From contig NZ_CP059973.1 of NCBI RefSeq assembly GCF_009193295.2, forward strand, positions 2,790,001 through 2,854,000: DNA of 64,000 bases, given 5' to 3'. Under the pieces are notes generated by a model, which did not search any database, was not told the DNA's origin, and saw only the letters and a program-made list of their open reading frames with translations. The position numbers and the translations under genes were made by a program. Source of the stretch: Bacteroides luhongzhouii (lineage in GTDB: Bacteria; Bacteroidota; Bacteroidia; Bacteroidales; Bacteroidaceae). Shown here in pieces: positions 1-64,000 of this stretch (position 1 is the stretch's first letter; each line of letters starts with the position of its first letter).

Positions 1-188
1 GCTTCGCCGTCAATGGCCCATGTGGAAGACATTTCAGGAAAGGTTAATGAAAAATTGATTTTGCCACCCTTTATGGGGTCTCCCGGGATATTCATTATAT
101 TATCATCCATGACTCCGTCTGTGACACAGGACGTTGCCATGATGCAGAGGACAGCCAACAGATAATATGTCAGTTTAGAGTATTTCAT
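1..188 (-). CDS. Fimbrial-cluster lipoprotein, N-terminal fragment
   Basis: Partial gene: 62 codons from an ATG at 188 running off the left window edge, so the C-terminus is missing. The N-terminus (MKYSKLTYYLLAVLCIM) is a signal peptide leading to Cys19 after ATS, which suggests lipidation, although the residue at -3 is not the usual Leu/Val. The rest contains a Gly/Pro-rich linker and a beta-strand-like stretch (INFSLTFPEMSSTWA). It starts directly after the FimB/Mfa2-type gene, the usual place for accessory or tip fimbrial subunits in Bacteroides clusters. That role is inferred from position; the visible part is too short to assign a family. Confidence 0.6.
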   Translation of the reverse strand, partial: MKYSKLTYYLLAVLCIMATSCVTDGVMDDNIMNIPGDPIKGGKINFSLTFPEMSSTWAIDGE

Positions 189-189
189 T

Positions 190-1281
190 TTATAGTTCAA
201 TATCATTGAGTTGGATAATCCAGTCGTTTACATCAATTACTGTTTTAATCAGTGCCAGTTTTTCATCTACGAAAATAATCATGCTGTAGTTATCTTCGCG
301 ATCCAGATATTCCTGGAGAGTATAATTCCGGTCTTTGTATTTCTCTAGTTGGAGTAGTTCCAGATATTTCACCAAGTTAGAACTGTGGAATAACGTTTCG
401 TCTGTCGCGGAGTTTTTGATGGTCAGCTGCGGGGTTTTATTCTCCATCAGTCTGGCAACACTTATCTCACTGACAACGGCATTGTATTCTTTGGCAGGTT
501 CGCCAGTTTCACTGAAAGCTCTTGTTGTTATAACTTCGGATTCTACAACAAATGGCTTGTAAGTCAGTAAGTTGTCCTCCAATAGTGAATTGTCGTAATT
601 CATGTATCCGTTATCGTCATAAATCTCGCATTTGAATGTTTCTTCAGTCAATGCTCTTGTTATCGGGCCGTCGGATTTGTTGACCTGTGCCACGACTATG
701 CGGATATTATTGGTGTTCTTCACTAAAGACACCATACTGATTTGTTGCCTTCCATTACGTGTTGTAGTTGCATTTTTGACTTCACCATGCCAGAGTGAAT
801 GTAACTCTTGTTCTACGATATATTGCCCTTTTTCATCTTCTCCGAAAGAAGAACGTGTCATTGCTTTACGTAATGTTTTTACTTTCAACTCTTCAATTTC
901 TGATTGTTGCGGATATAATAAAGGTACTGCGAACGATTCATTATTTAATCCGGCCCATGCAATCAAGTGATATTTTGATGGATCAACATCTACAGTCATT
1001 AGATAGTCGTCTTTTTCTAACGGTGCTCCTTCATCTGTTTTCTGGAAGACTAGATTGTTATTGTCGTCAAAAGCATAAAGTGTCACTGTCTTTACTTGTT
1101 TGGAAAATACGTCTACCTCGTCCATGTTATAGTCATACTTAAACTTCACACGATACTGGATGCTGCAATCTCCATCGTCATAATCCAGAATGGAGTCGCA
1201 CGATGTAATTGCACCAGCCAATATGGTGAGCAACAATATCTTGTTAGCTTTTTCTTGTATGGTAGTTAGTATTTGTTTCAT
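190..1281 (-). CDS. FimB/Mfa2-family fimbrial anchor or minor subunit lipoprotein
   Basis: A 363-residue predicted outer-membrane lipoprotein: signal peptide, then Cys in ITSCDSI, followed by the Y/D-rich segment DYDDGDCSIQYRVKFKYDYN that is typical of the FimB/Mfa2 family. FimB/Mfa2 proteins cap or anchor the pilus and control its length. The frame stays open to a GTG at 1290, but the ATG at 1281 (MKQILTT) is preferred. It lies 112 bp after the major pilin gene, separated from it by a strong hairpin (1343-1395), and only 1 bp before the next fimbrial lipoprotein. Expression is therefore probably by read-through from the pilin promoter at reduced level. Family call is confident; anchor rather than tip function is inferred. 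Confidence 0.85.
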   Translation of the reverse strand: MKQILTTIQEKANKILLLTILAGAITSCDSILDYDDGDCSIQYRVKFKYDYNMDEVDVFSKQVKTVTLYAFDDNNNLVFQKTDEGAPLEKDDYLMTVDVDPSKYHLIAWAGLNNESFAVPLLYPQQSEIEELKVKTLRKAMTRSSFGEDEKGQYIVEQELHSLWHGEVKNATTTRNGRQQISMVSLVKNTNNIRIVVAQVNKSDGPITRALTEETFKCEIYDDNGYMNYDNSLLEDNLLTYKPFVVESEVITTRAFSETGEPAKEYNAVVSEISVARLMENKTPQLTIKNSATDETLFHSSNLVKYLELLQLEKYKDRNYTLQEYLDREDNYSMIIFVDEKLALIKTVIDVNDWIIQLNDIEL

Positions 1282-1342
1282 TATTCTCACTTTTTATGCT
1301 TTTAGAAAATAGTGTTTTGTTTGAATGTAATGCGGGGGTGAT

Positions 1343-1395
1343 AAGTCTTAATAAAAATCAGGAGAGTTTTTCTCTCCTGATTTTTATTAAGACTT
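1343..1395. terminator. Long perfect hairpin between pilin and anchor genes
   Basis: Arms of 24 bp (1343-1366 and 1372-1395) are perfectly complementary around a 5-nt T loop. The right arm overlaps the stop codon of the pilin gene (1394-1396). Read on the minus strand, the inner GC-containing stem is followed by a T-rich stretch inside the outer stem, so it can act as an intrinsic terminator or attenuator in either direction, or as an RNA-stabilising/processing stem. Confidence 0.75.
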
Positions 1396-2677
1396 AGAGA
1401 CCAATGTTATTATTATGGATTGTCCAAGGTTGTATTTTGGCTGTTACAATAAGTTTGGTTGGATCTGATGGGGTAGGAGGAAGTTCACTCGGCCAACCAA
1501 GATCGTTAATTGTGGTAACTGTAAGCTTGTACCAGTTATTTCGTATGATAGTACAATTCTTGCCGGTATGTTGGATTGGTGCATCGTAATAACAAATACC
1601 ATTTGTATATTTGACGATTTCATATTGGCTAAGATCTCCGGCTTCTTCTTCTGTTGCAGGAAGATTGCCGAAATCATTCTTCATTTGTTCCCATGATGTG
1701 TAAATTGTCTTTTTAGTTTCGCCATCATAGAACGTTTTAACAAAGAATGTGGAAGCAGGTTCGTAATCTGTTGTACCTTCTGAGTAGAAATAAACTTGTC
1801 CTTTGTAATGTACGTTAGTTGCAGTAGGTTTTGCATCTTCATATGCTAAACCTACTTTGTTTTCTAAACAGTATGTAATGCCAGTGAGAATCCATTCGAA
1901 ATTTCCTTTAGCAGCGGGTTGAAAATAAAGGTCATCTCCTGTCCAACTGTTTTTTTGTGGCAATGCATATGAATCTTTTGTTAAATTGGAATAAGAGTGG
2001 TTGGTGATTTTTATGGCTACCAGTTTTCCATCTTTGGGAGTCACTGTCGGCTTTTCTAATTCGAAAGCATGATTGGCATCTGTCTGTTCATCCAGTTTTG
2101 CGGAAACACGGCTTACCACGAGTTCGGCTGTATTATCTTCTTTGCCTGCTTTGATTTCAACTGTTTCTCCTTTGTCACAGCTCATTAGAAAGTTGCCGCT
2201 GGAAGCTATTGTGGTGCTGAGATATTTTAGATTTTCCCATGCTTGCTTTCCTACAGTTAAGTTGTTGTAATCAGTACCGTTGGAGAGTGCTGCGTTAAGT
2301 GCTTCTGTCGGATTGATAAATGCATAAATTGTGGCTGTTCCTGCTGATACTACAAATGCGTCGGTACTTGCTAATCTTACATTGTTTTCATCCGGAGAAC
2401 CATTAAGTGTCATGTTTTCTTTGACTATTCGTTTTGTTCCGTTGTAATCTAATACAATAGTTGCTGTTTTAATTTCAGATTCATCATTGTTACCAGGGTT
2501 AGTTCCATCTTCAGCAACAGATCTGCTTTTGTTTTCTTCAGATGCTAAAAAACTAATTCTAATACTTGCGTTGTCACCGGCAGTTTGAGTGCTGTTGTCG
2601 ATGAATTCATCATTGTTGTTACAAGCTGCCATGGCTGTCATTGCCAATCCTGCTAATAATAAATTTCTAACTTTCAT
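1394..2677 (-). CDS. Mfa1-family major fimbrial subunit (lipoprotein precursor)
   Basis: A 427-residue precursor of the main pilin. Signal peptide with lipobox-like MTAMAAC (Cys19), then a Ser/Asn-rich spacer with the basic site NKSR near residue 53, where Mfa1-type pilins are proteolytically trimmed before polymerisation. The C-terminal part carries the WYKLTVTTINDLGWP segment and a final strand ending NNNIGL, typical of the family's donor-strand region. Surface assembly by lipoprotein export and protease-mediated strand exchange is known for the family. It has its own promoter (2960-2967) and a leader of about 275 nt, and is followed by a long hairpin. Confident as Mfa1-type. Confidence 0.88.
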   Translation of the reverse strand: MKVRNLLLAGLAMTAMAACNNNDEFIDNSTQTAGDNASIRISFLASEENKSRSVAEDGTNPGNNDESEIKTATIVLDYNGTKRIVKENMTLNGSPDENNVRLASTDAFVVSAGTATIYAFINPTEALNAALSNGTDYNNLTVGKQAWENLKYLSTTIASSGNFLMSCDKGETVEIKAGKEDNTAELVVSRVSAKLDEQTDANHAFELEKPTVTPKDGKLVAIKITNHSYSNLTKDSYALPQKNSWTGDDLYFQPAAKGNFEWILTGITYCLENKVGLAYEDAKPTATNVHYKGQVYFYSEGTTDYEPASTFFVKTFYDGETKKTIYTSWEQMKNDFGNLPATEEEAGDLSQYEIVKYTNGICYYDAPIQHTGKNCTIIRNNWYKLTVTTINDLGWPSELPPTPSDPTKLIVTAKIQPWTIHNNNIGL

Positions 2678-3205
2678 TTTGGTTTTGATTTTAATGTGTG
2701 ATGCTATAATTTTTTTATTGGATAAGAGATATCCTGAAATGAGGAAGAGTGTTTGGTCTGTTCAAATATTCAGTGATATCCAGTCTTTTCTCTTTGTTTA
2801 TTGGGAAGTCCTTATATCTAATAAGGAAGAGAAACTTCCGGTAAGTTTAATAATTTGTTTGTCTCATAATAAATAAATGATGTTTGTTTTTTTGTTGATT
2901 ACTGATATTATTTTATTTAAAACTTGTCAGAGAAGAATTGGCTTCCCTTTTTCATATTGCAAAGATACTCTATAGGTAAATAAGTATTGGTTGGCGTTTT
3001 TGTCAATTTCGAAGGTGATTTATGCAATCTTTTAAATCTGAATTTTATGGTAGGTGTTTTATTCTTTTATGAATGATATTCTTGGTGAAATGAATGTTTT
3101 GCCATCCTTGCTTTTATTATACCCATGCAGGGAGATATGGGAGAAGATGAACAAATATATGTTTTCTGCATATGTGATACATAATTGGATGATTACGTGG
3201 AATTA
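2678..3205. other. Pilin leader and intergenic region, no gene
   Basis: No supported reading frame. On the minus strand it holds the pilin promoter and a long 5' leader. The leader contains a nested stem: ggaagt/acttcc (2804-2809 with 2834-2839) enclosing tccttat/ataagga (2809-2815 with 2821-2827). Upstream of the -7 box nothing recognisable was seen. Confidence 0.5.
2960..2967 (-). promoter_or_regulatory. -7 box (TATCTTTG) for the major pilin gene
   Basis: Exact match to the Bacteroides TAnnTTTG element; transcription would start near 2953, giving a leader of about 275 nt. No convincing -33 TTTG was found, so an activator may be needed. Confidence 0.6.
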
Positions 3206-3244
3206 GAAAAAAAGAAACGCACAGCCTTCACAGGTAGTGCGTTT
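3206..3244 (-). terminator. Terminator after the DUF3868/OmpA-like gene
   Basis: Stem aaacgcac/gtgcgttt (3215-3222 with 3237-3244) followed on the minus strand by CTTTTTTTC. It separates the two accessory fimbrial genes from the pilin transcription unit. Confidence 0.8.
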
Positions 3245-3291
3245 TATCCATTTTAAAGGAAATGGATTTGGGGTATTTTTATATTGTTGTC

Positions 3292-4740
3292 TTATTTTGC
3301 AGGATAGTTTAGTTTCTTGTTCAATTCTATCAAGTTTGTGTCCGCTTGTGTTGTAAGTCCGGCAGCTTTTGCTGCTTCGAAATATTTTCCGGCTATATCC
3401 AGATTTCCTTCCAGCAGGGCAATTACTCCTAGATTGTTTATTGTTTCGGCCGCTTCTTGATTGGCTTTTGCCAGGTGTTTTTTGGCAGATGTTAAATCTC
3501 CCCCTTGCTGGATTTCCATTGCAGCGGCATTTAGGTTGGCAACCGGGTCGTCGGGAAACATGACAGAAGCCACCTGGAAAGCATAATTAAACTCTTCACT
3601 TCCGGGTTCGTAACTTTGTGCCACGAGATAAATTTCCTGTAAACTTAGCAATTGAGGATGTTTTTTGATCATTTCCTTGGATTCTTCGAGATTAAAACCA
3701 CGTACCGTATAATTTACCGTATAGTTAGAATGACGCAGGGCTGGATAACACTCGGCTAATAAATATTGGTAAGCCTGCGGACCTATCAATCTGGCTATAT
3801 TGCGTTCTTTGGTGTCAATATCCATCTTTTGATTATCTATCATAAGTAGGATGTCTTCCTTTTTATCCATTGTTGAGTTTTCAACAAACTTGCGGAAACC
3901 CTCCCAGTCTTCGGGGGTATATTTAGAAGAAATGAGACGACTGTCAAAGTTGTAGTAACTGTTCACATAGTCTGCGAGTGACTGGGTGCGTCCTTTGGCC
4001 AGACGGGTATTGTTGGCGTAGCTTCCTTCGGGAGATGCATAACCATGTATCGTGATGCCGGTGAGCTGAGTGTTTTTGTCATTGCGTACTGTATCAATGC
4101 TTGCACGTATCTTTGCCAGCTCCGTCGAATTACTTCTGTATTCCGGATAAATGATAATCTTGTTTACGGGGAAGTCCAGATATGCGGTTCCTTCTATGGT
4201 CCGGTGCTTCACGCCTTCGGCTTCCGGAGTGATATATGCTATTGCCGGATGTATTTTTAATGATGCAATATTCAGTTTCGCAATCATTTCTCCATGGCTT
4301 TCCTCTACTACATCACAACAGCCGCACAAATCTATATTTAATTTTAGGTTTGCCTGTTGCATCCAAGCCTCGTATGGAACCTGAACCAGATAATTAATCT
4401 TTTGGTTTTGCTTTCGTTGATGCCGCATGATAGTATAAGCGTTTTCGGGGGGCTGTTGAGTCCGTTGATTTACTAGTTGGCGTTTCCGTCCATATATTAC
4501 GATAGCCGGCAATATTTTCGTTTGTCCTTCCGCTTCGAGGTAGGGTGTCAGGGTGGCGGCATTGTTAGAGGCAAGTTTCAGGTTTTCGTGCAGGATAAGA
4601 TCCATGCGGATAGTCAGTCGATTATTGTCACTTCGCGTGATCGATTCGTTATCCGTGTGTATTTGATTTTTGTAAAGAGTCTGCGCCTTTCCTCCTAATA
4701 GGGGGATCAGGCAAATGAGTATACATAGAAAATTTTTCAT
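3292..4740 (-). CDS. DUF3868/OmpA-like fimbrial accessory protein
   Basis: A 482-residue exported protein. Signal peptide (MKNFLCILICLIPLLGGKAQ), an N-terminal DUF3868-type beta domain, then an OmpA-like region around residues 165-300 with ITIHGYASPEGSYANNTRLA, the motif class that contacts peptidoglycan. The C-terminal 120 residues look like TPR helices (NLNAAAMEIQQGG, INNLGVIALLEGNL, GKYFEAAKAAGL). Proteins of this type sit beside DUF3575 proteins upstream of Bacteroidales fimbrial genes and probably support envelope assembly. It starts 12 bp after the DUF3575 gene and ends before a terminator. Biochemical function unknown. Confidence 0.82.
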   Translation of the reverse strand: MKNFLCILICLIPLLGGKAQTLYKNQIHTDNESITRSDNNRLTIRMDLILHENLKLASNNAATLTPYLEAEGQTKILPAIVIYGRKRQLVNQRTQQPPENAYTIMRHQRKQNQKINYLVQVPYEAWMQQANLKLNIDLCGCCDVVEESHGEMIAKLNIASLKIHPAIAYITPEAEGVKHRTIEGTAYLDFPVNKIIIYPEYRSNSTELAKIRASIDTVRNDKNTQLTGITIHGYASPEGSYANNTRLAKGRTQSLADYVNSYYNFDSRLISSKYTPEDWEGFRKFVENSTMDKKEDILLMIDNQKMDIDTKERNIARLIGPQAYQYLLAECYPALRHSNYTVNYTVRGFNLEESKEMIKKHPQLLSLQEIYLVAQSYEPGSEEFNYAFQVASVMFPDDPVANLNAAAMEIQQGGDLTSAKKHLAKANQEAAETINNLGVIALLEGNLDIAGKYFEAAKAAGLTTQADTNLIELNKKLNYPAK

Positions 4741-4752
4741 ATTTGTCTTGTT

Positions 4753-5328
4753 TTAGAATAAATAAATCAGGCTGACGGCAGCTTTAGTCGGTCCTACATA
4801 GTTTTTGTGTCCTTCGCCAACTTTTTCTCCGCAAGTCTTGCATATATATTGCTCATATTTGACGCGCGCATAGCCTGCGCCAATGTTCCCTTCCAGATTC
4901 CAGTGTTTACTTAGAATCCACTGGTAGCCATAGGATATACCGAAACCGTAGAAATTACCTTTGAAACGGTGTTCCTTTAATTCCGGCCAGATTCCCCAGG
5001 GCATATCGATAGCTGCCACCTGATAGACACCTCCGTGGAGATGTACACCAACGAAGTGACCGTTGAATTTGTCACAGAACCAATAACGAAGTTCTGGTTG
5101 GAATGCCAACATTTTCATCATCTTCTGATTTTTGTATTTCCAGGGATTATAATTGGCATACAAATCCAAAGTTAATTTCTTGTTCAAGCTTACTTCAGCT
5201 CCAAGATTGATAACTTTAAGCGCATCCATTATAACATTTGTTTTCACTCCAACCGCTTGACTATATAATAAGGTGGAGGTAAACAGCATTGCGAATAGTG
5301 CAAAAATTTTCTTCTTTTTCATTTTCAT
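4753..5328 (-). CDS. DUF3575-family outer-membrane protein
   Basis: A 191-residue exported protein with signal peptide (MKMKKKKIFALFAMLFTSTLLYSQ) and alternating aromatic strands ending in LIYLF, typical of small beta-barrels; contains GVKTNVIMDALKVINLG, the characteristic DUF3575 start. A longer frame reaches 5394, but its first 22 codons overlap the -7 box at 5357-5364, so the ATG at 5328 (or 5322) is chosen. A CxxC pair (YICKTCGEKVGEG) lies near the C-terminus. First gene of the accessory pair with the DUF3868/OmpA-like gene 12 bp downstream; likely an outer-membrane partner for fimbrial biogenesis, inferred from neighbourhood. Confidence 0.82.
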   Translation of the reverse strand: MKMKKKKIFALFAMLFTSTLLYSQAVGVKTNVIMDALKVINLGAEVSLNKKLTLDLYANYNPWKYKNQKMMKMLAFQPELRYWFCDKFNGHFVGVHLHGGVYQVAAIDMPWGIWPELKEHRFKGNFYGFGISYGYQWILSKHWNLEGNIGAGYARVKYEQYICKTCGEKVGEGHKNYVGPTKAAVSLIYLF

Positions 5329-5356
5329 TACCTGATAGGTTTTGTTTGTTGATGTG

Positions 5357-5364
5357 CAAATGTA
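5357..5364 (-). promoter_or_regulatory. -7 box (TACATTTG) for the DUF3575 gene
   Basis: Exact TAnnTTTG match placing transcription start near 5350, 22 nt before the chosen ATG at 5328. Confidence 0.6.
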
Positions 5365-5804
5365 GGTATAATCCTGGTAGGCCTTAATTGGCATATTGTT
5401 CTTTCTTCAGATAACTTTCAGTGGAAAATAATAAATAGGTTGGTGTTTTATTCTTTGAGAGGGGTGGGCTTATTATTCTTGCATGGGTGGTATTTTGTTC
5501 ATGATTGGTGAATTAATCACATATGGTTGGTAAATGATGCTTGTAGATTCTGTTTATTTGCTTGTATGTATTGTATTTCATTCATTAAAGAATGGTAAAT
5601 TGTTCATTTCCCTTTCGAAAAACTTTTATTTCTTAAATAATGTCCTTATGTTTGCTTCGAACAAACAAAGCGCCTAGTATAAATTGATAAAATTAAAGAT
5701 TCCCTCCTGAGGAACATGAACAAACAACAATGAATTATGTAACGGTTGAAGTGCGATTATCGACAATTCGCAAATATTAAAAAACAAATAAAGGAGGAAA
5801 TATA
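5365..5804. other. Divergent intergenic region between fimbrial and lipoprotein genes
   Basis: No gene. Contains a plus-strand -7 box candidate (5647-5654) and, on the minus strand, three copies of an ACCAAYC word between 5427 and 5535 that resemble a GCCAACC word just upstream of the pilin promoter (about 2991). These could be regulator sites but the match is short. Confidence 0.4.
5647..5654 (+). promoter_or_regulatory. -7 box (TATGTTTG) upstream of the lipoprotein gene
   Basis: Exact TAnnTTTG match followed by a leader of about 145 nt to the ATG at 5805. No clear -33 element. Confidence 0.45.
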
Positions 5805-6431
5805 ATGAAAACTATTAAATTCTTTTTTTCATGTGTGGTTGCATTAGTGTTTACTGCATGTTCTGGTGCAGAAAGTGATAGTATTGAAGATAGCTCTTCG
5901 AACTTTGAGTCCATGATCTCTTTGTATGGCATTGAGTCTGCTGAGCAGATTGGTGAAGTACCTTCTGTGACAACAGAAGAGATGGGAAGTGTATTAGAAG
6001 CACTTCGCAGGAATAATGGTGTCGTTCAGGGATGTAAAGTGGAAAATACGGAAGGGTATTATGGAACCGGTAACGATAAGAAAACTGTAATGATGACGGC
6101 GGAGTATCAAGCTCGCACACGAGGTGGTTCTCTTATTGAGAATTTTGCATTATGTGTCTCATTGAACTTTACTGTAGATAAAAAGATGGTCTATTATGCA
6201 GGTGCTACTTACAATTGTAAAACGGACCTGTTTCTTTGGAAAGGCCAGGGGGCTTCTTTGTCAACTACGGCTGAAGGTGATAATGTGTTTACTTCTACTT
6301 CCTATCTTTATTTTCGTGTAAGTGATCAGGAAAATTGCCTGGTGAAGGTGCCTGTAAGTTTTAGGGGAAATTATGATTTTAATGCGGGTAAAGGGGAGTA
6401 TAGTTTTGTTCTTTCTAAAATTGCTCAGTAG
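5805..6431 (+). CDS. Lipoprotein of unknown function
   Basis: A 208-residue predicted lipoprotein: signal peptide and lipobox ending FTAC at Cys19, then an acidic Ser-rich linker. A strong ribosome-binding site (aaaggagg, 9 nt upstream) supports the start. The body looks mostly beta: residues 80-208 alternate hydrophobic strands (LCVSLNFTVDKKMVYYAG, YLYFRVSDQ, YSFVLSKIAQ). I do not recognise the family. It is a single gene between the divergent fimbrial cluster and the HTCS gene 261 bp downstream. A surface or periplasmic role is all that can be inferred. Confidence 0.75.
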   Translation: MKTIKFFFSCVVALVFTACSGAESDSIEDSSSNFESMISLYGIESAEQIGEVPSVTTEEMGSVLEALRRNNGVVQGCKVENTEGYYGTGNDKKTVMMTAEYQARTRGGSLIENFALCVSLNFTVDKKMVYYAGATYNCKTDLFLWKGQGASLSTTAEGDNVFTSTSYLYFRVSDQENCLVKVPVSFRGNYDFNAGKGEYSFVLSKIAQ

Positions 6432-6691
6432 TCCGCTTTGTATGTGTATAATGAATATATCGAATTTTAAGTTGTAAATGGGGAACTAAACAGCAAACAG
6501 TATATATAATAAGGTGTAATATTAATTGAAAGGTGTAACCATGGATGAAGAGTATTGTTAGTTTCTCAGGGAGCCGGCAATGCGCTTCACTGTAAATTGT
6601 TCTTAAAAAGTCCCTTGTTTTTTTGTGGGTATGTATATTCTCCTTAACTTTAACCAACATAACTCTAACATGGACAAAACAGGTGTCATAT

Positions 6692-9600
6692 ATGAAAAGG
6701 ACTTTGTCTTTATTACTACTATTATTAGGTTTCAGTATATCGTATTCTCTAAATATTCATTGGAGTCCGGAGCCAATAGTAATAAAAAACGGATTTGATA
6801 ATAATACAGTTTATAATGTGTGTTATGGGAAAGATGGCTTTGTCTGGCTGTCTACTGATAGAGGCATAGCCCGTTATGATGGATTTAGATTTCGTGATTA
6901 TCCTTTGGTTACCAAAATAGATTCGTTGTCTCTTCCTTTACCACAGGCAACCAGTACATTGCAGGAAGTTTCGGGCAACCTGTTCTATATCCAGCTATAT
7001 CAAGGAGGAATTGCTTGTTTTGACAGAGAAAAAGAGAAATATCTTCCAATCATTTTTAACCGTCCTTTTAACTTGCGGAATATACATAGTTTTCGTTGGT
7101 GTAATGGCATTTTATATCTGGCTACTTCTCAGGGATTGTTGAAGTCGCAGGTTGTCCGTATGGAAGAAGATAATAAGGATGTTTTATTTTGTACGTTGGA
7201 TGCAAAGCCTTTAGTTAAGGGAAAAACGGGTGGCCTGTGTGCTGACGGGAGCAATAATCTTTATTTTTCTGTTGACAGAAAAAAGGTGATGAGTTATAAT
7301 GTTGAGACGAAAGAACTTGCTTTGCTTAAAGAATATGATGTCGTGAACCGCATTTTCATGGAAAATGGTTATTTATGGATTTGCAGGCTTTGGAATGATA
7401 TTGTCTGTTATGATCTTAAAAAGAATCAAGAACGTGTCATTTCAATAGGAAGCAGTGATAATGTTGATTATTTTAGTTCTTATATCACAGATGTCGAATG
7501 CAGGAATAAGCAGACATTCTATCTGACAACCTTGGACGGATTGTTTGAGTTGGATTTTGAAAATGAAAATCTTTGTGAAAGTCCTGTTTCATTGGAACTG
7601 TTGACGCAATATGAAATAGCATTTCATTCTAATATTGAACGTAAAATGTCGAGTGCTTATTGGGATAATCAACAAAAAATATTGTGGACAAGTACGCTGG
7701 GTGGAGGAATTGTGAAGTTCGACATGGATGATGACATGTATAGCCGGATACAGCAAACATTCAAATCCAGAATTAACGGTATGGTTGAGGATGCCAATGG
7801 TTATATCTGGTTAGTGATGAATTGCGGAACGTTGATGAAAAGTACCACTCCTTTTTTGTCTTCTCAAACTCATTTTGAAGTCTGGAAAAAAGCATCCGGC
7901 TTTTCAAAATATTGCCATATTTATAAGGATAGGAAGGGTGATATTTGGTTAGGTAACAACTCTGGAGAGGTGATGTGTATCAATCCACTGACCGATGGAA
8001 TAGAAACGTTTAATTTGAAAACACCTGACGGAAGTAGACTGGTAACTTCTATTTTTCAGTTTTGTATGGATTCGAGAAACCGTTTGTGGATAGCTACTTC
8101 GGACGGACTGATGCAAGTGAATCCGAAAAATGATGAATGTCGGAAGATCGAGCCTAAGGATGCTGCAATCGAGATGGTGTATACGGTAGTTGAAGATAAA
8201 GAGGGGAGTGTCTGGATTGGTACAAACAGAGGGCTGAAAAGGCTTGAATGTTTGGGAGATGAGATTCATTGGAAAGGAGAGTATGAAAAGGAAAACGGGT
8301 TGGAAGAATCTGCTGTACGAACTATTTACGTGAATAACTCGAATCAGATTTATGCTGCTTATTTGAATATGGTTGTCCGCATTGATGGGAGAGATAAGGA
8401 TAAACTGGAGTCTATATATACCTTACAGAATGGGTTGATTGGTGGAAATGTCAGTTGCATGGTAGATGACCAGATTGGGAATACATGGGCGGCTAATAGT
8501 GCCGGAATTATGATGGTAAGAAATGGACAAAATGCTTTCTATAATTATTTGTCAATAGGTGATTGCAATGCTTCATGCCGATTAAATGACGGACGATTAT
8601 TATGGGCGGACTCATGGGGGATGTTATTCTTTGATCCGGTTGTTTTTAAAACTAACCAAGTGGAAGGCCGGCTCATGCTGACAGATATTGAAGTGAATGG
8701 GGAGACAATTCTGGCAGGAGAGAGCCGGAACGGGCAAATAGTGCTTTCTGCTTCACCTGAAAGACAGGAACAATTATCTTTTAATCCGAAAAATAATAAA
8801 TTCCGTTTATATTTCTCTGATTTACAATATGGAATGATGCAATGTAAGATTGCTTATCGGTTACTTCCGGAAGATGAGGAATGGAGAATACAGCCGCTTG
8901 GGGAAGGAGTGGAGTATAGTGGGTTACCTGTGGGTGAATATGTTTTACAGGCTAAACAGGTCTTTCCGAATGCAAAGGAAGGAGAAGTTGTCGAGGTTCC
9001 TATTGTGGTAAGGGCGGAATGGTATCATACAGCGTGGGCATACTGGGCTTATGGATTATTGGTGTTCATTCTACTCTATCTTGTTTATCGCCATTGGGTG
9101 AAGAAGAATATGTGCAAGCAGATACACCGGGATAATGAGATCTTATTGAAGGAAAAGTTGAATATGGAGAAGGTGAAACAGAAGCAGAAACAAGACATAG
9201 AAGCTATGAGAAGCCATTTGTTGATGGTTTTTATTCAGGAACTTCGTACTCCGCTTTCGTTGATAATTGCGCCATTGAAAGAAATCCTTGAAGATAAATC
9301 GATGGCTCCTAACTTTGCCACTCGCGGTCGGGTGGCTTATCGGAATTCTCTTCGTATGTTAGATGCTTGTAACCAGTTGTTGGCTATTCATCAGCATCGG
9401 AATGTGAATGAGAAACTGAAAGTAGCCCCTTATCAGATAGAAAAGCTGCTTGATAATAATTTGTTTGATGTTCGTGAGTTGCTGAAAATGTATGCGATAA
9501 ATTTCCAGTATGAGAAGCGGATTAGAAAAGGACTGGAATTTTATGTGGATAAAAAGAAAGTGGAATTTATTATCCATAGTCTGCTGACCAATGCTTTTAT

Positions 9601-10789
9601 TCATATTAATTATTCGGGGAATGTTTCTATGACCGTTTGCGAAACGGTGCAGGAACAGTTGCATTATGTGACGGCTATTCTGGAGTATGACGGGCGAAGG
9701 ATGATACAGACTGCCGAAGAGTTGATAAATAAAAATGAAACTTCTGAAGAGGATCTGCTTTATACGGAAATGGGCTTTTCTGCGATGCGTCAAATGGTTG
9801 AAATACATCATGGGAAAATCAGCCTGGAAAGTTCGTTTGATGGAAGCACGAAGGTTATTGTAAGTTTCCCGCTGGATAAGAGTGTATTCGAAAATGATCC
9901 GAATGTGCTGTTTGTTGATCCGGAAGATACAGGTGAAATAGAGCCTCGGCTATTGGACTTTTCGCAGTCAAACCGGACTGTTGAGGAATTTGTCCCATCT
10001 ACTTCGGCCAGACTTAAAAAGACTTTGCTGATTGTTGAAGATCACAAGGATATTCGTCTCTATCTGAAGGTTCTGTTTGGGAAAGAATATAATTTGTTGA
10101 TGGCTACAAATGGTCAGGAAGGCATTGATATGGCTGTGAAAGAACTTCCGGATTTGGTTCTTTGTGATGTTATGATGCCGGTAAAGAACGGATATGATTG
10201 TTGCCGTGAGTTGAAGGGAGGACTGGAGACTTGTAGTATTCCTATCATTATGTTGACAGCCAAGGTGGAAGATGAGGACATTGTACATGGTTTAGAGTTG
10301 GGAGCAGATGACTATGTGCTCAAACCATTCACTCCCAGTATTTTAAAAGCGAAAGTGCATAATTTGATTACTAGCCGGCAGGCATTGAAGCAGATGTATA
10401 CGAAGTTGCTGATGTTGCCGGGGATGGATTCTGTAGAAACGGCTGAACCGGAACAGGCCGAAGAAGCGGTAGCGGTGGAAGATCCGTTTATTAGTTCAGT
10501 TATTAAAATAGTGGAGGAGAATATTTGCAAGTCTGATTTTAGTGTGAAGAAACTTGCGGCGGATATGAATATGAGTCAACCTACTTTATACCGTAAAGTG
10601 AAACAGAGTACGGATTATACAATTACCGAACTTATCCGCGGAGTACGTATGCGCCGGGCAGCTGTATTGCTCAAAACAAAGGAGTATGGAGTACAGGAAG
10701 TCGCGGAAATGGTAGGTTATAATGATATTCCTACTTTTAGAAAGCATTTTGTCGATGCTTTTGGCATCACTCCTTCTACTTATGAATGA
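6692..10789 (+). CDS. Hybrid two-component system protein with degenerate kinase module
   Basis: A 1365-residue HTCS-type regulator. Order: signal peptide (MKRTLSLLLLLLGF), two beta-propeller halves (residues about 30-650, repeats such as DGFVWLSTDRGIARYDG and EGSVWIGTNRGLKRL), Y_Y_Y domain (about 690-780), a membrane helix near 790-812, a HisKA/HATPase-like region (about 835-1080), a receiver (about 1108-1225, phospho-acceptor Asp1159 in LVLCDVMMP, Lys in KPF), and an AraC-type HTH (about 1260-1365). The H-box reads FIQELRTPLS, with Gln849 where His is expected; the ATP-binding N and G boxes are also poor. The frame opens at 6623 but ATG 6692 begins the signal peptide. HTCS proteins sense periplasmic oligosaccharides; no SusC/D genes adjoin it. 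Confidence 0.92.
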   Translation: MKRTLSLLLLLLGFSISYSLNIHWSPEPIVIKNGFDNNTVYNVCYGKDGFVWLSTDRGIARYDGFRFRDYPLVTKIDSLSLPLPQATSTLQEVSGNLFYIQLYQGGIACFDREKEKYLPIIFNRPFNLRNIHSFRWCNGILYLATSQGLLKSQVVRMEEDNKDVLFCTLDAKPLVKGKTGGLCADGSNNLYFSVDRKKVMSYNVETKELALLKEYDVVNRIFMENGYLWICRLWNDIVCYDLKKNQERVISIGSSDNVDYFSSYITDVECRNKQTFYLTTLDGLFELDFENENLCESPVSLELLTQYEIAFHSNIERKMSSAYWDNQQKILWTSTLGGGIVKFDMDDDMYSRIQQTFKSRINGMVEDANGYIWLVMNCGTLMKSTTPFLSSQTHFEVWKKASGFSKYCHIYKDRKGDIWLGNNSGEVMCINPLTDGIETFNLKTPDGSRLVTSIFQFCMDSRNRLWIATSDGLMQVNPKNDECRKIEPKDAAIEMVYTVVEDKEGSVWIGTNRGLKRLECLGDEIHWKGEYEKENGLEESAVRTIYVNNSNQIYAAYLNMVVRIDGRDKDKLESIYTLQNGLIGGNVSCMVDDQIGNTWAANSAGIMMVRNGQNAFYNYLSIGDCNASCRLNDGRLLWADSWGMLFFDPVVFKTNQVEGRLMLTDIEVNGETILAGESRNGQIVLSASPERQEQLSFNPKNNKFRLYFSDLQYGMMQCKIAYRLLPEDEEWRIQPLGEGVEYSGLPVGEYVLQAKQVFPNAKEGEVVEVPIVVRAEWYHTAWAYWAYGLLVFILLYLVYRHWVKKNMCKQIHRDNEILLKEKLNMEKVKQKQKQDIEAMRSHLLMVFIQELRTPLSLIIAPLKEILEDKSMAPNFATRGRVAYRNSLRMLDACNQLLAIHQHRNVNEKLKVAPYQIEKLLDNNLFDVRELLKMYAINFQYEKRIRKGLEFYVDKKKVEFIIHSLLTNAFIHINYSGNVSMTVCETVQEQLHYVTAILEYDGRRMIQTAEELINKNETSEEDLLYTEMGFSAMRQMVEIHHGKISLESSFDGSTKVIVSFPLDKSVFENDPNVLFVDPEDTGEIEPRLLDFSQSNRTVEEFVPSTSARLKKTLLIVEDHKDIRLYLKVLFGKEYNLLMATNGQEGIDMAVKELPDLVLCDVMMPVKNGYDCCRELKGGLETCSIPIIMLTAKVEDEDIVHGLELGADDYVLKPFTPSILKAKVHNLITSRQALKQMYTKLLMLPGMDSVETAEPEQAEEAVAVEDPFISSVIKIVEENICKSDFSVKKLAADMNMSQPTLYRKVKQSTDYTITELIRGVRMRRAAVLLKTKEYGVQEVAEMVGYNDIPTFRKHFVDAFGITPSTYE

Positions 10790-10798
10790 AAAAATGAG

Positions 10799-10806
10799 TA
10801 CTTTTG
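10799..10806 (+). promoter_or_regulatory. -7 box (TACTTTTG) for truA
   Basis: Exact TAnnTTTG match 9 bp after the HTCS stop codon; start of transcription expected near 10813, which rules out the TTG at 10804 as translation start. Confidence 0.65.
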
Positions 10807-10836
10807 CACGCGAAACCTAAAAATATAGAAATTAGA

Positions 10837-11598
10837 GTGCAAAGGTATTTCATTTATTTGGCTTATGACGGAACCAACTATCATGGTTGGCAAATTCAAC
10901 CGAATGGGATTAGCGTGCAGGAATGCCTGATGAAAGCGTTGTCCACTTTTTTGCGTTGCGAGATAGAAGTAGTGGGGGCGGGAAGGACAGATGCCGGAGT
11001 ACACGCTTCTTTGATGGTAGCTCATTTCGATTATGACGTCCCTTTGGATACGGCTTTTTTGACAGAAAAGTTGAATCGTCTGTTACCTCCGGATATTTCC
11101 GTTTATAAGGTTTGCAGTGTCAAGCCAGATGCTCATGCCCGCTTTGATGCAACCTCAAGGACATATAAGTATTATGTAACCACAGCAAAGTATCCTTTTA
11201 ATAGGCAATATCGTTGGCGGATTTATAGTTCACTGGATTATGAGAGGATGAATGAGGCTGCACGTATCCTTCTCGAATATAGCGACTTTACAAGTTTTAG
11301 TAAATTGCATACGGACGTAAAGACCAATATTTGTCACGTTACTCATGCTGGATGGACAAAAGTGGAGGGCGAGGATACTACTTGGGTATTTACCATTTGT
11401 GCCGACCGTTTCTTGCGGAATATGGTGCGTGCCATAGTGGGCACATTGATTGATGTGGGGCGTGGCAAACTTTCTGTTGAAGATTTCCGGCGAATCATCG
11501 AACAGCAAGATCGGTGCAAGGCCGGAACATCTGCTCCGGGGCAAGCCTTGTTTTTGGTGAATGTAGAATATCCGGAAACGTTGTTTATCAGTGATTAG
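10837..11598 (+). CDS. truA: tRNA pseudouridine synthase A
   Basis: Modifies uridines 38-40 of the tRNA anticodon arm. The 253-residue product has the family core: [13 protein letters not shown] near the start, catalytic Asp52 in [12 protein letters not shown], the RTYKYYV strand and [13 protein letters not shown] near the C-terminus. The reading frame is open from a TTG at 10804, but that codon lies inside the -7 box, so GTG 10837 ([12 protein letters not shown]) is the likely start, about 25 nt from the transcription start. Followed after 71 bp by a DMT transporter gene, possibly in one transcript. Confidence 0.95.
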
Positions 11599-11669
11599 CG
11601 GTTGGGTGATTAACGAATTGCTTTACCTGCATTTTACAACTCATAACTTACAATTTATAACATATTCTC

Positions 11670-12572
11670 ATGTGGTTATTATTAGCATTTCTCTCGGCTA
11701 CTTTGCTGGGATTTTATGATGTATTCAAGAAGAAATCGTTGAAAGATAATGCGGTACTTCCCGTTTTGTTTCTAAATACATTTTTTTCCAGCCTCATCTT
11801 TCTGCCGTTTATCCTGATATCCGTATATAAACCGGACTTGTTGGGAGGAACGATATTTAATGTTCCCGTTGTTGGCTGGGAACAGCATAAATATATTATT
11901 ATCAAGTCGTTCATCGTGTTGGCTTCGTGGATATTCGGATATTTCGGAATGAAACATCTACCTTTAACCATAGTGGGACCTATCAATGCTACCCGTCCGG
12001 TGATGGTGCTCGTGGGAGCGATGCTGGTATTTGGCGAACGGTTGAATCTCTATCAATGGATCGGGGTAATGCTGGCCATTGCCTCTTTCTTTATGTTAAG
12101 TCGTTCGGGGAAGAAAGAAGGAATTGATTTTAAGCATAACAAATGGATCTTCTTTATCGTGCTGGCTGCCATTACAGGTGCTATCAGCGGATTGTATGAC
12201 AAGTATCTGATGAAGTCTTTGAATCCGATGCTGGTACAATCCTGGTATAATGTTTATCAGGTGTTTATTATGTGTCCTATCCTGTTATTGCTTTGGTGGC
12301 CTAAAAGAAAGTCTACCACTCCGTTTCGCTGGGACTGGACGATTATCCTGATTTCTATCTTCCTTTCGGCTGCCGATTTCGTTTACTTTTACGCATTGAG
12401 TTATGACGATTCTATGATTTCCATTGTTTCGATGGTCCGTCGGGGAAGTGTGGTGGTTTCTTTCACTTTCGGTGCACTTTTCTTCCGTGAAAAGAATTTA
12501 AAAAGCAAAGCGATTGACCTTATACTGGTGTTAATCGGAATGATATTCTTATATTTGGGGTCTAAAAGTTAA
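11670..12572 (+). CDS. EamA/DMT-family transporter
   Basis: A 300-residue inner-membrane protein with about ten hydrophobic helices in two EamA halves (residues 1-140 and 155-300), the length of a standard drug/metabolite transporter. Conserved Pro/Gly features: GPINATRPVMVLVGAMLVFGERL in the first half and GALFFREK at the end of the second, the usual position of the EamA repeat. Substrate cannot be told from sequence. Between truA and the DUF3256 gene, 45 bp upstream of the latter. Confidence 0.88.
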   Translation: MWLLLAFLSATLLGFYDVFKKKSLKDNAVLPVLFLNTFFSSLIFLPFILISVYKPDLLGGTIFNVPVVGWEQHKYIIIKSFIVLASWIFGYFGMKHLPLTIVGPINATRPVMVLVGAMLVFGERLNLYQWIGVMLAIASFFMLSRSGKKEGIDFKHNKWIFFIVLAAITGAISGLYDKYLMKSLNPMLVQSWYNVYQVFIMCPILLLLWWPKRKSTTPFRWDWTIILISIFLSAADFVYFYALSYDDSMISIVSMVRRGSVVVSFTFGALFFREKNLKSKAIDLILVLIGMIFLYLGSKS

Positions 12573-12617
12573 AACAGTTACACAAAATCTGTTTGTCACA
12601 GGTTAAATAAGATAGAT

Positions 12618-13283
12618 ATGAAAATAAATAAACTTGTAATCACTATATTCTTTTCTGCTGTCGGACTCTTTGCTTCGACCGCTCTTTGGGCACAAGAAGC
12701 CAAAACACTGTTTGTGAATATACCGGATTCTCTAAGCCCGTTACTTACCAAAGTAAACCGGGAAGATTGTATTGACTTTCTGGAAAGTAAGATGAAAGCG
12801 CAAGTAGAGAACCGTTTCGGCAGGAAGTCGGAGATGACTGATCTAAGTAAAGATTATATCCGTATGCAGATGTCGCCTCAATCTACCTGGCAGATGAAAG
12901 TGTTGGCTTTGAATGACTCGACGAGTGTGATCTGTACAGTCTCTACTGCTTGTGCGCCTGCCTGCGACAGCAGCATCCGTTTCTATACAGATGACTGGAA
13001 ACCGCTTACAGCATCTCTCTTTATTACTCTGCCTGTGATGGGCGACTTTCTGAATACTCCGGATTCAGCAGGCGTTTATGAGTTTGACGAAGCACGCCGT
13101 TCGGCAGATATGCTATTGATGAAAGCCGATTTTAATAAAGAAAATACAGAACTGACTGTAACATTAACTACTCCTGACTATATGGCAAAGGAGATGGCAG
13201 AGAAGCTGAAACCATTTCTCCGTCGTCCTATTGTCTATCATTGGAAGAATGGAGCATTTGTTAAATTGAAAATAGAGGATTAA
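12618..13283 (+). CDS. DUF3256-family exported protein
   Basis: A 221-residue protein with a signal peptide ending ALWAQ and a periplasmic body. The start of the mature chain (AKTLFVNIPDSLSPLLTKVNR) and the segment VICTVSTACAPACDSSIRFY, with three Cys, match the Bacteroidales DUF3256 family, whose function is not known. Last gene of a possible truA transcript; a terminator follows at 13336-13378. Confidence 0.85.
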   Translation: MKINKLVITIFFSAVGLFASTALWAQEAKTLFVNIPDSLSPLLTKVNREDCIDFLESKMKAQVENRFGRKSEMTDLSKDYIRMQMSPQSTWQMKVLALNDSTSVICTVSTACAPACDSSIRFYTDDWKPLTASLFITLPVMGDFLNTPDSAGVYEFDEARRSADMLLMKADFNKENTELTVTLTTPDYMAKEMAEKLKPFLRRPIVYHWKNGAFVKLKIED

Positions 13284-13335
13284 AAATTGAGAAATTGGGA
13301 TTATTCAATAATATCCCTGATTAAAGATATCAAAA

Positions 13336-13378
13336 AAGGCAACCAATTCTTTACGAGTTAGTTGCCTTATATTTTTTT
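13336..13378. terminator. Terminator between convergent DUF3256 and sugar-kinase genes
   Basis: Stem aaggcaac/gttgcctt (13336-13343 with 13361-13368) followed by ATTTTTTT on the plus strand; A-rich on the other side, so it may serve both directions. Confidence 0.8.
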
Positions 13379-13439
13379 ATCTTGAGAATATCTCGAAATA
13401 GCTACACCGCAGCGTAGCTTATTTCTCAATTTTTAATTC

Positions 13440-14528
13440 TCAATTTGACAAGCATTCGTTGATAAATGCGATCATTTCCGGTGTGTTGGCTTCCACACTT
13501 TGAAGTAATTTGAATTGTGCTTTAGTACGAACCAAATTATGTTCCGGATATTTTATTTTATAATAAGTATCTCCATTGATATAGTCTGCCAAGAACCGTA
13601 CACACTGCATGTATGGGAATAAAGCGGCTGCATAAGGGAGATTCTCAATCTCAATTGGAGTCAGGAATGATTTGGCTCCTTTCAGGTAACCTTTAGTAAA
13701 CGCTTTGAATATTTCCATATTGAAGTTTACACGATCAAGGTCTTTATCGTCTTCATCACCCGTGTTGGCACCTGTACGGAGGAAATCCCCATAATCGGAG
13801 AAAATAAAGCTGGGCATTACCGTATCCAGGTCGATGACGCAAAGCACTTTACCATTCTCGTCGAACATCATGTTATTCACTTTCGTATCGCAGTGGCAAA
13901 CACGTTTGGGGAGCTTTCCTTCACGATGTAAACGTTCTGCTTTACACATCTCATCTGCACGCTTCTCTATTTCATCCAGATAGTATTTCACTTCCGATAC
14001 CCGTCCGACAGCATCTTTCGCAACAGCTTCACGTAATTGTTTGAGACGGAACTCCATGTTGTGGAAGTCAGGTATGGTTTCACCCAATGTTTCCGGAATA
14101 TCGGCCAGCATGGCCTGGAAGTTGCCAAATGCTTCTCCAGCATAATTTGAAAATTCGGGATTCACCGTTTCATACGTTTTGGCACGTGGGATGAATACCA
14201 TCATACGCCAATAGTTATCACCGTCGAACCAGTATGTCTTACCCTCTTCTGTTTCGAGGAAGCTCAACACTTTGCGTTCTATATCCGATTCTCCTGCTTC
14301 CGCCAGTTTTTTGCGAATGTGATTGGTGACAGCAGTAATATTGGATTGAAGCATTTCTACATTCTGAAAAATGGCATGGTTGATGCGTTGCAGAACGTAG
14401 TCGGGAGCATCTGCTTCTTTGGTGTTTACCTTGTAAGTGTCGTTAATAAGTCCTGTACCCAAAGGTTTGATTTCTTCAATCGTACCTTGGACTTTAAATT
14501 TAGCTACAATGCTAGATAAATCTTTCAT
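13440..14528 (-). CDS. APH-fold sugar kinase, NahK-like N-acetylhexosamine 1-kinase
   Basis: A 362-residue aminoglycoside-phosphotransferase-fold kinase. Catalytic loop VCHCDTKVNNMMF (HxDxxxxN, residues about 210-222) and the metal-binding VIDLDTVMPSF are intact, and GTGLINDTYKV is the nucleotide-binding strand-turn. The family includes NahK, which makes GlcNAc/GalNAc-1-phosphate; Bacteroides copies are often annotated as mucin-desulfating proteins from an old assignment. Placed 30 bp after a GH2 remnant and in one run with a GH109 alpha-N-acetylgalactosaminidase, so phosphorylation of released GalNAc is the natural inference. Substrate not proven by sequence. Confidence 0.82.
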   Translation of the reverse strand: MKDLSSIVAKFKVQGTIEEIKPLGTGLINDTYKVNTKEADAPDYVLQRINHAIFQNVEMLQSNITAVTNHIRKKLAEAGESDIERKVLSFLETEEGKTYWFDGDNYWRMMVFIPRAKTYETVNPEFSNYAGEAFGNFQAMLADIPETLGETIPDFHNMEFRLKQLREAVAKDAVGRVSEVKYYLDEIEKRADEMCKAERLHREGKLPKRVCHCDTKVNNMMFDENGKVLCVIDLDTVMPSFIFSDYGDFLRTGANTGDEDDKDLDRVNFNMEIFKAFTKGYLKGAKSFLTPIEIENLPYAAALFPYMQCVRFLADYINGDTYYKIKYPEHNLVRTKAQFKLLQSVEANTPEMIAFINECLSN

Positions 14529-14558
14529 GGGTTTTTTCTTTAAAAATTTATACTAAGG

Positions 14559-15170
14559 TTATCGATAATCATATTTAGCTGCTTCATTGCTCCGTAATAC
14601 ATTACGGGCGGCATTCTCATCATGATCGGCTACTTCTTCCGGGCTAAAGTTATTCCATTGGTAAGGGTGGGGCAGGGGCTCTTCAGAGTCAAAGTCTTCG
14701 ATAGAGTTGCGCAAGGCATTGAAACCGATCGTACTGTCGGCTACCAAAACCAGACCGTTTCCTTTGGCGGGAGATAAAACGATCCAACGGGTATCGGTGT
14801 GATGTCCGTTTTCCTGTGGACGTACATAGTTGAAGTACATTTTATCTGCTATTGTCTTATATATGCCAACGAGTGTTCCATGATTACGGTCGATATAGTT
14901 TTCTTCCGGACCACGGCCAAAGTATTGTACATTGTTCATCTGTACCGGCAAGCGGTAATACTTGCTCCGTTCGAACTTGCCGCTCAAGGCATCAGCGCGA
15001 TTGTTGTATGTCATGAAAGAAGTACGTGGGTACTCCTTGTTGACTTCAACTACCTGTACATCCTGCCAATAAGTTTTCACAGCTTTTTCAGCCATTACAT
15101 TAAATGTTGTCAGGGAAAATATTCCCATGAAAATGCCTGTTAATAAATTGGGGGTTGGTCGAAATTTCAT
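14559..15170 (-). pseudogene. Internally deleted GH2 beta-galactosidase remnant
   Basis: A 203-residue open frame stitched from parts of a GH2 beta-galactosidase of about 1000 residues. Residues 1-73 are a signal peptide plus the family N-terminus (YWQDVQVVEVNKEYPRTSFM, ALSGKFERSKYYR). From residue 74 it jumps straight into the C-terminal beta-galactosidase small-chain domain (NNVQYFGRGPEENYIDR, NYVRPQENGHHTDTRW). The jelly-roll remainder, TIM barrel and both catalytic Glu are absent. A second jump is suspected near residue 193, and a one-base loss may explain the early stop after KYDYR. Frame extends to a TTG at 15179; ATG 15170 preferred. It could still make a secreted 20-kDa protein, but not a glycosidase. 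Confidence 0.8.
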
Positions 15171-15200
15171 GTTTCTCAATATTGTTTCTTCATTTCTTTT

Positions 15201-16091
15201 TTATTTTACTTTGATATGATCGAATCCTTCTCCATAAACTCCGATGACAGCACTTTGTGATACAAATGCATTCGGGTCTATATCTTTAATCAACCGGAAG
15301 ATGATAGGCGATTCCCTCTTTTTGGCTAATACGAACATCATCTTTACTTCTCGTCCTGTATAAAAGCCGGTTGCATTGATTATCGTAACTCCCCGGTGTG
15401 GATACTCGTTGATATGCCGTCCTATTTCTTCATATTTATTGGATATGATAAAGAACTGTACGGATTGGCGTGCACTATTCACTACCTGATCGAGAACGAA
15501 GCTACAAATATAAAGAGTTACAAACCCATACACCACTTTTTCCCAGTCTTTTAAGACAAAATAACTGGAAGAAATAATAATCATATCGCAGATAAGTACT
15601 ACTCTTCCTAATGTGATGTCCCGGTATTTGTTGATGATGGCTGCGATAATATCCGTACCTCCTGTGCTTCCGTTTGCCGAAAAAGCAACCCCTATACCGC
15701 CTCCACAGAAGGATGCTCCGATGACACATGCCATAAAGGGCTGGTCGTGGAGGAGGCCGAAACCTGCTGTCAGCTTTTGGATGACAGACAGAAAGAAGGT
15801 GAGGGTAAATACTCCAAAAATAGTTTTAATGCAAAACTTCATCCCCAGCAATTTGAGGGCCAGTAACAATAGAAAGAAGTTGATGCTGAAGTACGTATAC
15901 TGTACGGGAAAACCCGTAGCCCAATATACAATAGAAGCAATACCCGGTACTCCTCCGGTCGTGATATCGTTCGGAAGTAGAAAAACGGTCCAACCGATAC
16001 CATACAAAATCATGCCGATGGCAATCATTACATAATCTCTGGCTTCACGGATAATGCTTTGCTTAGAAGGTTTTGGAATAACTGTTTTCAT
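15201..16091 (-). CDS. YitT-family membrane protein (DUF161/DUF2179)
   Basis: A 296-residue integral membrane protein: N-terminal cytoplasmic 20 residues, about five or six helices (residues 20-215; GMILYGIGWTVFLLPNDITTGG and the loop FSANGSTGGTDIIAAIINK are hallmark YitT segments), and a C-terminal soluble DUF2179 domain (about 220-296). Function in the family is not established. Encoded between the GH109 gene and the GH2 remnant; in related Bacteroides loci a gene of this family sits in the same place. Confidence is for the family only. Confidence 0.88.
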   Translation of the reverse strand: MKTVIPKPSKQSIIREARDYVMIAIGMILYGIGWTVFLLPNDITTGGVPGIASIVYWATGFPVQYTYFSINFFLLLLALKLLGMKFCIKTIFGVFTLTFFLSVIQKLTAGFGLLHDQPFMACVIGASFCGGGIGVAFSANGSTGGTDIIAAIINKYRDITLGRVVLICDMIIISSSYFVLKDWEKVVYGFVTLYICSFVLDQVVNSARQSVQFFIISNKYEEIGRHINEYPHRGVTIINATGFYTGREVKMMFVLAKKRESPIIFRLIKDIDPNAFVSQSAVIGVYGEGFDHIKVK

Positions 16092-16207
16092 AAACGTGAT
16101 TATGATAATCTATAAAATGTTCAAACACGGCCCCATGAATAATCCGGCTTTGGGGGAGAAGCCGGATTGGTTCATTATGCTCGTACTAAAAGGATATATT
16201 CTTTTTT

Positions 16208-17620
16208 TTATTTTGCAAAAGCGTGACGATAGCCTTGTACTTTATTCCATCCGCCGCGAGTGAAATCGGGGACTTCTACCGGAGCAGAATTGTTTTCGAT
16301 GGAAAGTCTGGTAAGTTCGGCCATGCAGCACCACTCTGCCAGGTCATAAACGTCCATATCTAATGGTAATCCATTTTGCAGGCAATATGCCAGACGGTAG
16401 TCCATGATAAAGTCCATACCACCGTGACCGCCTACTTTCTTGGCAGTTTCTTCCAACTCTATGTGAATTGGATCTTTATATTTATCCATCAAGGCTCTCT
16501 TTACATTTTCAGGTACAGAGCCATGTGCATTCAGATTTTCATGATTAGGCACATTTTTAGAATCAACTTGTGAAGGTCTCAGGCAATATTCTTCAATCGG
16601 ATATTTGCTTGCATAACCATCGGCTCCCACTATCTGATACATACGACTGTATGGACGGGGTGTCATTACATTGTGCTGGATTAGCATCGTTTTGCCATTT
16701 TCTGTGCGAATCAAAGTCGAAGTCTGGTCACCATTTTGGAAGTCGGTCACTTCTTCTCCTGTTTGTTTCTTAATGTAAGCCGGCCCATTGACAGCTTTCG
16801 TATCCATAGATACCAATGTCTTCATACGGTCGCCACGGTGGATATTAAGTACCTGACAAGCGGGGCCCATGCCATGAGTTGCATATACGTCACCGCGATG
16901 TAGGTGATTATAATCCATTCGCCAGTTGTTCCAGTATTCAGGCCAGAAATCTTCCAGGTTGTGGATATATGAACCTTCTACATGAAGCACTTCTCCGAAT
17001 ACGCCCTGTTGTGCCATATTTAAAGAAGTCAGTTCAAAAAAGTCATATACACAGTTCTCGAGCTGCATACAATGTTTGCGGGTCTTTTCAGAAGTATTGA
17101 TTAACTGCCAGATTTCATCCAATGTCATAGCGGCAGGAACTTCGATGGCTACATGCTTGCCGTGTTCCATGGCATAGACACCCATTGCAGCATGATGCTT
17201 CCAGTCTGTAGCTATGTATACAAGATCAATATCGTCCCGTTCGCAAAGTTTTTTCCATGCATCTTCCTCTCCGCTGTAAGAAGCAGCTGCAGGGAGTCCG
17301 GCATTTTTCAAAATTTCTTGTGATTTTTCAACACGTTCGGGAAGCAGGTCGCATAGCGCTATAATCTTAGTTCCCGGAATATGAGTCCAGCGTGCTACGG
17401 CACCGGGACCACGCATTCCTAAGCCGATGAAACCGACACGTACGGTATCAATTTTAGGAGTAACGAGTTGGATTACATCTTCTTGTCCGGCAGGGCGGGT
17501 AGGAGTCTCTACTTTGATAGGAGTAAAGGCTTCCGAAGCCTTTGGCTGTTGAGTACAACTGGTGTGCCAGGTTAACAAGGCCAAGCCGATAGCAGTGGCT
17601 ATGAGTAGTTTTTTCATCAT
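16208..17620 (-). CDS. GH109 alpha-N-acetylgalactosaminidase (Gfo/Idh/MocA fold)
   Basis: A 470-residue exported enzyme. Signal peptide and lipobox-like HTSC (Cys22), then a Rossmann domain with VGFIGLGMRGPGAV (residues about 63-76) binding NAD, HVAIEVPAAMTLDEIW, and the GH109-type C-terminal domain with MDYNHLHRGDVYATHGMGP and KVGGHGGMDF. GH109 enzymes remove terminal alpha-GalNAc (blood group A, mucin core) by an NAD-dependent elimination mechanism. First gene of the minus-strand run GH109-YitT-GH2 remnant-kinase, with its own -7 box at 17668-17675. The SusC/SusD and peptidase genes usually found upstream in related loci are absent: only 215 bp separate it from a tRNA gene. Confidence 0.93.
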   Translation of the reverse strand: MMKKLLIATAIGLALLTWHTSCTQQPKASEAFTPIKVETPTRPAGQEDVIQLVTPKIDTVRVGFIGLGMRGPGAVARWTHIPGTKIIALCDLLPERVEKSQEILKNAGLPAAASYSGEEDAWKKLCERDDIDLVYIATDWKHHAAMGVYAMEHGKHVAIEVPAAMTLDEIWQLINTSEKTRKHCMQLENCVYDFFELTSLNMAQQGVFGEVLHVEGSYIHNLEDFWPEYWNNWRMDYNHLHRGDVYATHGMGPACQVLNIHRGDRMKTLVSMDTKAVNGPAYIKKQTGEEVTDFQNGDQTSTLIRTENGKTMLIQHNVMTPRPYSRMYQIVGADGYASKYPIEEYCLRPSQVDSKNVPNHENLNAHGSVPENVKRALMDKYKDPIHIELEETAKKVGGHGGMDFIMDYRLAYCLQNGLPLDMDVYDLAEWCCMAELTRLSIENNSAPVEVPDFTRGGWNKVQGYRHAFAK

Positions 17621-17667
17621 ATTTTAAGTTTCTAATAGGGGTTATACGCTGTTTTTCATTTACGTGT

Positions 17668-17675
17668 CAAAAATA
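17668..17675 (-). promoter_or_regulatory. -7 box (TATTTTTG) for the GH109 operon
   Basis: Exact TAnnTTTG match, transcription start near 17661, about 41 nt before the GH109 ATG. No -33 TTTG at proper distance. Confidence 0.5.
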
Positions 17676-17795
17676 GTAATTAATTAGCCAATTATTTATA
17701 TTTATAACCGATATTTTATATAGGAGGGTGTGCTAACCGGAGTACGTGCGATTGTGTCGGAGAATCTTTCATAATTTTAGTGGTCTAAAGTAAAA

Positions 17796-17830
17796 CAAAA
17801 AAAGAGAATCCAATTTCTCAGATTCTCTTT
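17796..17830 (-). terminator. Terminator after the tRNA-Tyr/tRNA-Gly unit
   Basis: Perfect stem aaagagaatc/gattctcttt (17801-17810 with 17821-17830), then TTTTTTTG on the minus strand, starting 5 bp after the 3' end of tRNA-Gly. Confidence 0.85.
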
Positions 17831-17834
17831 AAAG

Positions 17835-17907
17835 AGCGGAAGACGGGGCTCAAACCCGCGACCCTCAGCTTGGAAGGCTAATGCTCTATCAACTGAGCTA
17901 CTTCCGC
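17835..17907 (-). tRNA. tRNA-Gly (anticodon TCC)
   Basis: 73-nt cloverleaf: acceptor GCGGAAG/CTTCCGC, D arm with AGCTCAGTTGATAGAGC, anticodon stem TTAGC/GCTGA around loop CTTCCAA (anticodon TCC), T arm GCGGGTTTGAGCCCCGT, discriminator T. CCA is not encoded. Eight nt downstream of tRNA-Tyr, so co-transcribed. Confidence 0.97.
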
Positions 17908-17915
17908 AATTTTTG

Positions 17916-17998
17916 TGGGCAAAGATGGATTCGAACCACCGAAGTCGAAAGACAGCAGATTTACAGTCTGCCCCATTTGGCCACTCTGGTATTTGCCC
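17916..17998 (-). tRNA. tRNA-Tyr (anticodon GTA)
   Basis: 83-nt tRNA with a long variable arm: acceptor GGGCAAA/TTTGCCC, D arm ACCAGAGTGGCCAAATGGGG, anticodon stem GCAGA/TCTGC around loop CTGTAAA (anticodon GTA), T arm GGTGGTTCGAATCCATC, discriminator A; CCA not encoded. First gene of the tRNA pair. Confidence 0.97.
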
Positions 17999-18037
17999 TT
18001 TTTTGCTTTTGAGGAGGTTTGTTTCTCAATTGCGGTG

Positions 18038-18045
18038 CAAAGATA
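18038..18045 (-). promoter_or_regulatory. -7 box (TATCTTTG) for the tRNA pair
   Basis: Exact TAnnTTTG match, transcription start near 18031, about 33 nt before tRNA-Tyr; lies just after the ribH stop codon. Confidence 0.65.
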
Positions 18046-18048
18046 CAA

Positions 18049-18543
18049 CTATTTATTTAAACTCCAAACAAAATCGATCATTTTTATTGCAGTAATTGCA
18101 CATTCGTCTCCTTTGTTACCCAGTTTGCCACCGGCACGATCCTCTGCTTGCTCCATCGTATTTGTGGTAATTAATCCGTAAATAACTGGTATATCGCCAG
18201 TTGCGTTTAATTCGGTAATTCCTTGGGTTACTCCCATACAAACATAATCAAAATGTGGAGTATCTCCTTTAATTACGCAACCAATTGCAATAATTGCATC
18301 AAGATCGCAATTTTCCATCATTTGATTGGCGCCAAAAGTAAGTTCGAAACTTCCCGGTACAGTTTTTACCAAAATATTTTCGTCTTTTGCTCCATGTTTT
18401 TTTAATGTATCGACTGCGCCTTTCAGTAAAGCACCGGTAATATTGAAATTCCATTCGGATACGACGATGCCAAATTTCATTGCTTCTGCATTCGGAACGG
18501 AATTGAAATCATATTCGGATAAGTTATGGTAAGCTGTTGCCAT
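18049..18543 (-). CDS. ribH: 6,7-dimethyl-8-ribityllumazine synthase
   Basis: Penultimate step of riboflavin synthesis: condenses the pyrimidinedione with 3,4-dihydroxy-2-butanone-4-phosphate. The 164-residue length and motifs are typical: [52 protein letters not shown] (including the active-site His region) and [22 protein letters not shown]. Stand-alone rib gene here, 153 bp after the TPR-protein gene on the same strand with a repeat element in the gap. Confidence 0.97.
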
Positions 18544-18603
18544 AGTAAATTAAAAGTTGAGAATTATAAAATGAAGTTTGAGAGCATGGAAAATCAAGAA
18601 GAA

Positions 18604-18670
18604 AGGCACGGATTTCACGGATTCCACGGTTTTAATAGATAGTCCGCTTAATCCGGTGTAATCCGTGCCT
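18604..18670. repeat. Intergenic palindromic repeat, GGCACGGATT family, copy 1
   Basis: Inverted arms aggcacggatt (18604-18614) and aatccgtgcct (18660-18670) around a 45-nt centre containing further CACGGATT/AATCCG words. The same arms occur at 54921-55003. Both copies lie between co-directional genes, as expected of a dispersed, possibly mobile palindromic repeat. Confidence 0.75.
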
Positions 18671-18695
18671 CGATTTCCTTATATAATAAGGTATG

Positions 18696-19379
18696 TTATT
18701 TTTTCATCAATTTAGCCTGTTCGATATATTTGTCGATGTCCATAGCTTGATAAGACTGGAAGTATTTATCCTTGATCTTAGTGTAAGCGTTTACAGCATC
18801 GTCATATTTTCCTTGTTTTACCAGGATTTCTCCGGCTTGTATCAGGAAAATCGGGCTTAATGTGTTGTTGTCGGCTTTGTCTGCTGCCGACAGTAAAGTA
18901 GAAGCAGCTTTGTCCAGTTGGCCAAGTTGTGCATAGCAGTTACCTGCAGCGCCCAAGATTGCCGGCGCAACCATTTGGTCTTTTCCATTGAAGCTATCCA
19001 GCATCTTCACTGCTTCTTCATATTTGCCAAGTTGTGCGTAGCAAATACCGGCATAAGCTTTAGCCAAATTAGCCGCTTTTGTTCCGCTGTACTCATCAGC
19101 TACTTTCAAGAAACCTGTGTAGCCGATGCTGTCACCGTTCAAAGCCTGCTCAAAAGCATCCTGCTCAAAGTATTCCTGTCCTTTGAAAAGAGCTGCCTGT
19201 GCTTTTTCTTCACGTGGTTCAGCATAGAGGTTTTTGTACATGATAAAACCTGCTACAATAATAATCACAGCAACAACACCGCCAATAATTGCGTTTTTGT
19301 ACTTGATAAGAAATGCTTCCGATTGTGTCAGTGCATCTTCTACGTTCAGATGTTCATTCTGATTCTTTTGTTCTGCCAT
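18696..19379 (-). CDS. Tetratricopeptide repeat membrane protein
   Basis: A 227-residue protein: cytoplasmic N-terminus (about 30 residues), one membrane helix (AIIGGVVAVIIIVAGFIMY, residues 31-49), then TPR helices (AQAALFKGQEYFEQDAFEQAL, ANLAKAYAGICYAQLGKYEEA, GNCYAQLGQLDKAASTL, GEILVKQGKYDDAVNAY). Layout resembles YfgM-like ancillary proteins that assist envelope protein handling, but length and repeats alone do not fix a role. Divergent from recF with its own -7 box. Confidence 0.85.
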   Translation of the reverse strand: MAEQKNQNEHLNVEDALTQSEAFLIKYKNAIIGGVVAVIIIVAGFIMYKNLYAEPREEKAQAALFKGQEYFEQDAFEQALNGDSIGYTGFLKVADEYSGTKAANLAKAYAGICYAQLGKYEEAVKMLDSFNGKDQMVAPAILGAAGNCYAQLGQLDKAASTLLSAADKADNNTLSPIFLIQAGEILVKQGKYDDAVNAYTKIKDKYFQSYQAMDIDKYIEQAKLMKK

Positions 19380-19427
19380 TTTATATGATTCTTTTTGTTA
19401 TTATTCACAGTTTGATATTTCGACTCG

Positions 19428-19435
19428 CAAAAGTA
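19428..19435 (-). promoter_or_regulatory. -7 box (TACTTTTG) for the TPR gene
   Basis: Exact TAnnTTTG match; transcription start near 19421, about 42 nt before the ATG at 19379. Confidence 0.6.
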
Positions 19436-19509
19436 GTTTTTTTATGTCTACAAACGAAATTTAGAAGCATCTTTTTTTGTTTTACACCCGAAAACCACGA
19501 AAATCTTGC

Positions 19510-19517
19510 TACTTTTG
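19510..19517 (+). promoter_or_regulatory. -7 box (TACTTTTG) for recF
   Basis: Exact TAnnTTTG match; transcription start near 19524, about 16 nt before the ATG at 19540, excluding the upstream in-frame start at 19477. Confidence 0.65.
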
Positions 19518-19539
19518 TGAACAAATTAACGTGTATACA

Positions 19540-20655
19540 ATGATACTGAAACGAATATCCATATTAAATTATAAGAATCTGGAAGAGGTGGAGTTGGGAT
19601 TCTCTGCCAAACTGAATTGTTTTTTCGGACTGAATGGGATGGGGAAGACGAATCTGCTGGATGCAGTGTATTTCTTGTCCTTCTGTAAAAGCTCCGGCAA
19701 TCCGATTGATTCTCAGAATATTCGTCATGAACAAGACTTCTTTGTCATACAGGGGTTCTATGAAGCGGAGGACGGGACTCCTGAAGAGATTTATTGTGGG
19801 ATGAAACGTCGTTCGAAGAAACAGTTTAAGCGGAATAAGAAAGAATATAGTCGTTTCTCGGACCACATCGGCTTCCTGCCTTTGGTGATGGTTTCGCCTG
19901 CCGATTCAGAATTGATAGCCGGAGGGAGTGATGAACGTCGCCGGTTTATGGATGTAGTGATTTCGCAGTATGATAAAGAATATCTTGAAGCACTGATACG
20001 GTATAATAAAGCATTGGTGCAGCGTAATACATTGCTGAAGAGCGAGTTCCCGATAGAGGAGGAGCTGTTTCTTGTATGGGAGGAAATGATGTCTCAAGCC
20101 GGCGAAATCGTATTCCGCAAACGTGAAGCGTTTATCCGGGAGTTTATTCCTATTTTCCAATCTTTCTATTCTTTTATCTCTCAGGATAAAGAGACTGTGG
20201 AATTGTCTTACGAGTCTCATGCGCGGGATGCTTCTTTGCTGGAAGTGTTGAAGCAGAGCAGGGAGCGGGATAAGATAATGGGGTTCTCTTTGCGGGGAAT
20301 TCATAAGGATGAGTTAAATATGCTGTTGGGTGAATTCCCGATAAAGAAAGAAGGTTCGCAGGGACAGAATAAAACATATCTGGTGGCATTGAAACTGGCA
20401 CAGTTTGATTTCTTGAAACGCACGGGCAGAACTGTTCCTTTATTATTATTAGATGATATTTTTGATAAACTGGATGCTTCCCGTGTAGAGCAAATAGTGA
20501 AGCTGGTAGCCGGAGACAATTTCGGGCAGATATTTATAACAGATACAAACCGGGGACATCTCGACCGTATTTTGCATAAGGTAGGTAGTGATTATAAAAT
20601 ATTTCGTGTAGAGGAGGGGACAATTCAAGAAATGGGGGCTGACAATGAAGCGTAA
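19540..20655 (+). CDS. recF: DNA replication/repair protein RecF
   Basis: SMC-like ATPase of the RecFOR gap-repair pathway. The 371-residue product shows Walker A CFFGLNGMGKTNLLDAV (from about residue 28), signature-region FSLRGIHKDEL, and Walker B VPLLLLDDIFDKLD. ATG 19540 (MILKRISILNYKN) is chosen because the -7 box lies inside the longer frame. Its last 11 nt overlap the DUF721 gene, so the two are translationally coupled. Confidence 0.96.
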   Translation: MILKRISILNYKNLEEVELGFSAKLNCFFGLNGMGKTNLLDAVYFLSFCKSSGNPIDSQNIRHEQDFFVIQGFYEAEDGTPEEIYCGMKRRSKKQFKRNKKEYSRFSDHIGFLPLVMVSPADSELIAGGSDERRRFMDVVISQYDKEYLEALIRYNKALVQRNTLLKSEFPIEEELFLVWEEMMSQAGEIVFRKREAFIREFIPIFQSFYSFISQDKETVELSYESHARDASLLEVLKQSRERDKIMGFSLRGIHKDELNMLLGEFPIKKEGSQGQNKTYLVALKLAQFDFLKRTGRTVPLLLLDDIFDKLDASRVEQIVKLVAGDNFGQIFITDTNRGHLDRILHKVGSDYKIFRVEEGTIQEMGADNEA

Positions 20656-20932
20656 TGATGCCGAACAAATAGGAAAACTGATTCAACAGTTTCTTCGTCA
20701 GGAGAGTTTGGAATCTCCGCTGAACGAGCAAAGACTGTTGGATGCCTGGCCTCAAGTCTTGGGACCGGCGGCGGCTTATACCAGCAATCTTTATATTCGT
20801 AATCAGACATTGTATGTGCATCTTACTTCTGCAGCTCTCCGGCAGGAGTTGATGATGGGGCGTGAAGTATTGGTGCGCACACTCAATCAGAGAGTCGGCG
20901 CTATGGTTATTACAAACATTATTTTTCGTTGA
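20645..20932 (+). CDS. DUF721 (DciA-like) protein
   Basis: A 95-residue small protein (DAWPQVLGPAAAYTSNLYI, HLTSAALRQELMMGREVLV) of the DUF721/DciA family; DciA loads the replicative helicase in bacteria lacking DnaC/DnaI. Overlaps recF by 11 nt, a classic recF/DciA pairing. Its 3' end overlaps the convergent PHP gene by 14 bp with no terminator between them. Family is clear; helicase-loading role is inferred. Confidence 0.88.
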   Translation: MKRNDAEQIGKLIQQFLRQESLESPLNEQRLLDAWPQVLGPAAAYTSNLYIRNQTLYVHLTSAALRQELMMGREVLVRTLNQRVGAMVITNIIFR

Positions 20933-21710
20933 GGAAAGGGATTCTGTCTATAACCTTTATACCCAGTTCTCGGAGTGTTTCGGTTGCACGGTTGTAATAA
21001 AAAGGATTTTCCAGATATTGATTATCGTGTGCGTCTACACCGATGATCGCGGTGCAACCTTCATGGGCAGCTATTTCCCAGAAATCCGGGTAGGGAATGG
21101 TGGTAATTCCATAAATGTCATTATACTCTTCATAACCGAGATTATATTCCAATGGTAGGTTTAACCGTGCTGCTGTCCGGCAGATATGTCTGCTGACCAG
21201 TTTGCAGTGATGATCGAATTCCGGGTAGGAACGCATGAATAGATCCGGATGGGCAAGGTAGGCAAATAGTCCGCTTTCCATTCCTTCAATAGCACTCTCT
21301 TCGTAGAGTTCGAGCATGTCTACCGAATCTGTATTCCGACCGAAATAGGGAAACTTCTCATCTGTATGAAAATGGTGATTTCCAAAGATGATATAATCTA
21401 GCTTATATTCTTTGATGATTCCTTTTAACCAGTGTAAATATTCAGGAAAGTATTCACATTCCAATCCTATTTTTATACTGATTTGATGCTTATATTTCTC
21501 TTGTAGCGAACGGAGGCTTTCCACATATCCCGGTAGCTCTTCGGGAAGCATCCGGATGTCGGAGATGTAATCGGTGTGGTATTTCCACGGAGTGTGGTCT
21601 GAAAAGCCTAATTCTTGATAGCCGCCTTTGATGGCGCTTAAAACAAATTCTTCGTCACTCCCTGTCGCATGATGGCAGCGGGTGGTATGGGTGTGATAAT
21701 TCGTCTTCAT
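20919..21710 (-). CDS. PHP-domain phosphatase, histidinol-phosphatase-like
   Basis: A 263-residue metal-dependent phosphoesterase: TNYHTHTTRCHH at residues 3-14, GFSDHTPW, GLECEYFPEY, FGNHHFHT, YLAHPDLFM and GVDAHD supply the metal ligands of the PHP/HisK fold. Substrate is not settled: it is not with his genes. The start overlaps the 3' end of the cyclo-ligase gene by 56 nt; the HTHTTRCH motif at the extreme N-terminus makes a later start impossible. Confidence 0.88.
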   Translation of the reverse strand: MKTNYHTHTTRCHHATGSDEEFVLSAIKGGYQELGFSDHTPWKYHTDYISDIRMLPEELPGYVESLRSLQEKYKHQISIKIGLECEYFPEYLHWLKGIIKEYKLDYIIFGNHHFHTDEKFPYFGRNTDSVDMLELYEESAIEGMESGLFAYLAHPDLFMRSYPEFDHHCKLVSRHICRTAARLNLPLEYNLGYEEYNDIYGITTIPYPDFWEIAAHEGCTAIIGVDAHDNQYLENPFYYNRATETLRELGIKVIDRIPFLNEK

Positions 21711-22248
21711 TGATTGTTATAATTATATCCATGCGGACGTCGAATGATTCCGCAGGAACTTCTTCTACTAATTGAAACGGGAAACAAATCCCAGCTTTGT
21801 AGGCTGATGGTATGCGCGGCAAGAGGCGGTCGTAGTATCCTTTTCCCCGTCCCAAACGGTTACCTTTTACGTCGAAAGCTACTCCGGGAACAACGATGAA
21901 GTCGATGGCTGCATAGTCTGTGAATGCTTCCCCGGTTGGTTCTTCTATGCCATAGACACCACAGATTGACATATTTTCGGGTCCGGTATATATCCGAAGC
22001 TCTAAGTCATCGCCTACTACTACGGGGAGCAGGATTTGCTTCTTATCGCTCCATTTCCGGATAAACGCATGTGTATCTACTTCGTCATTTAGCGAATGGT
22101 ATAGTAGTACGGTATTTGCCGCCCTGAAAGCCGGATGGGCTTCAAGGGCGGTCAGTATGTTAGCTGATTGCAGCTTTCGCATAGTCGAATCCGCGTGTTG
22201 GGTCTTCAGTAATGCTATATGCTTGCGCAGTTCTTTTTTTCTTTCCAT
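21655..22248 (-). CDS. 5-formyltetrahydrofolate cyclo-ligase
   Basis: Converts 5-formyl-THF to 5,10-methenyl-THF with ATP. The 197-residue protein starts with the conserved MERKKELRKHI and has VPGVAFDVKGNRLGRGKGYYDRLL, the folate/ATP-binding core, followed by AGICFPFQLVEEVP. Because KKELRK is conserved, the start at 22248 is kept although it lies 89 nt inside the S41-protease gene; the 3' end runs 56 nt into the PHP gene. Such double overlaps imply strict coupling. Confidence 0.94.
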   Translation of the reverse strand: MERKKELRKHIALLKTQHADSTMRKLQSANILTALEAHPAFRAANTVLLYHSLNDEVDTHAFIRKWSDKKQILLPVVVGDDLELRIYTGPENMSICGVYGIEEPTGEAFTDYAAIDFIVVPGVAFDVKGNRLGRGKGYYDRLLPRIPSAYKAGICFPFQLVEEVPAESFDVRMDIIITINEDELSHPYHPLPSCDRE

Positions 22249-23911
22249 CTTTTTTGTCCTTTGTCACTTCTTCCTCCTCGACGGCTACCGGAGCTTTTGG
22301 GAAAGCTTCTCCTTTTTCAAGTATTTCAATACCTTTAATGACGGTAGCATCTGTCTTGTTGAAATATTGAAGATAAGCTTCCAGTCCAAGCATATTGTAG
22401 ATGATGTTACCAAAGAGGTTCTTCTCCAATAGTTTGTATGACTTTTGAATGAGGATGTTTCTTCTTTTCACTCCTTTACTGTCGGCAAAACGAACAAACT
22501 GTTCTACCAATCCTTGATGACGAAGATAATTCAGTAATTCTTCCTCTGTTTCATATTGGCTAAGTTTCTTCCGGTTGTTGTCAGTGTACTGGAATGTGAA
22601 TTGAATAGTCAGTCCCCGGTTGATAACAGTAGAAAGATAAGAGGTGACTCCCGTTGTATCTTGCGGTACGAATATATCCGGCATGATACCACCACCACCA
22701 TAAACAGTACGTCCCAGGCTGGTGTTATAACGTTCGCTCTCATTCTGCTTGATACTGTCGCGTGAGAAGAATTCCCCATGTTCGTAGCGGGTATATAAAT
22801 CCAGTTCGTAGTTACGGTCTTTACCACTTTCGTATGGGCGTTGGATGCAACGTCCGGAAGGAGTGTAGTAGCGGGCGATTGTCAGGCGGATAGCTGAACC
22901 ATCACTGAAGTCGATAGGCTGTTGTACGAGTCCCTTACCAAAGGAACGGCGTCCGACAACTGTACCCCGGTCATTATCCTGAATAGCTCCGGTGAAGATT
23001 TCACTGGCGGAAGCAGAACCTTCGTCAATCAATACAACGAGTGGCATTTTCTGACAGCTACCTGTACCGTTGGCAAATTCTTCTGCACGTGGATATTTAC
23101 GGCCTTGAGTATATACGATCAATTTTCCTTCGGGCAGGAACTCATTCACCATGCGGATGGCAGCTTCCATATATCCTCCGGTATTACCGCGGAGGTCAAT
23201 GATCAGACCTTTGCATTTTTTATGGTTGAGTTGTGCCAGTGCATTCAACAATTCTACATGACTGGTACGACCGAATTTGCTGACTTTTACGTAACCGATG
23301 TCATCGTTTAGCATATAAGCTGCATCAACGGTATTTTGAGGAATGTCTCCGCGGGTGATGTTGAAATGCAGTAAGTCTTTTTCTCCCGTTCGTTTGATTC
23401 CTAATTTCACTTGTGAACCTTTTGGACCTTTCAGAGTGCGCATAGCCCGTTCGTTAGTTACTTTCTTACCGACAAACAAACTGTCGTCTACGGTAACGAT
23501 ACGGTCGCCCGCCATCAATCCTATCTTTTCAGAAGGGCCACCCTGAACGACTGCATTCACATGAATGGTGTCGTTCTGTATGGTAAACTGGATACCGATT
23601 CCGCTAAAGCTACCTTCCAGTTCCGAGTTGACTTCTTCGAGATTTTGGGCAGGGATATAAGTTGAATGTGGGTCTAATTCGGCCAGAATTTGCGGCATAG
23701 CTTTTTCCACTAAGTCGGCCATGTTTACGGTGTCGACATATTGATCATCTACAATGCGTAACAATGCGTTTAGCTTATTGGAGGAACCGTTGATAATACC
23801 CAAACGGTTGCCGGCAAAATGCTTGGCATAAAATGTACCGATAAGAATCCCGACTACCACGCTGACTGCTATGATGACAGGTGTAAAACGTGAAGAGTTT
23901 TTTGTACTCAT
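22160..23911 (-). CDS. S41-family C-terminal processing peptidase
   Basis: A 583-residue membrane-anchored or periplasmic protease. One N-terminal helix (FTPVIIAVSVVVGILIGTFYA), PDZ domain (about residues 95-180), then the S41 core with catalytic Ser in DEGSASASEIFTGAIQDN and Lys in RSFGKGLVQQP. A variable tail of about 150 residues ends with a Lys-rich linker and the part overlapping the cyclo-ligase gene. Tail-specific proteases degrade or mature envelope proteins. Thirty bp after the dCMP deaminase gene. Confidence 0.95.
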   Translation of the reverse strand: MSTKNSSRFTPVIIAVSVVVGILIGTFYAKHFAGNRLGIINGSSNKLNALLRIVDDQYVDTVNMADLVEKAMPQILAELDPHSTYIPAQNLEEVNSELEGSFSGIGIQFTIQNDTIHVNAVVQGGPSEKIGLMAGDRIVTVDDSLFVGKKVTNERAMRTLKGPKGSQVKLGIKRTGEKDLLHFNITRGDIPQNTVDAAYMLNDDIGYVKVSKFGRTSHVELLNALAQLNHKKCKGLIIDLRGNTGGYMEAAIRMVNEFLPEGKLIVYTQGRKYPRAEEFANGTGSCQKMPLVVLIDEGSASASEIFTGAIQDNDRGTVVGRRSFGKGLVQQPIDFSDGSAIRLTIARYYTPSGRCIQRPYESGKDRNYELDLYTRYEHGEFFSRDSIKQNESERYNTSLGRTVYGGGGIMPDIFVPQDTTGVTSYLSTVINRGLTIQFTFQYTDNNRKKLSQYETEEELLNYLRHQGLVEQFVRFADSKGVKRRNILIQKSYKLLEKNLFGNIIYNMLGLEAYLQYFNKTDATVIKGIEILEKGEAFPKAPVAVEEEEVTKDKKDGKKKRTAQAYSITEDPTRGFDYAKAAIS

Positions 23912-23941
23912 GTCTATTCCTTTTTTAAAACGTTCGTCTTC

Positions 23942-24391
23942 TTATTTATTCGGAGAGGAATGGTCATCTAATTCTGTGTAGATAACTTCGATTCCCGCTC
24001 GTTTTAATAACTCAATTCCATCTTCCAGGCGATAATGCTCGGAGTAAACTACCCGTTTGATTCCTGCCTGTATGATTAACTTCGCACATTCGATGCAAGG
24101 AGAGGCGGTGACGTACATGGTAGCACCGTTGCTACTGTTGTTTGAACGTGCTATTTTGGTAATGGCATTTGCTTCCGCATGCAGAACGTATGGCTTTGTC
24201 AGATTGTTTTCATCTTCACACACATTCTCAAAACCGGAAGGCGTTCCGTTATATCCGTCGGAGATAATCATTTTATCCTTAACAATTAAAGCTCCTACTT
24301 TACGGCGTTGACAATAGGAATTTTCAGCCCATATACTGGCCATGCGTATATAACGTTTGTCAAGTTCTAATTGTTTCTTTTTAGTGTCCAT
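23942..24391 (-). CDS. dCMP deaminase-family cytidine/deoxycytidylate deaminase
   Basis: A 149-residue zinc deaminase: HAEANAITKIA gives the zinc His and catalytic Glu, and TASPCIECAKLIIQAG the two zinc Cys; an upstream SYCQRRKVGALIVKDKMIISDGYNGTP segment is typical of ComEB/dCMP deaminases, which make dUMP for thymidylate synthesis. Only 8 bp after the DUF4847 gene and 30 bp before the S41 gene. Confidence 0.94.
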   Translation of the reverse strand: MDTKKKQLELDKRYIRMASIWAENSYCQRRKVGALIVKDKMIISDGYNGTPSGFENVCEDENNLTKPYVLHAEANAITKIARSNNSSNGATMYVTASPCIECAKLIIQAGIKRVVYSEHYRLEDGIELLKRAGIEVIYTELDDHSSPNK

Positions 24392-24399
24392 GTTGTTTA

Positions 24400-24915
24400 C
24401 TATTTATTACTTACTACCCGGAAAACCATACGGAAAGTTTGTTTACCGGATGCTGGTTTGTATAAAAGGTATAAGTTGTTACTGTCTCCTTCATAAGATG
24501 TGGCAGCATTAAGCCCCTCTATGAAATTTTTGGCGAGTTTGTCGTCACCATAATTACCAGCAGTGGTAACTGTAGTTTTAAAACTGTTGTTCTTGGCGTT
24601 GGCACTCCATTTTCCTTCAAAAGTACTGGTTGCAATTACAGTCCCTTTTATATTTCCGTTAATTACATCTCCATCTACTGTGCCATCAAATACGATGTTG
24701 TATGTACCATTCTTATTAAGCTCTTTAATACTTGCTTTTTCCTGTTCCTCATTCTCCCAAAAGCCAAACATCTCATGACCTCCATCTACCGTGATATAAT
24801 TTAGTTTCCAGGTTTTTCCTGTAAAGATAGCAGCTACATCGTCCGAATCATTACATCCTGAAAATAAAGGAAGCAATAAAAGCAATCCTACTATTTGAAA
24901 TATACTTCTCTTCAT
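24400..24915 (-). CDS. DUF4847-type lipocalin-like lipoprotein
   Basis: A 171-residue lipoprotein (lipobox LFSGC, Cys21) with a compact beta domain: FTGKTWKLNYITVDGG at the start and repeated edge strands (GTYNIVFDGTVDGDV, GTVIATSTFEGKWSAN, TFRMVFRVVSNK) resembling the lipocalin-like DUF4847 family of Bacteroides. Function unknown. Sits between the M3 peptidase and dCMP deaminase genes in one direction. Confidence 0.72.
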   Translation of the reverse strand: MKRSIFQIVGLLLLLPLFSGCNDSDDVAAIFTGKTWKLNYITVDGGHEMFGFWENEEQEKASIKELNKNGTYNIVFDGTVDGDVINGNIKGTVIATSTFEGKWSANAKNNSFKTTVTTAGNYGDDKLAKNFIEGLNAATSYEGDSNNLYLLYKPASGKQTFRMVFRVVSNK

Positions 24916-24939
24916 ATTTTATATCTAATAACTTAATAC

Positions 24940-27039
24940 TTACTTTTTTATTCCATTTCTGATTAATAAGGCATCAATGCTCGGTTCCTGTCCGCGGAAA
25001 CGTTTATAAAGTATCATCGGATGTTCCGTTCCTCCTTTCGACAGAATATTATTGCGGAATGAGTCTGCAACTTCTTGATTGAATATTCCTTTTTGCTTGA
25101 ACAATGAAAAAGCGTCGGCATCCAGTACCTCTGCCCATTTATAGCTATAGTATCCGGCAGCATATCCACCAGCAAAGATATGGGAGAACTGTGTACTCAT
25201 GCAAGCTTCTGGTACAACCGGCAATATTTGTGCATCCTTCCAGGCTTCCTGTTCATAAACTTTCACGTCTCCTTCAAAAGGAGTGTTGCGAGTATACCAC
25301 GCCATATCAAGTAAACCGAAACTTAGTTGTCGCAGACAAGCATAAGCAACATTGAAATTAGAAGCGTCTACAAGACGTTTTATTAATTCATCCGGTAAAA
25401 CTTCTCCTGTCTGATAATGACGGGCAAATGTATTGAGGAAATCTTTCTCTATGGCGAAGTTTTCCATAATCTGCGAAGGAAGCTCCACAAAATCCCAATA
25501 CACATTAGTTCCACTTAAACTTCTGTAAGTGGAATTGGCAAATATACCATGCAGGCTATGTCCGAACTCATGCAAGAATGTTTCTACTTCATTGAATGTT
25601 AATAAAGCAGGCTTATTCTCGGTGGCCTTGGTGAAGTTCATCACGACAGATACATGCGGACGACTGTTTTTACCAGTCTTTTTATCTATCCATTGGTCTT
25701 TGTAACTCGTCATCCAAGCTCCGGCACGCTTACCTAAACGCGGGTGGAAGTCAGTGTATAAGACAGCTAAGAATTTTCCATCTTTATCAAACACTTCAAA
25801 GGCTTCCACTTCTTTATGATAAACCGGAATCTCTGTGTTTTTCCGGAAGGTAATTCCATATAACTTTTCTGCCAGCCCAAACACTCCTTTCTTCACTTGT
25901 TCCAATTCGAAGTAAGGACGAAGCATTTCTTCATTGATATTGAATTTTTTGTCTTTCAGTTTGTTTGAGTAATAACTCCAGTCCCAAGGCATTACAACAA
26001 AATCATCTCCCTGCTCTTCGCGGGCTAGTTCTTGGATTTCTTTGTATTCCTGTTGTGCGGTAGGGGCATATGCTTCCAGTAGTTGGTTGAACAGCTTGTA
26101 TACAGCCTCGCTGTTTTCAGCCATTCTTTTCTTTAGCGTATATTCCGCATAATCTTTGTATCCCAATAATTGGGCTATTTTCATGCGTGTATTAGCTATC
26201 TTTTTTACAATGTCAATATTGTTAAATTCGTTATCGTGCGTACATTTTGTATTATAAGCCATATACAACTTCTGGCGTAAATCACGATTGTCGGAATATG
26301 TCATGAAAGGAACATAGCTTGGAGCATGAAGCGTGAATGCCCATCCTTCTTTTCCTTCGCTCTTAGCTGTTTCGGCAGCTGCTTCTATGATAATTTCGGG
26401 TAATCCGGCGAGACTTTCCTTTTTTGTCAACAGCATCTGATAGGCATTTGTCTCTTTCAGGTTGTTTTCACTGAAAGTAAGCGTCAGTTTACTTAATTCG
26501 GTAGTCAGACGGCGGTATTCTTCCCGCGCTTCTCCTTCCAAATTGGCACCATGGCGAACAAAACTGTTGTATGCATTTTCCAGTAACTGTTTTTGTTCCT
26601 GCGTCAGTTGCAAAGTTTCTTTTTGGTTATACACTTCTTTCACACGTGCGAATAACTTTTCATTCAGTGTGATATTATTGCTGTGTTCACTAAGCAACGG
26701 CATAATCTTTTGAGCGAGTTCTTGCAAATCGTCATTCGTTTCTGCGCTCAACATATTGCCGAAGACGGCAACTACTTTATCCAGTAATTCCCCTGACTCT
26801 TCGAAAGCTTCTATCGTATTGGTAAAATCAGCCTTTTCCGGATTCTGTATGATAGCCTCTATTTCAGCATTTTGTAGCTTGATTCCTTCGAGGATAGCAG
26901 GCTCATAATGTGCAGTTTCAATCCGGTCGAACGGCACGGTTTCGTGCGGCGTATGGTATTGCCCGTAGAAAGGATTCTGGGCATTTGTTATATTGTTCAT
27001 AGTGCAAACTAGTATCAATGTTATTAATAATCTCTCCAT
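24940..27039 (-). CDS. M3-family oligopeptidase (dipeptidyl carboxypeptidase-like)
   Basis: A 699-residue zinc peptidase with signal peptide (MERLLITLILVC... ending NAQ). Zinc site TFLHEFGHSLHGIF (HExxH-like HEFGH, about residue 490), third ligand in NVYWDFVELPSQIMENF, and substrate segment FSHIFAGGYAAGYYSYKWAEV near the C-terminus are all intact; length fits Dcp/oligopeptidase A. Likely breaks down peptides in the periplasm. The -7 box ends only 7 nt before the ATG, so the mRNA may be nearly leaderless. Confidence 0.94.
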   Translation of the reverse strand: MERLLITLILVCTMNNITNAQNPFYGQYHTPHETVPFDRIETAHYEPAILEGIKLQNAEIEAIIQNPEKADFTNTIEAFEESGELLDKVVAVFGNMLSAETNDDLQELAQKIMPLLSEHSNNITLNEKLFARVKEVYNQKETLQLTQEQKQLLENAYNSFVRHGANLEGEAREEYRRLTTELSKLTLTFSENNLKETNAYQMLLTKKESLAGLPEIIIEAAAETAKSEGKEGWAFTLHAPSYVPFMTYSDNRDLRQKLYMAYNTKCTHDNEFNNIDIVKKIANTRMKIAQLLGYKDYAEYTLKKRMAENSEAVYKLFNQLLEAYAPTAQQEYKEIQELAREEQGDDFVVMPWDWSYYSNKLKDKKFNINEEMLRPYFELEQVKKGVFGLAEKLYGITFRKNTEIPVYHKEVEAFEVFDKDGKFLAVLYTDFHPRLGKRAGAWMTSYKDQWIDKKTGKNSRPHVSVVMNFTKATENKPALLTFNEVETFLHEFGHSLHGIFANSTYRSLSGTNVYWDFVELPSQIMENFAIEKDFLNTFARHYQTGEVLPDELIKRLVDASNFNVAYACLRQLSFGLLDMAWYTRNTPFEGDVKVYEQEAWKDAQILPVVPEACMSTQFSHIFAGGYAAGYYSYKWAEVLDADAFSLFKQKGIFNQEVADSFRNNILSKGGTEHPMILYKRFRGQEPSIDALLIRNGIKK

Positions 27040-27046
27040 AGAGGTA

Positions 27047-27054
27047 CAAAGCTA
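27047..27054 (-). promoter_or_regulatory. -7 box (TAGCTTTG) for the M3 peptidase gene
   Basis: Exact TAnnTTTG match directly upstream of the ATG at 27039, leaving at most a few nucleotides of leader. Confidence 0.5.
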
Positions 27055-27118
27055 CTAAAATTGTAGCTTATTCAACGGATAACACGTTGCTTTTTAACAA
27101 TATATAAAATGAAATGTA

Positions 27119-27150
27119 TAAAAAAACCGCTACGGTTTCCCGCAGCGGTT
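27119..27150 (-). terminator. Terminator after gap
   Basis: Eleven-bp stem (27140-27150 with 27125-27135, one G-U pair) closed by a GAAA tetraloop on the minus strand, then a run of six T. Confidence 0.9.
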
Positions 27151-27173
27151 TTCTATATGGTTCAGGCTTCTAA

Positions 27174-28274
<1,101 letters not shown>

Positions 28275-28326
28275 CAAAAATGTTTTTATATTCGCACATT
28301 AAATTCACATTAAATATTGAAAAAAG

Positions 28327-28773
28327 ATGGGAAAGAGTACATTTTTACAGGACTTTAAGGCGTTTGCTATGAAAGGCAACGTCATAGACATGGCTGTCGG
28401 TGTTGTTATTGGTGGTGCGTTTGGAAAAATCGTATCATCATTGGTTGCTAATGTTATTATGCCTCCGATTGGTTTACTGGTTGGCGGTGTGAACTTTACG
28501 GATTTGAAATGGGTGATGAAAGCGGCAGAGATCGGTGCTGACGGTAAGGAGGTTGCTCCGGCTGTGACATTGGATTATGGTCAGTTTCTGCAGGCCACCT
28601 TTGATTTTCTGATTATCGCTTTTGCTATATTTTTATTTATACGTTTGATTACGAAACTGACAACTAAAAAACAGGCAGAAGTAGCGGCTGCTCCTCCAGT
28701 TCCTCCTGCGCCAACGAAGGAAGAAGTTTTGTTGACGGAGATACGTGATTTGCTGAAAGAAAAGAATAGTTGA
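28327..28773 (+). CDS. mscL: Large-conductance mechanosensitive channel
   Basis: Inner-membrane safety valve opened by membrane tension during osmotic downshock. The 148-residue protein has the N-terminal amphipathic [15 protein letters not shown]1 with the glycine-rich pore line [22 protein letters not shown], a periplasmic loop, TM2 ([15 protein letters not shown]) and a C-terminal bundle preceded by a Pro/Ala-rich linker ([11 protein letters not shown]), slightly longer than E. coli MscL. Divergent from gap; followed by a terminator. Confidence 0.97.
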
Positions 28774-28789
28774 TTCTAATTAAAATAAG

Positions 28790-28830
28790 GGAGATTCCAG
28801 GTGTAAACTTGTGAATCTCCTTCATTTTTC
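28790..28830 (+). terminator. Terminator after mscL
   Basis: Stem ggagattc/gaatctcc (28790-28797 with 28813-28820) followed by TTCATTTTTC. Confidence 0.75.
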
Positions 28831-28864
28831 TCTTCATTATTAATATAGATTGCGTACTTTTTTC

Positions 28865-28872
28865 TACTTTTG
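28865..28872 (+). promoter_or_regulatory. -7 box (TACTTTTG) for guaA
   Basis: Exact TAnnTTTG match; leader about 26 nt to the ATG at 28905. Confidence 0.65.
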
Positions 28873-28904
28873 CAACTCAATTTATTCAAAATCCAACCAT
28901 TGAT

Positions 28905-30428
28905 ATGCAGGAAAAAATAATAATTCTTGATTTCGGTTCGCAGACAACACAGCTCATAGGCCGTCGTGTACGTGAATTGGATACGTATTGTGAAATTGTT
29001 CCTTATAACAAATTTCCTAAAGAAGACCCGACTATTAAAGGGGTCATTCTCTCCGGAAGTCCTTTTTCGGTTTACGATAAAGATGCTTTCAAAGTAGATT
29101 TGAGTGAAATTCGTGGTAAATATCCGATATTGGGTATTTGTTATGGTGCACAGTTTATGTCATACACCAATGGCGGAAAAGTGGAACCGGCCGGAACACG
29201 TGAGTATGGACGTGCTCATTTGGCTTCTTTCTGCAAAGATAATGTGCTGTTTAAAGGAGTACGTGATGGGTCGCAGGTGTGGATGAGTCATGGAGATACG
29301 ATTACTGCTATTCCTGCTAGTTTCAAGAAAATAGCTTCAACGGATAAAGTAGAGATTGCAGCTTATCAGATAGAAGGGGAGCAGGTATGGGGTGTTCAGT
29401 TTCATCCGGAAGTATTCCATAGCGAAGACGGAACTCAAATCCTGAAGAACTTTGTGGTAGATGTTTGCGGTTGCAAGCAAGACTGGTCACCGGCTTCTTT
29501 TATTGAAAGCACGGTTGCCGAACTGAAAGCGCAGTTGGGTGATGATAAGGTCGTTCTCGGTTTGAGTGGTGGAGTCGATTCGTCTGTTGCGGCAGTGCTG
29601 CTGAATAAGGCTATCGGCAAGAACTTGACTTGTATCTTTGTAGATCATGGTATGCTGCGTAAGAATGAGTTCAAGAATGTGATGAAGGATTACGAATGTC
29701 TCGGTCTGAATGTGATTGGCGTTGATGCCAGCGAAAAGTTCTTTACGGAACTGGCTGGAGTGGCTGAACCGGAAGCTAAACGTAAGATTATAGGTAAGGG
29801 TTTCATTGATGTGTTCGATGTAGAAGCTCATAAGATTAAAGATGTGAAATGGTTGGCTCAAGGTACAATCTATCCGGATTGCATTGAGTCATTGTCTATC
29901 ACGGGTACAGTGATTAAGAGTCATCATAATGTAGGCGGACTTCCTGAAAAGATGAACCTGAAATTGTGTGAGCCACTTCGTTTGTTGTTTAAGGATGAGG
30001 TTCGTCGGGTAGGTCGTGAGTTGGGGATGCCGGAACATCTGATTACCCGCCATCCGTTCCCGGGACCGGGGCTGGCAGTGCGTATTCTGGGTGATATTAC
30101 TCCTGAAAAAGTACGTATTCTACAGGATGCTGATGATATCTTTATTCAGGGATTGCGTGACTGGGGATTGTATGATAAAGTATGGCAGGCAGGAGTTATC
30201 TTGTTGCCGGTACAGTCTGTAGGTGTAATGGGAGATGAGCGTACTTATGAAAGAGCGGTTGCTTTGCGTGCTGTGACATCTACAGATGCCATGACAGCCG
30301 ACTGGGCACATTTACCTTATGAATTTATGGGTAAGGTGTCAAATGATATTATCAATAAGGTAAAAGGAGTGAACCGTGTAACCTATGATATCAGTTCCAA
30401 GCCGCCAGCAACTATTGAGTGGGAATAA
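28905..30428 (+). CDS. guaA: GMP synthase (glutamine-hydrolysing)
   Basis: Converts XMP to GMP with glutamine and ATP. The 507-residue fusion has a class-I glutamine amidotransferase (residues 1-195; nucleophile Cys in GICYGAQ, His in VQFHPEVFH), the PP-loop ATP pyrophosphatase [16 protein letters not shown], and the C-terminal dimerisation domain ending KPPATIEWE. Monocistronic between its -7 box and a strong hairpin. Confidence 0.98.
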
Positions 30429-30441
30429 TAACACTTTATCA

Positions 30442-30487
30442 CATAAAAATAGCCTCAATAGGAATTCCTGTTGAGGCTATTTTTATG
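30442..30487. terminator. Bidirectional terminator between guaA and the Crp-family gene
   Basis: A 17-bp perfect stem (30442-30458 with 30471-30487) whose outer base pairs are A/T runs, giving T tracts in both directions between convergent genes. Confidence 0.88.
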
Positions 30488-30526
30488 ATGGATAGTTTCT
30501 TTTTTTTGATTGGTCAGTGTCCGTAT

Positions 30527-31195
30527 CTACTCTCTAAGCAGCTTCTGTGCGTCCGGAATAAGAATCTCTTTCCGGCGTAACTCTAATAATCCCTTATCTT
30601 GTAGTTCGTTGAGCGCTTTCGAAGTATTCAGCCGGGTATCGTCTAGGTAACGGGCAAGATCGTCCATCTTTACTTTGAATATCTTTTCTCCCTGTGTCTT
30701 TTCACAATGCAACAGGAAAAAGCGAATGATTTTTTCTGTTAAATCCTGTGTCGGTTCTTCCCATAAGCGGGAGTAAAGATTTTGTGCCCGGTTACTTACG
30801 ATATTCATATAGTTGAGCCGGAATATTTCATATTTGAACAGATCGCTAAGTACGAATGCTTTGCTGATACTGACAGTATGCGCTTCCGTATGTGCTACAT
30901 AAGCAGAAGCGTAATGGGTGTTCATGCCAAACAGCGACTGTGGTTCCAGCAGGTAAGGTGCTTCCATCTGTTCGATGACGGTGTATATATTTTCTTTGGA
31001 ATTTGTGACGATAGAAACCTCGCCTTTTAACAGGAAGCAAAGTTGTTTACACGGACTACCACTCTCAATGATAGTTTCTCCCGCTTTATGCTTGATAAAG
31101 TGTAGTTTGACCTTATCCAGAATACTTGTGAAATCTTCATGACAAAGACCTTGAAATAAAGGCAATTGGAGCAAAGTGTCGAACATTGTTTCCAT
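30527..31195 (-). CDS. Crp/Fnr-family transcription regulator
   Basis: A 222-residue regulator: N-terminal cyclic-nucleotide-binding-like beta barrel (residues about 12-130, [22 protein letters not shown]), dimer helix, and C-terminal winged HTH (about 150-222, [23 protein letters not shown]). No Fnr-type Cys cluster is seen and the effector-binding residues of E. coli Crp (RExA) are not evident, so the ligand is unknown. Own -7 box; convergent with guaA. Confidence 0.88.
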
Positions 31196-31220
31196 ATGTT
31201 GTAATCTCTTGTTAATCGTA

Positions 31221-31228
31221 CAAATTTA
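31221..31228 (-). promoter_or_regulatory. -7 box (TAAATTTG) for the Crp-family gene
   Basis: Exact TAnnTTTG match; leader about 19 nt to the ATG at 31195. Confidence 0.55.
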
Positions 31229-31280
31229 CTCATAATACAACACCACTGTCAATATCTGACCCTTCTTTTTGTTTTTTTTA

Positions 31281-31312
31281 TTGTTTGAATGTATAAAAAT
31301 AGAGTATATTTG
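31281..31312 (+). promoter_or_regulatory. Promoter of the marC-family gene
   Basis: TATATTTG (-7, 31305-31312) preceded by TTG at 31281-31283 or TTTG at 31284-31287, spacing 17-21 bp. Followed by the strong ribosome-binding site aaaggagg about 6 nt before the ATG. Confidence 0.65.
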
Positions 31313-31332
31313 CAGAAAAAAAGGAGGAAATT

Positions 31333-31932
31333 ATGTTTGCAGGCTTCAATTGGCAACAGATGGTTAGTGCGTTTATCGTACTTTTTGCTGTGATAGACAT
31401 TATCGGCTCTATACCTATTATAATTAACCTGAAAGAAAAGGGGAAAGATGTGAATGCAATGAAAGCTACTGTCATCTCTTTTGCTTTGTTGGTCGGATTT
31501 TTCTATGCGGGAGATATGATGCTGAAACTTTTCCATGTAGACATCGAATCGTTTGCAGTTGCCGGTGCGTTTGTTATCTTCCTCATGTCTTTGGAGATGA
31601 TTCTAGATATTGAGATTTTCAAAAACCAAGGTCCTATCAAGGAAGCTACTTTGGTGCCGCTTGTCTTTCCTTTGTTGGCGGGTGCCGGAGCTTTCACAAC
31701 TTTGCTTTCTCTTCGGGCGGAATATGCCAGTATCAATATCATTATAGCTTTAGTATTGAACATGATTTGGGTTTACTTTGTAGTGAGTATGACTGGTCGT
31801 GTAGAGCGTTTCCTGGGAAAAGGAGGTATCTATATTATTCGTAAGTTCTTTGGTATTATCTTATTGGCTATTTCTGTAAGGTTGTTTACGGCCAATATAA
31901 CGTTATTGATTGAAGCGTTGCATCGGTCTTGA
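31333..31932 (+). CDS. MarC-family integral membrane protein
   Basis: A 199-residue protein with six hydrophobic helices in the MarC layout (FIVLFAVIDIIGSIPIIINL, ISFALLVGFFYAGDMMLKLF, VAGAFVIFLMSLEMILD, TLVPLVFPLLAGAGAFTTLL and two more). The family was once thought to confer multiple antibiotic resistance; that link was later dropped and its substrate is unknown. Good ribosome-binding site and promoter. Convergent with the rhomboid gene. Confidence 0.9.
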   Translation: MFAGFNWQQMVSAFIVLFAVIDIIGSIPIIINLKEKGKDVNAMKATVISFALLVGFFYAGDMMLKLFHVDIESFAVAGAFVIFLMSLEMILDIEIFKNQGPIKEATLVPLVFPLLAGAGAFTTLLSLRAEYASINIIIALVLNMIWVYFVVSMTGRVERFLGKGGIYIIRKFFGIILLAISVRLFTANITLLIEALHRS

Positions 31933-31977
31933 TCAGGCTTAATCCTTCTTGTTAAATTGAAAACTATTGTATCGGTT

Positions 31978-32018
31978 GTGCCAATACGATGGCACAAGTG
32001 TGTCAATACGGGTGACAC
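31978..32018. repeat. Two tandem stem-loops with shared loop sequence
   Basis: gtgcca/tggcac (31978-31983 with 31990-31995, loop atacga) and gtgtca/tgacac (32000-32005 with 32013-32018, loop atacggg). Both loops begin ATACG. They lie between the convergent marC-family and rhomboid genes, with no T tract. Confidence 0.6.
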
Positions 32019-32028
32019 GGGTTGGCAT

Positions 32029-32697
32029 TTATAACGTTTCTTTTTTTTCTGTTTTATCTTCTTCTGTTGCTGTTGTTTCTTCTTCTATATTTTCTTCCTC
32101 TTCCGTTTCATCTGCAAAAGGTTCCGGCCGTTGCGGTCCGTGATTTACGAAAACGAAAGCGCAGAACGTTCCCATAATTCCTCCGCTAAGATGTCCTTCC
32201 CATGACATATTGGTAGGGGAGAAATAAGGAAACATATGCCATATAATTCCTCCATATAAAAAGGTAACAAGTAGAGAAATGGCAATGAGTGGCACATATT
32301 TGCGGAGAATGCCACTGAAAAAGAGGAAGAAAGCAAGACCATAGATCAGTCCGCTGGCACCGATGTGCCATCCCGGTTTTCCGATCAGAAAAGTAAGTAG
32401 TCCGCTTCCCAGCCAAATGAGAATAAAAATTTTATCGGCTATTCCTCGGTAAAAGTAAAAAAGACACCATGACAAGAAGAATAAAGGGATTGTATTTGCC
32501 AATAAATGACTGAATCCACTGTGTATCAGCGGATGGGTTAAAATGCCGGTCAGTCCCCGCTTCTCCATAGGATATACCCCCAAGCGAGAGAAGTCCCAGT
32601 CCATCCCAACTTCCATAATCTTGAGTATATAGAGAATAAAAATAAGAAACAAAGGCTTTGCTGCAGCCAGCATGATACGCTGAATATCTTGCTTCAT
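32029..32697 (-). CDS. Rhomboid-family intramembrane serine protease
   Basis: A 222-residue membrane protease. Catalytic Ser in HIGASGLIYGLAFFLF (GxSG), partner His in WEGHLSGGIMG, and HSGFSHLLANTIPLFFLS is the classic rhomboid HxxxN-type TM2; six helices in total. The C-terminal 40 residues are an acidic Glu/Thr-rich tail (DETEEEENIEEETTATEEDK). ATG 32697 (MKQDIQRIML) is preferred over 32745, which adds a charged extension not seen in the family. Cleaves membrane proteins within the bilayer; substrates unknown. Confidence 0.9.
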   Translation of the reverse strand: MKQDIQRIMLAAAKPLFLIFILYILKIMEVGMDWDFSRLGVYPMEKRGLTGILTHPLIHSGFSHLLANTIPLFFLSWCLFYFYRGIADKIFILIWLGSGLLTFLIGKPGWHIGASGLIYGLAFFLFFSGILRKYVPLIAISLLVTFLYGGIIWHMFPYFSPTNMSWEGHLSGGIMGTFCAFVFVNHGPQRPEPFADETEEEENIEEETTATEEDKTEKKETL

Positions 32698-32774
32698 GAC
32701 ATTCTTTTCTTTAGATATTTTACGCAATACTACGAATATTTGCACAAAATCTGAAAATAAAAAGCCTTTTTATT

Positions 32775-32803
32775 TTTGTTTTTATCTATAATTTGTACAT
32801 TTG
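32775..32803 (+). promoter_or_regulatory. Promoter of the glycogen-type operon
   Basis: TTTG (32775-32778), 17-bp spacer, TACATTTG (32796-32803), then an untranslated leader of about 100 nt to the ATG at 32911. Confidence 0.65.
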
Positions 32804-32910
32804 GGCGTTATACCCGTTGTATATGCTGTTACAGCCAATATATGCGGTATGTAACAATAAATAGATATACGATATAATGACCAATAATTAACCTTTAATA
32901 ATGCACAACT

Positions 32911-34848
32911 ATGAGTTATTTACGATTTGACAAGACCCTCATGACGAATCTGGAAGAATCTCTTCAAAGGGAAATCCTCCGGACGAACAAAGCAGGAGCT
33001 TATCATTGTACGACGATTGTTGATTGTAACACACGCAAATATCATGGCCTGTTGGTGATCCCAGTTCCCAATCTCGACGATGAAAATCATGTGCTGCTAT
33101 CTTCTCTTGATGAAACGGTAATTCAACACGGTGCGGAGTTTAACTTGGGATTGCACAAATATCAGGGAAATAACTTTAGTCCTAACGGACACAAGTATAT
33201 CCGCGAGTTTGACTGTGAGCATATCCCGGCAACAACTTACCGTGTCGGAGGTGTAATCCTCCGCAAAGAAAAAATCTTTGTACATCATGAAAATAGAATC
33301 CTGATTCGTTATACTTTACTTGATGCGCACTCGGCTACAACCTTGCGCTTCCGCCCGTTCCTCGCTTTCAGAAGTGTACGTGAGTACACTCATGAAAACC
33401 CGCAGGCAAGCCGCGAGTATCAACTGGTGGAAAATGGTATAAAAACCTGTATGTATCCCGGCTATCCGGAACTTTATATGCAGTTGAATAAAAAGTGTGA
33501 GTTTCATTTCATGCCCGACTGGTATCGGGGGATTGAATACCCGAAAGAACAGGAACGTGGGTATGACTTCAATGAAGACCTTTATGTTCCCGGCTATTTT
33601 GAAGTGGATATAAAGAAAGGAGAGAGTATTGTATTCTCTGCCGGAACTTCAGAAGTAACTCCTCGTAGACTGAAACAAACATTTGAGGCTGAAGTAGCTG
33701 ATCGTACGCCACGTGATAGCTTTTACCACTGTCTGAAAAATTCCGCTCATCAGTTCCATAACCAACAGGAAGACGAACATTATATTCTTGCCGGTTATCC
33801 GTGGTTTAAATGCCGTGCACGTGATATGTTTATTGCCTTACCTGGACTGACGCTTGCGCTTGATGAGATCGACCAGTTTGAGGATGTGATGAAAACGGCG
33901 GAAAAGGCGATTCGTAATTTTATTAATGAAGAACCTGTCGGATACAAGATTTATGAAATGGAGCATCCTGACGTTTTGCTTTGGGCTGTCTGGGCTATGC
34001 AGCAATATGCCAAAGAGACTTCCCGCGAACAATGCCGTCAGAAATATGGAGAGCTTTTGAAAGATATTATGGAGTTTATCCGTCAGCGAAGACATGAGAA
34101 TCTCTTCTTGCATGACAACGGATTACTTTTTGCCAATGGTACGGACAAGGCGATTACGTGGATGAACTCTACTGTGAACGGGCATCCGGTGATTCCTCGT
34201 ACAGGATATATTGTTGAATTTAATGCGTTATGGTATAATGCGCTGCGTTTCATCGCTGATTTGGTGCGTGAAGGTGGTAATGTGTTCTTGGCAGATGAAC
34301 TTGACGCACAGGCAGAAGTGACAGGAAAATCTTTTGTCGAGGTATTCCGTAATGAATATGGTTATTTGCTTGATTACGTAGACGGTAATATGATGGACTG
34401 GAGTGTACGTCCTAATATGATATTTACCGTAGCGTTTGATTATTCTCCTTTGGATCGTGCACAAAAGAAACAGGTGCTAGATATTGTAACCAAGGAGCTG
34501 CTCACTCCGAAAGGAATTCGTTCATTGAGTCCGAAGAGTGGTGGATATAATCCGAACTATGTAGGTCCGCAGATACAACGGGATTATGCTTATCATCAAG
34601 GAACCGCTTGGCCTTGGTTGATGGGATTCTATCTGGAAGCTTATCTTCGGATTTATAAGATGAGCGGGTTGTCATTCGTTGAACGTCAGCTGATTAGTTA
34701 TGATGATGAGATGACAAACCACTGCGTTGGTTCCATTCCCGAGTTGTTTGATGGGAATCCGCCTTTCAAAGGACGTGGCGCAGTATCGTTCGCGATGAAT
34801 GTAGCCGAAATACTGCGTGTCTTAAAGCTACTGTCTAAGTATTATTAA
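32911..34848 (+). CDS. Glycogen debranching enzyme (amylo-alpha-1,6-glucosidase, GH133-type)
   Basis: A 645-residue cytoplasmic enzyme. N-terminal GDE domain (residues about 20-230; NKAGAYHCTTIVDCNTRKYHG is the usual bacterial start) and C-terminal (alpha/alpha)6 barrel with GYPWFKCRARDMFIALPGL, TWMNSTVNGHPVIPRTGY, and YAYHQGTAWPWLMGFYLEAY. It removes alpha-1,6 stubs from glycogen. First gene of a three-gene operon, 16 bp before the GT4 gene. The organism's glycogen is the natural substrate. Confidence 0.93.
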   Translation: MSYLRFDKTLMTNLEESLQREILRTNKAGAYHCTTIVDCNTRKYHGLLVIPVPNLDDENHVLLSSLDETVIQHGAEFNLGLHKYQGNNFSPNGHKYIREFDCEHIPATTYRVGGVILRKEKIFVHHENRILIRYTLLDAHSATTLRFRPFLAFRSVREYTHENPQASREYQLVENGIKTCMYPGYPELYMQLNKKCEFHFMPDWYRGIEYPKEQERGYDFNEDLYVPGYFEVDIKKGESIVFSAGTSEVTPRRLKQTFEAEVADRTPRDSFYHCLKNSAHQFHNQQEDEHYILAGYPWFKCRARDMFIALPGLTLALDEIDQFEDVMKTAEKAIRNFINEEPVGYKIYEMEHPDVLLWAVWAMQQYAKETSREQCRQKYGELLKDIMEFIRQRRHENLFLHDNGLLFANGTDKAITWMNSTVNGHPVIPRTGYIVEFNALWYNALRFIADLVREGGNVFLADELDAQAEVTGKSFVEVFRNEYGYLLDYVDGNMMDWSVRPNMIFTVAFDYSPLDRAQKKQVLDIVTKELLTPKGIRSLSPKSGGYNPNYVGPQIQRDYAYHQGTAWPWLMGFYLEAYLRIYKMSGLSFVERQLISYDDEMTNHCVGSIPELFDGNPPFKGRGAVSFAMNVAEILRVLKLLSKYY

Positions 34849-34864
34849 AAAAGGAGGAACGAAG

Positions 34865-36130
34865 ATGAAAGTTTTAATGTTTGGATGGGAATTCCCTCCC
34901 AAAATATATGGTGGTCTTGCGGTTGCTTCTTATGGAATAACTAAAGGATTGAGTCTGCAGGGTGATATGGAAACGATTTTCTGTATGCCTAAACCTTGCG
35001 GCGAAGAAGAAAAGTTCTTGAAAATAATCGGTATGAATCAAGTACCCATCGTGTGGCGTGATGTCCACTATGACTACTTGAAATCCCGTTTGTTGGAAAT
35101 GACACCGGAAGAATATTATTCTTTCCGCGATCATATCTATGCCGATTTTTCTTATATGCATGTGAATGATTTAGGATGTATGGAATTTGCAGGTGGTTAT
35201 CCCGGGAATTTGCACGAAGAAATTAATAATTTCTCGATCATTGCCGGAGTAGTAGCCCGTCAGCAGGAGTTTGATATCATTCATGCGCACGATTGGCTGA
35301 CTTACCCTGCCGGAGTACATGCTAAAATGGTTAGCGGAAAGCCGCTTTGCATCCATGTGCACGCTACGGATTTTGACCGTTCTCGTGGCAAAGTCAATCC
35401 TACTGTTTATTCGATTGAGAAGAATGGTATGGATCATGCCGATTGTATCATGTGCGTATCCGAGCTTACCCGTCGCACTGTTATTAACGAGTATCATCAG
35501 GACCCCAGAAAGGTATTTGCAATGCATAATGCTGTTTATCCATTGTCGCAGGAACTGCTGGATATTCCGCGTCCCGATCACTCAAAAGAAAAGGTGGTCA
35601 CTTTCCTCGGACGTATTACGATGCAGAAAGGGCCGGAATATTTTGTAGAAGCTGCTGCGCTTGTATTGCAGCGCACTCGTAATATTCGTTTTGTAATGGC
35701 GGGGTCGGGTGATATGTTGAATGCCATGATTAACTTGGTTGCTGAACGTGGTATTGCCGATCGATTCCACTTCCCGGGCTTCATGAAAGGCAGGCAGGTA
35801 TATGAGGTTTATAAGAACAGTGATGTATTTGTCATGCCGTCTGTCTCTGAACCTTTCGGTATCGCTCCGCTGGAAGCTATGCAGTGTGGAACACCTTCCA
35901 TCATTTCTAAGCAGTCTGGATGTGGCGAGATTCTTGATAAGGTGATAAAAACTGACTACTGGGATATTCATGCAATGGCTGACGCTATCCATTCTCTGTG
36001 TACCAATCCGTCTCTTTTCGAATATCTCAAAGAAGAGGGAAAGAAGGAAGTGGATGGGATTACGTGGGAAAAAGTCGGCTTGAGAATCCGTGCTCTCTAC
36101 GAGTCTGTGTTAAGAAACTATGGTAAATAA
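34865..36130 (+). CDS. GT4-family glycosyltransferase (glycogen-type)
   Basis: A 421-residue GT-B transferase: MKVLMFGWEFPPKIYGGLAVA at the N-terminus, HAHDWLTYPAGVHAKM, the donor-site SVSEPFGIAPLEAMQCGTP near residue 330, and FLGRITMQKGPEYFVEAA. In Bacteroides these genes are paired with the debranching enzyme and a GH57 protein and are thought to build alpha-glucan; donor sugar is not defined by sequence. Strong ribosome-binding site (aaaggagg) in the 16-bp gap; 17 bp before the next gene. Confidence 0.92.
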   Translation: MKVLMFGWEFPPKIYGGLAVASYGITKGLSLQGDMETIFCMPKPCGEEEKFLKIIGMNQVPIVWRDVHYDYLKSRLLEMTPEEYYSFRDHIYADFSYMHVNDLGCMEFAGGYPGNLHEEINNFSIIAGVVARQQEFDIIHAHDWLTYPAGVHAKMVSGKPLCIHVHATDFDRSRGKVNPTVYSIEKNGMDHADCIMCVSELTRRTVINEYHQDPRKVFAMHNAVYPLSQELLDIPRPDHSKEKVVTFLGRITMQKGPEYFVEAAALVLQRTRNIRFVMAGSGDMLNAMINLVAERGIADRFHFPGFMKGRQVYEVYKNSDVFVMPSVSEPFGIAPLEAMQCGTPSIISKQSGCGEILDKVIKTDYWDIHAMADAIHSLCTNPSLFEYLKEEGKKEVDGITWEKVGLRIRALYESVLRNYGK

Positions 36131-36147
36131 CAAAACAATAAATAAAA

Positions 36148-37602
36148 ATGAGAACTATCTGTCTTTATTTTGAAATACATCAAATTATCCATTTGAAACG
36201 TTATCGTTTCTTCGATATTGGTAATGACCATTATTATTATGATGATTATGCCAACGAAACGGGTATGAATGAGGTTGCTGAACGTTCGTATATTCCTGCT
36301 CTCAATACGTTGATTGAGATGGCGAAAAACTCGGGTGGTGCTTTTAAAGTAGCGCTTTCTATCTCGGGAGTAGCCTTGGAACAATTGGAAATTCATGCTC
36401 CGGCAGTCATTGATTTATTGCATCAGTTAAATGAAACTGGTTGTTGTGAGTTCTTATGTGAACCTTATTCACATGGTTTGTCTTCACTGGCTAACGAGGA
36501 TTGCTTCCGTGAAGAAGTAATTCGTCAACGTGATAAGATGAAACAGATGTTTGGCAAAGAACCGAAAGTGTTCCGCAATTCTAGTCTGATTTATTCTGAT
36601 GAGATAGGTGGATTGGTAGCTTCTATGGGCTTTAAGGGGATGTTGACGGAAGGTGCTAAACATGTGTTGGGATGGAAGAGCCCGCATTATGTTTATCACT
36701 GTAATCAAGCTCCAAGCCTTAAGCTCTTGTTACGGGATTTTAAACTCTCTGACGACATCAGTTTGCGTTTTTCTAATTCGGAGTGGGCGGAATATCCTTT
36801 GTTTGCTGATAAATATATCAATTGGATTGATGCATTACCACAAGAAGAACAAGTCATCAATATCTTTATGGAATTGAGTGCACTTGGTATGGCTCAACCG
36901 TTATCTTCTAATATTCTTGAATTCATGAAGGCACTGCCCGAATGTGCAAAAGCTAAGGGAATCACGTTCTCTACGCCGACGGAAATCGTAACGAAGCTGA
37001 AATCAGTGTCGCAGCTTGATGTTGCATATCCGATGTCATGGGTGGATGAAGAAAGAGATACTAGTTGTTGGCTGGGTAATGTCATGCAACGTGAGGCTTT
37101 CAATAAACTGTATAGTGTAGCAGAACGTGTTCATTTATGTGATGACCGTCGTATTAAGCAGGATTGGGATTACTTGCAGGCCAGCAATAACTTCCGTTTT
37201 ATGACAACGAAGAACAATGGTATGTGGTTGAACCGTGGTATCTATGATTCTCCTTATGATGCTTTCACCAACTATATGAATATTTTGGGTGACTTTATCA
37301 AACGGGTAGATGCATTATATCCTGCCGATGTAGACAGTGAAGAACTAAATTCTTTGTTGACTACCATTAAGAATCAGGGGGATGAGATTACTGAATTGGA
37401 AAAGATATTGGCTAAATTACAGGCAAAAGTAGAAGCGGCAAAGAAAACGGCAGTTAAAAAGGCCACTAATGCTAAAGAGCCGGTAGTGAAAGAGGCCCCT
37501 GCTACTAAATCAAAACCTACTGCAAAGAAAGCTGAAGTAAAGAAAGCAACAGCCGAGCCGAAGAAGGCTACGGGGAAAGCTAAGAAGGCTGCTGTTAAGT
37601 AA
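36148..37602 (+). CDS. GH57 alpha-amylase-like protein with altered catalytic residues and basic tail
   Basis: A 484-residue protein with the GH57 (beta/alpha)7 layout: HQ at residues 11-12, CCEFLCEPYSHGLSSL (99-114), GMLTEGAKHVLGWKSP, and a C-terminal helical region. In active relatives the segments FRNTELIY and FMDYETFGEH carry the nucleophile Glu and acid Asp; here they read FRNSSLIY (Ser146) and FMELSALGMA (Glu242). The last 58 residues are about one third Lys and one quarter Ala with Pro/Thr, resembling histone H1-like tails. Third gene of the operon; a terminator follows. It may be a non-catalytic glucan-binding protein rather than an amylase. Confidence 0.85.
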   Translation: MRTICLYFEIHQIIHLKRYRFFDIGNDHYYYDDYANETGMNEVAERSYIPALNTLIEMAKNSGGAFKVALSISGVALEQLEIHAPAVIDLLHQLNETGCCEFLCEPYSHGLSSLANEDCFREEVIRQRDKMKQMFGKEPKVFRNSSLIYSDEIGGLVASMGFKGMLTEGAKHVLGWKSPHYVYHCNQAPSLKLLLRDFKLSDDISLRFSNSEWAEYPLFADKYINWIDALPQEEQVINIFMELSALGMAQPLSSNILEFMKALPECAKAKGITFSTPTEIVTKLKSVSQLDVAYPMSWVDEERDTSCWLGNVMQREAFNKLYSVAERVHLCDDRRIKQDWDYLQASNNFRFMTTKNNGMWLNRGIYDSPYDAFTNYMNILGDFIKRVDALYPADVDSEELNSLLTTIKNQGDEITELEKILAKLQAKVEAAKKTAVKKATNAKEPVVKEAPATKSKPTAKKAEVKKATAEPKKATGKAKKAAVK

Positions 37603-37626
37603 GAAGTATAAGAATTTATTATATGG

Positions 37627-37663
37627 AACCGTGAGTGAGATAACATCAAACTCACGGTTTTTA
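37627..37663 (+). terminator. Terminator of the glycogen-type operon
   Basis: Perfect stem aaccgtgag/ctcacggtt (37627-37635 with 37651-37659) and a T tract. Confidence 0.88.
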
Positions 37664-37697
37664 TTATGGATTAAGTTAAGATCTTTGTAGGAGAATA

Positions 37698-37845
37698 TAC
37701 TTTTGTAAGATAGTAATGCTATCTAATAGAAATAGTGACGCTATATGGTGACGATACCGTTAATATCCTAAGCATATACCGCTATAAATATATTATAAAA
37801 CAATAGCGCAAGTTACATTGAGTAATCTGCGCTATTGTTTTATAA
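37698..37845 (+). ncRNA. Possible small RNA between operon terminator and DUF4270 gene
   Basis: A plus-strand TACTTTTG box (37698-37705) with no gene downstream, followed by about 130 nt containing short stems (agatag/ctatct, atag/ctat) and ending at a strong hairpin with T-rich tail (37797-37845). Promoter-to-terminator arrangement without a reading frame suggests a small transcript; no -33 element was found and no known family is recognised. Confidence 0.2.
37790..37841. terminator. Terminator after the DUF4270 gene
   Basis: Fourteen-bp stem (37797-37810 with 37828-37841) with T-rich sequence on both sides; serves the minus-strand DUF4270 gene and could end a plus-strand transcript. Confidence 0.8.
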
Positions 37846-37860
37846 TATTTCAACTATTTC

Positions 37861-39552
37861 TTATTTTGATTTTGTTCCAAAGTTTGTAGAAATAACTTCA
37901 AGTTTTAATTTGTATTTATCTTGTTGTTCTTTATCTAAAGAAGCATTTGTGGCATTTGTACCTCCTTTTAATCGTACATAACCAGGTTTTAGGTCATGTT
38001 GTATGCTAATAACATTGCTCGAAGAACCATAATAGCTGTTGCTTGAAGAAGAATCTGTAGTAACAAGTACTGGAATAAGTATAAATTTATTCCAATCGCT
38101 TAATCTTTCCCAATCTACGATATTATCAACAGTCTCTTCTTTGACATTTCCTTCTGCGTCAGTTATTTGGAGAGTTATCGTTCCACCATTCTTGAGTTTC
38201 TTTTCTGCTTCTTCTCTTTCTCCATCTGCTAAACAGTCATTAATCATTTGAGTAATGTTGTTGAATGTATATTGAGTAAAGCTAGTAGTAGTGGGATTAA
38301 ATAGAGATGAAGTTATACCATCACTAAGCTGATTATCTTTAAAGAAACTATCTTTATATTTTTTACGTATTAATAAAACATTACGAGGAGTAGACATACC
38401 AAACTTCTTGTCACTAGTTTCATTGTAGATAGGAATTCCTAATTTAACAGCATTCAAAGTATCTCCTTGGAGCTTTTCAGCTATTTGACTGATAGGGAGA
38501 GTTATTTGAGTGAAAATTCCTGCAGGACTTTTTAAGTAAGTCCATTTGGGCTCATTTATACATTCTTGAATTTTTTCTGTATCGTTTTCCAATCGATTGG
38601 CTTGGATGACTTCACGGGTAGATGTGAATGATCGTCCGTTGTATATTACAGAGTCTTTTCCTGCAGATGTGTGTCGTAGGCCACCTGTTATGCTGTCTCT
38701 GGCATGCTCCAAGAATGCTACATCCATTTGTACGGAATTTACGTAGAGGATAGTACCGTCTCCATAGTCGCTTTTTACGTACAATCCGGGGAATATACTT
38801 TGAAATTTTTTATATAGGTTTTCCGTGCGTCCTTCTTTTAAAAGTTTCAGTCCCAAATCCTGTGTTTTAGTCTGATCCAATGTAATTTTAATATAAGGAA
38901 CGTAAGTTGAAAGATTACGTATGGAATCACTAATAGACAAATCAACTGCTGTATAAGATTTATTGCCTAATAAACTTGTCGTACTATCATAATATCTTGT
39001 AGGGTCGATATTGGTATAATAAGCATCTGGGTCTTCATTCCAATACTTGTCGCCTTCTTTCTTATCTAATACATACATACTTAGTCGGCAAGCTGTTAAT
39101 GAATCTCCAAAATAACTGTCATACCAAAGATAAATATTGATTTGGCAGTTGCCAATAGGATTTCCGTTCTCGTCTTTAATGATGGTGTAGTTACCAGATA
39201 CACCTTCTGCCAAGTTTTCAAAATTTGTCATCATCTTTCCAGTACCACTTTCGGTAGTTCCAGAAAAAGCTTCTGGGAAAGTCATTCCTTCAGGACAATT
39301 AAGTTGTGCCAAGAAACCTGCCTGATAAGTTCCGAATGTTTCATCTGTAAACTTACCTACATAACCAACATTGGTCATTGCATATATCTTACCGGCATGA
39401 ACGGATTCTGTAGTCACATCAAATGTAGATAGCTTTCCATTGATATTCTGGTCGCTTCCCGGAAACATTCCCAATCCCAGTCCGGCAGTGTTGTCATCAC
39501 AACCCCAAAAGGCGATTGCCAGTAAAGCTATTAAGGCGTATTTTGCTTTCAT
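37861..39552 (-). CDS. DUF4270-family lipoprotein
   Basis: A 563-residue predicted outer-membrane lipoprotein (lipobox AFWGC, Cys18) followed by DDNTAGLGLGMFPGSDQ, the characteristic DUF4270 start (DxTxxG), and a long beta-rich region with many Tyr/Ser strands. DUF4270 proteins are widespread in Bacteroidales and of unknown function. Encoded 21 bp after the GT5-like gene, so probably co-transcribed with it; this coupling of a surface lipoprotein with a glycogen-synthase-like protein is conserved-looking but unexplained. Confidence 0.85.
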   Translation of the reverse strand: MKAKYALIALLAIAFWGCDDNTAGLGLGMFPGSDQNINGKLSTFDVTTESVHAGKIYAMTNVGYVGKFTDETFGTYQAGFLAQLNCPEGMTFPEAFSGTTESGTGKMMTNFENLAEGVSGNYTIIKDENGNPIGNCQINIYLWYDSYFGDSLTACRLSMYVLDKKEGDKYWNEDPDAYYTNIDPTRYYDSTTSLLGNKSYTAVDLSISDSIRNLSTYVPYIKITLDQTKTQDLGLKLLKEGRTENLYKKFQSIFPGLYVKSDYGDGTILYVNSVQMDVAFLEHARDSITGGLRHTSAGKDSVIYNGRSFTSTREVIQANRLENDTEKIQECINEPKWTYLKSPAGIFTQITLPISQIAEKLQGDTLNAVKLGIPIYNETSDKKFGMSTPRNVLLIRKKYKDSFFKDNQLSDGITSSLFNPTTTSFTQYTFNNITQMINDCLADGEREEAEKKLKNGGTITLQITDAEGNVKEETVDNIVDWERLSDWNKFILIPVLVTTDSSSSNSYYGSSSNVISIQHDLKPGYVRLKGGTNATNASLDKEQQDKYKLKLEVISTNFGTKSK

Positions 39553-39573
39553 GATCGTCGTATCTTGATTTTT

Positions 39574-40407
39574 TTATTCTTCTTCGTTTGCAGTAGCATC
39601 CCATACCTGATCGTAGAACTCGTTACAAGCATCTGCATAGTTTTCCGGTTGCTGGTAGTCAAGTACCAATTTGCCAGATTGGCGGGCATATTCAATAATA
39701 GACTCGTCTACTTTTTCGCTGTTTTGTATGACTCCATCCGAATAGTCAACGGCGAGTTTGCAAAGAGTAGCATAGTCTACCGGTTCTTTCAAGTCACCTA
39801 AATCTTTTTTGGAAATGCCTTTCAGCATCAGTTTGGCTGCGAAATCGTCGCTAAGTGTATTCTTGAAGTCATCTTCATAAACAGAGAATACCACTTTGGC
39901 ATCGCGGAAAGAAGGTTCGTCTTTATAGGCTTTCTTAATATAAAGAGGAGCTAAAGCTGTCATCCAGCCATGACAATGAATGACATCAGGACACCAGCGA
40001 AGTTTTTTCACTGTTTCCAATACACCGCGCGCATAGAAAATGGCACGGCTATCGTTATCATCATATTCCACACCATTTTCATCCGATGTTTGCATACGAT
40101 TCTGGAAATAATCATCATTATCGATGAAATATACCTGCATGCGTGCGGATTGGATAGAAGCAACTTTTATAATCAAGGGGTGGTCAGTATCATCAATGAT
40201 CAGGTTCATACCAGAGAGGCGGATCACTTCGTGCAGCTGGTTTCTGCGCTCATTGATATTTCCCCATTTAGGCATAAAGGTTCTGATTTCACGGCCTTTT
40301 TCTTGTATCGCCTGTGGAAGGTTTCTACCTATATTGGCCATTTCGGATTCTGAAACGTAAGGTGTAATCTCTTGAGTAATAAATAAAACTTTATTTGCCT
40401 TTGTCAT
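39574..40407 (-). CDS. GT5 (glycogen/starch synthase)-like N-terminal domain protein
   Basis: A 277-residue protein equal to only the first half of a glycogen synthase: VLFITQEITPYV, ANIGRNLPQAIQEKGREIRTFMPKWG, DVIHCHGWMTALAPLYIK and a helix region. Full GT5 enzymes are about 480 residues with a C-terminal donor-binding Rossmann domain, absent here. The ADP-glucose motif KxGGL is replaced by SESEM. It may therefore bind glucan or regulate rather than polymerise. Bacteroides genomes commonly annotate such short proteins as glycogen synthase. Own -7 box; divergent from panC. Confidence 0.82.
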   Translation of the reverse strand: MTKANKVLFITQEITPYVSESEMANIGRNLPQAIQEKGREIRTFMPKWGNINERRNQLHEVIRLSGMNLIIDDTDHPLIIKVASIQSARMQVYFIDNDDYFQNRMQTSDENGVEYDDNDSRAIFYARGVLETVKKLRWCPDVIHCHGWMTALAPLYIKKAYKDEPSFRDAKVVFSVYEDDFKNTLSDDFAAKLMLKGISKKDLGDLKEPVDYATLCKLAVDYSDGVIQNSEKVDESIIEYARQSGKLVLDYQQPENYADACNEFYDQVWDATANEEE

Positions 40408-40435
40408 AATAACAATAGTTCACTATAATATTCTG

Positions 40436-40443
40436 CAAAGATA
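40436..40443 (-). promoter_or_regulatory. -7 box (TATCTTTG) for the GT5-like/DUF4270 pair
   Basis: Exact TAnnTTTG match; leader about 22 nt to the ATG at 40407. Confidence 0.65.
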
Positions 40444-40549
40444 CGAAAAAAAAGACACATTAAATAAGATATTCTTTCTTTATGTGGCAAATATTAGTTT
40501 ATTTTGCAGAGTTTTTGCAAACGAGTAAAACATAAACCAATTGACGAAA

Positions 40550-41395
40550 ATGAAAGTAGTGCACACTATCAAGGACTTACAGGCAGAATTGACTGTCTTG
40601 AGAGCCCAAGGTAAAAAGGTGGGACTGGTTCCTACAATGGGTGCTTTACATGCGGGACATGCATCTCTGGTAAAGCGCAGCGTAAGTGAGAATGGTGTAA
40701 CTGTTGTGAGTGTTTTTGTGAATCCCACACAGTTTAACGATAAAAACGATTTGGAGAAATATCCGCGTACGTTGGATGCAGATTGCCGTTTGTTGGAAGA
40801 ATGCGGAGCGGATTTCGCTTTTGCTCCTTCGGTAAGCGAAATGTATCCGGAACCGGATACCCGTCAATTTAGCTATTCACCATTGGATACGGTGATGGAA
40901 GGTGCTTTCCGTCCGGGTCATTTTAACGGTGTTTGCCAGATTGTCAGCAAACTGTTTGATGCCGTACAGCCGGACCGTGCATATTTCGGAGAGAAGGATT
41001 TTCAGCAGTTAGCAATTATTCGTGAGATGGTTCGACAATTGAAATATAACCTTGAAATTGTAGGTTGTTCAATTGTGCGTGAGGAAGATGGACTGGCATT
41101 GAGTAGCCGGAATAAACGTTTATCTGCGGAAGAACGTGAAAATGCTTTAAATATTTCCCGGACCTTATTTAAAAGTCGTAACTTTGCAGCCACTCACACA
41201 GTGAGCGAAACGCAAAAGATGGTAGAAGATGCGATTGAAGCTGCTCCGGGGTTGCTCATGGAGTATTTTGAGATCGTAGACGGAAACACATTGCAGAAAA
41301 TTAGTAATTGGGAGGATACTTCCTATGCAGTAGGATGCATCACTGTATTCTGTGGAGAAGTCCGACTGATTGATAACATTAAATATAAAGAATAA
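40550..41395 (+). CDS. panC: Pantothenate synthetase (pantoate-beta-alanine ligase)
   Basis: Joins pantoate and beta-alanine with ATP in coenzyme A synthesis. The 281-residue protein has [18 protein letters not shown] (nucleotidyltransferase HxGH), [20 protein letters not shown], the [20 protein letters not shown] loop, [11 protein letters not shown] and [15 protein letters not shown]. An in-frame TTG at 40541 exists, but ATG 40550 ([10 protein letters not shown]) is the family start. 18 bp upstream of panD in the same operon. Confidence 0.97.
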
Positions 41396-41413
41396 CTAAA
41401 AAGACGAAACCTT

Positions 41414-41767
41414 ATGATGATTGAAGTGTTGAAGTCGAAAATTCATTGTGCACGTGTCACAGAGGCAAATCTGAACTACATGGGTAGTATCACGATTGAT
41501 GAAGATCTGCTGGACGCTGCAAACATGATTCCGGGAGAGAAAGTGTATATTGCTGATAATAACAACGGCGAACGCTTTGAAACCTACATTATCAAAGGTG
41601 AGCGCGGTTCAGGTAAAATTTGTCTGAACGGTGCTGCTGCACGCAAGGTGCAACCGGATGATATTGTTATAATCATGTCTTATGCATTGATGGATTTTGA
41701 GGAAGCCAAGTCGTTCAAACCGGCTGTAATCTTCCCCGATCCTGCGACGAACAAAGTGGTAAAGTAG
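41414..41767 (+). CDS. panD: Aspartate 1-decarboxylase proenzyme
   Basis: Makes beta-alanine from aspartate for the adjacent panC step. 117 residues; the self-cleavage site is YMGSITID, with Gly24-Ser25 yielding the pyruvoyl group. [15 protein letters not shown] at the N-terminus and [21 protein letters not shown] are characteristic. The first of two adjacent ATG codons is used because it keeps the Ser25 numbering of the family. Last gene of the panCD operon; a terminator follows. Confidence 0.97.
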
Positions 41768-41790
41768 AGAAAGTATCTTTGATATTTGAA

Positions 41791-41835
41791 ATAAGAAAAG
41801 CCCCGTCTACAAAATGTAAACGGGGCTTTTCTTAT
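41791..41835. terminator. Terminator after panD
   Basis: Sixteen-bp perfect stem (41791-41806 with 41820-41835), GC-rich core ccccgt/acgggg, T tracts on both sides. Confidence 0.9.
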
Positions 41836-41848
41836 TTTATTTTTATAC

Positions 41849-41965
41849 CGGGGATGAGCGATGTTTCAGCCGTATGTGAGTTGGCTTTAGCTACCTGTTG
41901 GTCAACTTCCGAACACATATCGGATGTGTTTATTTCATGTGCTAGAGAAGTTCATCCCGGGGGGT
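41849..41965. other. Structured intergenic element between panD and the nfn-type gene
   Basis: About 117 bp without a reading frame that can fold as nested stems: ccggggatga with tcatcccggg at the ends, aacttc with gaagtt inside, and aacacat/atgtgtt around ATCGG in the middle. It lies in the 3' region of the minus-strand flavoprotein gene. Not a standard terminator (no T tract). Confidence 0.4.
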
Positions 41966-41977
41966 AGCAAACGGCAA

Positions 41978-44278
41978 TTACTTGCCGGCGTTTGCCTTCA
42001 ATTGCTCATTCATGGCGGCAGCGGCTTTGCGACCATCACCCATCGCCAGAATAACAGTGGCCCCACCGCGGACGATGTCACCGCCTGCATAAATCATAGG
42101 GATGGAAGATTCCATGTTGTCATCTACAGTGATAGTTCCTTTTCGTCCTAGTTCCAGTCCTTTGATAGAGCTCGGAACAATTGGGTTAGGGGATACTCCG
42201 ACACTGACTATTGCCAAGTCGATATCAATTGTTTCTGTTGCTCCCGGGATGGCTATAGGACTACGACGTCCGGAAGCATCCGGTTCGCCTAACTCCATCT
42301 TTTGCAAAATAACCTGTTTTACGCAACCTTGTTCGTCAGCAATATACTCGATCGGATTATGTAGTGTGAGGAATTCAACTCCTTCTTCTTTGGCATGTTT
42401 TACTTCTTCGATACGTGCAGGCATTTCCTCTTCCGAACGACGATAGATAATCATAGCACGCTCTGCACCAAGACGTTTGGCAGTACGAACAGAGTCCATC
42501 GCTGTATTACCACCACCGATTACTGCCACGTTTTTACCGAAAGCTACCGGAGTGTCCGAATCTTCACTGGCAGCGTCCATCAGATTAACGCGAGTGAGGT
42601 ATTCGTTGGACGACATGATATTGATAGAATTCTCTCCCGGGATATTCATAAAGTTAGGCAGTCCGGCGCCGGAAGCCACGAATATTCCTTTGAAACCTTC
42701 AGCTTTCAAATCCTCTACGCCGATCGTTTTTCCTACGATACAGTCTTTGATGAAGTTGACACCCATTTTGCTCAGGTTGTCAATTTCTACGTCTACAATC
42801 TTGTTTGGCAAACGGAATTCGGGAATACCGTATTTTAATACACCGCCAATCTCATGCAGTGCTTCGAATACAGTTACATCATATCCATATTTAGCCATAT
42901 CACCGGCAAATGCCAACCCTGCAGGTCCCGAACCGATTACAGCTATTTTGATACCGTTCTTCTCTGCAATGACAGGTACGGAGATTTGCCCGCTTTCACG
43001 TTCGTAATCAGCGGCAAAACGTTCCAGATAACCGATAGCGACGGGCTTTTCATTCATTTTCAAATGAATACATTTTGATTCGCACTGTTTTTCCTGTGGG
43101 CACACACGACCACAAACAGCTGGAAGTGCGCTTGTTTCTTTCAGTGTTTTGGCAGCCTCAAGAAACTCTCCGCGTTCGATATTCTTAATGAAGCGGGGAA
43201 TATCAATACCTACCGGACAGCCTTCCATACATCCCGGATTAGCACAGTCAAGACAACGTTTAGCTTCTGTAACAGCCTGTTCGGCTGTTAATCCTTGATT
43301 GACTTCCTCTTTACGGCTGTGTGAACGATATTCAGCGTCAAGCTCATTCATTTCTACACGGGGAATGGCTGTACGTTCTTTCGGTTTCATTGATTTGCGT
43401 AATTCCTGTCTCCAGGCTGCATTACGGCTTTTTTCGTCGATTTCTTTGGTTGCTTCACATTCTGGTTGAAGTTTATGCATTTCTTCGCGCTCAATATTTT
43501 TGAACGCGCCCATACGTTTCAGCATTTCATCAAAATTCACTTGGTGACCGTCGAATTCAGGACCGTCTACACAAACGAATTTAGTCTTTCCTCCCACAGT
43601 GATACGGCAAGCACCACACATTCCTGTTCCATCTACCATGATGGTGTTCAATGAAACATCAGTCGGAATTTCATATTTCTTTGTCAGCAAGCAAACGAAT
43701 TTCATCATGATGGCAGGACCGATAGCGAAGCATTTGTCCACTTTCTCACGTTTGATAACTTCTTCTACGCCTTCCGTTACCAGACCTTTACGACCGTAAG
43801 AACCGTCATCAGTCATGATAATTACTTCGTCAGAGCTTTCACGCATTTCTTTTTCCAAAATAATCAGGTCTTTGTTACGTCCGGCCAATACAGTGATAAC
43901 ACGGTTGCCGGCTGCTTTCAAAGCCTGTACGATAGGAAGCATCGGAGCTACGCCTACACCACCACCGGCGCAGACTACTGTTCCGAATTTCTCTATGTGG
44001 GTAGCTTGTCCAAGTGGGCCTACTACATCGGTAATATAATCGCCTTCATTCAGTTCACAGAGACGGGTAGAAGAAAGCCCGACTTCTTGCACTACCAAAG
44101 TAATGGTGCCTTTTTTGAGGTCAGAACCTGCGATAGTCAAAGGCATACGTTCTCCTTTTTCACCAACACGCACGATGACAAAGTGTCCGGCTTTACGGGA
44201 TTTAGCAATCAAAGGAGCTTCAATTTCAAATTTGAATACTTTTTCAGAAAAGCGTTCCTTGCTAATGATTTTGTTCAT
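41978..44278 (-). CDS. Fused NfnA-NfnB-type flavoprotein (annotated as glutamate synthase small chain)
   Basis: A 766-residue single chain. Residues 1-280: ferredoxin-NADP reductase-like unit with FAD-binding MPLTIAGSD, GPLGQATHIE, NAD site CAGGGVGVAPMLP, and a [2Fe-2S] Cys set (DGTGMCGACRI, FVCVDGPE). Residues 295-766: GltD/NfnB-like part with two [4Fe-4S] Cys sets (CLDCANPGCMEGCPVGIDIP, CGRVCPQEKQCESKC), FAD site VIGSGPAGLAFAGDMAKYG and NADP site VIGGGNTAMDSVRTA. In clostridia NfnA and NfnB are separate subunits of an electron-bifurcating transhydrogenase; sulfide dehydrogenase SudAB is similar. No large GltB gene is adjacent, so glutamate synthase is unlikely. Confidence 0.88.
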   Translation of the reverse strand: MNKIISKERFSEKVFKFEIEAPLIAKSRKAGHFVIVRVGEKGERMPLTIAGSDLKKGTITLVVQEVGLSSTRLCELNEGDYITDVVGPLGQATHIEKFGTVVCAGGGVGVAPMLPIVQALKAAGNRVITVLAGRNKDLIILEKEMRESSDEVIIMTDDGSYGRKGLVTEGVEEVIKREKVDKCFAIGPAIMMKFVCLLTKKYEIPTDVSLNTIMVDGTGMCGACRITVGGKTKFVCVDGPEFDGHQVNFDEMLKRMGAFKNIEREEMHKLQPECEATKEIDEKSRNAAWRQELRKSMKPKERTAIPRVEMNELDAEYRSHSRKEEVNQGLTAEQAVTEAKRCLDCANPGCMEGCPVGIDIPRFIKNIERGEFLEAAKTLKETSALPAVCGRVCPQEKQCESKCIHLKMNEKPVAIGYLERFAADYERESGQISVPVIAEKNGIKIAVIGSGPAGLAFAGDMAKYGYDVTVFEALHEIGGVLKYGIPEFRLPNKIVDVEIDNLSKMGVNFIKDCIVGKTIGVEDLKAEGFKGIFVASGAGLPNFMNIPGENSINIMSSNEYLTRVNLMDAASEDSDTPVAFGKNVAVIGGGNTAMDSVRTAKRLGAERAMIIYRRSEEEMPARIEEVKHAKEEGVEFLTLHNPIEYIADEQGCVKQVILQKMELGEPDASGRRSPIAIPGATETIDIDLAIVSVGVSPNPIVPSSIKGLELGRKGTITVDDNMESSIPMIYAGGDIVRGGATVILAMGDGRKAAAAMNEQLKANAGK

Positions 44279-44337
44279 TATCTAATTAATTTGTTGTTTT
44301 TATTACGTAACTGCTACCAGAATGATATAAATATTGG

Positions 44338-44345
44338 CAAAGATA
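44338..44345 (-). promoter_or_regulatory. -7 box (TATCTTTG) for the nfn-type gene
   Basis: Exact TAnnTTTG match; leader about 53 nt to the ATG at 44278. Confidence 0.6.
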
Positions 44346-44416
44346 CAGCTAATTTGCGAAATATAAAAGAAAAGCCACTCTTTTGATGAGTGGCTCTCTG
44401 TATCTGGATAATTTTC

Positions 44417-45691
44417 TTAGTCTATGATGTCGAAGCCGCAGTACGGAACTAATGCTTTCGGAATTCTGATACCTTCCGGAGTTTGATTGTTTTCGAGCAA
44501 GGCAGCAACAATACGTGGCAATGCTAATGCTGAACCGTTCAGTGTGTGGCAGAGTTCGGTTTTCTTTTCTGCATTACGGTAACGACATTTCAGGCGGTTG
44601 GCTTGGTAAGTGTCGAAATTGGATACAGAACTTACTTCCAACCAGCGTTTCTGTGCTTCTGAATATACTTCGAAGTCGAAGCAAAGAGCAGCGGTGAAAC
44701 TCATATCTCCACCGCAAAGACGGAGGATACGATAGGGGAGTTCCAGTTTCTGCAAAAGTCCTTCTACATGGTCAAGCATTTCCTGGTGAGATTGTTTGGA
44801 GTGTTCCGGCTTGTCGATACGAACTAGTTCCACTTTGGAGAATTCGTGCAGGCGATTCAGACCACGCACATCTTTACCATAAGAACCTGCTTCGCGACGG
44901 AAACATTGTGTATAAGCACAATTCATTATAGGTAATTGTTTCTCTTCCAGAATGACATCACGGTAGATGTTAGTAACGGGAACTTCCGCTGTCGGGATCA
45001 GGTATAAATCATCTACTTCGCAATGATACATCTGTCCTTCTTTGTCCGGAAGCTGTCCAGTGCCATAGCCGGAAGCAGCGTTGACTACTGTCGGCGGCAT
45101 GATTTCGGTATATCCGGATTTGCGTGCTTCATCCAGGAAGAAGTTGATAAGGGCGCGTTGAAGTTGTGCGCCTTTACCTTTGTATACAGGGAAACCCGCA
45201 CCTGTGATTTTTACGCCCAGGTCGAAGTCTATTAAATCATATTTTTTTGCCAGTTCCCAGTGGGGGAGTGCATCTTTAGGAAGTTCGGTTTCCATACCTC
45301 CCATTTTCTCTACGACGTTATCTTCGGCACCTACGCCTTCCGGTACGCTGTCATAAGGAATGTTGGGGATGGTATAAAGTATATTCTGCATATCAGTTGC
45401 AGCCTGTGTCATAGCAGCGTCCAGTTCTTTGTTACCTTCTTTTAGTTCGGCAACGCGTGCACGTGCAGTTTCAGCTTCCTCTTTTTTGCCTTCTTTCATC
45501 AGTTGACCGATGGTGCGCGAAAGTGAGTTAACCTCTGCCAGGTTTTTATCTAATTCATTTTGTGTGCTACGTCTCTTGTTGTTAAGAGCGATCACCTGAT
45601 CGATCGTTTCCTTTGCATTCTTGAAATGCTTCTTTTCCAGTCCGCGGAGTACCGCCTCTGTGTTCTCTGTAATTTGTTTAATGGTAAGCAT
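44417..45691 (-). CDS. serS: Seryl-tRNA synthetase
   Basis: Class II aminoacyl-tRNA synthetase of 424 residues: N-terminal tRNA-binding coiled coil (residues about 25-105), then motif 2 FRREAGSYGKDVRGLNRLHEF, CLCFDFE-like CGGDMSFTAALCFDFEVY region, and motif 3 NGSALALPRIVAALLENNQ. A frame extended by 23 codons to 45760 is rejected because the -7 box at 45729-45736 lies within it; MLTIKQITENTEAVLRGL is the usual N-terminus. Confidence 0.97.
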   Translation of the reverse strand: MLTIKQITENTEAVLRGLEKKHFKNAKETIDQVIALNNKRRSTQNELDKNLAEVNSLSRTIGQLMKEGKKEEAETARARVAELKEGNKELDAAMTQAATDMQNILYTIPNIPYDSVPEGVGAEDNVVEKMGGMETELPKDALPHWELAKKYDLIDFDLGVKITGAGFPVYKGKGAQLQRALINFFLDEARKSGYTEIMPPTVVNAASGYGTGQLPDKEGQMYHCEVDDLYLIPTAEVPVTNIYRDVILEEKQLPIMNCAYTQCFRREAGSYGKDVRGLNRLHEFSKVELVRIDKPEHSKQSHQEMLDHVEGLLQKLELPYRILRLCGGDMSFTAALCFDFEVYSEAQKRWLEVSSVSNFDTYQANRLKCRYRNAEKKTELCHTLNGSALALPRIVAALLENNQTPEGIRIPKALVPYCGFDIID

Positions 45692-45728
45692 ATCTATACT
45701 TTTTATGAACTTTCTTATTTTAAGGTTA

Positions 45729-45736
45729 CAAAGATA
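45729..45736 (-). promoter_or_regulatory. -7 box (TATCTTTG) for serS
   Basis: Exact TAnnTTTG match; leader about 31 nt to the ATG at 45691. Confidence 0.65.
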
Positions 45737-45802
45737 AGGAAAAAAGGAATAATCAAGCAAATATCTGGGTTATATATAATACATATCTGAGTTATATATT
45801 GG

Positions 45803-45847
45803 GATATAAAAAGAAAGGAGATGCAATCCTGTGGATCGCATCTCCTT
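45803..45847 (-). terminator. Terminator of the rplU-rpmA operon
   Basis: Stem aaggagatgc/gcatctcctt (45815-45824 with 45838-45847), followed by TCTTTTTATATC on the minus strand. Confidence 0.85.
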
Positions 45848-45873
45848 GTCTTGAATATTTTCAGTTTGGATAA

Positions 45874-46137
45874 TTATGCTTCTGTTGCAGGAACGATAGA
45901 AACATATCTTCTATCTTCTTTACCTACTTTGAAACTAACTGTTCCGTCTACTAAAGCGAAAAGAGTGTGGTCTTTACCCATTCCGATGTTTTCACCCGGG
46001 TGGAATTCAGTACCTCTTTGACGAACGATGATGTTACCTGCTTTGCAAGCTTCGCCACCAAATATCTTAACGCCTAATCTCTTGCTCTGTGATTCGCGGC
46101 CGTTCTTAGAACTACCGACACCTTTCTTATGTGCCAT
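45874..46137 (-). CDS. rpmA: 50S ribosomal protein L27
   Basis: 87-residue ribosomal protein whose N-terminus reaches the peptidyl-transferase centre. Starts [16 protein letters not shown] with no processed N-terminal extension (unlike Firmicutes), then [23 protein letters not shown] and [16 protein letters not shown]. 21 bp after rplU, in the standard L21-L27 order. Confidence 0.98.
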
Positions 46138-46158
46138 TTCTTCTTACTTTTTAATTGA

Positions 46159-46476
46159 TTAAGCTACTACTTCTGTAATTGTTAATTCAGTGAACTGTTG
46201 ACGGTGACCGTTCAGTTTTCTGTATCCTTTTCTTCTTTTCTTGTGGAAAACAAGAACTTTGTCGCCTTTAACCAAGTTTGAAACAACCTGGCAAACAACT
46301 TTAGCGCCTTCTACGGTAGGAGCGCCTACTGTAACGTTTCCGTCTTTGTCTACCAAAAGAACTTTTTCAAATTCTACTGTTGAACCGTTTTCTGCACCTT
46401 CGATGTGGTGAACGAACAACTTTTGACCAGCTTCTGCCTTAAACTGCTGACCGTTAATTTCTACAATTGCGTACAT
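46159..46476 (-). CDS. rplU: 50S ribosomal protein L21
   Basis: 105-residue 23S-rRNA-binding protein: [21 protein letters not shown] at the N-terminus and [20 protein letters not shown] near the C-terminus. ATG 46476 is preferred over an in-frame extension to 46524. First gene of the rplU-rpmA operon with a leader of about 84 nt after its -7 box. Confidence 0.98.
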
Positions 46477-46574
46477 CTTATATATTAATGTATAAGTTAG
46501 CTCCGGCGGGTGGTCTTTAATCACTTAAAGAACTCTTTATCGAACCCGTTGCGGAATAATCGGGCACAAAAGTA
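46477..46574 (-). promoter_or_regulatory. rplU promoter and leader
   Basis: -7 box TACTTTTG at 46567-46574, then about 84 nt of leader. It contains a local palindrome AAAGAGTTCTTT and a following AAGTGATTAAAGA segment that could pair alternatively, a layout seen in autoregulated ribosomal-protein leaders. No known L21-leader consensus could be confirmed by eye. Confidence 0.45.
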
Positions 46575-46670
46575 CTATTTTTATTTGTTCCCGACAAATA
46601 TTTCTTTTGTTTTTTGCAAGAGATAAAATGATTACAGCAAATAAATGAGCATTTTAACTCTCATTGTAGT

Positions 46671-47309
46671 CTATTGAACCAACTCTCCCAAATTCTGCAT
46701 AATGATTTTGTGTGGATAAATGCGAAGCTCCTCGGCTGTTGTCATTCCGTTCAATACGCCTGCAAAATCTACTCCCGCATTCCGGGCTGTTTCAGCATCT
46801 ACGGTGCTATCTCCAATATACAATGTTTCTTCGGGCGTACTTCCGAGATGTGCCAGGGCAAATAGTACCCCTTCCGGTGAAGGTTTTGGCGCTTTTACAT
46901 CTTCTCCTCCCACTACGATGTCGAGAAAATCCTTTGGCAGATATTCTTCCAGATAACTCAATATCCGGAAACGATACTTGGTAGAGATAATTCCGACGCG
47001 GGCACCCCGTTTCTTCAATTCTTTCAGTGTAGATAATGTATCGGGGAAAAGACGGGTATTTGCATTCATGTGTACATCAGCTTCCAGTCTGTATTCTTGC
47101 CGGAAAGATTCTAACTGTTTCGGGTCGGTAATTCCGGTGAGGATACTGAATGATTCTTCCAGTGTTTTGCCGATCGTACGTTTGATAGCTTCATCGGTAA
47201 CGGTTAAATACTGATGCCGGGTAAGCACAATTCTGAAACACTTAACGATACCACGCGACGAATCGGCTAATGTATAGTCGAAATCGAATAAATAGGTTTT
47301 GTAGTTCAT
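46671..47309 (-). CDS. HAD-family phosphatase, phosphoglycolate-phosphatase-like
   Basis: A 212-residue hydrolase with HAD motif I FDFDYTLADSS (Asp nucleophile at residue 9 and Asp11), motif II VGIISTKYR, Lys in APKPSPEGV and motif IV YIGDSTVDAETARNAG. Helical cap of the Gph/PpaX type between. Substrate not assignable. Its own -7 box (47327-47334) lies only about 18 bp before the ATG. Confidence 0.9.
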   Translation of the reverse strand: MNYKTYLFDFDYTLADSSRGIVKCFRIVLTRHQYLTVTDEAIKRTIGKTLEESFSILTGITDPKQLESFRQEYRLEADVHMNANTRLFPDTLSTLKELKKRGARVGIISTKYRFRILSYLEEYLPKDFLDIVVGGEDVKAPKPSPEGVLFALAHLGSTPEETLYIGDSTVDAETARNAGVDFAGVLNGMTTAEELRIYPHKIIMQNLGELVQ

Positions 47310-47326
47310 TGGGGAAAACTTTTCCG

Positions 47327-47334
47327 CAAAAGTA
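47327..47334 (-). promoter_or_regulatory. -7 box (TACTTTTG) for the HAD gene
   Basis: Exact TAnnTTTG match just after the TraB-gene stop; leader about 11 nt. Confidence 0.55.
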
Positions 47335-47347
47335 CTAAATACTTTTC

Positions 47348-48232
47348 TTATTTCACAGGTTCTACTGTGTATCCTTGGCTTTTTAGTAACTTTAATAATC
47401 CTTTTTCTCCGGGGAGGTGCAGGGCGCCTACCGCAACAAAAGTCGGAGCGGTTTTCATAATAGCCGGTAGTTTTTCAGCCCATGCTTTATTACGGTTGTA
47501 AATCATGGCATCTTCTTCGCTGGGAAGTGCGTCGCATTGATTGCCTTTGCGCTCTTCGCTGATTTTGAACATAGTGTTCAAATCCTGTTTCATGTAAGCG
47601 TTCGTGAGCTTTTTCAGGTTTTCTACTTCAGCTTCTATATTATTAAGAGTGCACATGAGTAGCTGCGCTTGTCGTTGTAGTGAACTACTGTTGAAAAGCA
47701 GGTTGAATTGGAATTCGGCAGTTTCCAGTCCGTCCACTTTTTTCCCGTTTTGAGTGGCTTGGCTTTGAAAGAACGTATCGAGTTGCTCTTGCGGGTTAAA
47801 CTTTCCTACGTGTTTTACGTAAGCCATCACTACTACATTATTCAACAGGAAGGCAGGTTTTAGCTTCGGAGCCATATTTAAGTCTACCATCAGGTTTTCT
47901 TTGCAGAATTTGTTAGCAGTTTCAAAGTCTTCCGGAGAAAGGAGAGAGGTTAGTGTGGTATCACTTTCGATCATCATTGCTTTTTGCATCTTTCCCATTG
48001 TGGCAGGCGACTGCATTTCAGACATTTTCAGCTCTCCATACACCTGTTGCGTTTCATTCATCGCTTTGGGAAGTCCGGCAATGCTGTCCATGATGCTGAA
48101 GGGTGCCAGGTGATGAGTGCCTATGATGTAGGAAGGTTGGGTCAGTCCGTTACCGGACACTTTCCATAAAAGTTGTGCATTGGCACTGAATGCCACACAG
48201 ATAAATATAACTGCTCCGATGAATGATTTCAT
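47348..48232 (-). CDS. TraB/GumN-family exported protein
   Basis: A 294-residue protein with signal peptide (ending SANAQ) and the TraB/GumN core: LWKVSGNGLTQPSYIIGTHH at the mature N-terminus with the GTHH metal-type motif, KKVDGLETAEFQFNLLF in the middle and FVAVGALHLPGEKGLLKLLK at the end. Members are proposed metal-dependent proteases (erythromycin-esterase-like fold, Tiki relatives). 26 bp after the C40 peptidase gene. Confidence 0.9.
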   Translation of the reverse strand: MKSFIGAVIFICVAFSANAQLLWKVSGNGLTQPSYIIGTHHLAPFSIMDSIAGLPKAMNETQQVYGELKMSEMQSPATMGKMQKAMMIESDTTLTSLLSPEDFETANKFCKENLMVDLNMAPKLKPAFLLNNVVVMAYVKHVGKFNPQEQLDTFFQSQATQNGKKVDGLETAEFQFNLLFNSSSLQRQAQLLMCTLNNIEAEVENLKKLTNAYMKQDLNTMFKISEERKGNQCDALPSEEDAMIYNRNKAWAEKLPAIMKTAPTFVAVGALHLPGEKGLLKLLKSQGYTVEPVK

Positions 48233-48258
48233 AATTTTATGTCATTAGAAGTTGATAA

Positions 48259-48831
48259 TTAACGTATTCTGCCTCCGCTTATCCAGTGTTTGGCATAATA
48301 ACTCTCGTTCAAGTTGCTGACGATAACTCCTTTACTGGTACTGGAATGAATGAACTTTCCGTTTTTCAGATAAATACCCACATGAGCTACTTTCTTTTTT
48401 GAACGGCTACTGGTAAAGAATACCAGGTCGCCTTCCCGAAGGTTCCGTTTAGCGACCTTATTGCTTTCTTTTTTCAAGTCTTCTGTATTGCGTGGCACTT
48501 GAATGCGGTATACCTTTCGATACATTTGATAAACCAGCCCCGAACAGTCAGCTCCTCGTTTAGAATCACCCCCACCACGGTAAGGAACCCCTATCCAGTC
48601 GGCTGCTTCAAGATAGAGCTTATGGTTATCTTCCAGGTTAACATCTACGCCTAATAAAATAGAAGCTCGTGCCAATGCTTGATAGTCCAGTCGGGGAGCG
48701 GAAGTGCGACAGGCACTAAGGCTGACAACCAGTCCTAATAAAAGGATGCATTGCAGGAAGTATCTCTTCTTTCTATCAGGTTTCTTTATACTAGGCTTAT
48801 GGGTACCAGACTTATCTGTTATATATCTCAT
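48259..48831 (-). CDS. NlpC/P60 (C40) cell-wall peptidase lipoprotein
   Basis: Cuts peptide stems of peptidoglycan. From ATG 48831 the 190-residue protein has a Lys-rich leader, hydrophobic helix and consensus lipobox SLSAC, then the C40 domain: catalytic Cys in GADCSGLVYQMYRK, first His in KVAHVGIYLKNGKF, and FIHSSTSKGV. The frame is also open from ATG 48882 and GTG 48897; the shorter form gives the most normal signal peptide but the start is uncertain. Follows the ABC ATPase gene closely. Confidence 0.88.
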   Translation of the reverse strand: MRYITDKSGTHKPSIKKPDRKKRYFLQCILLLGLVVSLSACRTSAPRLDYQALARASILLGVDVNLEDNHKLYLEAADWIGVPYRGGGDSKRGADCSGLVYQMYRKVYRIQVPRNTEDLKKESNKVAKRNLREGDLVFFTSSRSKKKVAHVGIYLKNGKFIHSSTSKGVIVSNLNESYYAKHWISGGRIR

Positions 48832-48907
48832 TATAATTAGTTTATGCAATAATTTTAGCAAGGATGAATACTTACTATTCATTATTTTATCATTCACTAT
48901 TTACCAT

Positions 48908-49615
48908 TTATTCTTCTTCTACATTAAAATAATCCTCCAGTTCTTTTTCTGCGGAGTTATCTTCATTGATAATATCCCGGATAATGACACCGTGTTCTAG
49001 TAAAGCGATCCGTGGACATACATCTACGGTATGATTGAGGTTGTGGCTGGATATGATAACCGTAGCTTGATGTTCCTCATTGTATTTCTTAAGCAGATGT
49101 TTGATGATTGACTGGGAACTTGGATCGAGGAAATTGAACGGTTCATCCAGAATTAATAATTGCGGATAATGAAGCATGGCGGAGATAATTCCGATCTTTT
49201 GCTTGTTACCGGCAGAGTAGTTGCGAATTAGTTTTTTATGTCCGATCACTTCTCCACTCATAAAGCGTTCGAAAGGGACAAGGCGTTCGTCTACTTCTTC
49301 TTTCTTGAGTCCATACATTTTTCCGATGAAATAGAAATATTCTTCCGGTGTGAGATAATCAATCAGGAAGCCATCGTCGATGAAAGCACCTGTAATGCTT
49401 TTCCAATCTTCACTTTGGCTGACATCAATATCATTAATAATCACTTTTCCATCGTCTGCTTTCAGCAGATCCAACATCAATCGGAAAAGAGTTGTTTTAC
49501 CGGCACCATTGTTACCCACCAATCCGAGCATGTCGCCTTGATTGATTTCGTAATGTTCTATGTCTACGGCAACCTTTTCACCGAAATTCTTTTTAAGTTT
49601 ATCAATGGTAATCAT
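48908..49615 (-). CDS. ABC transporter ATP-binding protein
   Basis: A 235-residue ATPase: Walker A GLVGNNGAGKTTLF, Q-loop region, signature YSAGNKQKIGI, Walker B LLILDEPFNFLDP, switch His in VIISSHNLNH. Frame extends to a TTG at 49624; ATG 49615 (MITIDKLKKNF) preferred. Follows the DUF5687 membrane-protein gene by 38 bp, which is the likely permease partner, so the two form an exporter of unknown substrate. Confidence 0.93.
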   Translation of the reverse strand: MITIDKLKKNFGEKVAVDIEHYEINQGDMLGLVGNNGAGKTTLFRLMLDLLKADDGKVIINDIDVSQSEDWKSITGAFIDDGFLIDYLTPEEYFYFIGKMYGLKKEEVDERLVPFERFMSGEVIGHKKLIRNYSAGNKQKIGIISAMLHYPQLLILDEPFNFLDPSSQSIIKHLLKKYNEEHQATVIISSHNLNHTVDVCPRIALLEHGVIIRDIINEDNSAEKELEDYFNVEEE

Positions 49616-49653
49616 GATCTTCAATGTTTATATAGTTAATGATTCATGAACGT

Positions 49654-51147
49654 TTATTGGCGGCTGTCTCTGAAACCTTCCATATTTTCGTACCGCCGTT
49701 TCATGAAGCGATGATATACATTTTTTATCCATAAAGGAGAGGTCAGAGTAAATCCGAGACCAATCACTAACAGGATTGTGTAAGTGATTGTTTCTCCTAA
49801 AAGTGCATTTAATAAGCTGTATAAGATAAGCGGTACGCCGAAAGCACCGAAATTGACCACCATCTGTATGGCGCTATTGTTTTGTCGGCTTGTCACTTTT
49901 TCATTCAAAGGTACTGTCTGTTTGTTGTAAACAGCCAGTTGGAAGAAGCAGAAATAGATAAAGCCAATGGTATAGAAAAACCAGGCAAAAGCACCCAGTA
50001 AGGTTAGCTTGTTCATGATGATAGCGGGGATCATCAGTATGAAAGGTATAACCTCACCGATACTGTATGTGTAATATTTAGCTTTCAGCAAACTCATAAT
50101 CGATTCTTTGCGAGACATCAGACCATCAATGTAGTTGCCCTCGAATGACATAATCTGTGAAAGGATAATCATTCCGAATACGGCAAAGTTATACACACAA
50201 ATAAAAGAGGTCATGAAATTACCGTCATAGACACTGGAAAAGCTAAGTGCAACGGAGAAAGCTACAATTACGATAGAGATATTGCGTAGTGCACCTTTAC
50301 AGCGGCGGTTGCGTAAGAGCATTTTTAGTTCCAGTCTCATATATTCGCCCACTTCTCCGTAGCGTTCGAAGAATTTATATTCGGAGACGTGTTTAATTTG
50401 GGTATCATCCACTTTGGCTAGCTCTGCATAAATAAGCCCGGACATGATCTTGCGATTAATCAGCCATAAAAGGGCAATCACAAGTATGGTACCGAGAAAA
50501 TAGAAAATGTTTCCCTGTATATATCCATCTCCCAGATCCATGAAGAAATAGAAGAGCGGACTATCTTCGGGAATAAAAAGAAGGCAGCCTATTCCACCGT
50601 AGAAAGCGATAGGTAATAGAATCCACCAAATACGTTCGTTAATAAGAGTGCGGCAAAGCAAGTACCAGTAATTGTTGGCAATAATTAATAATAAGATACC
50701 GATAAGATAGGTGATAACACCGGAAATACCGAAAAACTTGGTAATAGTGATGAAGGAAAAAGGGACAAACAGAAACAACCAGAACAGGTTGAACAGACTT
50801 AGTCCCGAGCGGATTAGTAAAAAGTCGATGACACGAATTCGTTTAACCGGCAACAGGAGGTAAGGTTTTACCTCCTGTGTCGGTGTTTTTTGTAACGGAA
50901 CACGCAACAGGAAGTCCAGTGCCAGGATAAAGATCAGAACCACTGCGTTCATCACATGATATGGTTCCCGGTTGGGAACCATATCTGAAAAACCGAACGC
51001 GAACGTAGTACCGAAGAATATCAGGTAACCGGCCCAAAATGCGCCCATGACATAACCGAGTATTTTAGCAACTTTGTTCTTCTCATACATCGGATGCCGT
51101 TTGGCGGCGAGCCTTCCATGTTTACGTAGTTCGTTGAATATCATCAT
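49654..51147 (-). CDS. DUF5687-family ABC permease-like membrane protein
   Basis: A 497-residue integral membrane protein with about twelve hydrophobic segments (for example FGISGVITYLIGILLLIIANNY and AFAWFFYTIGFIYFCFFQLAVY) and a cytoplasmic basic N-terminus. The DUF5687 family accompanies single ABC ATPases, as here, and acts presumably as their exporter permease. The C-terminus ends in basic, charged residues. 24 bp after the M16 protease gene. Confidence 0.85.
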   Translation of the reverse strand: MMIFNELRKHGRLAAKRHPMYEKNKVAKILGYVMGAFWAGYLIFFGTTFAFGFSDMVPNREPYHVMNAVVLIFILALDFLLRVPLQKTPTQEVKPYLLLPVKRIRVIDFLLIRSGLSLFNLFWLFLFVPFSFITITKFFGISGVITYLIGILLLIIANNYWYLLCRTLINERIWWILLPIAFYGGIGCLLFIPEDSPLFYFFMDLGDGYIQGNIFYFLGTILVIALLWLINRKIMSGLIYAELAKVDDTQIKHVSEYKFFERYGEVGEYMRLELKMLLRNRRCKGALRNISIVIVAFSVALSFSSVYDGNFMTSFICVYNFAVFGMIILSQIMSFEGNYIDGLMSRKESIMSLLKAKYYTYSIGEVIPFILMIPAIIMNKLTLLGAFAWFFYTIGFIYFCFFQLAVYNKQTVPLNEKVTSRQNNSAIQMVVNFGAFGVPLILYSLLNALLGETITYTILLVIGLGFTLTSPLWIKNVYHRFMKRRYENMEGFRDSRQ

Positions 51148-51171
51148 TCAGTAGATATACTAGAGAAATAT

Positions 51172-54009
51172 TTATTTGTTTTCTTCCGGCATAGTCATAA
51201 TGACTTGAATTTCGTTGTTCTGTTTCAGCAACTTGGCAAGGAAGTCCTGTACTTCTTTTGCTGTGATGCTGTTGACCAACTTTTCATAGTCTTTTGTATT
51301 ATCGATACCGGTGTAGAAGTATTCGTCCATGTTATTGAGCCAGTAGCCATTTTCTTTTTGGGCGTCTTTATACTTCTTCAGCATATATTCTTTGATCTTC
51401 TGCATATGTTCGGCAGACGGACCTTCTTTTGCCATTTTGTGGAGCTGCTCTACAACGATAGTGGACAGTTGGTCTTTCTTGGCAGGATCAGTCTGGAATA
51501 CGATTTGAAGAACAAGTTCTTCTTTCGGATATTTACCCAGGCTGCCGTTACAGCTAACACCGTATGTACCACCTTCTTTTTCACGGATTTCCGCTGTGTA
51601 GACCATATCCAAAGCCTGATCTAAGAAGCTAAGCAGGACATTGTTGCGCAAGTCATATTTGCAACTACCGCTATAAAGGAACATGATGGTAGCCATCGGA
51701 GTTTCCTGTGCTTTAGCGAATACATTCTTGATCTGTCCTTTGCGGATATCCATGTGATTGTCCTTGAAAGTCTCTTTACGGTTGATAGATGGAAGACTAC
51801 CCAAATATTTGGCGATCAACGGTTTCATCGTTGCCAAGTCTACATTTCCCACCAAGTAGAAAGTAAAGTCGCTTGCGTCTTTGTAGCGGTCTTTGTACAT
51901 TTCGAGAATACGGTCGTAGTTGATCTGGTCTACCATATTTTCTTTCATTCTGATAGCACGTGGATGATGACCATATAATACACTTGTAACAGTGTCACTG
52001 AAAGCAGTCATCGGGTTGGCATCCGCATTTTGAAGTTCGGCTTTCAAGCGATTCTTGTAAGATTCGAATGCTTCATTGTCCTTGCGTGGAGAAGTGAAAG
52101 TCAGATAAGTGAGCTGCATCATTGTCTCAAAATCTTTCGGTGCACAGCTACCGGAAACCGTTTCTGTTGTATTACCGATACCGGCAGCCACGTTTGCGCG
52201 TTTGCCGGCAAGAGCTTTACCCAAGTCAACCTTGCTGAAATTACCGATACCACCCACCAAGGCTACTCCGTTTAATTGAGCAATATTGATAATCTCTTCG
52301 TTCGGGAATATGCTCGTACCACCGAAACTTACCCCTTTCATAACAATTTGGTCAGCTTTGAAATCAGTAGGCTTCACATACACAGTTACGCCGTTGGAAA
52401 GCACTAACTTAGTCGTACCATAAATGTCTCCGGCTTTTTCAGAAACAATTTTGCCACCTTTCAGTTCTTCCGAGATAAGCGGCTCGTTAGAGACTTTGTC
52501 TTCATAAGGCTTCAAGTCAAATGACTTCATTTGTTTCAGCAGAGCGGTAATCTCTTCTTTAGTAGGATATTTCACTCCTTCTTTTTCCGGACCGGCCAAC
52601 AGAACTACCTGGTTATTATCAGTAATCAGTTGTTGCATTATCTGGTTAACAGCTTCTACCGGAATATTCGGAGCCAATTTGTTCAAAAGCGTATATTCAA
52701 CTTCGATTCCCGGAATCGGTTCTTTATCAAGGAAGTTGTTAACGTATTCGTTGACATAAGAGCCGCTTTTGGTTTTTTCGCGTTCATTGTAAGCAGACTC
52801 TACGGCTTGCAGATAGTTGGCGCGTGCGCGGTCATATTCTGTTGGTGTAAATCCGAAGCGGCGTGCACGTTCAGCTTCTTCCAAAATCGTTTTCGTAGCT
52901 AAATCGATTCCGTCGATTTTGCTGCTTGCGCTGATACTGAATGCTTCTTTAGTCTTGGCAAGGAAATAGTTTCCATATTCTGCACCGGCACTTGTGAAAG
53001 GCGGATTAGCAGTCTGGCGAAGTTCGTTCAAACGGTTGTTCAGCATATTCATAGCCATGCTGACCATGTAGCTCGTTGCGTAATAAGCGATGGTGTTCTT
53101 CAAAGAATCCGGGGTAGCATCTTGTTTGAAGAAGATGTTGATAGACGGATTTTTCACTTCTTTGTCAGTACCGATATAGATAAGCGGTTCCTGATTGTCT
53201 GCTACCGGATAGTAGATACGTTCGGCCGGATTTACCGGAGCTTTTACGTCTGCGAATACTTTTTTAAGTTTGGCTTCAATTTCATCTACGTTGATGTCGC
53301 CTACAATAACGATACCTTGCAGGTCCGGACGGTACCATTTGGCATAATAATCGCGGATATCCTGATAAGGGAAGTTGTTGATAACATCAATGCTTCCGAT
53401 AGGCATACAATCTGAATATTTAGAGTCCGGATACATTGTAGACTGTGCATTGGTCATGATACGAAGCATACCGCTGTTGCGGCTTCTCCATTCTTCACGG
53501 ATTACACCACGTTCTTTGTCTATTTCCTTGTCAGCAAGATTGATGGCGTTCGACCAGTCATGAAGGATAAGTAGGCAAGAGTCTACCACATTGATGTTTT
53601 CAGTTGGTACGTTGCTGATATTATATACCGTCTGGTCGACACTGGTATATGCGTTCAGATTCGTTCCGAATTTGATACCTTTTGTTTCACACCAGGGCAC
53701 GATACCGAGTCCGGTTTCATCACCCGGGAAATGTTTGGTTCCATTGAAAGCCATGTGTTCCAGGAAGTGAGCCAAACCACGTTGTTGCGGTTCTTCAAGG
53801 ATGGAACCTACTTTCTGTGCAATGTAGAATTCTACACGTTTTTCAGGAAGTGCATTGTGCCGAATGTAATAGGTAAGCCCGTTGTCCAGTTTACCGATGC
53901 GGACGTTTTTGTCCACAGGCAGTTCTTGCATGGGTTGTGCAAGTACGAGCTGGAAATTGCAGCATATAAAAAGGACTGCAATAAATAATCCACGTAATAA
54001 ATGTTTCAT
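51172..54009 (-). CDS. M16-family zinc metalloprotease (pitrilysin/insulinase-like)
   Basis: A 945-residue exported protease (signal ending LVLAQ). Two M16 repeats: the active half carries the inverted zinc motif HFLEHMAFNGTKHFPGDE (HxxEH near residue 82, distal Glu in KERGVIREEW), the C-terminal half (about 520-945) lacks it, as is normal. Degrades peptides in the periplasm or at the outer membrane. Long gene within the kdsA-to-C40 run. Confidence 0.95.
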   Translation of the reverse strand: MKHLLRGLFIAVLFICCNFQLVLAQPMQELPVDKNVRIGKLDNGLTYYIRHNALPEKRVEFYIAQKVGSILEEPQQRGLAHFLEHMAFNGTKHFPGDETGLGIVPWCETKGIKFGTNLNAYTSVDQTVYNISNVPTENINVVDSCLLILHDWSNAINLADKEIDKERGVIREEWRSRNSGMLRIMTNAQSTMYPDSKYSDCMPIGSIDVINNFPYQDIRDYYAKWYRPDLQGIVIVGDINVDEIEAKLKKVFADVKAPVNPAERIYYPVADNQEPLIYIGTDKEVKNPSINIFFKQDATPDSLKNTIAYYATSYMVSMAMNMLNNRLNELRQTANPPFTSAGAEYGNYFLAKTKEAFSISASSKIDGIDLATKTILEEAERARRFGFTPTEYDRARANYLQAVESAYNEREKTKSGSYVNEYVNNFLDKEPIPGIEVEYTLLNKLAPNIPVEAVNQIMQQLITDNNQVVLLAGPEKEGVKYPTKEEITALLKQMKSFDLKPYEDKVSNEPLISEELKGGKIVSEKAGDIYGTTKLVLSNGVTVYVKPTDFKADQIVMKGVSFGGTSIFPNEEIINIAQLNGVALVGGIGNFSKVDLGKALAGKRANVAAGIGNTTETVSGSCAPKDFETMMQLTYLTFTSPRKDNEAFESYKNRLKAELQNADANPMTAFSDTVTSVLYGHHPRAIRMKENMVDQINYDRILEMYKDRYKDASDFTFYLVGNVDLATMKPLIAKYLGSLPSINRKETFKDNHMDIRKGQIKNVFAKAQETPMATIMFLYSGSCKYDLRNNVLLSFLDQALDMVYTAEIREKEGGTYGVSCNGSLGKYPKEELVLQIVFQTDPAKKDQLSTIVVEQLHKMAKEGPSAEHMQKIKEYMLKKYKDAQKENGYWLNNMDEYFYTGIDNTKDYEKLVNSITAKEVQDFLAKLLKQNNEIQVIMTMPEENK

Positions 54010-54090
54010 GTTCTATTTAGTTTAAATAAATATTTCTTTGTTATTCGTCGTTTTGTTTGGTTGTAAATCACAAATAGACAGGGAAAAGAG

Positions 54091-54891
54091 TTATTTTATG
54101 GCTTCCCGTATCCTGACTAACTTCGTTAACAGCCCTTCCAGAAGGTCTAACTTTAGCATATTGGCACCGTCACTTTTAGCTACCGCAGGATTCTCATGTG
54201 TCTCGATGAATATTCCGTCAGCTCCCACGGCAATACCAGCTTTGGCTACGGTCTCTATCAGTTGCGGCATTCCACCGGTTACTCCACTGGTCTGGTTAGG
54301 CTGCTGCAAGGAATGGGTCACATCCAGGATAACCGGATAACCGAATGATTGCATTTCAGGGATGCCACGATAGTCTACCACAAGATCCTGATAGCCGAAA
54401 GTCGTCCCACGTTCGGTGAGCATCACATTCTTGTTTCCGGCTTCCACCACTTTGTCGGCAGCAAACTGCATCGCCAACGGAGAAAGGAACTGTCCTTTCT
54501 TGATATTGATTGTCTTTCCGGTTTTTGCCGCTGCAACCAACAAATCGGTCTGGCGGCAAAGGAAAGCCGGGATTTGAAGTACGTCTACATATTCGGCTGC
54601 CATTGCAGCTTCATCTGCGGTGTGAATATCCGTCACGGTGGGCACTCCGAAAGTCTCATGTACCTTTCTTAATATTTTGAGTGCTTTCTCGTCACCGATA
54701 CCTGTAAATGAATCCAGGCGTGAGCGGTTTGCCTTGCGGTAAGAGCCTTTGAATACATAGGGAATTTGCAGAGTTTCGGTGATCTTTACTACTCGTTCGG
54801 CAATGCGCATTGCCATCTCTTCACCTTCTATTACACATGGACCCGCCAGTAGAAAGAAATTACCGGCAGGATTGTTCTTAAGTTCTATCAT
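54091..54891 (-). CDS. kdsA: 3-deoxy-8-phosphooctulonate synthase (KDO-8-P synthase)
   Basis: Condenses arabinose-5-phosphate and PEP for lipopolysaccharide core synthesis. The 266-residue TIM barrel has FFLLAGPCVIEGEE, YVFKGSYRKANRSR, VPTVTDIHTADEA, INIKKGQFLSPLAMQ, and the C-terminal GADGIFIETHENPAVAKSDG. The frame is open 34 codons further to 54993 but that stretch enters the intergenic repeat; ATG 54891 (MIELKNNPAGN) is the family start. Confidence 0.97.
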   Translation of the reverse strand: MIELKNNPAGNFFLLAGPCVIEGEEMAMRIAERVVKITETLQIPYVFKGSYRKANRSRLDSFTGIGDEKALKILRKVHETFGVPTVTDIHTADEAAMAAEYVDVLQIPAFLCRQTDLLVAAAKTGKTINIKKGQFLSPLAMQFAADKVVEAGNKNVMLTERGTTFGYQDLVVDYRGIPEMQSFGYPVILDVTHSLQQPNQTSGVTGGMPQLIETVAKAGIAVGADGIFIETHENPAVAKSDGANMLKLDLLEGLLTKLVRIREAIK

Positions 54892-54920
54892 TTTTCTTAA
54901 TCTAATTATAAGTTTATTTT

Positions 54921-55003
54921 TCAGGCACGGATTGCGCGGACTATACTGCTTTTGCAGATTCAGATTTACTAAAAAACGTGTCATCCGCGTCATCCGTGCC
55001 TGA
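54921..55003. repeat. Intergenic palindromic repeat, GGCACGGATT family, copy 2
   Basis: Perfect 12-bp arms (54921-54932 with 54992-55003), with the similarity continuing inward (acggattgcgcgga against tccgcgtcatccgt) to about 19 bp with mismatches. Same arms as 18604-18670. It ends 6 bp after the kinase-gene stop. Confidence 0.78.
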
Positions 55004-55008
55004 AATTA

Positions 55009-55935
55009 TCAATTTGGAATAATAAGCGTTGTCTTTTCCGAAAGTACCCCTACTTCCAGCGGAAAATGTCTGGGCAACAACCGCCCGTCCAAATCCACAG
55101 CTGCATTTTGTGCCCGTAGTACTTTCACTTTCTTTGTCCGGTAGCTTTTCACTACCTTATGATTCAGGATTCTTCCTTGAATCAGCATCCATAGTCCGGA
55201 AATGATTTGCAGGAATTCCGGGCGGTAGATAACGGAGACATCCAGCCATCCGTTATAAGGAACGGCACTAGGCGTCTGTCCCCATCCCCAGGCACTGCCT
55301 ATGCATACCGTCATGATGCGTCCGCGGATATGTTCGTCATTAATGCGGAGGTGCATTCTGTATAGTTTCCGTTCAAATATAAGAGAAAACAGAGCGGCAA
55401 CGTAGGAAAGGAATTTCACTCCCCAGAAACGTTTGGTCTGATCGGTGATTTTAACGATTCGTGCCCCCAGTCCGATATTAACAGCATTGAGGAAGTAGCG
55501 GCGTTGATGTTCTTTTCCGTCATAGAAATTGCAGTAACCTACATCTATTTTTTTCAGCCGGTGGTTGATGATACAATCGACAGCCGGTTTGTATTCCGTG
55601 CCGAGTCCCCAATATTTGGCAAAGTCGTTTCCGATTCCATTCGGAATCATGCCGAGGGCGATGTTCTCTTTATCTTCGGCATCGGATAGCATAATGCCAT
55701 TGATGGCGTCATTCAATGCGCCATCACCGCCCACAATGACAATCGTGCGATAACCATTGTTGGCTAAAATCTTGGCGAGACGTTCCACCGAACCGAAACC
55801 TTCGGATTGTACATAGTCATAGTCCACGCCTTTGCTGTCCATGTATTCCTTAATTTCTTTCCAGCGCTTTTTTACCTTTCGGGTACCCGCTTTCGGGTTG
55901 TAAATCACTCCCCATTTTTTTGGTTCTACACTCAT
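55009..55935 (-). CDS. Diacylglycerol/lipid kinase-family protein
   Basis: A 308-residue DAGK-catalytic-domain protein: WGVIYNPKAGTRKVKKRW at the start, IVIVGGDGALNDAINGIML (GGDG nucleotide motif), MIPNGIGNDFAKYWGLG, and a beta-sandwich C-terminal domain. Members phosphorylate diacylglycerol, sphingoid bases or similar lipids; the last is plausible because Bacteroides make sphingolipids, but substrate cannot be read from sequence. Own -7 box overlapping the miaA stop codon. Confidence 0.88.
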   Translation of the reverse strand: MSVEPKKWGVIYNPKAGTRKVKKRWKEIKEYMDSKGVDYDYVQSEGFGSVERLAKILANNGYRTIVIVGGDGALNDAINGIMLSDAEDKENIALGMIPNGIGNDFAKYWGLGTEYKPAVDCIINHRLKKIDVGYCNFYDGKEHQRRYFLNAVNIGLGARIVKITDQTKRFWGVKFLSYVAALFSLIFERKLYRMHLRINDEHIRGRIMTVCIGSAWGWGQTPSAVPYNGWLDVSVIYRPEFLQIISGLWMLIQGRILNHKVVKSYRTKKVKVLRAQNAAVDLDGRLLPRHFPLEVGVLSEKTTLIIPN

Positions 55936-55984
55936 ATTTGTTATCTATCCTACTGTGTATTAAAAATCGCACTATAATAATTGA

Positions 55985-55992
55985 CAAAGATA
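55985..55992 (-). promoter_or_regulatory. -7 box (TATCTTTG) for the lipid-kinase gene
   Basis: Exact TAnnTTTG match immediately after the miaA stop codon; leader about 43 nt. Confidence 0.55.
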
Positions 55993-56913
55993 CTAATTCC
56001 CTTCCAGTTTCGCTTTTACAAAAGCTATCTTTTCTTCCATCGGCAGTTCCGCATTCATCCAATGGATGGTAAATCCTCTTCTTTCCATGCCGCGAAACCA
56101 GGTCATTTGCCGTTTGGCAAACTGATGGATCGCAATTTCCAGACCGTTGAACATCTCTTCATAGGTTAGTTTACCAATAACATATAATGTCAGGTATTTA
56201 TATTCCAACCCATAATAGATTAAATCATCCGGCGCAATTCCTTGTTCGATCAATCGCCGCACTTCGTCTATCATTCCTTCGTCCAACCGTTGTTTCAATC
56301 GTCGGGTGATCTTTTCACGACGCAGTTCCCGGTCAATATCCACTCCGATGATGAGGCTGTTCAATTTCGGAAATTCCCGTTCGGGAACCGGATGGACAGC
56401 ATAATATTCTTCAATCTCTATCGCACGGATAGCACGTTTCACGGTATCTACATCAGTGGAATTGTGCAATGTTTTGTACCGGCCTAATATTTCTGTCAAC
56501 TCTTCGAGCGAATGATTTGCCAAACGAGCACGTAATTCAGGATTTTCCGGTACGGGCATCAGCTTATATCCTTTTAGTACGGATTCCAGATACATACCTG
56601 TCCCTCCACATACAACGGGGAGACAGCCTTTTTGTTTGATTGCTTCGTAAGAAATCAGGAAATCGCGTTGATATTCGAATACATTATATTTATATCCGGG
56701 ATCTGCAATATCGATTAAATGATAGGGGATTGTACGTCCGTTTACTGTATAATCCACCAAGTCTTTCCCTGTACCGAGATCCATTCCACGATATATCTGT
56801 CGGGAATCGGCACTGATAATTTCTGTGTTGAGTTCGTAGGCCAAGGCAGCGGCAAAGGGAGTTTTACCCGAGGCTGTAGGTCCGAGTATGGCGATTAAAT
56901 CATAGTCCGGCAT
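55993..56913 (-). CDS. miaA: tRNA dimethylallyltransferase
   Basis: Adds an isopentenyl group to A37 of UNN-reading tRNAs. The 306-residue protein has P-loop ILGPTASGKTPFAAALAY, ISADSRQIYRGMDLGTG, VCGGTGMYLESVLKGY, and IHQFAKRQMTWFRG near the C-terminus. First gene of the minus-strand kdsA region, with a TAATTTTG box at 56935-56942. Confidence 0.97.
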   Translation of the reverse strand: MPDYDLIAILGPTASGKTPFAAALAYELNTEIISADSRQIYRGMDLGTGKDLVDYTVNGRTIPYHLIDIADPGYKYNVFEYQRDFLISYEAIKQKGCLPVVCGGTGMYLESVLKGYKLMPVPENPELRARLANHSLEELTEILGRYKTLHNSTDVDTVKRAIRAIEIEEYYAVHPVPEREFPKLNSLIIGVDIDRELRREKITRRLKQRLDEGMIDEVRRLIEQGIAPDDLIYYGLEYKYLTLYVIGKLTYEEMFNGLEIAIHQFAKRQMTWFRGMERRGFTIHWMNAELPMEEKIAFVKAKLEGN

Positions 56914-56934
56914 AGCTTCATTCTTTTATATCCG

Positions 56935-56942
56935 CAAAATTA
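56935..56942 (-). promoter_or_regulatory. -7 box (TAATTTTG) for miaA
   Basis: Exact TAnnTTTG match; leader about 15 nt. Confidence 0.55.
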
Positions 56943-57004
56943 CGAAATAATTTTAACCTGTCGGGTATTCAGAGGCTTTTTTATCAAGATAAGAGTTCTG
57001 GAAA

Positions 57005-57036
57005 TTTGCAGAAAAGGGTTGGAATGAGTATTTTTG
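57005..57036 (+). promoter_or_regulatory. Promoter of the transmembrane regulator gene
   Basis: TTTG (57005-57008), 20-bp spacer, TATTTTTG (57029-57036): a full-consensus Bacteroides promoter. Leader about 46 nt to the ATG at 57089. Confidence 0.7.
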
Positions 57037-57088
57037 TTTTTGTTAAGGCAAGTCAAGATGTGTTTAACCGGATTTTAAATCTGATTAT

Positions 57089-59911
57089 ATGATAAGATTT
57101 TATTCTCTATTCTTTTTATTTTTCTGGTGTACAAAGTTATACCCAATTTCTATAGATGAAGTAATCAGTAAACCTGTTCGCTTTTATACACCTTCTGAAT
57201 ATAAAAGTGATGCACAGGTGTGGGGTATCTCTAAAGGAGAAAGAGATGATGTTTATTTTGCAACTAATGAGGGAATTGTACTTTATGATGGGGTTCGATG
57301 GGAGAAATATGTGACTCCGAGTGAATGTATTATGAGAAATGTATTTTATGATGAGGAGAGTAAGATAACGTATAGTGGGGGAGTGAATGAGTTTGGATAT
57401 TGGAGATACGATGAATACGGTAATCTACAGTACACACTTTTATATGAGAATTCTCCAAATTCTCCAACTCAAGAGTTTTGGAAAATAGCCAAAGTGCCTG
57501 GAAGTCATTTGGTTTATTTTGAGTCTCCTTTATCTCTTCTGGTCTACGATGCAAAAACAGGTAAGATCACTCCACTGGCAGATGATGGAATGAGGTTTCA
57601 TTTTTTGTTTATTGTTGGTAATAAAGTTTATTTGCAGCAGAGTAACTATCTCTATCAATTGGATGGATATGAAAAACGAGTCGTTACAGATCAATTGGAA
57701 AATTTCTATTTGGTTTATATGGCTTTAACTAGCAGTGGAAAACTTCGTCTTTTTAGTTCAGAGAAGGGGGCATTGTTGCTGGATAGCAAAGGAAATATTG
57801 AGAAACATATCCCTTATGAGGCGGATATGAGGATCACGTCTATGAGTCGTTTGGGGAATGATTATTTGGTCGGTACTGGTAATACGGGCTTTTACAGAAT
57901 AGATGAGCGGGGAAATATCCTTTCGAAAGTAGGAGAGCAGTTGGGACTGAAGAATACAGTATTAAGTGTTGGGGTAAATAATAAAGGAGATATCTGGTTA
58001 GGGTTGAACGGAGGAATAATGATGATTGAGGAAAGTGTTAAGGAAGAATCTTTATTACTTGATCCCAAAGAAAATATAGGATATGTATATTGCGCTGTGA
58101 ATCAGAGGGATCAGTTGTATGTAGGAACTAACAAAGGACTTTTTCAGATAAATAAGAGAGAGGAAGAGGTTAGTTTTGTATTATTACCTCAATCCAAAGG
58201 ACAAGTCTGGAACTTGTATAATATAGGAAGTGAAGTCATTGTCGCACATAATAAAGGTCTATTCAGTGTCTCCAATGGTACATTCCGTGAAATAAAACAT
58301 AGTGGAGTTTATACTTTAGTTCCAGTCCCTTCTCGTCCAGGTTATTACATAAGTGGAAACTATGTAGGGCTTTCTCTTTATAAACTGAATGATGGTAAAC
58401 TGACGTTTCAAAACAATATATCCGGTTATGGTGATTTGGTGCAAAATTGTGCATTTGATAAAGATGGAAACTTATGGATTGCTCACTCAAGAAAAGATTA
58501 TATGCGACTTCGTTTTGATCATGCTTACACTACTATCACCGAATCTGAAATATATGCTGTACCGATGACAAAATCGAAGCGTGCGTTTTTGGTCAAAGTG
58601 GGGACCGATATTATTTTTCTAAATAATGAAGGAGGAGTATATAAATACAATGAATTGAATAATACCCTTCAACCAGATGAATATTATGCAACTTTATTGG
58701 AAACGATTAATCGAAATGCGTTAAAGGTTCAGGCGTTTGATGATCGTTTCTGGCAAATAAATGAAGAAGGCGTTTGTCTTTTGCAAAAGAATTACAATAA
58801 AGTGATGGTGAATTCAGGATTATTCGCCCGTATGAAAGATGAATTCATACCAAAGGGTTTTCGTAAAGTAATCCAGTTGGAAGATAGTATTTATGCTATT
58901 GGTTTGGAGAATGGATTGGGAATAATGAATATTACTGCATTGAACGGGCAACCTCCGATGAAGATGCCCTGTATCAGGAAAGCAGAAATCGTGGGAGAGT
59001 CTGAAAATCAGTTGTTAAGTTTGAACGAAGGGAATCTTTTTATTCCTGCTCATATCAATATGGTGCGGCTATGGTTGACTTCTCTGAATAGGGAACAGCA
59101 GTTGGAATATCGTATTGTAGAGCGTGGGGATAAGTGGGAAATCTCTTCCGGTGGTTATATTCAGTTGTCGTATCTTCATCCTGGTGATTTTACGTTAGAA
59201 GTCAGGAATAGTAATGGATATGGGATTTATTCGGATGTGAATAGTATCATGCTGCATGTTGCTTCACCATGGTACGCCACTGTTTATGCTTATTTACTTT
59301 ATGGGTTGCTCGTTATAGGTATAATATTTCTTATATATAGAGCTGTATTAATCCAGACAAGAAAAAAGGAAGAAGAAATACGTTTAAATGAAGAGAGAAA
59401 ACGGAAGGAGGAAATGGAACGTTATCAATTGAATTGTCTTCAGGAAGAACTAGGTAATAAGAATAGTAAGTTGATGAGTATCACTATGCTGGGGGTTCAG
59501 AATAATACATTCCTTAAAAAGATAAAGGAGGCCGTACAGGAAATTGATATAAGTCAGTCTCCTGCTACAAAACAGCAGGTGCAACGTTTGGTAAAGGAGA
59601 TTGAACGGCAATTAAACGATCAGAGCGGATGGGATAATTTTGTTGAACATTTTAATAATACATGTAATGGATTCTTTGATCGACTAACAGAAAAACATCC
59701 CAAGTTAACTAATAGTGATTTGAGATTATGTGCTTATATTCGCATGAATTTGAGTACGAAAGAAATAGCTTCTTTGATGAATGTCTCTTCCTCTTCTGTA
59801 GAAATGGCTAAGTACCGTTTAAGAAAAAAACTGGAGTTAGATGAATCGGTGGCTTTACCCTATTATCTGACTGAAATTATAGCAACATTAAAATCATTTG
59901 TAGATAAATGA
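57089..59911 (+). CDS. Membrane-spanning one-component regulator (propeller/Y_Y_Y/LuxR-type HTH)
   Basis: A 940-residue sensor-regulator. Signal or N-terminal helix, periplasmic beta-propeller repeats (about residues 30-640; GDIWLGLNGGIMMI, GNLWIAHSRKDY), Y_Y_Y domain (about 660-730), membrane helix (VYAYLLYGLLVIGIIFLIYRAV), coiled coil rich in Glu/Arg/Lys (about 760-790) and a C-terminal LuxR-like HTH (NSDLRLCAYIRMNLSTKEIASLMNVSSSSVEMAKYRL). No kinase or receiver, so it resembles SusR-type one-component regulators rather than an HTCS. It directly precedes GH16 and GH2 genes and probably activates them. Confidence 0.9.
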   Translation: MIRFYSLFFLFFWCTKLYPISIDEVISKPVRFYTPSEYKSDAQVWGISKGERDDVYFATNEGIVLYDGVRWEKYVTPSECIMRNVFYDEESKITYSGGVNEFGYWRYDEYGNLQYTLLYENSPNSPTQEFWKIAKVPGSHLVYFESPLSLLVYDAKTGKITPLADDGMRFHFLFIVGNKVYLQQSNYLYQLDGYEKRVVTDQLENFYLVYMALTSSGKLRLFSSEKGALLLDSKGNIEKHIPYEADMRITSMSRLGNDYLVGTGNTGFYRIDERGNILSKVGEQLGLKNTVLSVGVNNKGDIWLGLNGGIMMIEESVKEESLLLDPKENIGYVYCAVNQRDQLYVGTNKGLFQINKREEEVSFVLLPQSKGQVWNLYNIGSEVIVAHNKGLFSVSNGTFREIKHSGVYTLVPVPSRPGYYISGNYVGLSLYKLNDGKLTFQNNISGYGDLVQNCAFDKDGNLWIAHSRKDYMRLRFDHAYTTITESEIYAVPMTKSKRAFLVKVGTDIIFLNNEGGVYKYNELNNTLQPDEYYATLLETINRNALKVQAFDDRFWQINEEGVCLLQKNYNKVMVNSGLFARMKDEFIPKGFRKVIQLEDSIYAIGLENGLGIMNITALNGQPPMKMPCIRKAEIVGESENQLLSLNEGNLFIPAHINMVRLWLTSLNREQQLEYRIVERGDKWEISSGGYIQLSYLHPGDFTLEVRNSNGYGIYSDVNSIMLHVASPWYATVYAYLLYGLLVIGIIFLIYRAVLIQTRKKEEEIRLNEERKRKEEMERYQLNCLQEELGNKNSKLMSITMLGVQNNTFLKKIKEAVQEIDISQSPATKQQVQRLVKEIERQLNDQSGWDNFVEHFNNTCNGFFDRLTEKHPKLTNSDLRLCAYIRMNLSTKEIASLMNVSSSSVEMAKYRLRKKLELDESVALPYYLTEIIATLKSFVDK

Positions 59912-59912
59912 T

Positions 59913-60030
59913 TTGTAGGGGGATTTTGTTATATTTATCTATTTGAAATATAGCGGTTTGTGTGTTTATGTGTGAGGACTTGTAGGGGGTAGGTAATTTA
60001 CTTTTTTAAGGTTGTATAGTGTTTGTAGGG
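59913..60030. promoter_or_regulatory. Three TTGTAGGG direct repeats before the GH16 promoter
   Basis: TTGTAGGG occurs at 59913-59920, 59980-59987 and 60023-60030, the last ending 8 bp upstream of the -33 box. Likely candidate operator for the adjacent regulator; a chance cluster of an 8-mer in about 120 bp is improbable but not excluded. Confidence 0.5.
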
Positions 60031-60038
60031 CTTTAAAT

Positions 60039-60070
60039 TTTGGGTAGGAATTTAGAGCCTTCTATATTTG
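60039..60070 (+). promoter_or_regulatory. Promoter of the GH16-GH2 genes
   Basis: TTTG (60039-60042), 20-bp spacer, TATATTTG (60063-60070); leader about 18 nt to ATG 60095. Best consensus promoter in the window. Confidence 0.78.
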
Positions 60071-60094
60071 CATCAACCCAAAAAAAGTAATAGT

Positions 60095-60874
60095 ATGAGA
60101 AAAATTCTTTTAAATGCAATTTGCCTGTTGTTGTTTCAATTCACCTCTCTTTATGGTCAGCATCAGTTAATATGGAGTGATGAATTTAATTCGAAGCAAT
60201 TAGATCAAACAAACTGGACTGTTGCTTCCGGATATGGTTCACAAAACGACGGATGGGGAAATAATGAACTTCAAAATTATACTCCGGATAATCTCTCTTT
60301 CAAGAAAGGAAAACTAGTTATTACTGCTAAGAAAGTAGGCGATAACAAAAAGAGAGGAGATTATACTTCTTCCCGTATTTCTACAAAAAACAAACATTCC
60401 TTCTTGTATGGACGTATTGAAGCCCGGATGAAACTGGCTACAGGTATGGGAATATGGCCAGCCTTTTGGATGTTAGGGGCGGAGGGCGGATGGCCGGATG
60501 GAGGAGAGATTGATATAATGGAGTATGTAGGTTATCAACCGGGAGTGGTTCATTCGGCACTACATACACGTTCCAGTCATGGTGGTACTATCAATAAAAA
60601 ACATCTGGAAGTAAAAGGATTGGAGAAGGGATTTCATACTTATGGAATCAATTGGGATAAAAACAAGATAGAGTTTTATATTGATGATCCGTCAAAACCT
60701 TTCTATGTATATGCACCTGAAAAAAAAACACCTAAAAACTGGCCTTTTGACAAACCACATTATATTTTATTCAATTTGGCCGTAGGCGGAAATTGGGGAG
60801 GAAAAATGGGAGTTGATAATTCCATATTTCCACAGGATTTTATCATTGATTGGGTACGTGTGTACTCAAAATAA
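60095..60874 (+). CDS. GH16-family endo-beta-glycanase (laminarinase-type)
   Basis: A 259-residue secreted endo-enzyme with signal peptide ending YGQ. Catalytic beta-bulge motif GGEIDIMEYVG gives nucleophile Glu138, Asp140 and acid/base Glu143; WSDEFN at the start, LYGRIEARMKLATGMGIWPAFWML and NLAVGGNWGGKMG are subfamily-3-like. GH16_3 members include beta-1,3-glucanases and mucin O-glycanases, so the substrate could be laminarin-like glucan or poly-LacNAc; the two GH2 neighbours do not decide it. A TTG-initiated extension from 60068 starts inside the -7 box and is rejected. Confidence 0.92.
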   Translation: MRKILLNAICLLLFQFTSLYGQHQLIWSDEFNSKQLDQTNWTVASGYGSQNDGWGNNELQNYTPDNLSFKKGKLVITAKKVGDNKKRGDYTSSRISTKNKHSFLYGRIEARMKLATGMGIWPAFWMLGAEGGWPDGGEIDIMEYVGYQPGVVHSALHTRSSHGGTINKKHLEVKGLEKGFHTYGINWDKNKIEFYIDDPSKPFYVYAPEKKTPKNWPFDKPHYILFNLAVGGNWGGKMGVDNSIFPQDFIIDWVRVYSK

Positions 60875-60897
60875 ACTAATTGAATATACTGAATACT

Positions 60898-62931
60898 ATG
60901 AAACTAATTTATACTATTTTGATCTCATGTTGTTGGTTATTAAGTTATGCTAACTCGCAGCGATTTCCTATTAATGATAACTGGAAGTTTACTAAAGACA
61001 ATATAGATATTTCTTCGACATCTCAAAAAGTAGATTGGACAGACATAACCCTTCCTCATACTTGGAACGGACAAGATGGACAGGACGGTGGAGATAATTA
61101 TTACCGGGGGACGGGTTGGTATATGCACAATTTGAAGATAGATAAAAATGATCGTAATAAATGCCTTTATTTACGTTTTGGGGCAGCTAATTATGCAACA
61201 GAAGTATTTTTAAATGGAGTATCTGTTGGCACACACTTTGGCGGATACACAGCTTTTGCTTTTGATATTACTCCATTTGTCCGTTATGGTGCATCCAATC
61301 TATTATTGGTGAAAGTAAGCAATGCTGAAAATTTGGCTATACCTCCTCTTTCTGCTGATTTTACCTTTTTCGGGGGATTAATCCGTGGCTTGGAATTAAT
61401 AAAGAAAGATAAGGTACATTTCACTACTGAAGATTATGGCTCGAACGGTGTATATATTCGTCAAGATGTGGTGACAGATACAGAAGCCAAACTCTCTTTT
61501 ATCGCAAAAGTTCGTAATACTGATAAGAAAAAGCAAAAGGCAATAGTATCTTTCATTATAAAAGAACGGAATGGAGAGATATTGAAGGAGGGCAAGCAGG
61601 AAGTAATGATTCTTCCAGAGACTACAACATCCGTAACAAACACTTGCCAAATAGATAATCCTCATTTGTGGAATGGGAAGAAGGATCCTTATTTATATAT
61701 TGTGGAAGTCAATGTGATGGTTGGAACAAGAGTAATGGATAGCTATACTGTTCCTTTGGGAATACGTTATTATTCCATTGATCCGGAGAAAGGATTCATT
61801 CTAAACGGACATTCATATCCTTTGCGGGGAGTATCGCTACATGAAGAGAGAAGAGATAAAGGGAATGCGGTTAGCGATACCGAACGCAAAGAGGATATTG
61901 ATAGAATTGTTGCCATGGGTAGTAACTATATTCGTTTATCTCACTATCAACATGGAGATTTCACCTATCGTTATTTGGACTCATTAGGGATTGTTTGTTG
62001 GACAGAGACTCCGGTAATAAACAAGATAAAGGATACGGAGGAGTTTGCCATAAACTGTGAAACCGGGTTGAAAAGTTTGATTCGACAGTTGTATAATCAT
62101 CCTTCAATAGTAGTATGGGGAGTTTCTAATGAAATAAATTATAGGAAAGGTCCCAATCCGGTTCCGTTGATTGAAAGACTGAATAAATTGGTACATCAGG
62201 AAGATCCGACCCGACTTAGTACATTAGCTGCTATGTTTTCAGAAAGACCAACAAATTTCATAACTGATGTTTATTCCAATAATCGTTATGATGGATGGTA
62301 TTATAATACTGTGGAAGAGATAGGTACATTTGCTGATAAACTTCATCAGAAATATCCACAACGCTGTATTGGTTTTAGCGAATATGGGGCAGGAGCACAT
62401 CCATATCAACATCAGGAAGGAAAAGGGAAACCTGATATTGATGGACACTGGCATCCGGAAGCTTATCAGACCTATTTTCATGAAGGGTATTTGAAAGCTA
62501 TACAGCAACGTCCTTACTTATGGAGCACTTCCATATGGGCAGCCTATGATTTTGCTTCAGATAGTCGTAATGAAGGAAACCAACCTGGAATCAATGATAA
62601 AGGTTTAATTACTCATGACAGGCAAATAAAAAAAGATGCCTATTATTTTTATAAAGTCAATTGGAATCCGGAACCAATGGTGTATATCTGTGAGCGTCGG
62701 TTTACTAATCGTACTCAACCGGAAACTAGCTTGAAACTTTATTCAAATTGCGAAAGAGTGGTTTTGAAACTTAATGGGAAAGAAATTCCATTAGAGAAAG
62801 GGGAAAATCATGTATACTTATCCGGGAAAATCACTTTAAAATCCGGAGTAAATAATGTAGAAGCTTATGCTTATCAGGAAGATAAGCAGCTTGAAGATAA
62901 AGTTGTTTGGTATTATTTATCTGAAAAATAA
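60898..62931 (+). CDS. GH2-family glycosidase (beta-galactosidase/beta-glucuronidase type)
   Basis: A 677-residue exported enzyme (signal ending YANS). Jelly-roll (about 25-170), Ig-like (about 180-290), TIM barrel (about 295-600) with acid/base Glu412 in VVWGVSNEINY and nucleophile Glu495 in CIGFSEYGAGA, then a C-terminal beta domain. Exo-acting on beta-linked Gal, GlcA or Man. Frame opens at TTG 60880; ATG 60898 preferred. 23 bp after the GH16 gene and 11 bp before another GH2, so one operon. Confidence 0.92.
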   Translation: MKLIYTILISCCWLLSYANSQRFPINDNWKFTKDNIDISSTSQKVDWTDITLPHTWNGQDGQDGGDNYYRGTGWYMHNLKIDKNDRNKCLYLRFGAANYATEVFLNGVSVGTHFGGYTAFAFDITPFVRYGASNLLLVKVSNAENLAIPPLSADFTFFGGLIRGLELIKKDKVHFTTEDYGSNGVYIRQDVVTDTEAKLSFIAKVRNTDKKKQKAIVSFIIKERNGEILKEGKQEVMILPETTTSVTNTCQIDNPHLWNGKKDPYLYIVEVNVMVGTRVMDSYTVPLGIRYYSIDPEKGFILNGHSYPLRGVSLHEERRDKGNAVSDTERKEDIDRIVAMGSNYIRLSHYQHGDFTYRYLDSLGIVCWTETPVINKIKDTEEFAINCETGLKSLIRQLYNHPSIVVWGVSNEINYRKGPNPVPLIERLNKLVHQEDPTRLSTLAAMFSERPTNFITDVYSNNRYDGWYYNTVEEIGTFADKLHQKYPQRCIGFSEYGAGAHPYQHQEGKGKPDIDGHWHPEAYQTYFHEGYLKAIQQRPYLWSTSIWAAYDFASDSRNEGNQPGINDKGLITHDRQIKKDAYYFYKVNWNPEPMVYICERRFTNRTQPETSLKLYSNCERVVLKLNGKEIPLEKGENHVYLSGKITLKSGVNNVEAYAYQEDKQLEDKVVWYYLSEK

Positions 62932-62942
62932 AATAGAATGCT

Positions 62943-64000
62943 ATGAGAGAACATTTAAAAATGACCTGGGTGGTCGCATCCTTACTGTGGGTGCTATTTC
63001 CTTTGGGGCAGACTGTGTCTGCACAAAGTAATTCGAAATTGACTCCTCTTATCCAGAATGTATATGGGAGGAAAACGATTTCATTGAATGGTACTTGGAA
63101 CTATTTGTTAGACCAGTTGGAGGTGGGATATTATAATTATCGCCGTACGCCCGATCCTAACGGGTTCTTCAAAGATCCGCTAGTGGATAACATTACAGCT
63201 TACAAGGAATATGATTTTGATTCAGCACCAGTAATGGCAATTCCGGGAGACTGGAATACATGGGAAGACCGTTTCTTTTTTTATGAGGGAACGATGTGGT
63301 TTAAGCATAAATTTCTTTATAAAAAAGCGGATAATAGAGTTTTTCTTTATTTGGGAGCAGTGAATTATGAAGCAAAAGTTTATTTGAACGGTACAAAAGT
63401 CGGTGAACATATCGGTGGATACACACCCTTCAATATGGAAGTGACCGAACAAATAAAAGATGGAGAAAACTTCGTGGTAGTGAAAGTTGATAATAAACGT
63501 ACTGCTGAAGGAGTGCCGACATTGAATTGTGACTGGTTTAATTTCGGTGGAATAACACGTGATGTTATGCTGGTGGAAGTTCCGCAGACATATATCAACA
63601 GTTATTATATACAGCTTAAGAAAGGCAGTAAAGACACATTGTCCGGTTATGTGAAGATAAACGGAACAGCAACTTCTGAAAAAGTACAATTGGAAATTCC
63701 CGAACTGAAAATAAAGAAGGAACTGATTACAGATGCTAACGGATACGCTTTTTTTGAAATAAAGGCAAAACCAATCTTATGGAGCACGGAAAAACCTTAT
63801 TTGTATCAAGTGTCTTTGAGTACAAATACTGACAAAGTAGTAGATGAAATAGGTTTCCGTACAATTGAGACAAAAGGACGTCAGATTCTGCTCAATGGCA
63901 AACCGGTATTTCTGAAAGGAATCAGTATTCATGAGGAAGCTCCTTTCCGCTCCGGCCGTATTTGTTCGGAAGAGGAAGATCTGACACTGTTGAACTGGGC
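62943..64000 (+). CDS. GH2-family glycosidase, N-terminal part (runs off window)
   Basis: Open from ATG 62943 to the window end (352 codons, C-terminus missing). Signal peptide (TWVVASLLWVLFPLGQTVSAQ), then a jelly-roll start (LIQNVYGRKTISLNGTWNY), VFLYLGAVNYEAKVYLNGTK, HIGGYTPFNMEVTEQIKDG and FNFGGITRDVMLVEVPQTYI typical of beta-glucuronidase-like GH2, an Ig domain, and the first barrel strand LNGKPVFLKGISIHEEAPF. It is a second GH2, distinct from the one upstream; catalytic residues lie beyond the edge. Confidence 0.9.
   Translation, partial: MREHLKMTWVVASLLWVLFPLGQTVSAQSNSKLTPLIQNVYGRKTISLNGTWNYLLDQLEVGYYNYRRTPDPNGFFKDPLVDNITAYKEYDFDSAPVMAIPGDWNTWEDRFFFYEGTMWFKHKFLYKKADNRVFLYLGAVNYEAKVYLNGTKVGEHIGGYTPFNMEVTEQIKDGENFVVVKVDNKRTAEGVPTLNCDWFNFGGITRDVMLVEVPQTYINSYYIQLKKGSKDTLSGYVKINGTATSEKVQLEIPELKIKKELITDANGYAFFEIKAKPILWSTEKPYLYQVSLSTNTDKVVDEIGFRTIETKGRQILLNGKPVFLKGISIHEEAPFRSGRICSEEEDLTLLNW

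What the first reader, a model, noticed from the sequence alone, without database searches (positions are those of the whole stretch)
9196..9950. HTCS with Gln in place of the phospho-accepting histidine
In the hybrid sensor at 6692-10789 the H-box reads FIQELRTPLS, whereas HTCS proteins carry NISHEFRTPLT: codon 849 (9236-9238) is CAG. The ATP-binding half is also degraded: only one Asn remains in SLLTNAFIHI, the G1 region reads LEYDGRRM and G2 reads EMGFSAMRQM without the GxGxG glycines. The receiver (Asp1159, Thr, Lys) and AraC-type HTH are intact and the frame is uninterrupted over 4 kb, so this is not a decayed gene. It suggests a sugar sensor that signals by conformation, by a partner kinase, or by another phosphodonor.
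Basis: partly seen in the sequence, partly recalled or inferred. Interest (0 to 1): 0.75.

Follow-up and report, generated by a model that had tools for sequence, protein, structure and literature searches.

The report
Kinase-dead sensor beside a fimbria operon
A gut Bacteroides membrane sensor that looks like a sugar-sensing kinase appears to have lost its kinase chemistry, as have its closest relatives, and it sits beside genes for hair-like surface fibers and a small lipoprotein, so it is probably a repurposed switch for those fibers.

Summary
In detail: residue 849 of the 1365-aa hybrid sensor (6692-10789) is Gln and the ATP site is eroded, while receiver and AraC domains are intact. It is a clade-wide trait. 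Of 158 genomes of the genus, 17 carry this gene beside divergent DUF3575/DUF3868 fimbria-type genes and a DUF5033 lipoprotein; the acceptor position is readable in 16 and never His (11 Gln, 3 Glu, 2 Lys), and one lacks the region. All 17 keep the receiver Asp/Thr/Lys. DUF5033 occurs in exactly these 17 of 158. The closest His-bearing cousins keep an intact ATP site and, in the 6 loci sampled, have SusC/SusD or sulfatase neighbours. Purifying selection persists (CA dN/dS 0.07-0.13, receiver 0.01-0.10). An operator-like repeat (5581-5609) is single in the genome. So it is probably not a sugar sensor but a repurposed, kinase-dead fimbria regulator. How the receiver is switched is inferred: most likely phosphorylated in trans and gated by the pseudokinase domain; pure conformational signalling is the main rival. 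All 10 literature searches failed, so novelty rests on recall plus one paper on DivL.

The parts
6692..10789 (+). HTCS-type hybrid sensor (propeller sensor, TM helix by eye, pseudo-DHp/CA, receiver, AraC HTH), 1365 aa, kinase-dead by sequence
9194..9436 (+). pseudo-DHp, residues 835-915, Gln849 in place of His (codon 9236-9238)
9494..9898 (+). pseudo-CA (ATP-binding) domain, residues 935-1069; one N-box Asn, G1 and G2 eroded, lid shortened
10013..10375 (+). receiver domain, residues 1108-1228; acidic pair E1116/D1117, D1159, T1189, K1211 kept
10475..10786 (+). AraC-type HTH, residues 1262-1365
5805..6431 (+). DUF5033 lipoprotein (208 aa), same strand just upstream; found in the same 17 of 158 genomes as the fimbria-linked HTCS
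4753..5394 (-). DUF3575 protein, first gene of the divergent fimbria-type cluster
3292..4740 (-). DUF3868 protein (weak OmpA match below cut-off)
1394..2677 (-). Mfa1-family fimbria major subunit (Fimbrillin_C)
190..1290 (-). Mfa2 fimbria anchor protein
5581..5609 (+). operator-like direct repeat (TTCATT at 22-bp spacing); within 3 mismatches of the consensus in 10 of 17 loci, 5-7 mismatches in 5, not found in 2; single in the genome at up to 3 mismatches
5647..5654 (+). TAnnTTTG -7-like box (motif recalled), 37 bp downstream of the repeat, before the DUF5033-HTCS pair

Best explanation
This is a repurposed HTCS: a membrane-bound transcription regulator of the adjacent fimbria genes and of its own DUF5033-HTCS unit, related to sugar-locus HTCSs, in which ATP binding and the acceptor His were lost. 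Shown by comparison: the loss is clade-wide, receiver and HTH are under purifying selection, the rest of the DHp helix is kept, and fimbria-type genes and DUF5033 are constant partners. Inferred: the propeller, with DUF5033, senses an envelope or assembly cue; the pseudo-DHp/CA dimer acts as a docking gate that holds or releases its tethered receiver; the receiver is phosphorylated in trans (another kinase or a small phosphodonor); the released AraC domain binds the 5581-5609 repeat.
For: Acceptor position Q/E/K in 16 of 16 readable fimbria-linked loci. G1 column identity 0.34 against 0.78 in His cousins and lid/G2 0.27 against 0.73, while L851, R852, T853, P854, S856, L857, P861 and K863 are invariant in 14 of 14 His-less rows. 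dN(CA)/dN(REC) 2.1-11.1 over 12 His-less pairs against 0.7-2.5 over 5 His pairs; unsaturated CA dN/dS 0.07-0.13 and receiver 0.01-0.10 in His-less pairs. Receiver pocket kept in 17 of 17. Divergent DUF3575 and DUF3868 in 17 of 17. DUF5033 in exactly these 17 of 158 genomes. The model keeps the DHp-CA fold; RetS and DivL are among many histidine-kinase matches. Repeat single in the genome.
Against: No biochemical or expression data. Phosphorylation in trans rests only on conservation of the receiver pocket, which could be structural. The repeat lies near the DUF5033-side promoter and no second copy was found near the fimbria genes. His-less CA dN/dS (0.07-0.13) and some DHp values (up to 0.24) exceed those of the His pairs (CA 0.04-0.07, DHp up to 0.12), so constraint on the pseudokinase half is relaxed. 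One MAG locus (L071) lacks the pseudo-DHp and most of the CA in frame, so the gate is not indispensable everywhere, if that assembly is right. L069 and L070 are broken. L086, in the same tree group, still has His.
Confidence: 0.5

Rival explanations
1. Phosphorylation-independent signalling: a ligand-driven conformational change passes from propeller through the pseudokinase dimer to the AraC domain; receiver residues are kept only for fold and interface.
For: No histidine kinase was seen among the Pfam-scanned neighbours; the L071 locus without DHp and most of the CA still has an open 1164-aa frame; two other HTCSs of this genome without an H-box have also lost the receiver Lys, so phosphorylation can apparently be dispensed with in this family.
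Against: Acidic pair, Asp, Thr and Lys of the receiver are kept in 17 of 17 loci, with receiver dN/dS 0.01-0.10; in L136 and L137 the Lys did go.
Confidence: 0.28
2. Phosphatase-only or phospho-receiver reader: the pseudo-DHp binds its own phosphorylated receiver and removes or protects the phosphate, as a timer set by the sensor.
For: Thr853 (His+4, the phosphatase residue of HExxT by recall) is invariant in 14 of 14 rows; DivL binds and stabilises DivK~P without kinase or phosphatase activity (PMC4211667, section 12 read).
Against: Thr853 is just as invariant in the 6 His rows and may be structural; residue 850 is Lys in L074 and L075; DivL itself has no phosphatase activity.
Confidence: 0.12
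3. Gene in slow decay: the kinase half is drifting and the regulator is losing function.
For: L069 is interrupted by about 8 kb with a further stop, L070 is split in two frames, L071 has a deletion; relaxed constraint on the CA and DHp compared with His pairs.
Against: 14 of 17 loci are open at full length and L071 is open though shortened; CA dN/dS 0.07-0.13 and receiver 0.01-0.10; in L070 and L062 neighbouring genes are also split, so some breaks may be sequencing errors.
Confidence: 0.07
4. Active kinase using another acceptor residue, or a heterodimer with a His-bearing HTCS.
For: 29 His-bearing HTCSs were found in the same genome; His842 lies seven residues from the acceptor position in the window protein.
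Against: ATP site eroded across the clade; His842 is not shared by the relatives aligned; none of the 28 own paralogs in the tree belongs to the cousin His clade; the acceptor site varies Q/E/K.
Confidence: 0.03

Closest known systems
Bacteroides hybrid two-component systems (HTCS) of polysaccharide utilization loci
   Same: Propeller sensor, DHp/CA fold, receiver and AraC HTH in one chain; the nearest His-bearing clade in the tree is of this kind.
   Different: No acceptor His, eroded ATP site, fimbria-type neighbours instead of SusC/SusD, constant DUF5033 partner.
DivL pseudokinase of Caulobacter (Tyr550 in place of His)
   Same: Acceptor replaced, poor ATP binding, DHp-CA fold kept; structural match 4q20; lacks kinase and phosphatase activity (PMC4211667: outline and sections 12 and 18 read).
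   Different: DivL reads a separate receiver (DivK) and acts on CckA; here receiver and DNA-binding domain are in the same chain.
RetS of Pseudomonas
   Same: DHp-CA structural match: several 6dk8 and 6dk7 chains at TM 0.50-0.51, rmsd 4.6-4.7, other 6dk7 chains 0.43-0.44 at 6.5.
   Different: RetS acts on the kinase GacS and has no AraC output (both recalled).
Parabacteroides short regulators beside fimbria genes (8 in the tree: L011, L012, L014, L017, L018, L021, L023, L026)
   Same: Sister group of the His-less group; DHp-receiver-AraC chain; FimA, Fim1C or Mfa2 genes beside L011, L014 and L021, the three scanned.
   Different: Acceptor His kept, no propeller (shorter proteins), CA eroded.

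Membership tests
HTCS (hybrid two-component system) | Two-component regulator propeller sensor | tested here: met
   Reg_prop 59.5 bits, cut-off 20.4; Y_Y_Y 18.7, below its cut-off 26.6
HTCS (hybrid two-component system) | HisKA domain with phospho-accepting His | tested here: not met
   HisKA 12.6 bits, cut-off 26.9; Gln849
HTCS (hybrid two-component system) | ATP-binding HATPase_c domain with N, G1, G2 boxes | tested here: not met
   23.6 bits, cut-off 26.4; G1/G2 eroded; fold kept in the model
HTCS (hybrid two-component system) | Receiver with Asp/Thr/Lys | tested here: met
   Response_reg 82.1 bits; residues kept in 17 of 17 loci
HTCS (hybrid two-component system) | AraC-type HTH output | tested here: met
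   HTH_18 67.0 bits
Histidine-kinase pseudokinase (DivL-like) | Acceptor His replaced and ATP site degenerate, DHp-CA fold kept | tested here: met
   the fold is a prediction
Histidine-kinase pseudokinase (DivL-like) | No autokinase activity; binds a phosphorylated receiver | not testable with these tools
   needs purified protein
PUL-linked sugar sensor | SusC/SusD or carbohydrate-active genes adjacent | tested here: not met
   Immediate neighbours are fimbria-type genes, DUF5033, truA, EamA; a beta-galactosidase piece lies about 3.8 kb downstream

The most novel reading that the evidence does not exclude
A lineage of hybrid sensors was moved from sugar loci to fimbria control by discarding the kinase: DUF5033 and the propeller form an envelope sensor, and the pseudokinase acts as a reader or gate of its own tethered receiver, so one chain integrates an outside cue with a phosphorylation signal made by other kinases or by metabolism.
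Probability: 0.25. Interest if true: 0.82.

Novelty: new variant of a known kind. Interest (0 to 1): 0.6.

Why it matters
HTCSs are best known as sugar sensors of gut Bacteroides (recalled). A conserved, kinase-dead branch tied to surface fibers and to a lipoprotein family of unknown function would show how hybrid sensors change both signal and chemistry, gives DUF5033 a testable role, and offers a natural case of a pseudokinase fused to its own receiver and output. It also warns that an HTCS annotation does not imply autophosphorylation or sugar sensing.

Tried and rejected
Sugar-sensor reading: not supported by the neighbourhood. Decay: disfavoured by dN/dS, though constraint on the pseudokinase half is relaxed. 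Obligate partner from the cousin His clade: disfavoured, since none of the 28 own paralogs in the tree falls there. A fold for DUF5033: the model is fair (pLDDT 80.0), but Foldseek gave no match at E 0.001 or better and the profile search of solved structures gave one weak hit, E 0.62. DUF3575 as a marker: too common (150 of 158 genomes). DUF5033 outside the genus: 1 of 393 genomes sampled over the order has it, the window's own. More copies of the repeat: none in the genome at up to 3 mismatches.

Weak points. One search is a quick tree (SH-aLRT only, several open forks); two long reverse-strand frames of L009 and L010 slipped in as a far outgroup labelled His; left out of it were L069, L070, L071 (broken or shortened), L079 (near-copy of L078), L119, L136 and L137. 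In one search many dS values are saturated, so the dN/dS ranges leave those cells out; pairs share species and are not independent; one mixed pair (query against L080) is not in either range. In one search, 14 and 6 of the 21 rows were compared; the 21st (L125) was not used. The repeat consensus was taken from the near loci that it is then counted in; in L066 its best match (6 mismatches) is little better than the next (8). Several genome-contig loci are the same assemblies as G-handle loci (for instance L001 and L061, L006 and L072); counts use the G-handle set only. The own-genome survey scored 150 of 376 candidates, so it may miss HTCSs; of 32 regions taken, one (L150) held none.
Full report
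OBSERVATION. Pfam gives a strong receiver (82.1 bits) and HTH_18 (67.0 bits), but HisKA (12.6) and HATPase_c (23.6) fall below their cut-offs of 26.9 and 26.4. Alignment to HK853 puts Gln849 on the phospho-accepting His. A His does occur seven residues upstream (His842), but the relatives do not share it.

THE TRAIT IS CLADE-WIDE. A search of 158 genomes of the genus, with larger stretches taken around the best hits, gives 17 loci, the window included, with the same arrangement. The acceptor position is readable in 16: Gln in 11 (window, L060-L064, L069, L070, L072, L073, L075), Glu in 3 (L065, L067, L068), Lys in 2 (L066, L074), His in none; L071 lacks residues of about 812-1034 in frame. The receiver acidic pair, Asp, Thr and Lys are kept in 17 of 17 (for L069 on two separate pieces). 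Two more members of the same tree group lie outside this count: L088 (Gln, 9.1-kb contig, no fimbria genes in reach) and L086 (His kept, CA eroded, frames split); neither genome has DUF5033.

CONTROLS. In the window's own genome 32 propeller HTCSs were examined (31 others plus the query): 29 have His; the query, L136 and L137 do not. The His-bearing cousins L076-L085 and L087 (11 loci, L078 and L079 near-copies) have HELRTPLT and intact G1/G2; none shows DUF3575, DUF3868, DUF5033 or fimbrillin matches at E 1e-4 in the stretches taken. Ten neighbour proteins from 6 of these 11 loci were scanned: SusC-like receptors in L076, L080, L082, L084 and L085, SusD in L080 and L084, sulfatase in L076 and L087, and one MFS transporter in L080.

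NEIGHBOURHOOD. Upstream on the same strand is a DUF5033 lipoprotein (5805-6431); divergently run DUF3575, DUF3868, an Mfa1-family fimbrillin and Mfa2. Divergent DUF3575 and DUF3868 are present in 17 of 17; fimbrillin and/or Mfa2 homologs were found in 12 of the 16 relatives (not in L061, L069, L073, L075 at that threshold; the L069 stretch ends there). DUF5033 is found in 17 of 158 genomes, exactly those 17, and in 1 of 393 genomes sampled over the order, the window's own. DUF3575 itself is common (150 of 158; 6 matches in the window's genome), so this regulator belongs to one of several such loci.

HISTORY. In a quick tree of 67 rows the 15 His-less rows plus L086 form one group (support 99); with 8 Parabacteroides regulators they form a larger one (97). 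Those 8 keep His but have an eroded CA. Ten proteins of L011, L014 and L021 were scanned: the 8 neighbours hit FimA, Fim1C or Mfa2 families, and the 2 regulators give no HisKA or HATPase_c match at E 0.01. With the 10 His-bearing cousins in the tree they form a group of 34 (100). Because L086 keeps His, the tree needs at least two changes of the His-less label. The simplest story, an inference, is that ATP binding was lost first and the His later, more than once. All 28 own-genome paralogs in the tree fall outside the group of 34.

SELECTION. Pairwise NG86 estimates (18 pairs): in His-less pairs unsaturated CA dN/dS is 0.07-0.13, receiver 0.01-0.10, HTH 0.02-0.04, DHp 0.05-0.24; in His pairs CA is 0.04-0.07, receiver 0.02-0.04, DHp 0.005-0.12. 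dN(CA)/dN(REC) is 2.1-11.1 in 12 His-less pairs and 0.7-2.5 in 5 His pairs, a slight overlap. Column identity (14 His-less against 6 His rows): G1 0.34 against 0.78, lid/G2 0.27 against 0.73, N-box 0.54 against 0.78, DHp helix 1 0.63 against 0.81. The His-less rows are more diverged overall, but the fall is largest at G1 and lid/G2. So the ATP site is freed and the domain relaxed, yet still under purifying selection. DHp residues L851, R852, T853, P854, S856, L857, P861 and K863 are invariant in 14 of 14 His-less rows while 849 varies.

STRUCTURE. An AlphaFold2 model of residues 790-1100 (21 sequences, pLDDT 81.2, pTM 0.68) keeps the DHp hairpin and an alpha/beta CA. Foldseek gives 326 matches at E 0.001 or better, the rows shown being mostly histidine kinases: ZraS, HK853, BceS (TM 0.55), RetS (best chains TM 0.51, rmsd 4.6-4.7) and DivL (TM 0.50, rmsd 5.1). 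The match shows a kinase-type fold, not a function. DUF5033 models as two helices and about nine strands (pLDDT 80.0) with no confident match.

REGULATORY DNA. A 29-bp element at 5581-5609, a direct repeat of TTCATT at 22-bp spacing, is within 3 mismatches of the consensus in 10 of 17 loci, 5-7 mismatches in 5 (L065-L068, L070), and not recognisable in L074 and L075 (10-11). It is single in the genome at up to 3 mismatches, with none for the reversed control, and 0 expected in shuffles of the window. It lies 37 bp upstream of a TAnnTTTG box (motif recalled), a place suited to control of the DUF5033-HTCS unit; control of the fimbria genes is inferred.

MECHANISM. Shown by comparison: loss of the acceptor and of ATP-site features, kept receiver and HTH, constant partners; predicted: the kept fold. 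Inferred: fimbria control, sensing with DUF5033, phosphorylation in trans, gating by the pseudo-DHp. DivL is the precedent: it lacks kinase and phosphatase activity and stabilises DivK~P (PMC4211667, outline and sections 12 and 18 read). Here the receiver is tethered in cis.

NOVELTY. I know of no described His-less HTCS tied to fimbriae, but this rests on recall, because all 10 literature searches failed.

Noticed in passing
L136:3007-6984 and L137:3085-7050 (own genome C1, about 2402506-2406483 and 2421584-2425549): Two further HTCS-like proteins without an H-box; the receiver Lys is lost too, Pfam gives no Response_reg match at E 0.001, and TonB-receptor genes lie beside both (L137 also a GH92): a second, different kind of pseudo-HTCS.
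   Followed up: partly
window 14559-15179: 206-aa frame matching the beta-galactosidase small chain; its relatives are frames of about 1140-1210 aa in L060, L063, L064, L072 and L073, so it looks like a gene remnant.
   Followed up: no
L069 (about 5000-13090): In the B. bouchesdurhonensis locus the HTCS is interrupted by about 8 kb that includes frames resembling an integrase and a mobilisation protein (by eye, not scanned); a further stop lies downstream.
   Followed up: partly
L071:446-3937: An HTCS frame of 1164 aa in a fragmented assembly, lacking the pseudo-DHp and most of the CA in frame, with about 4 kb between it and DUF5033.
   Followed up: partly
L086 and L088: Tree-group members without fimbria genes in reach; in both the next gene begins like a translational GTPase (TypA/BipA, by eye). 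L086 keeps His; L088 has Gln and no propeller in its frame.
   Followed up: no
window 5805-6431: DUF5033 has an invariant Cys19 in 16 of 16 aligned sequences that fits a lipoprotein signal (by eye), and no confident solved-structure relative was found.
   Followed up: partly
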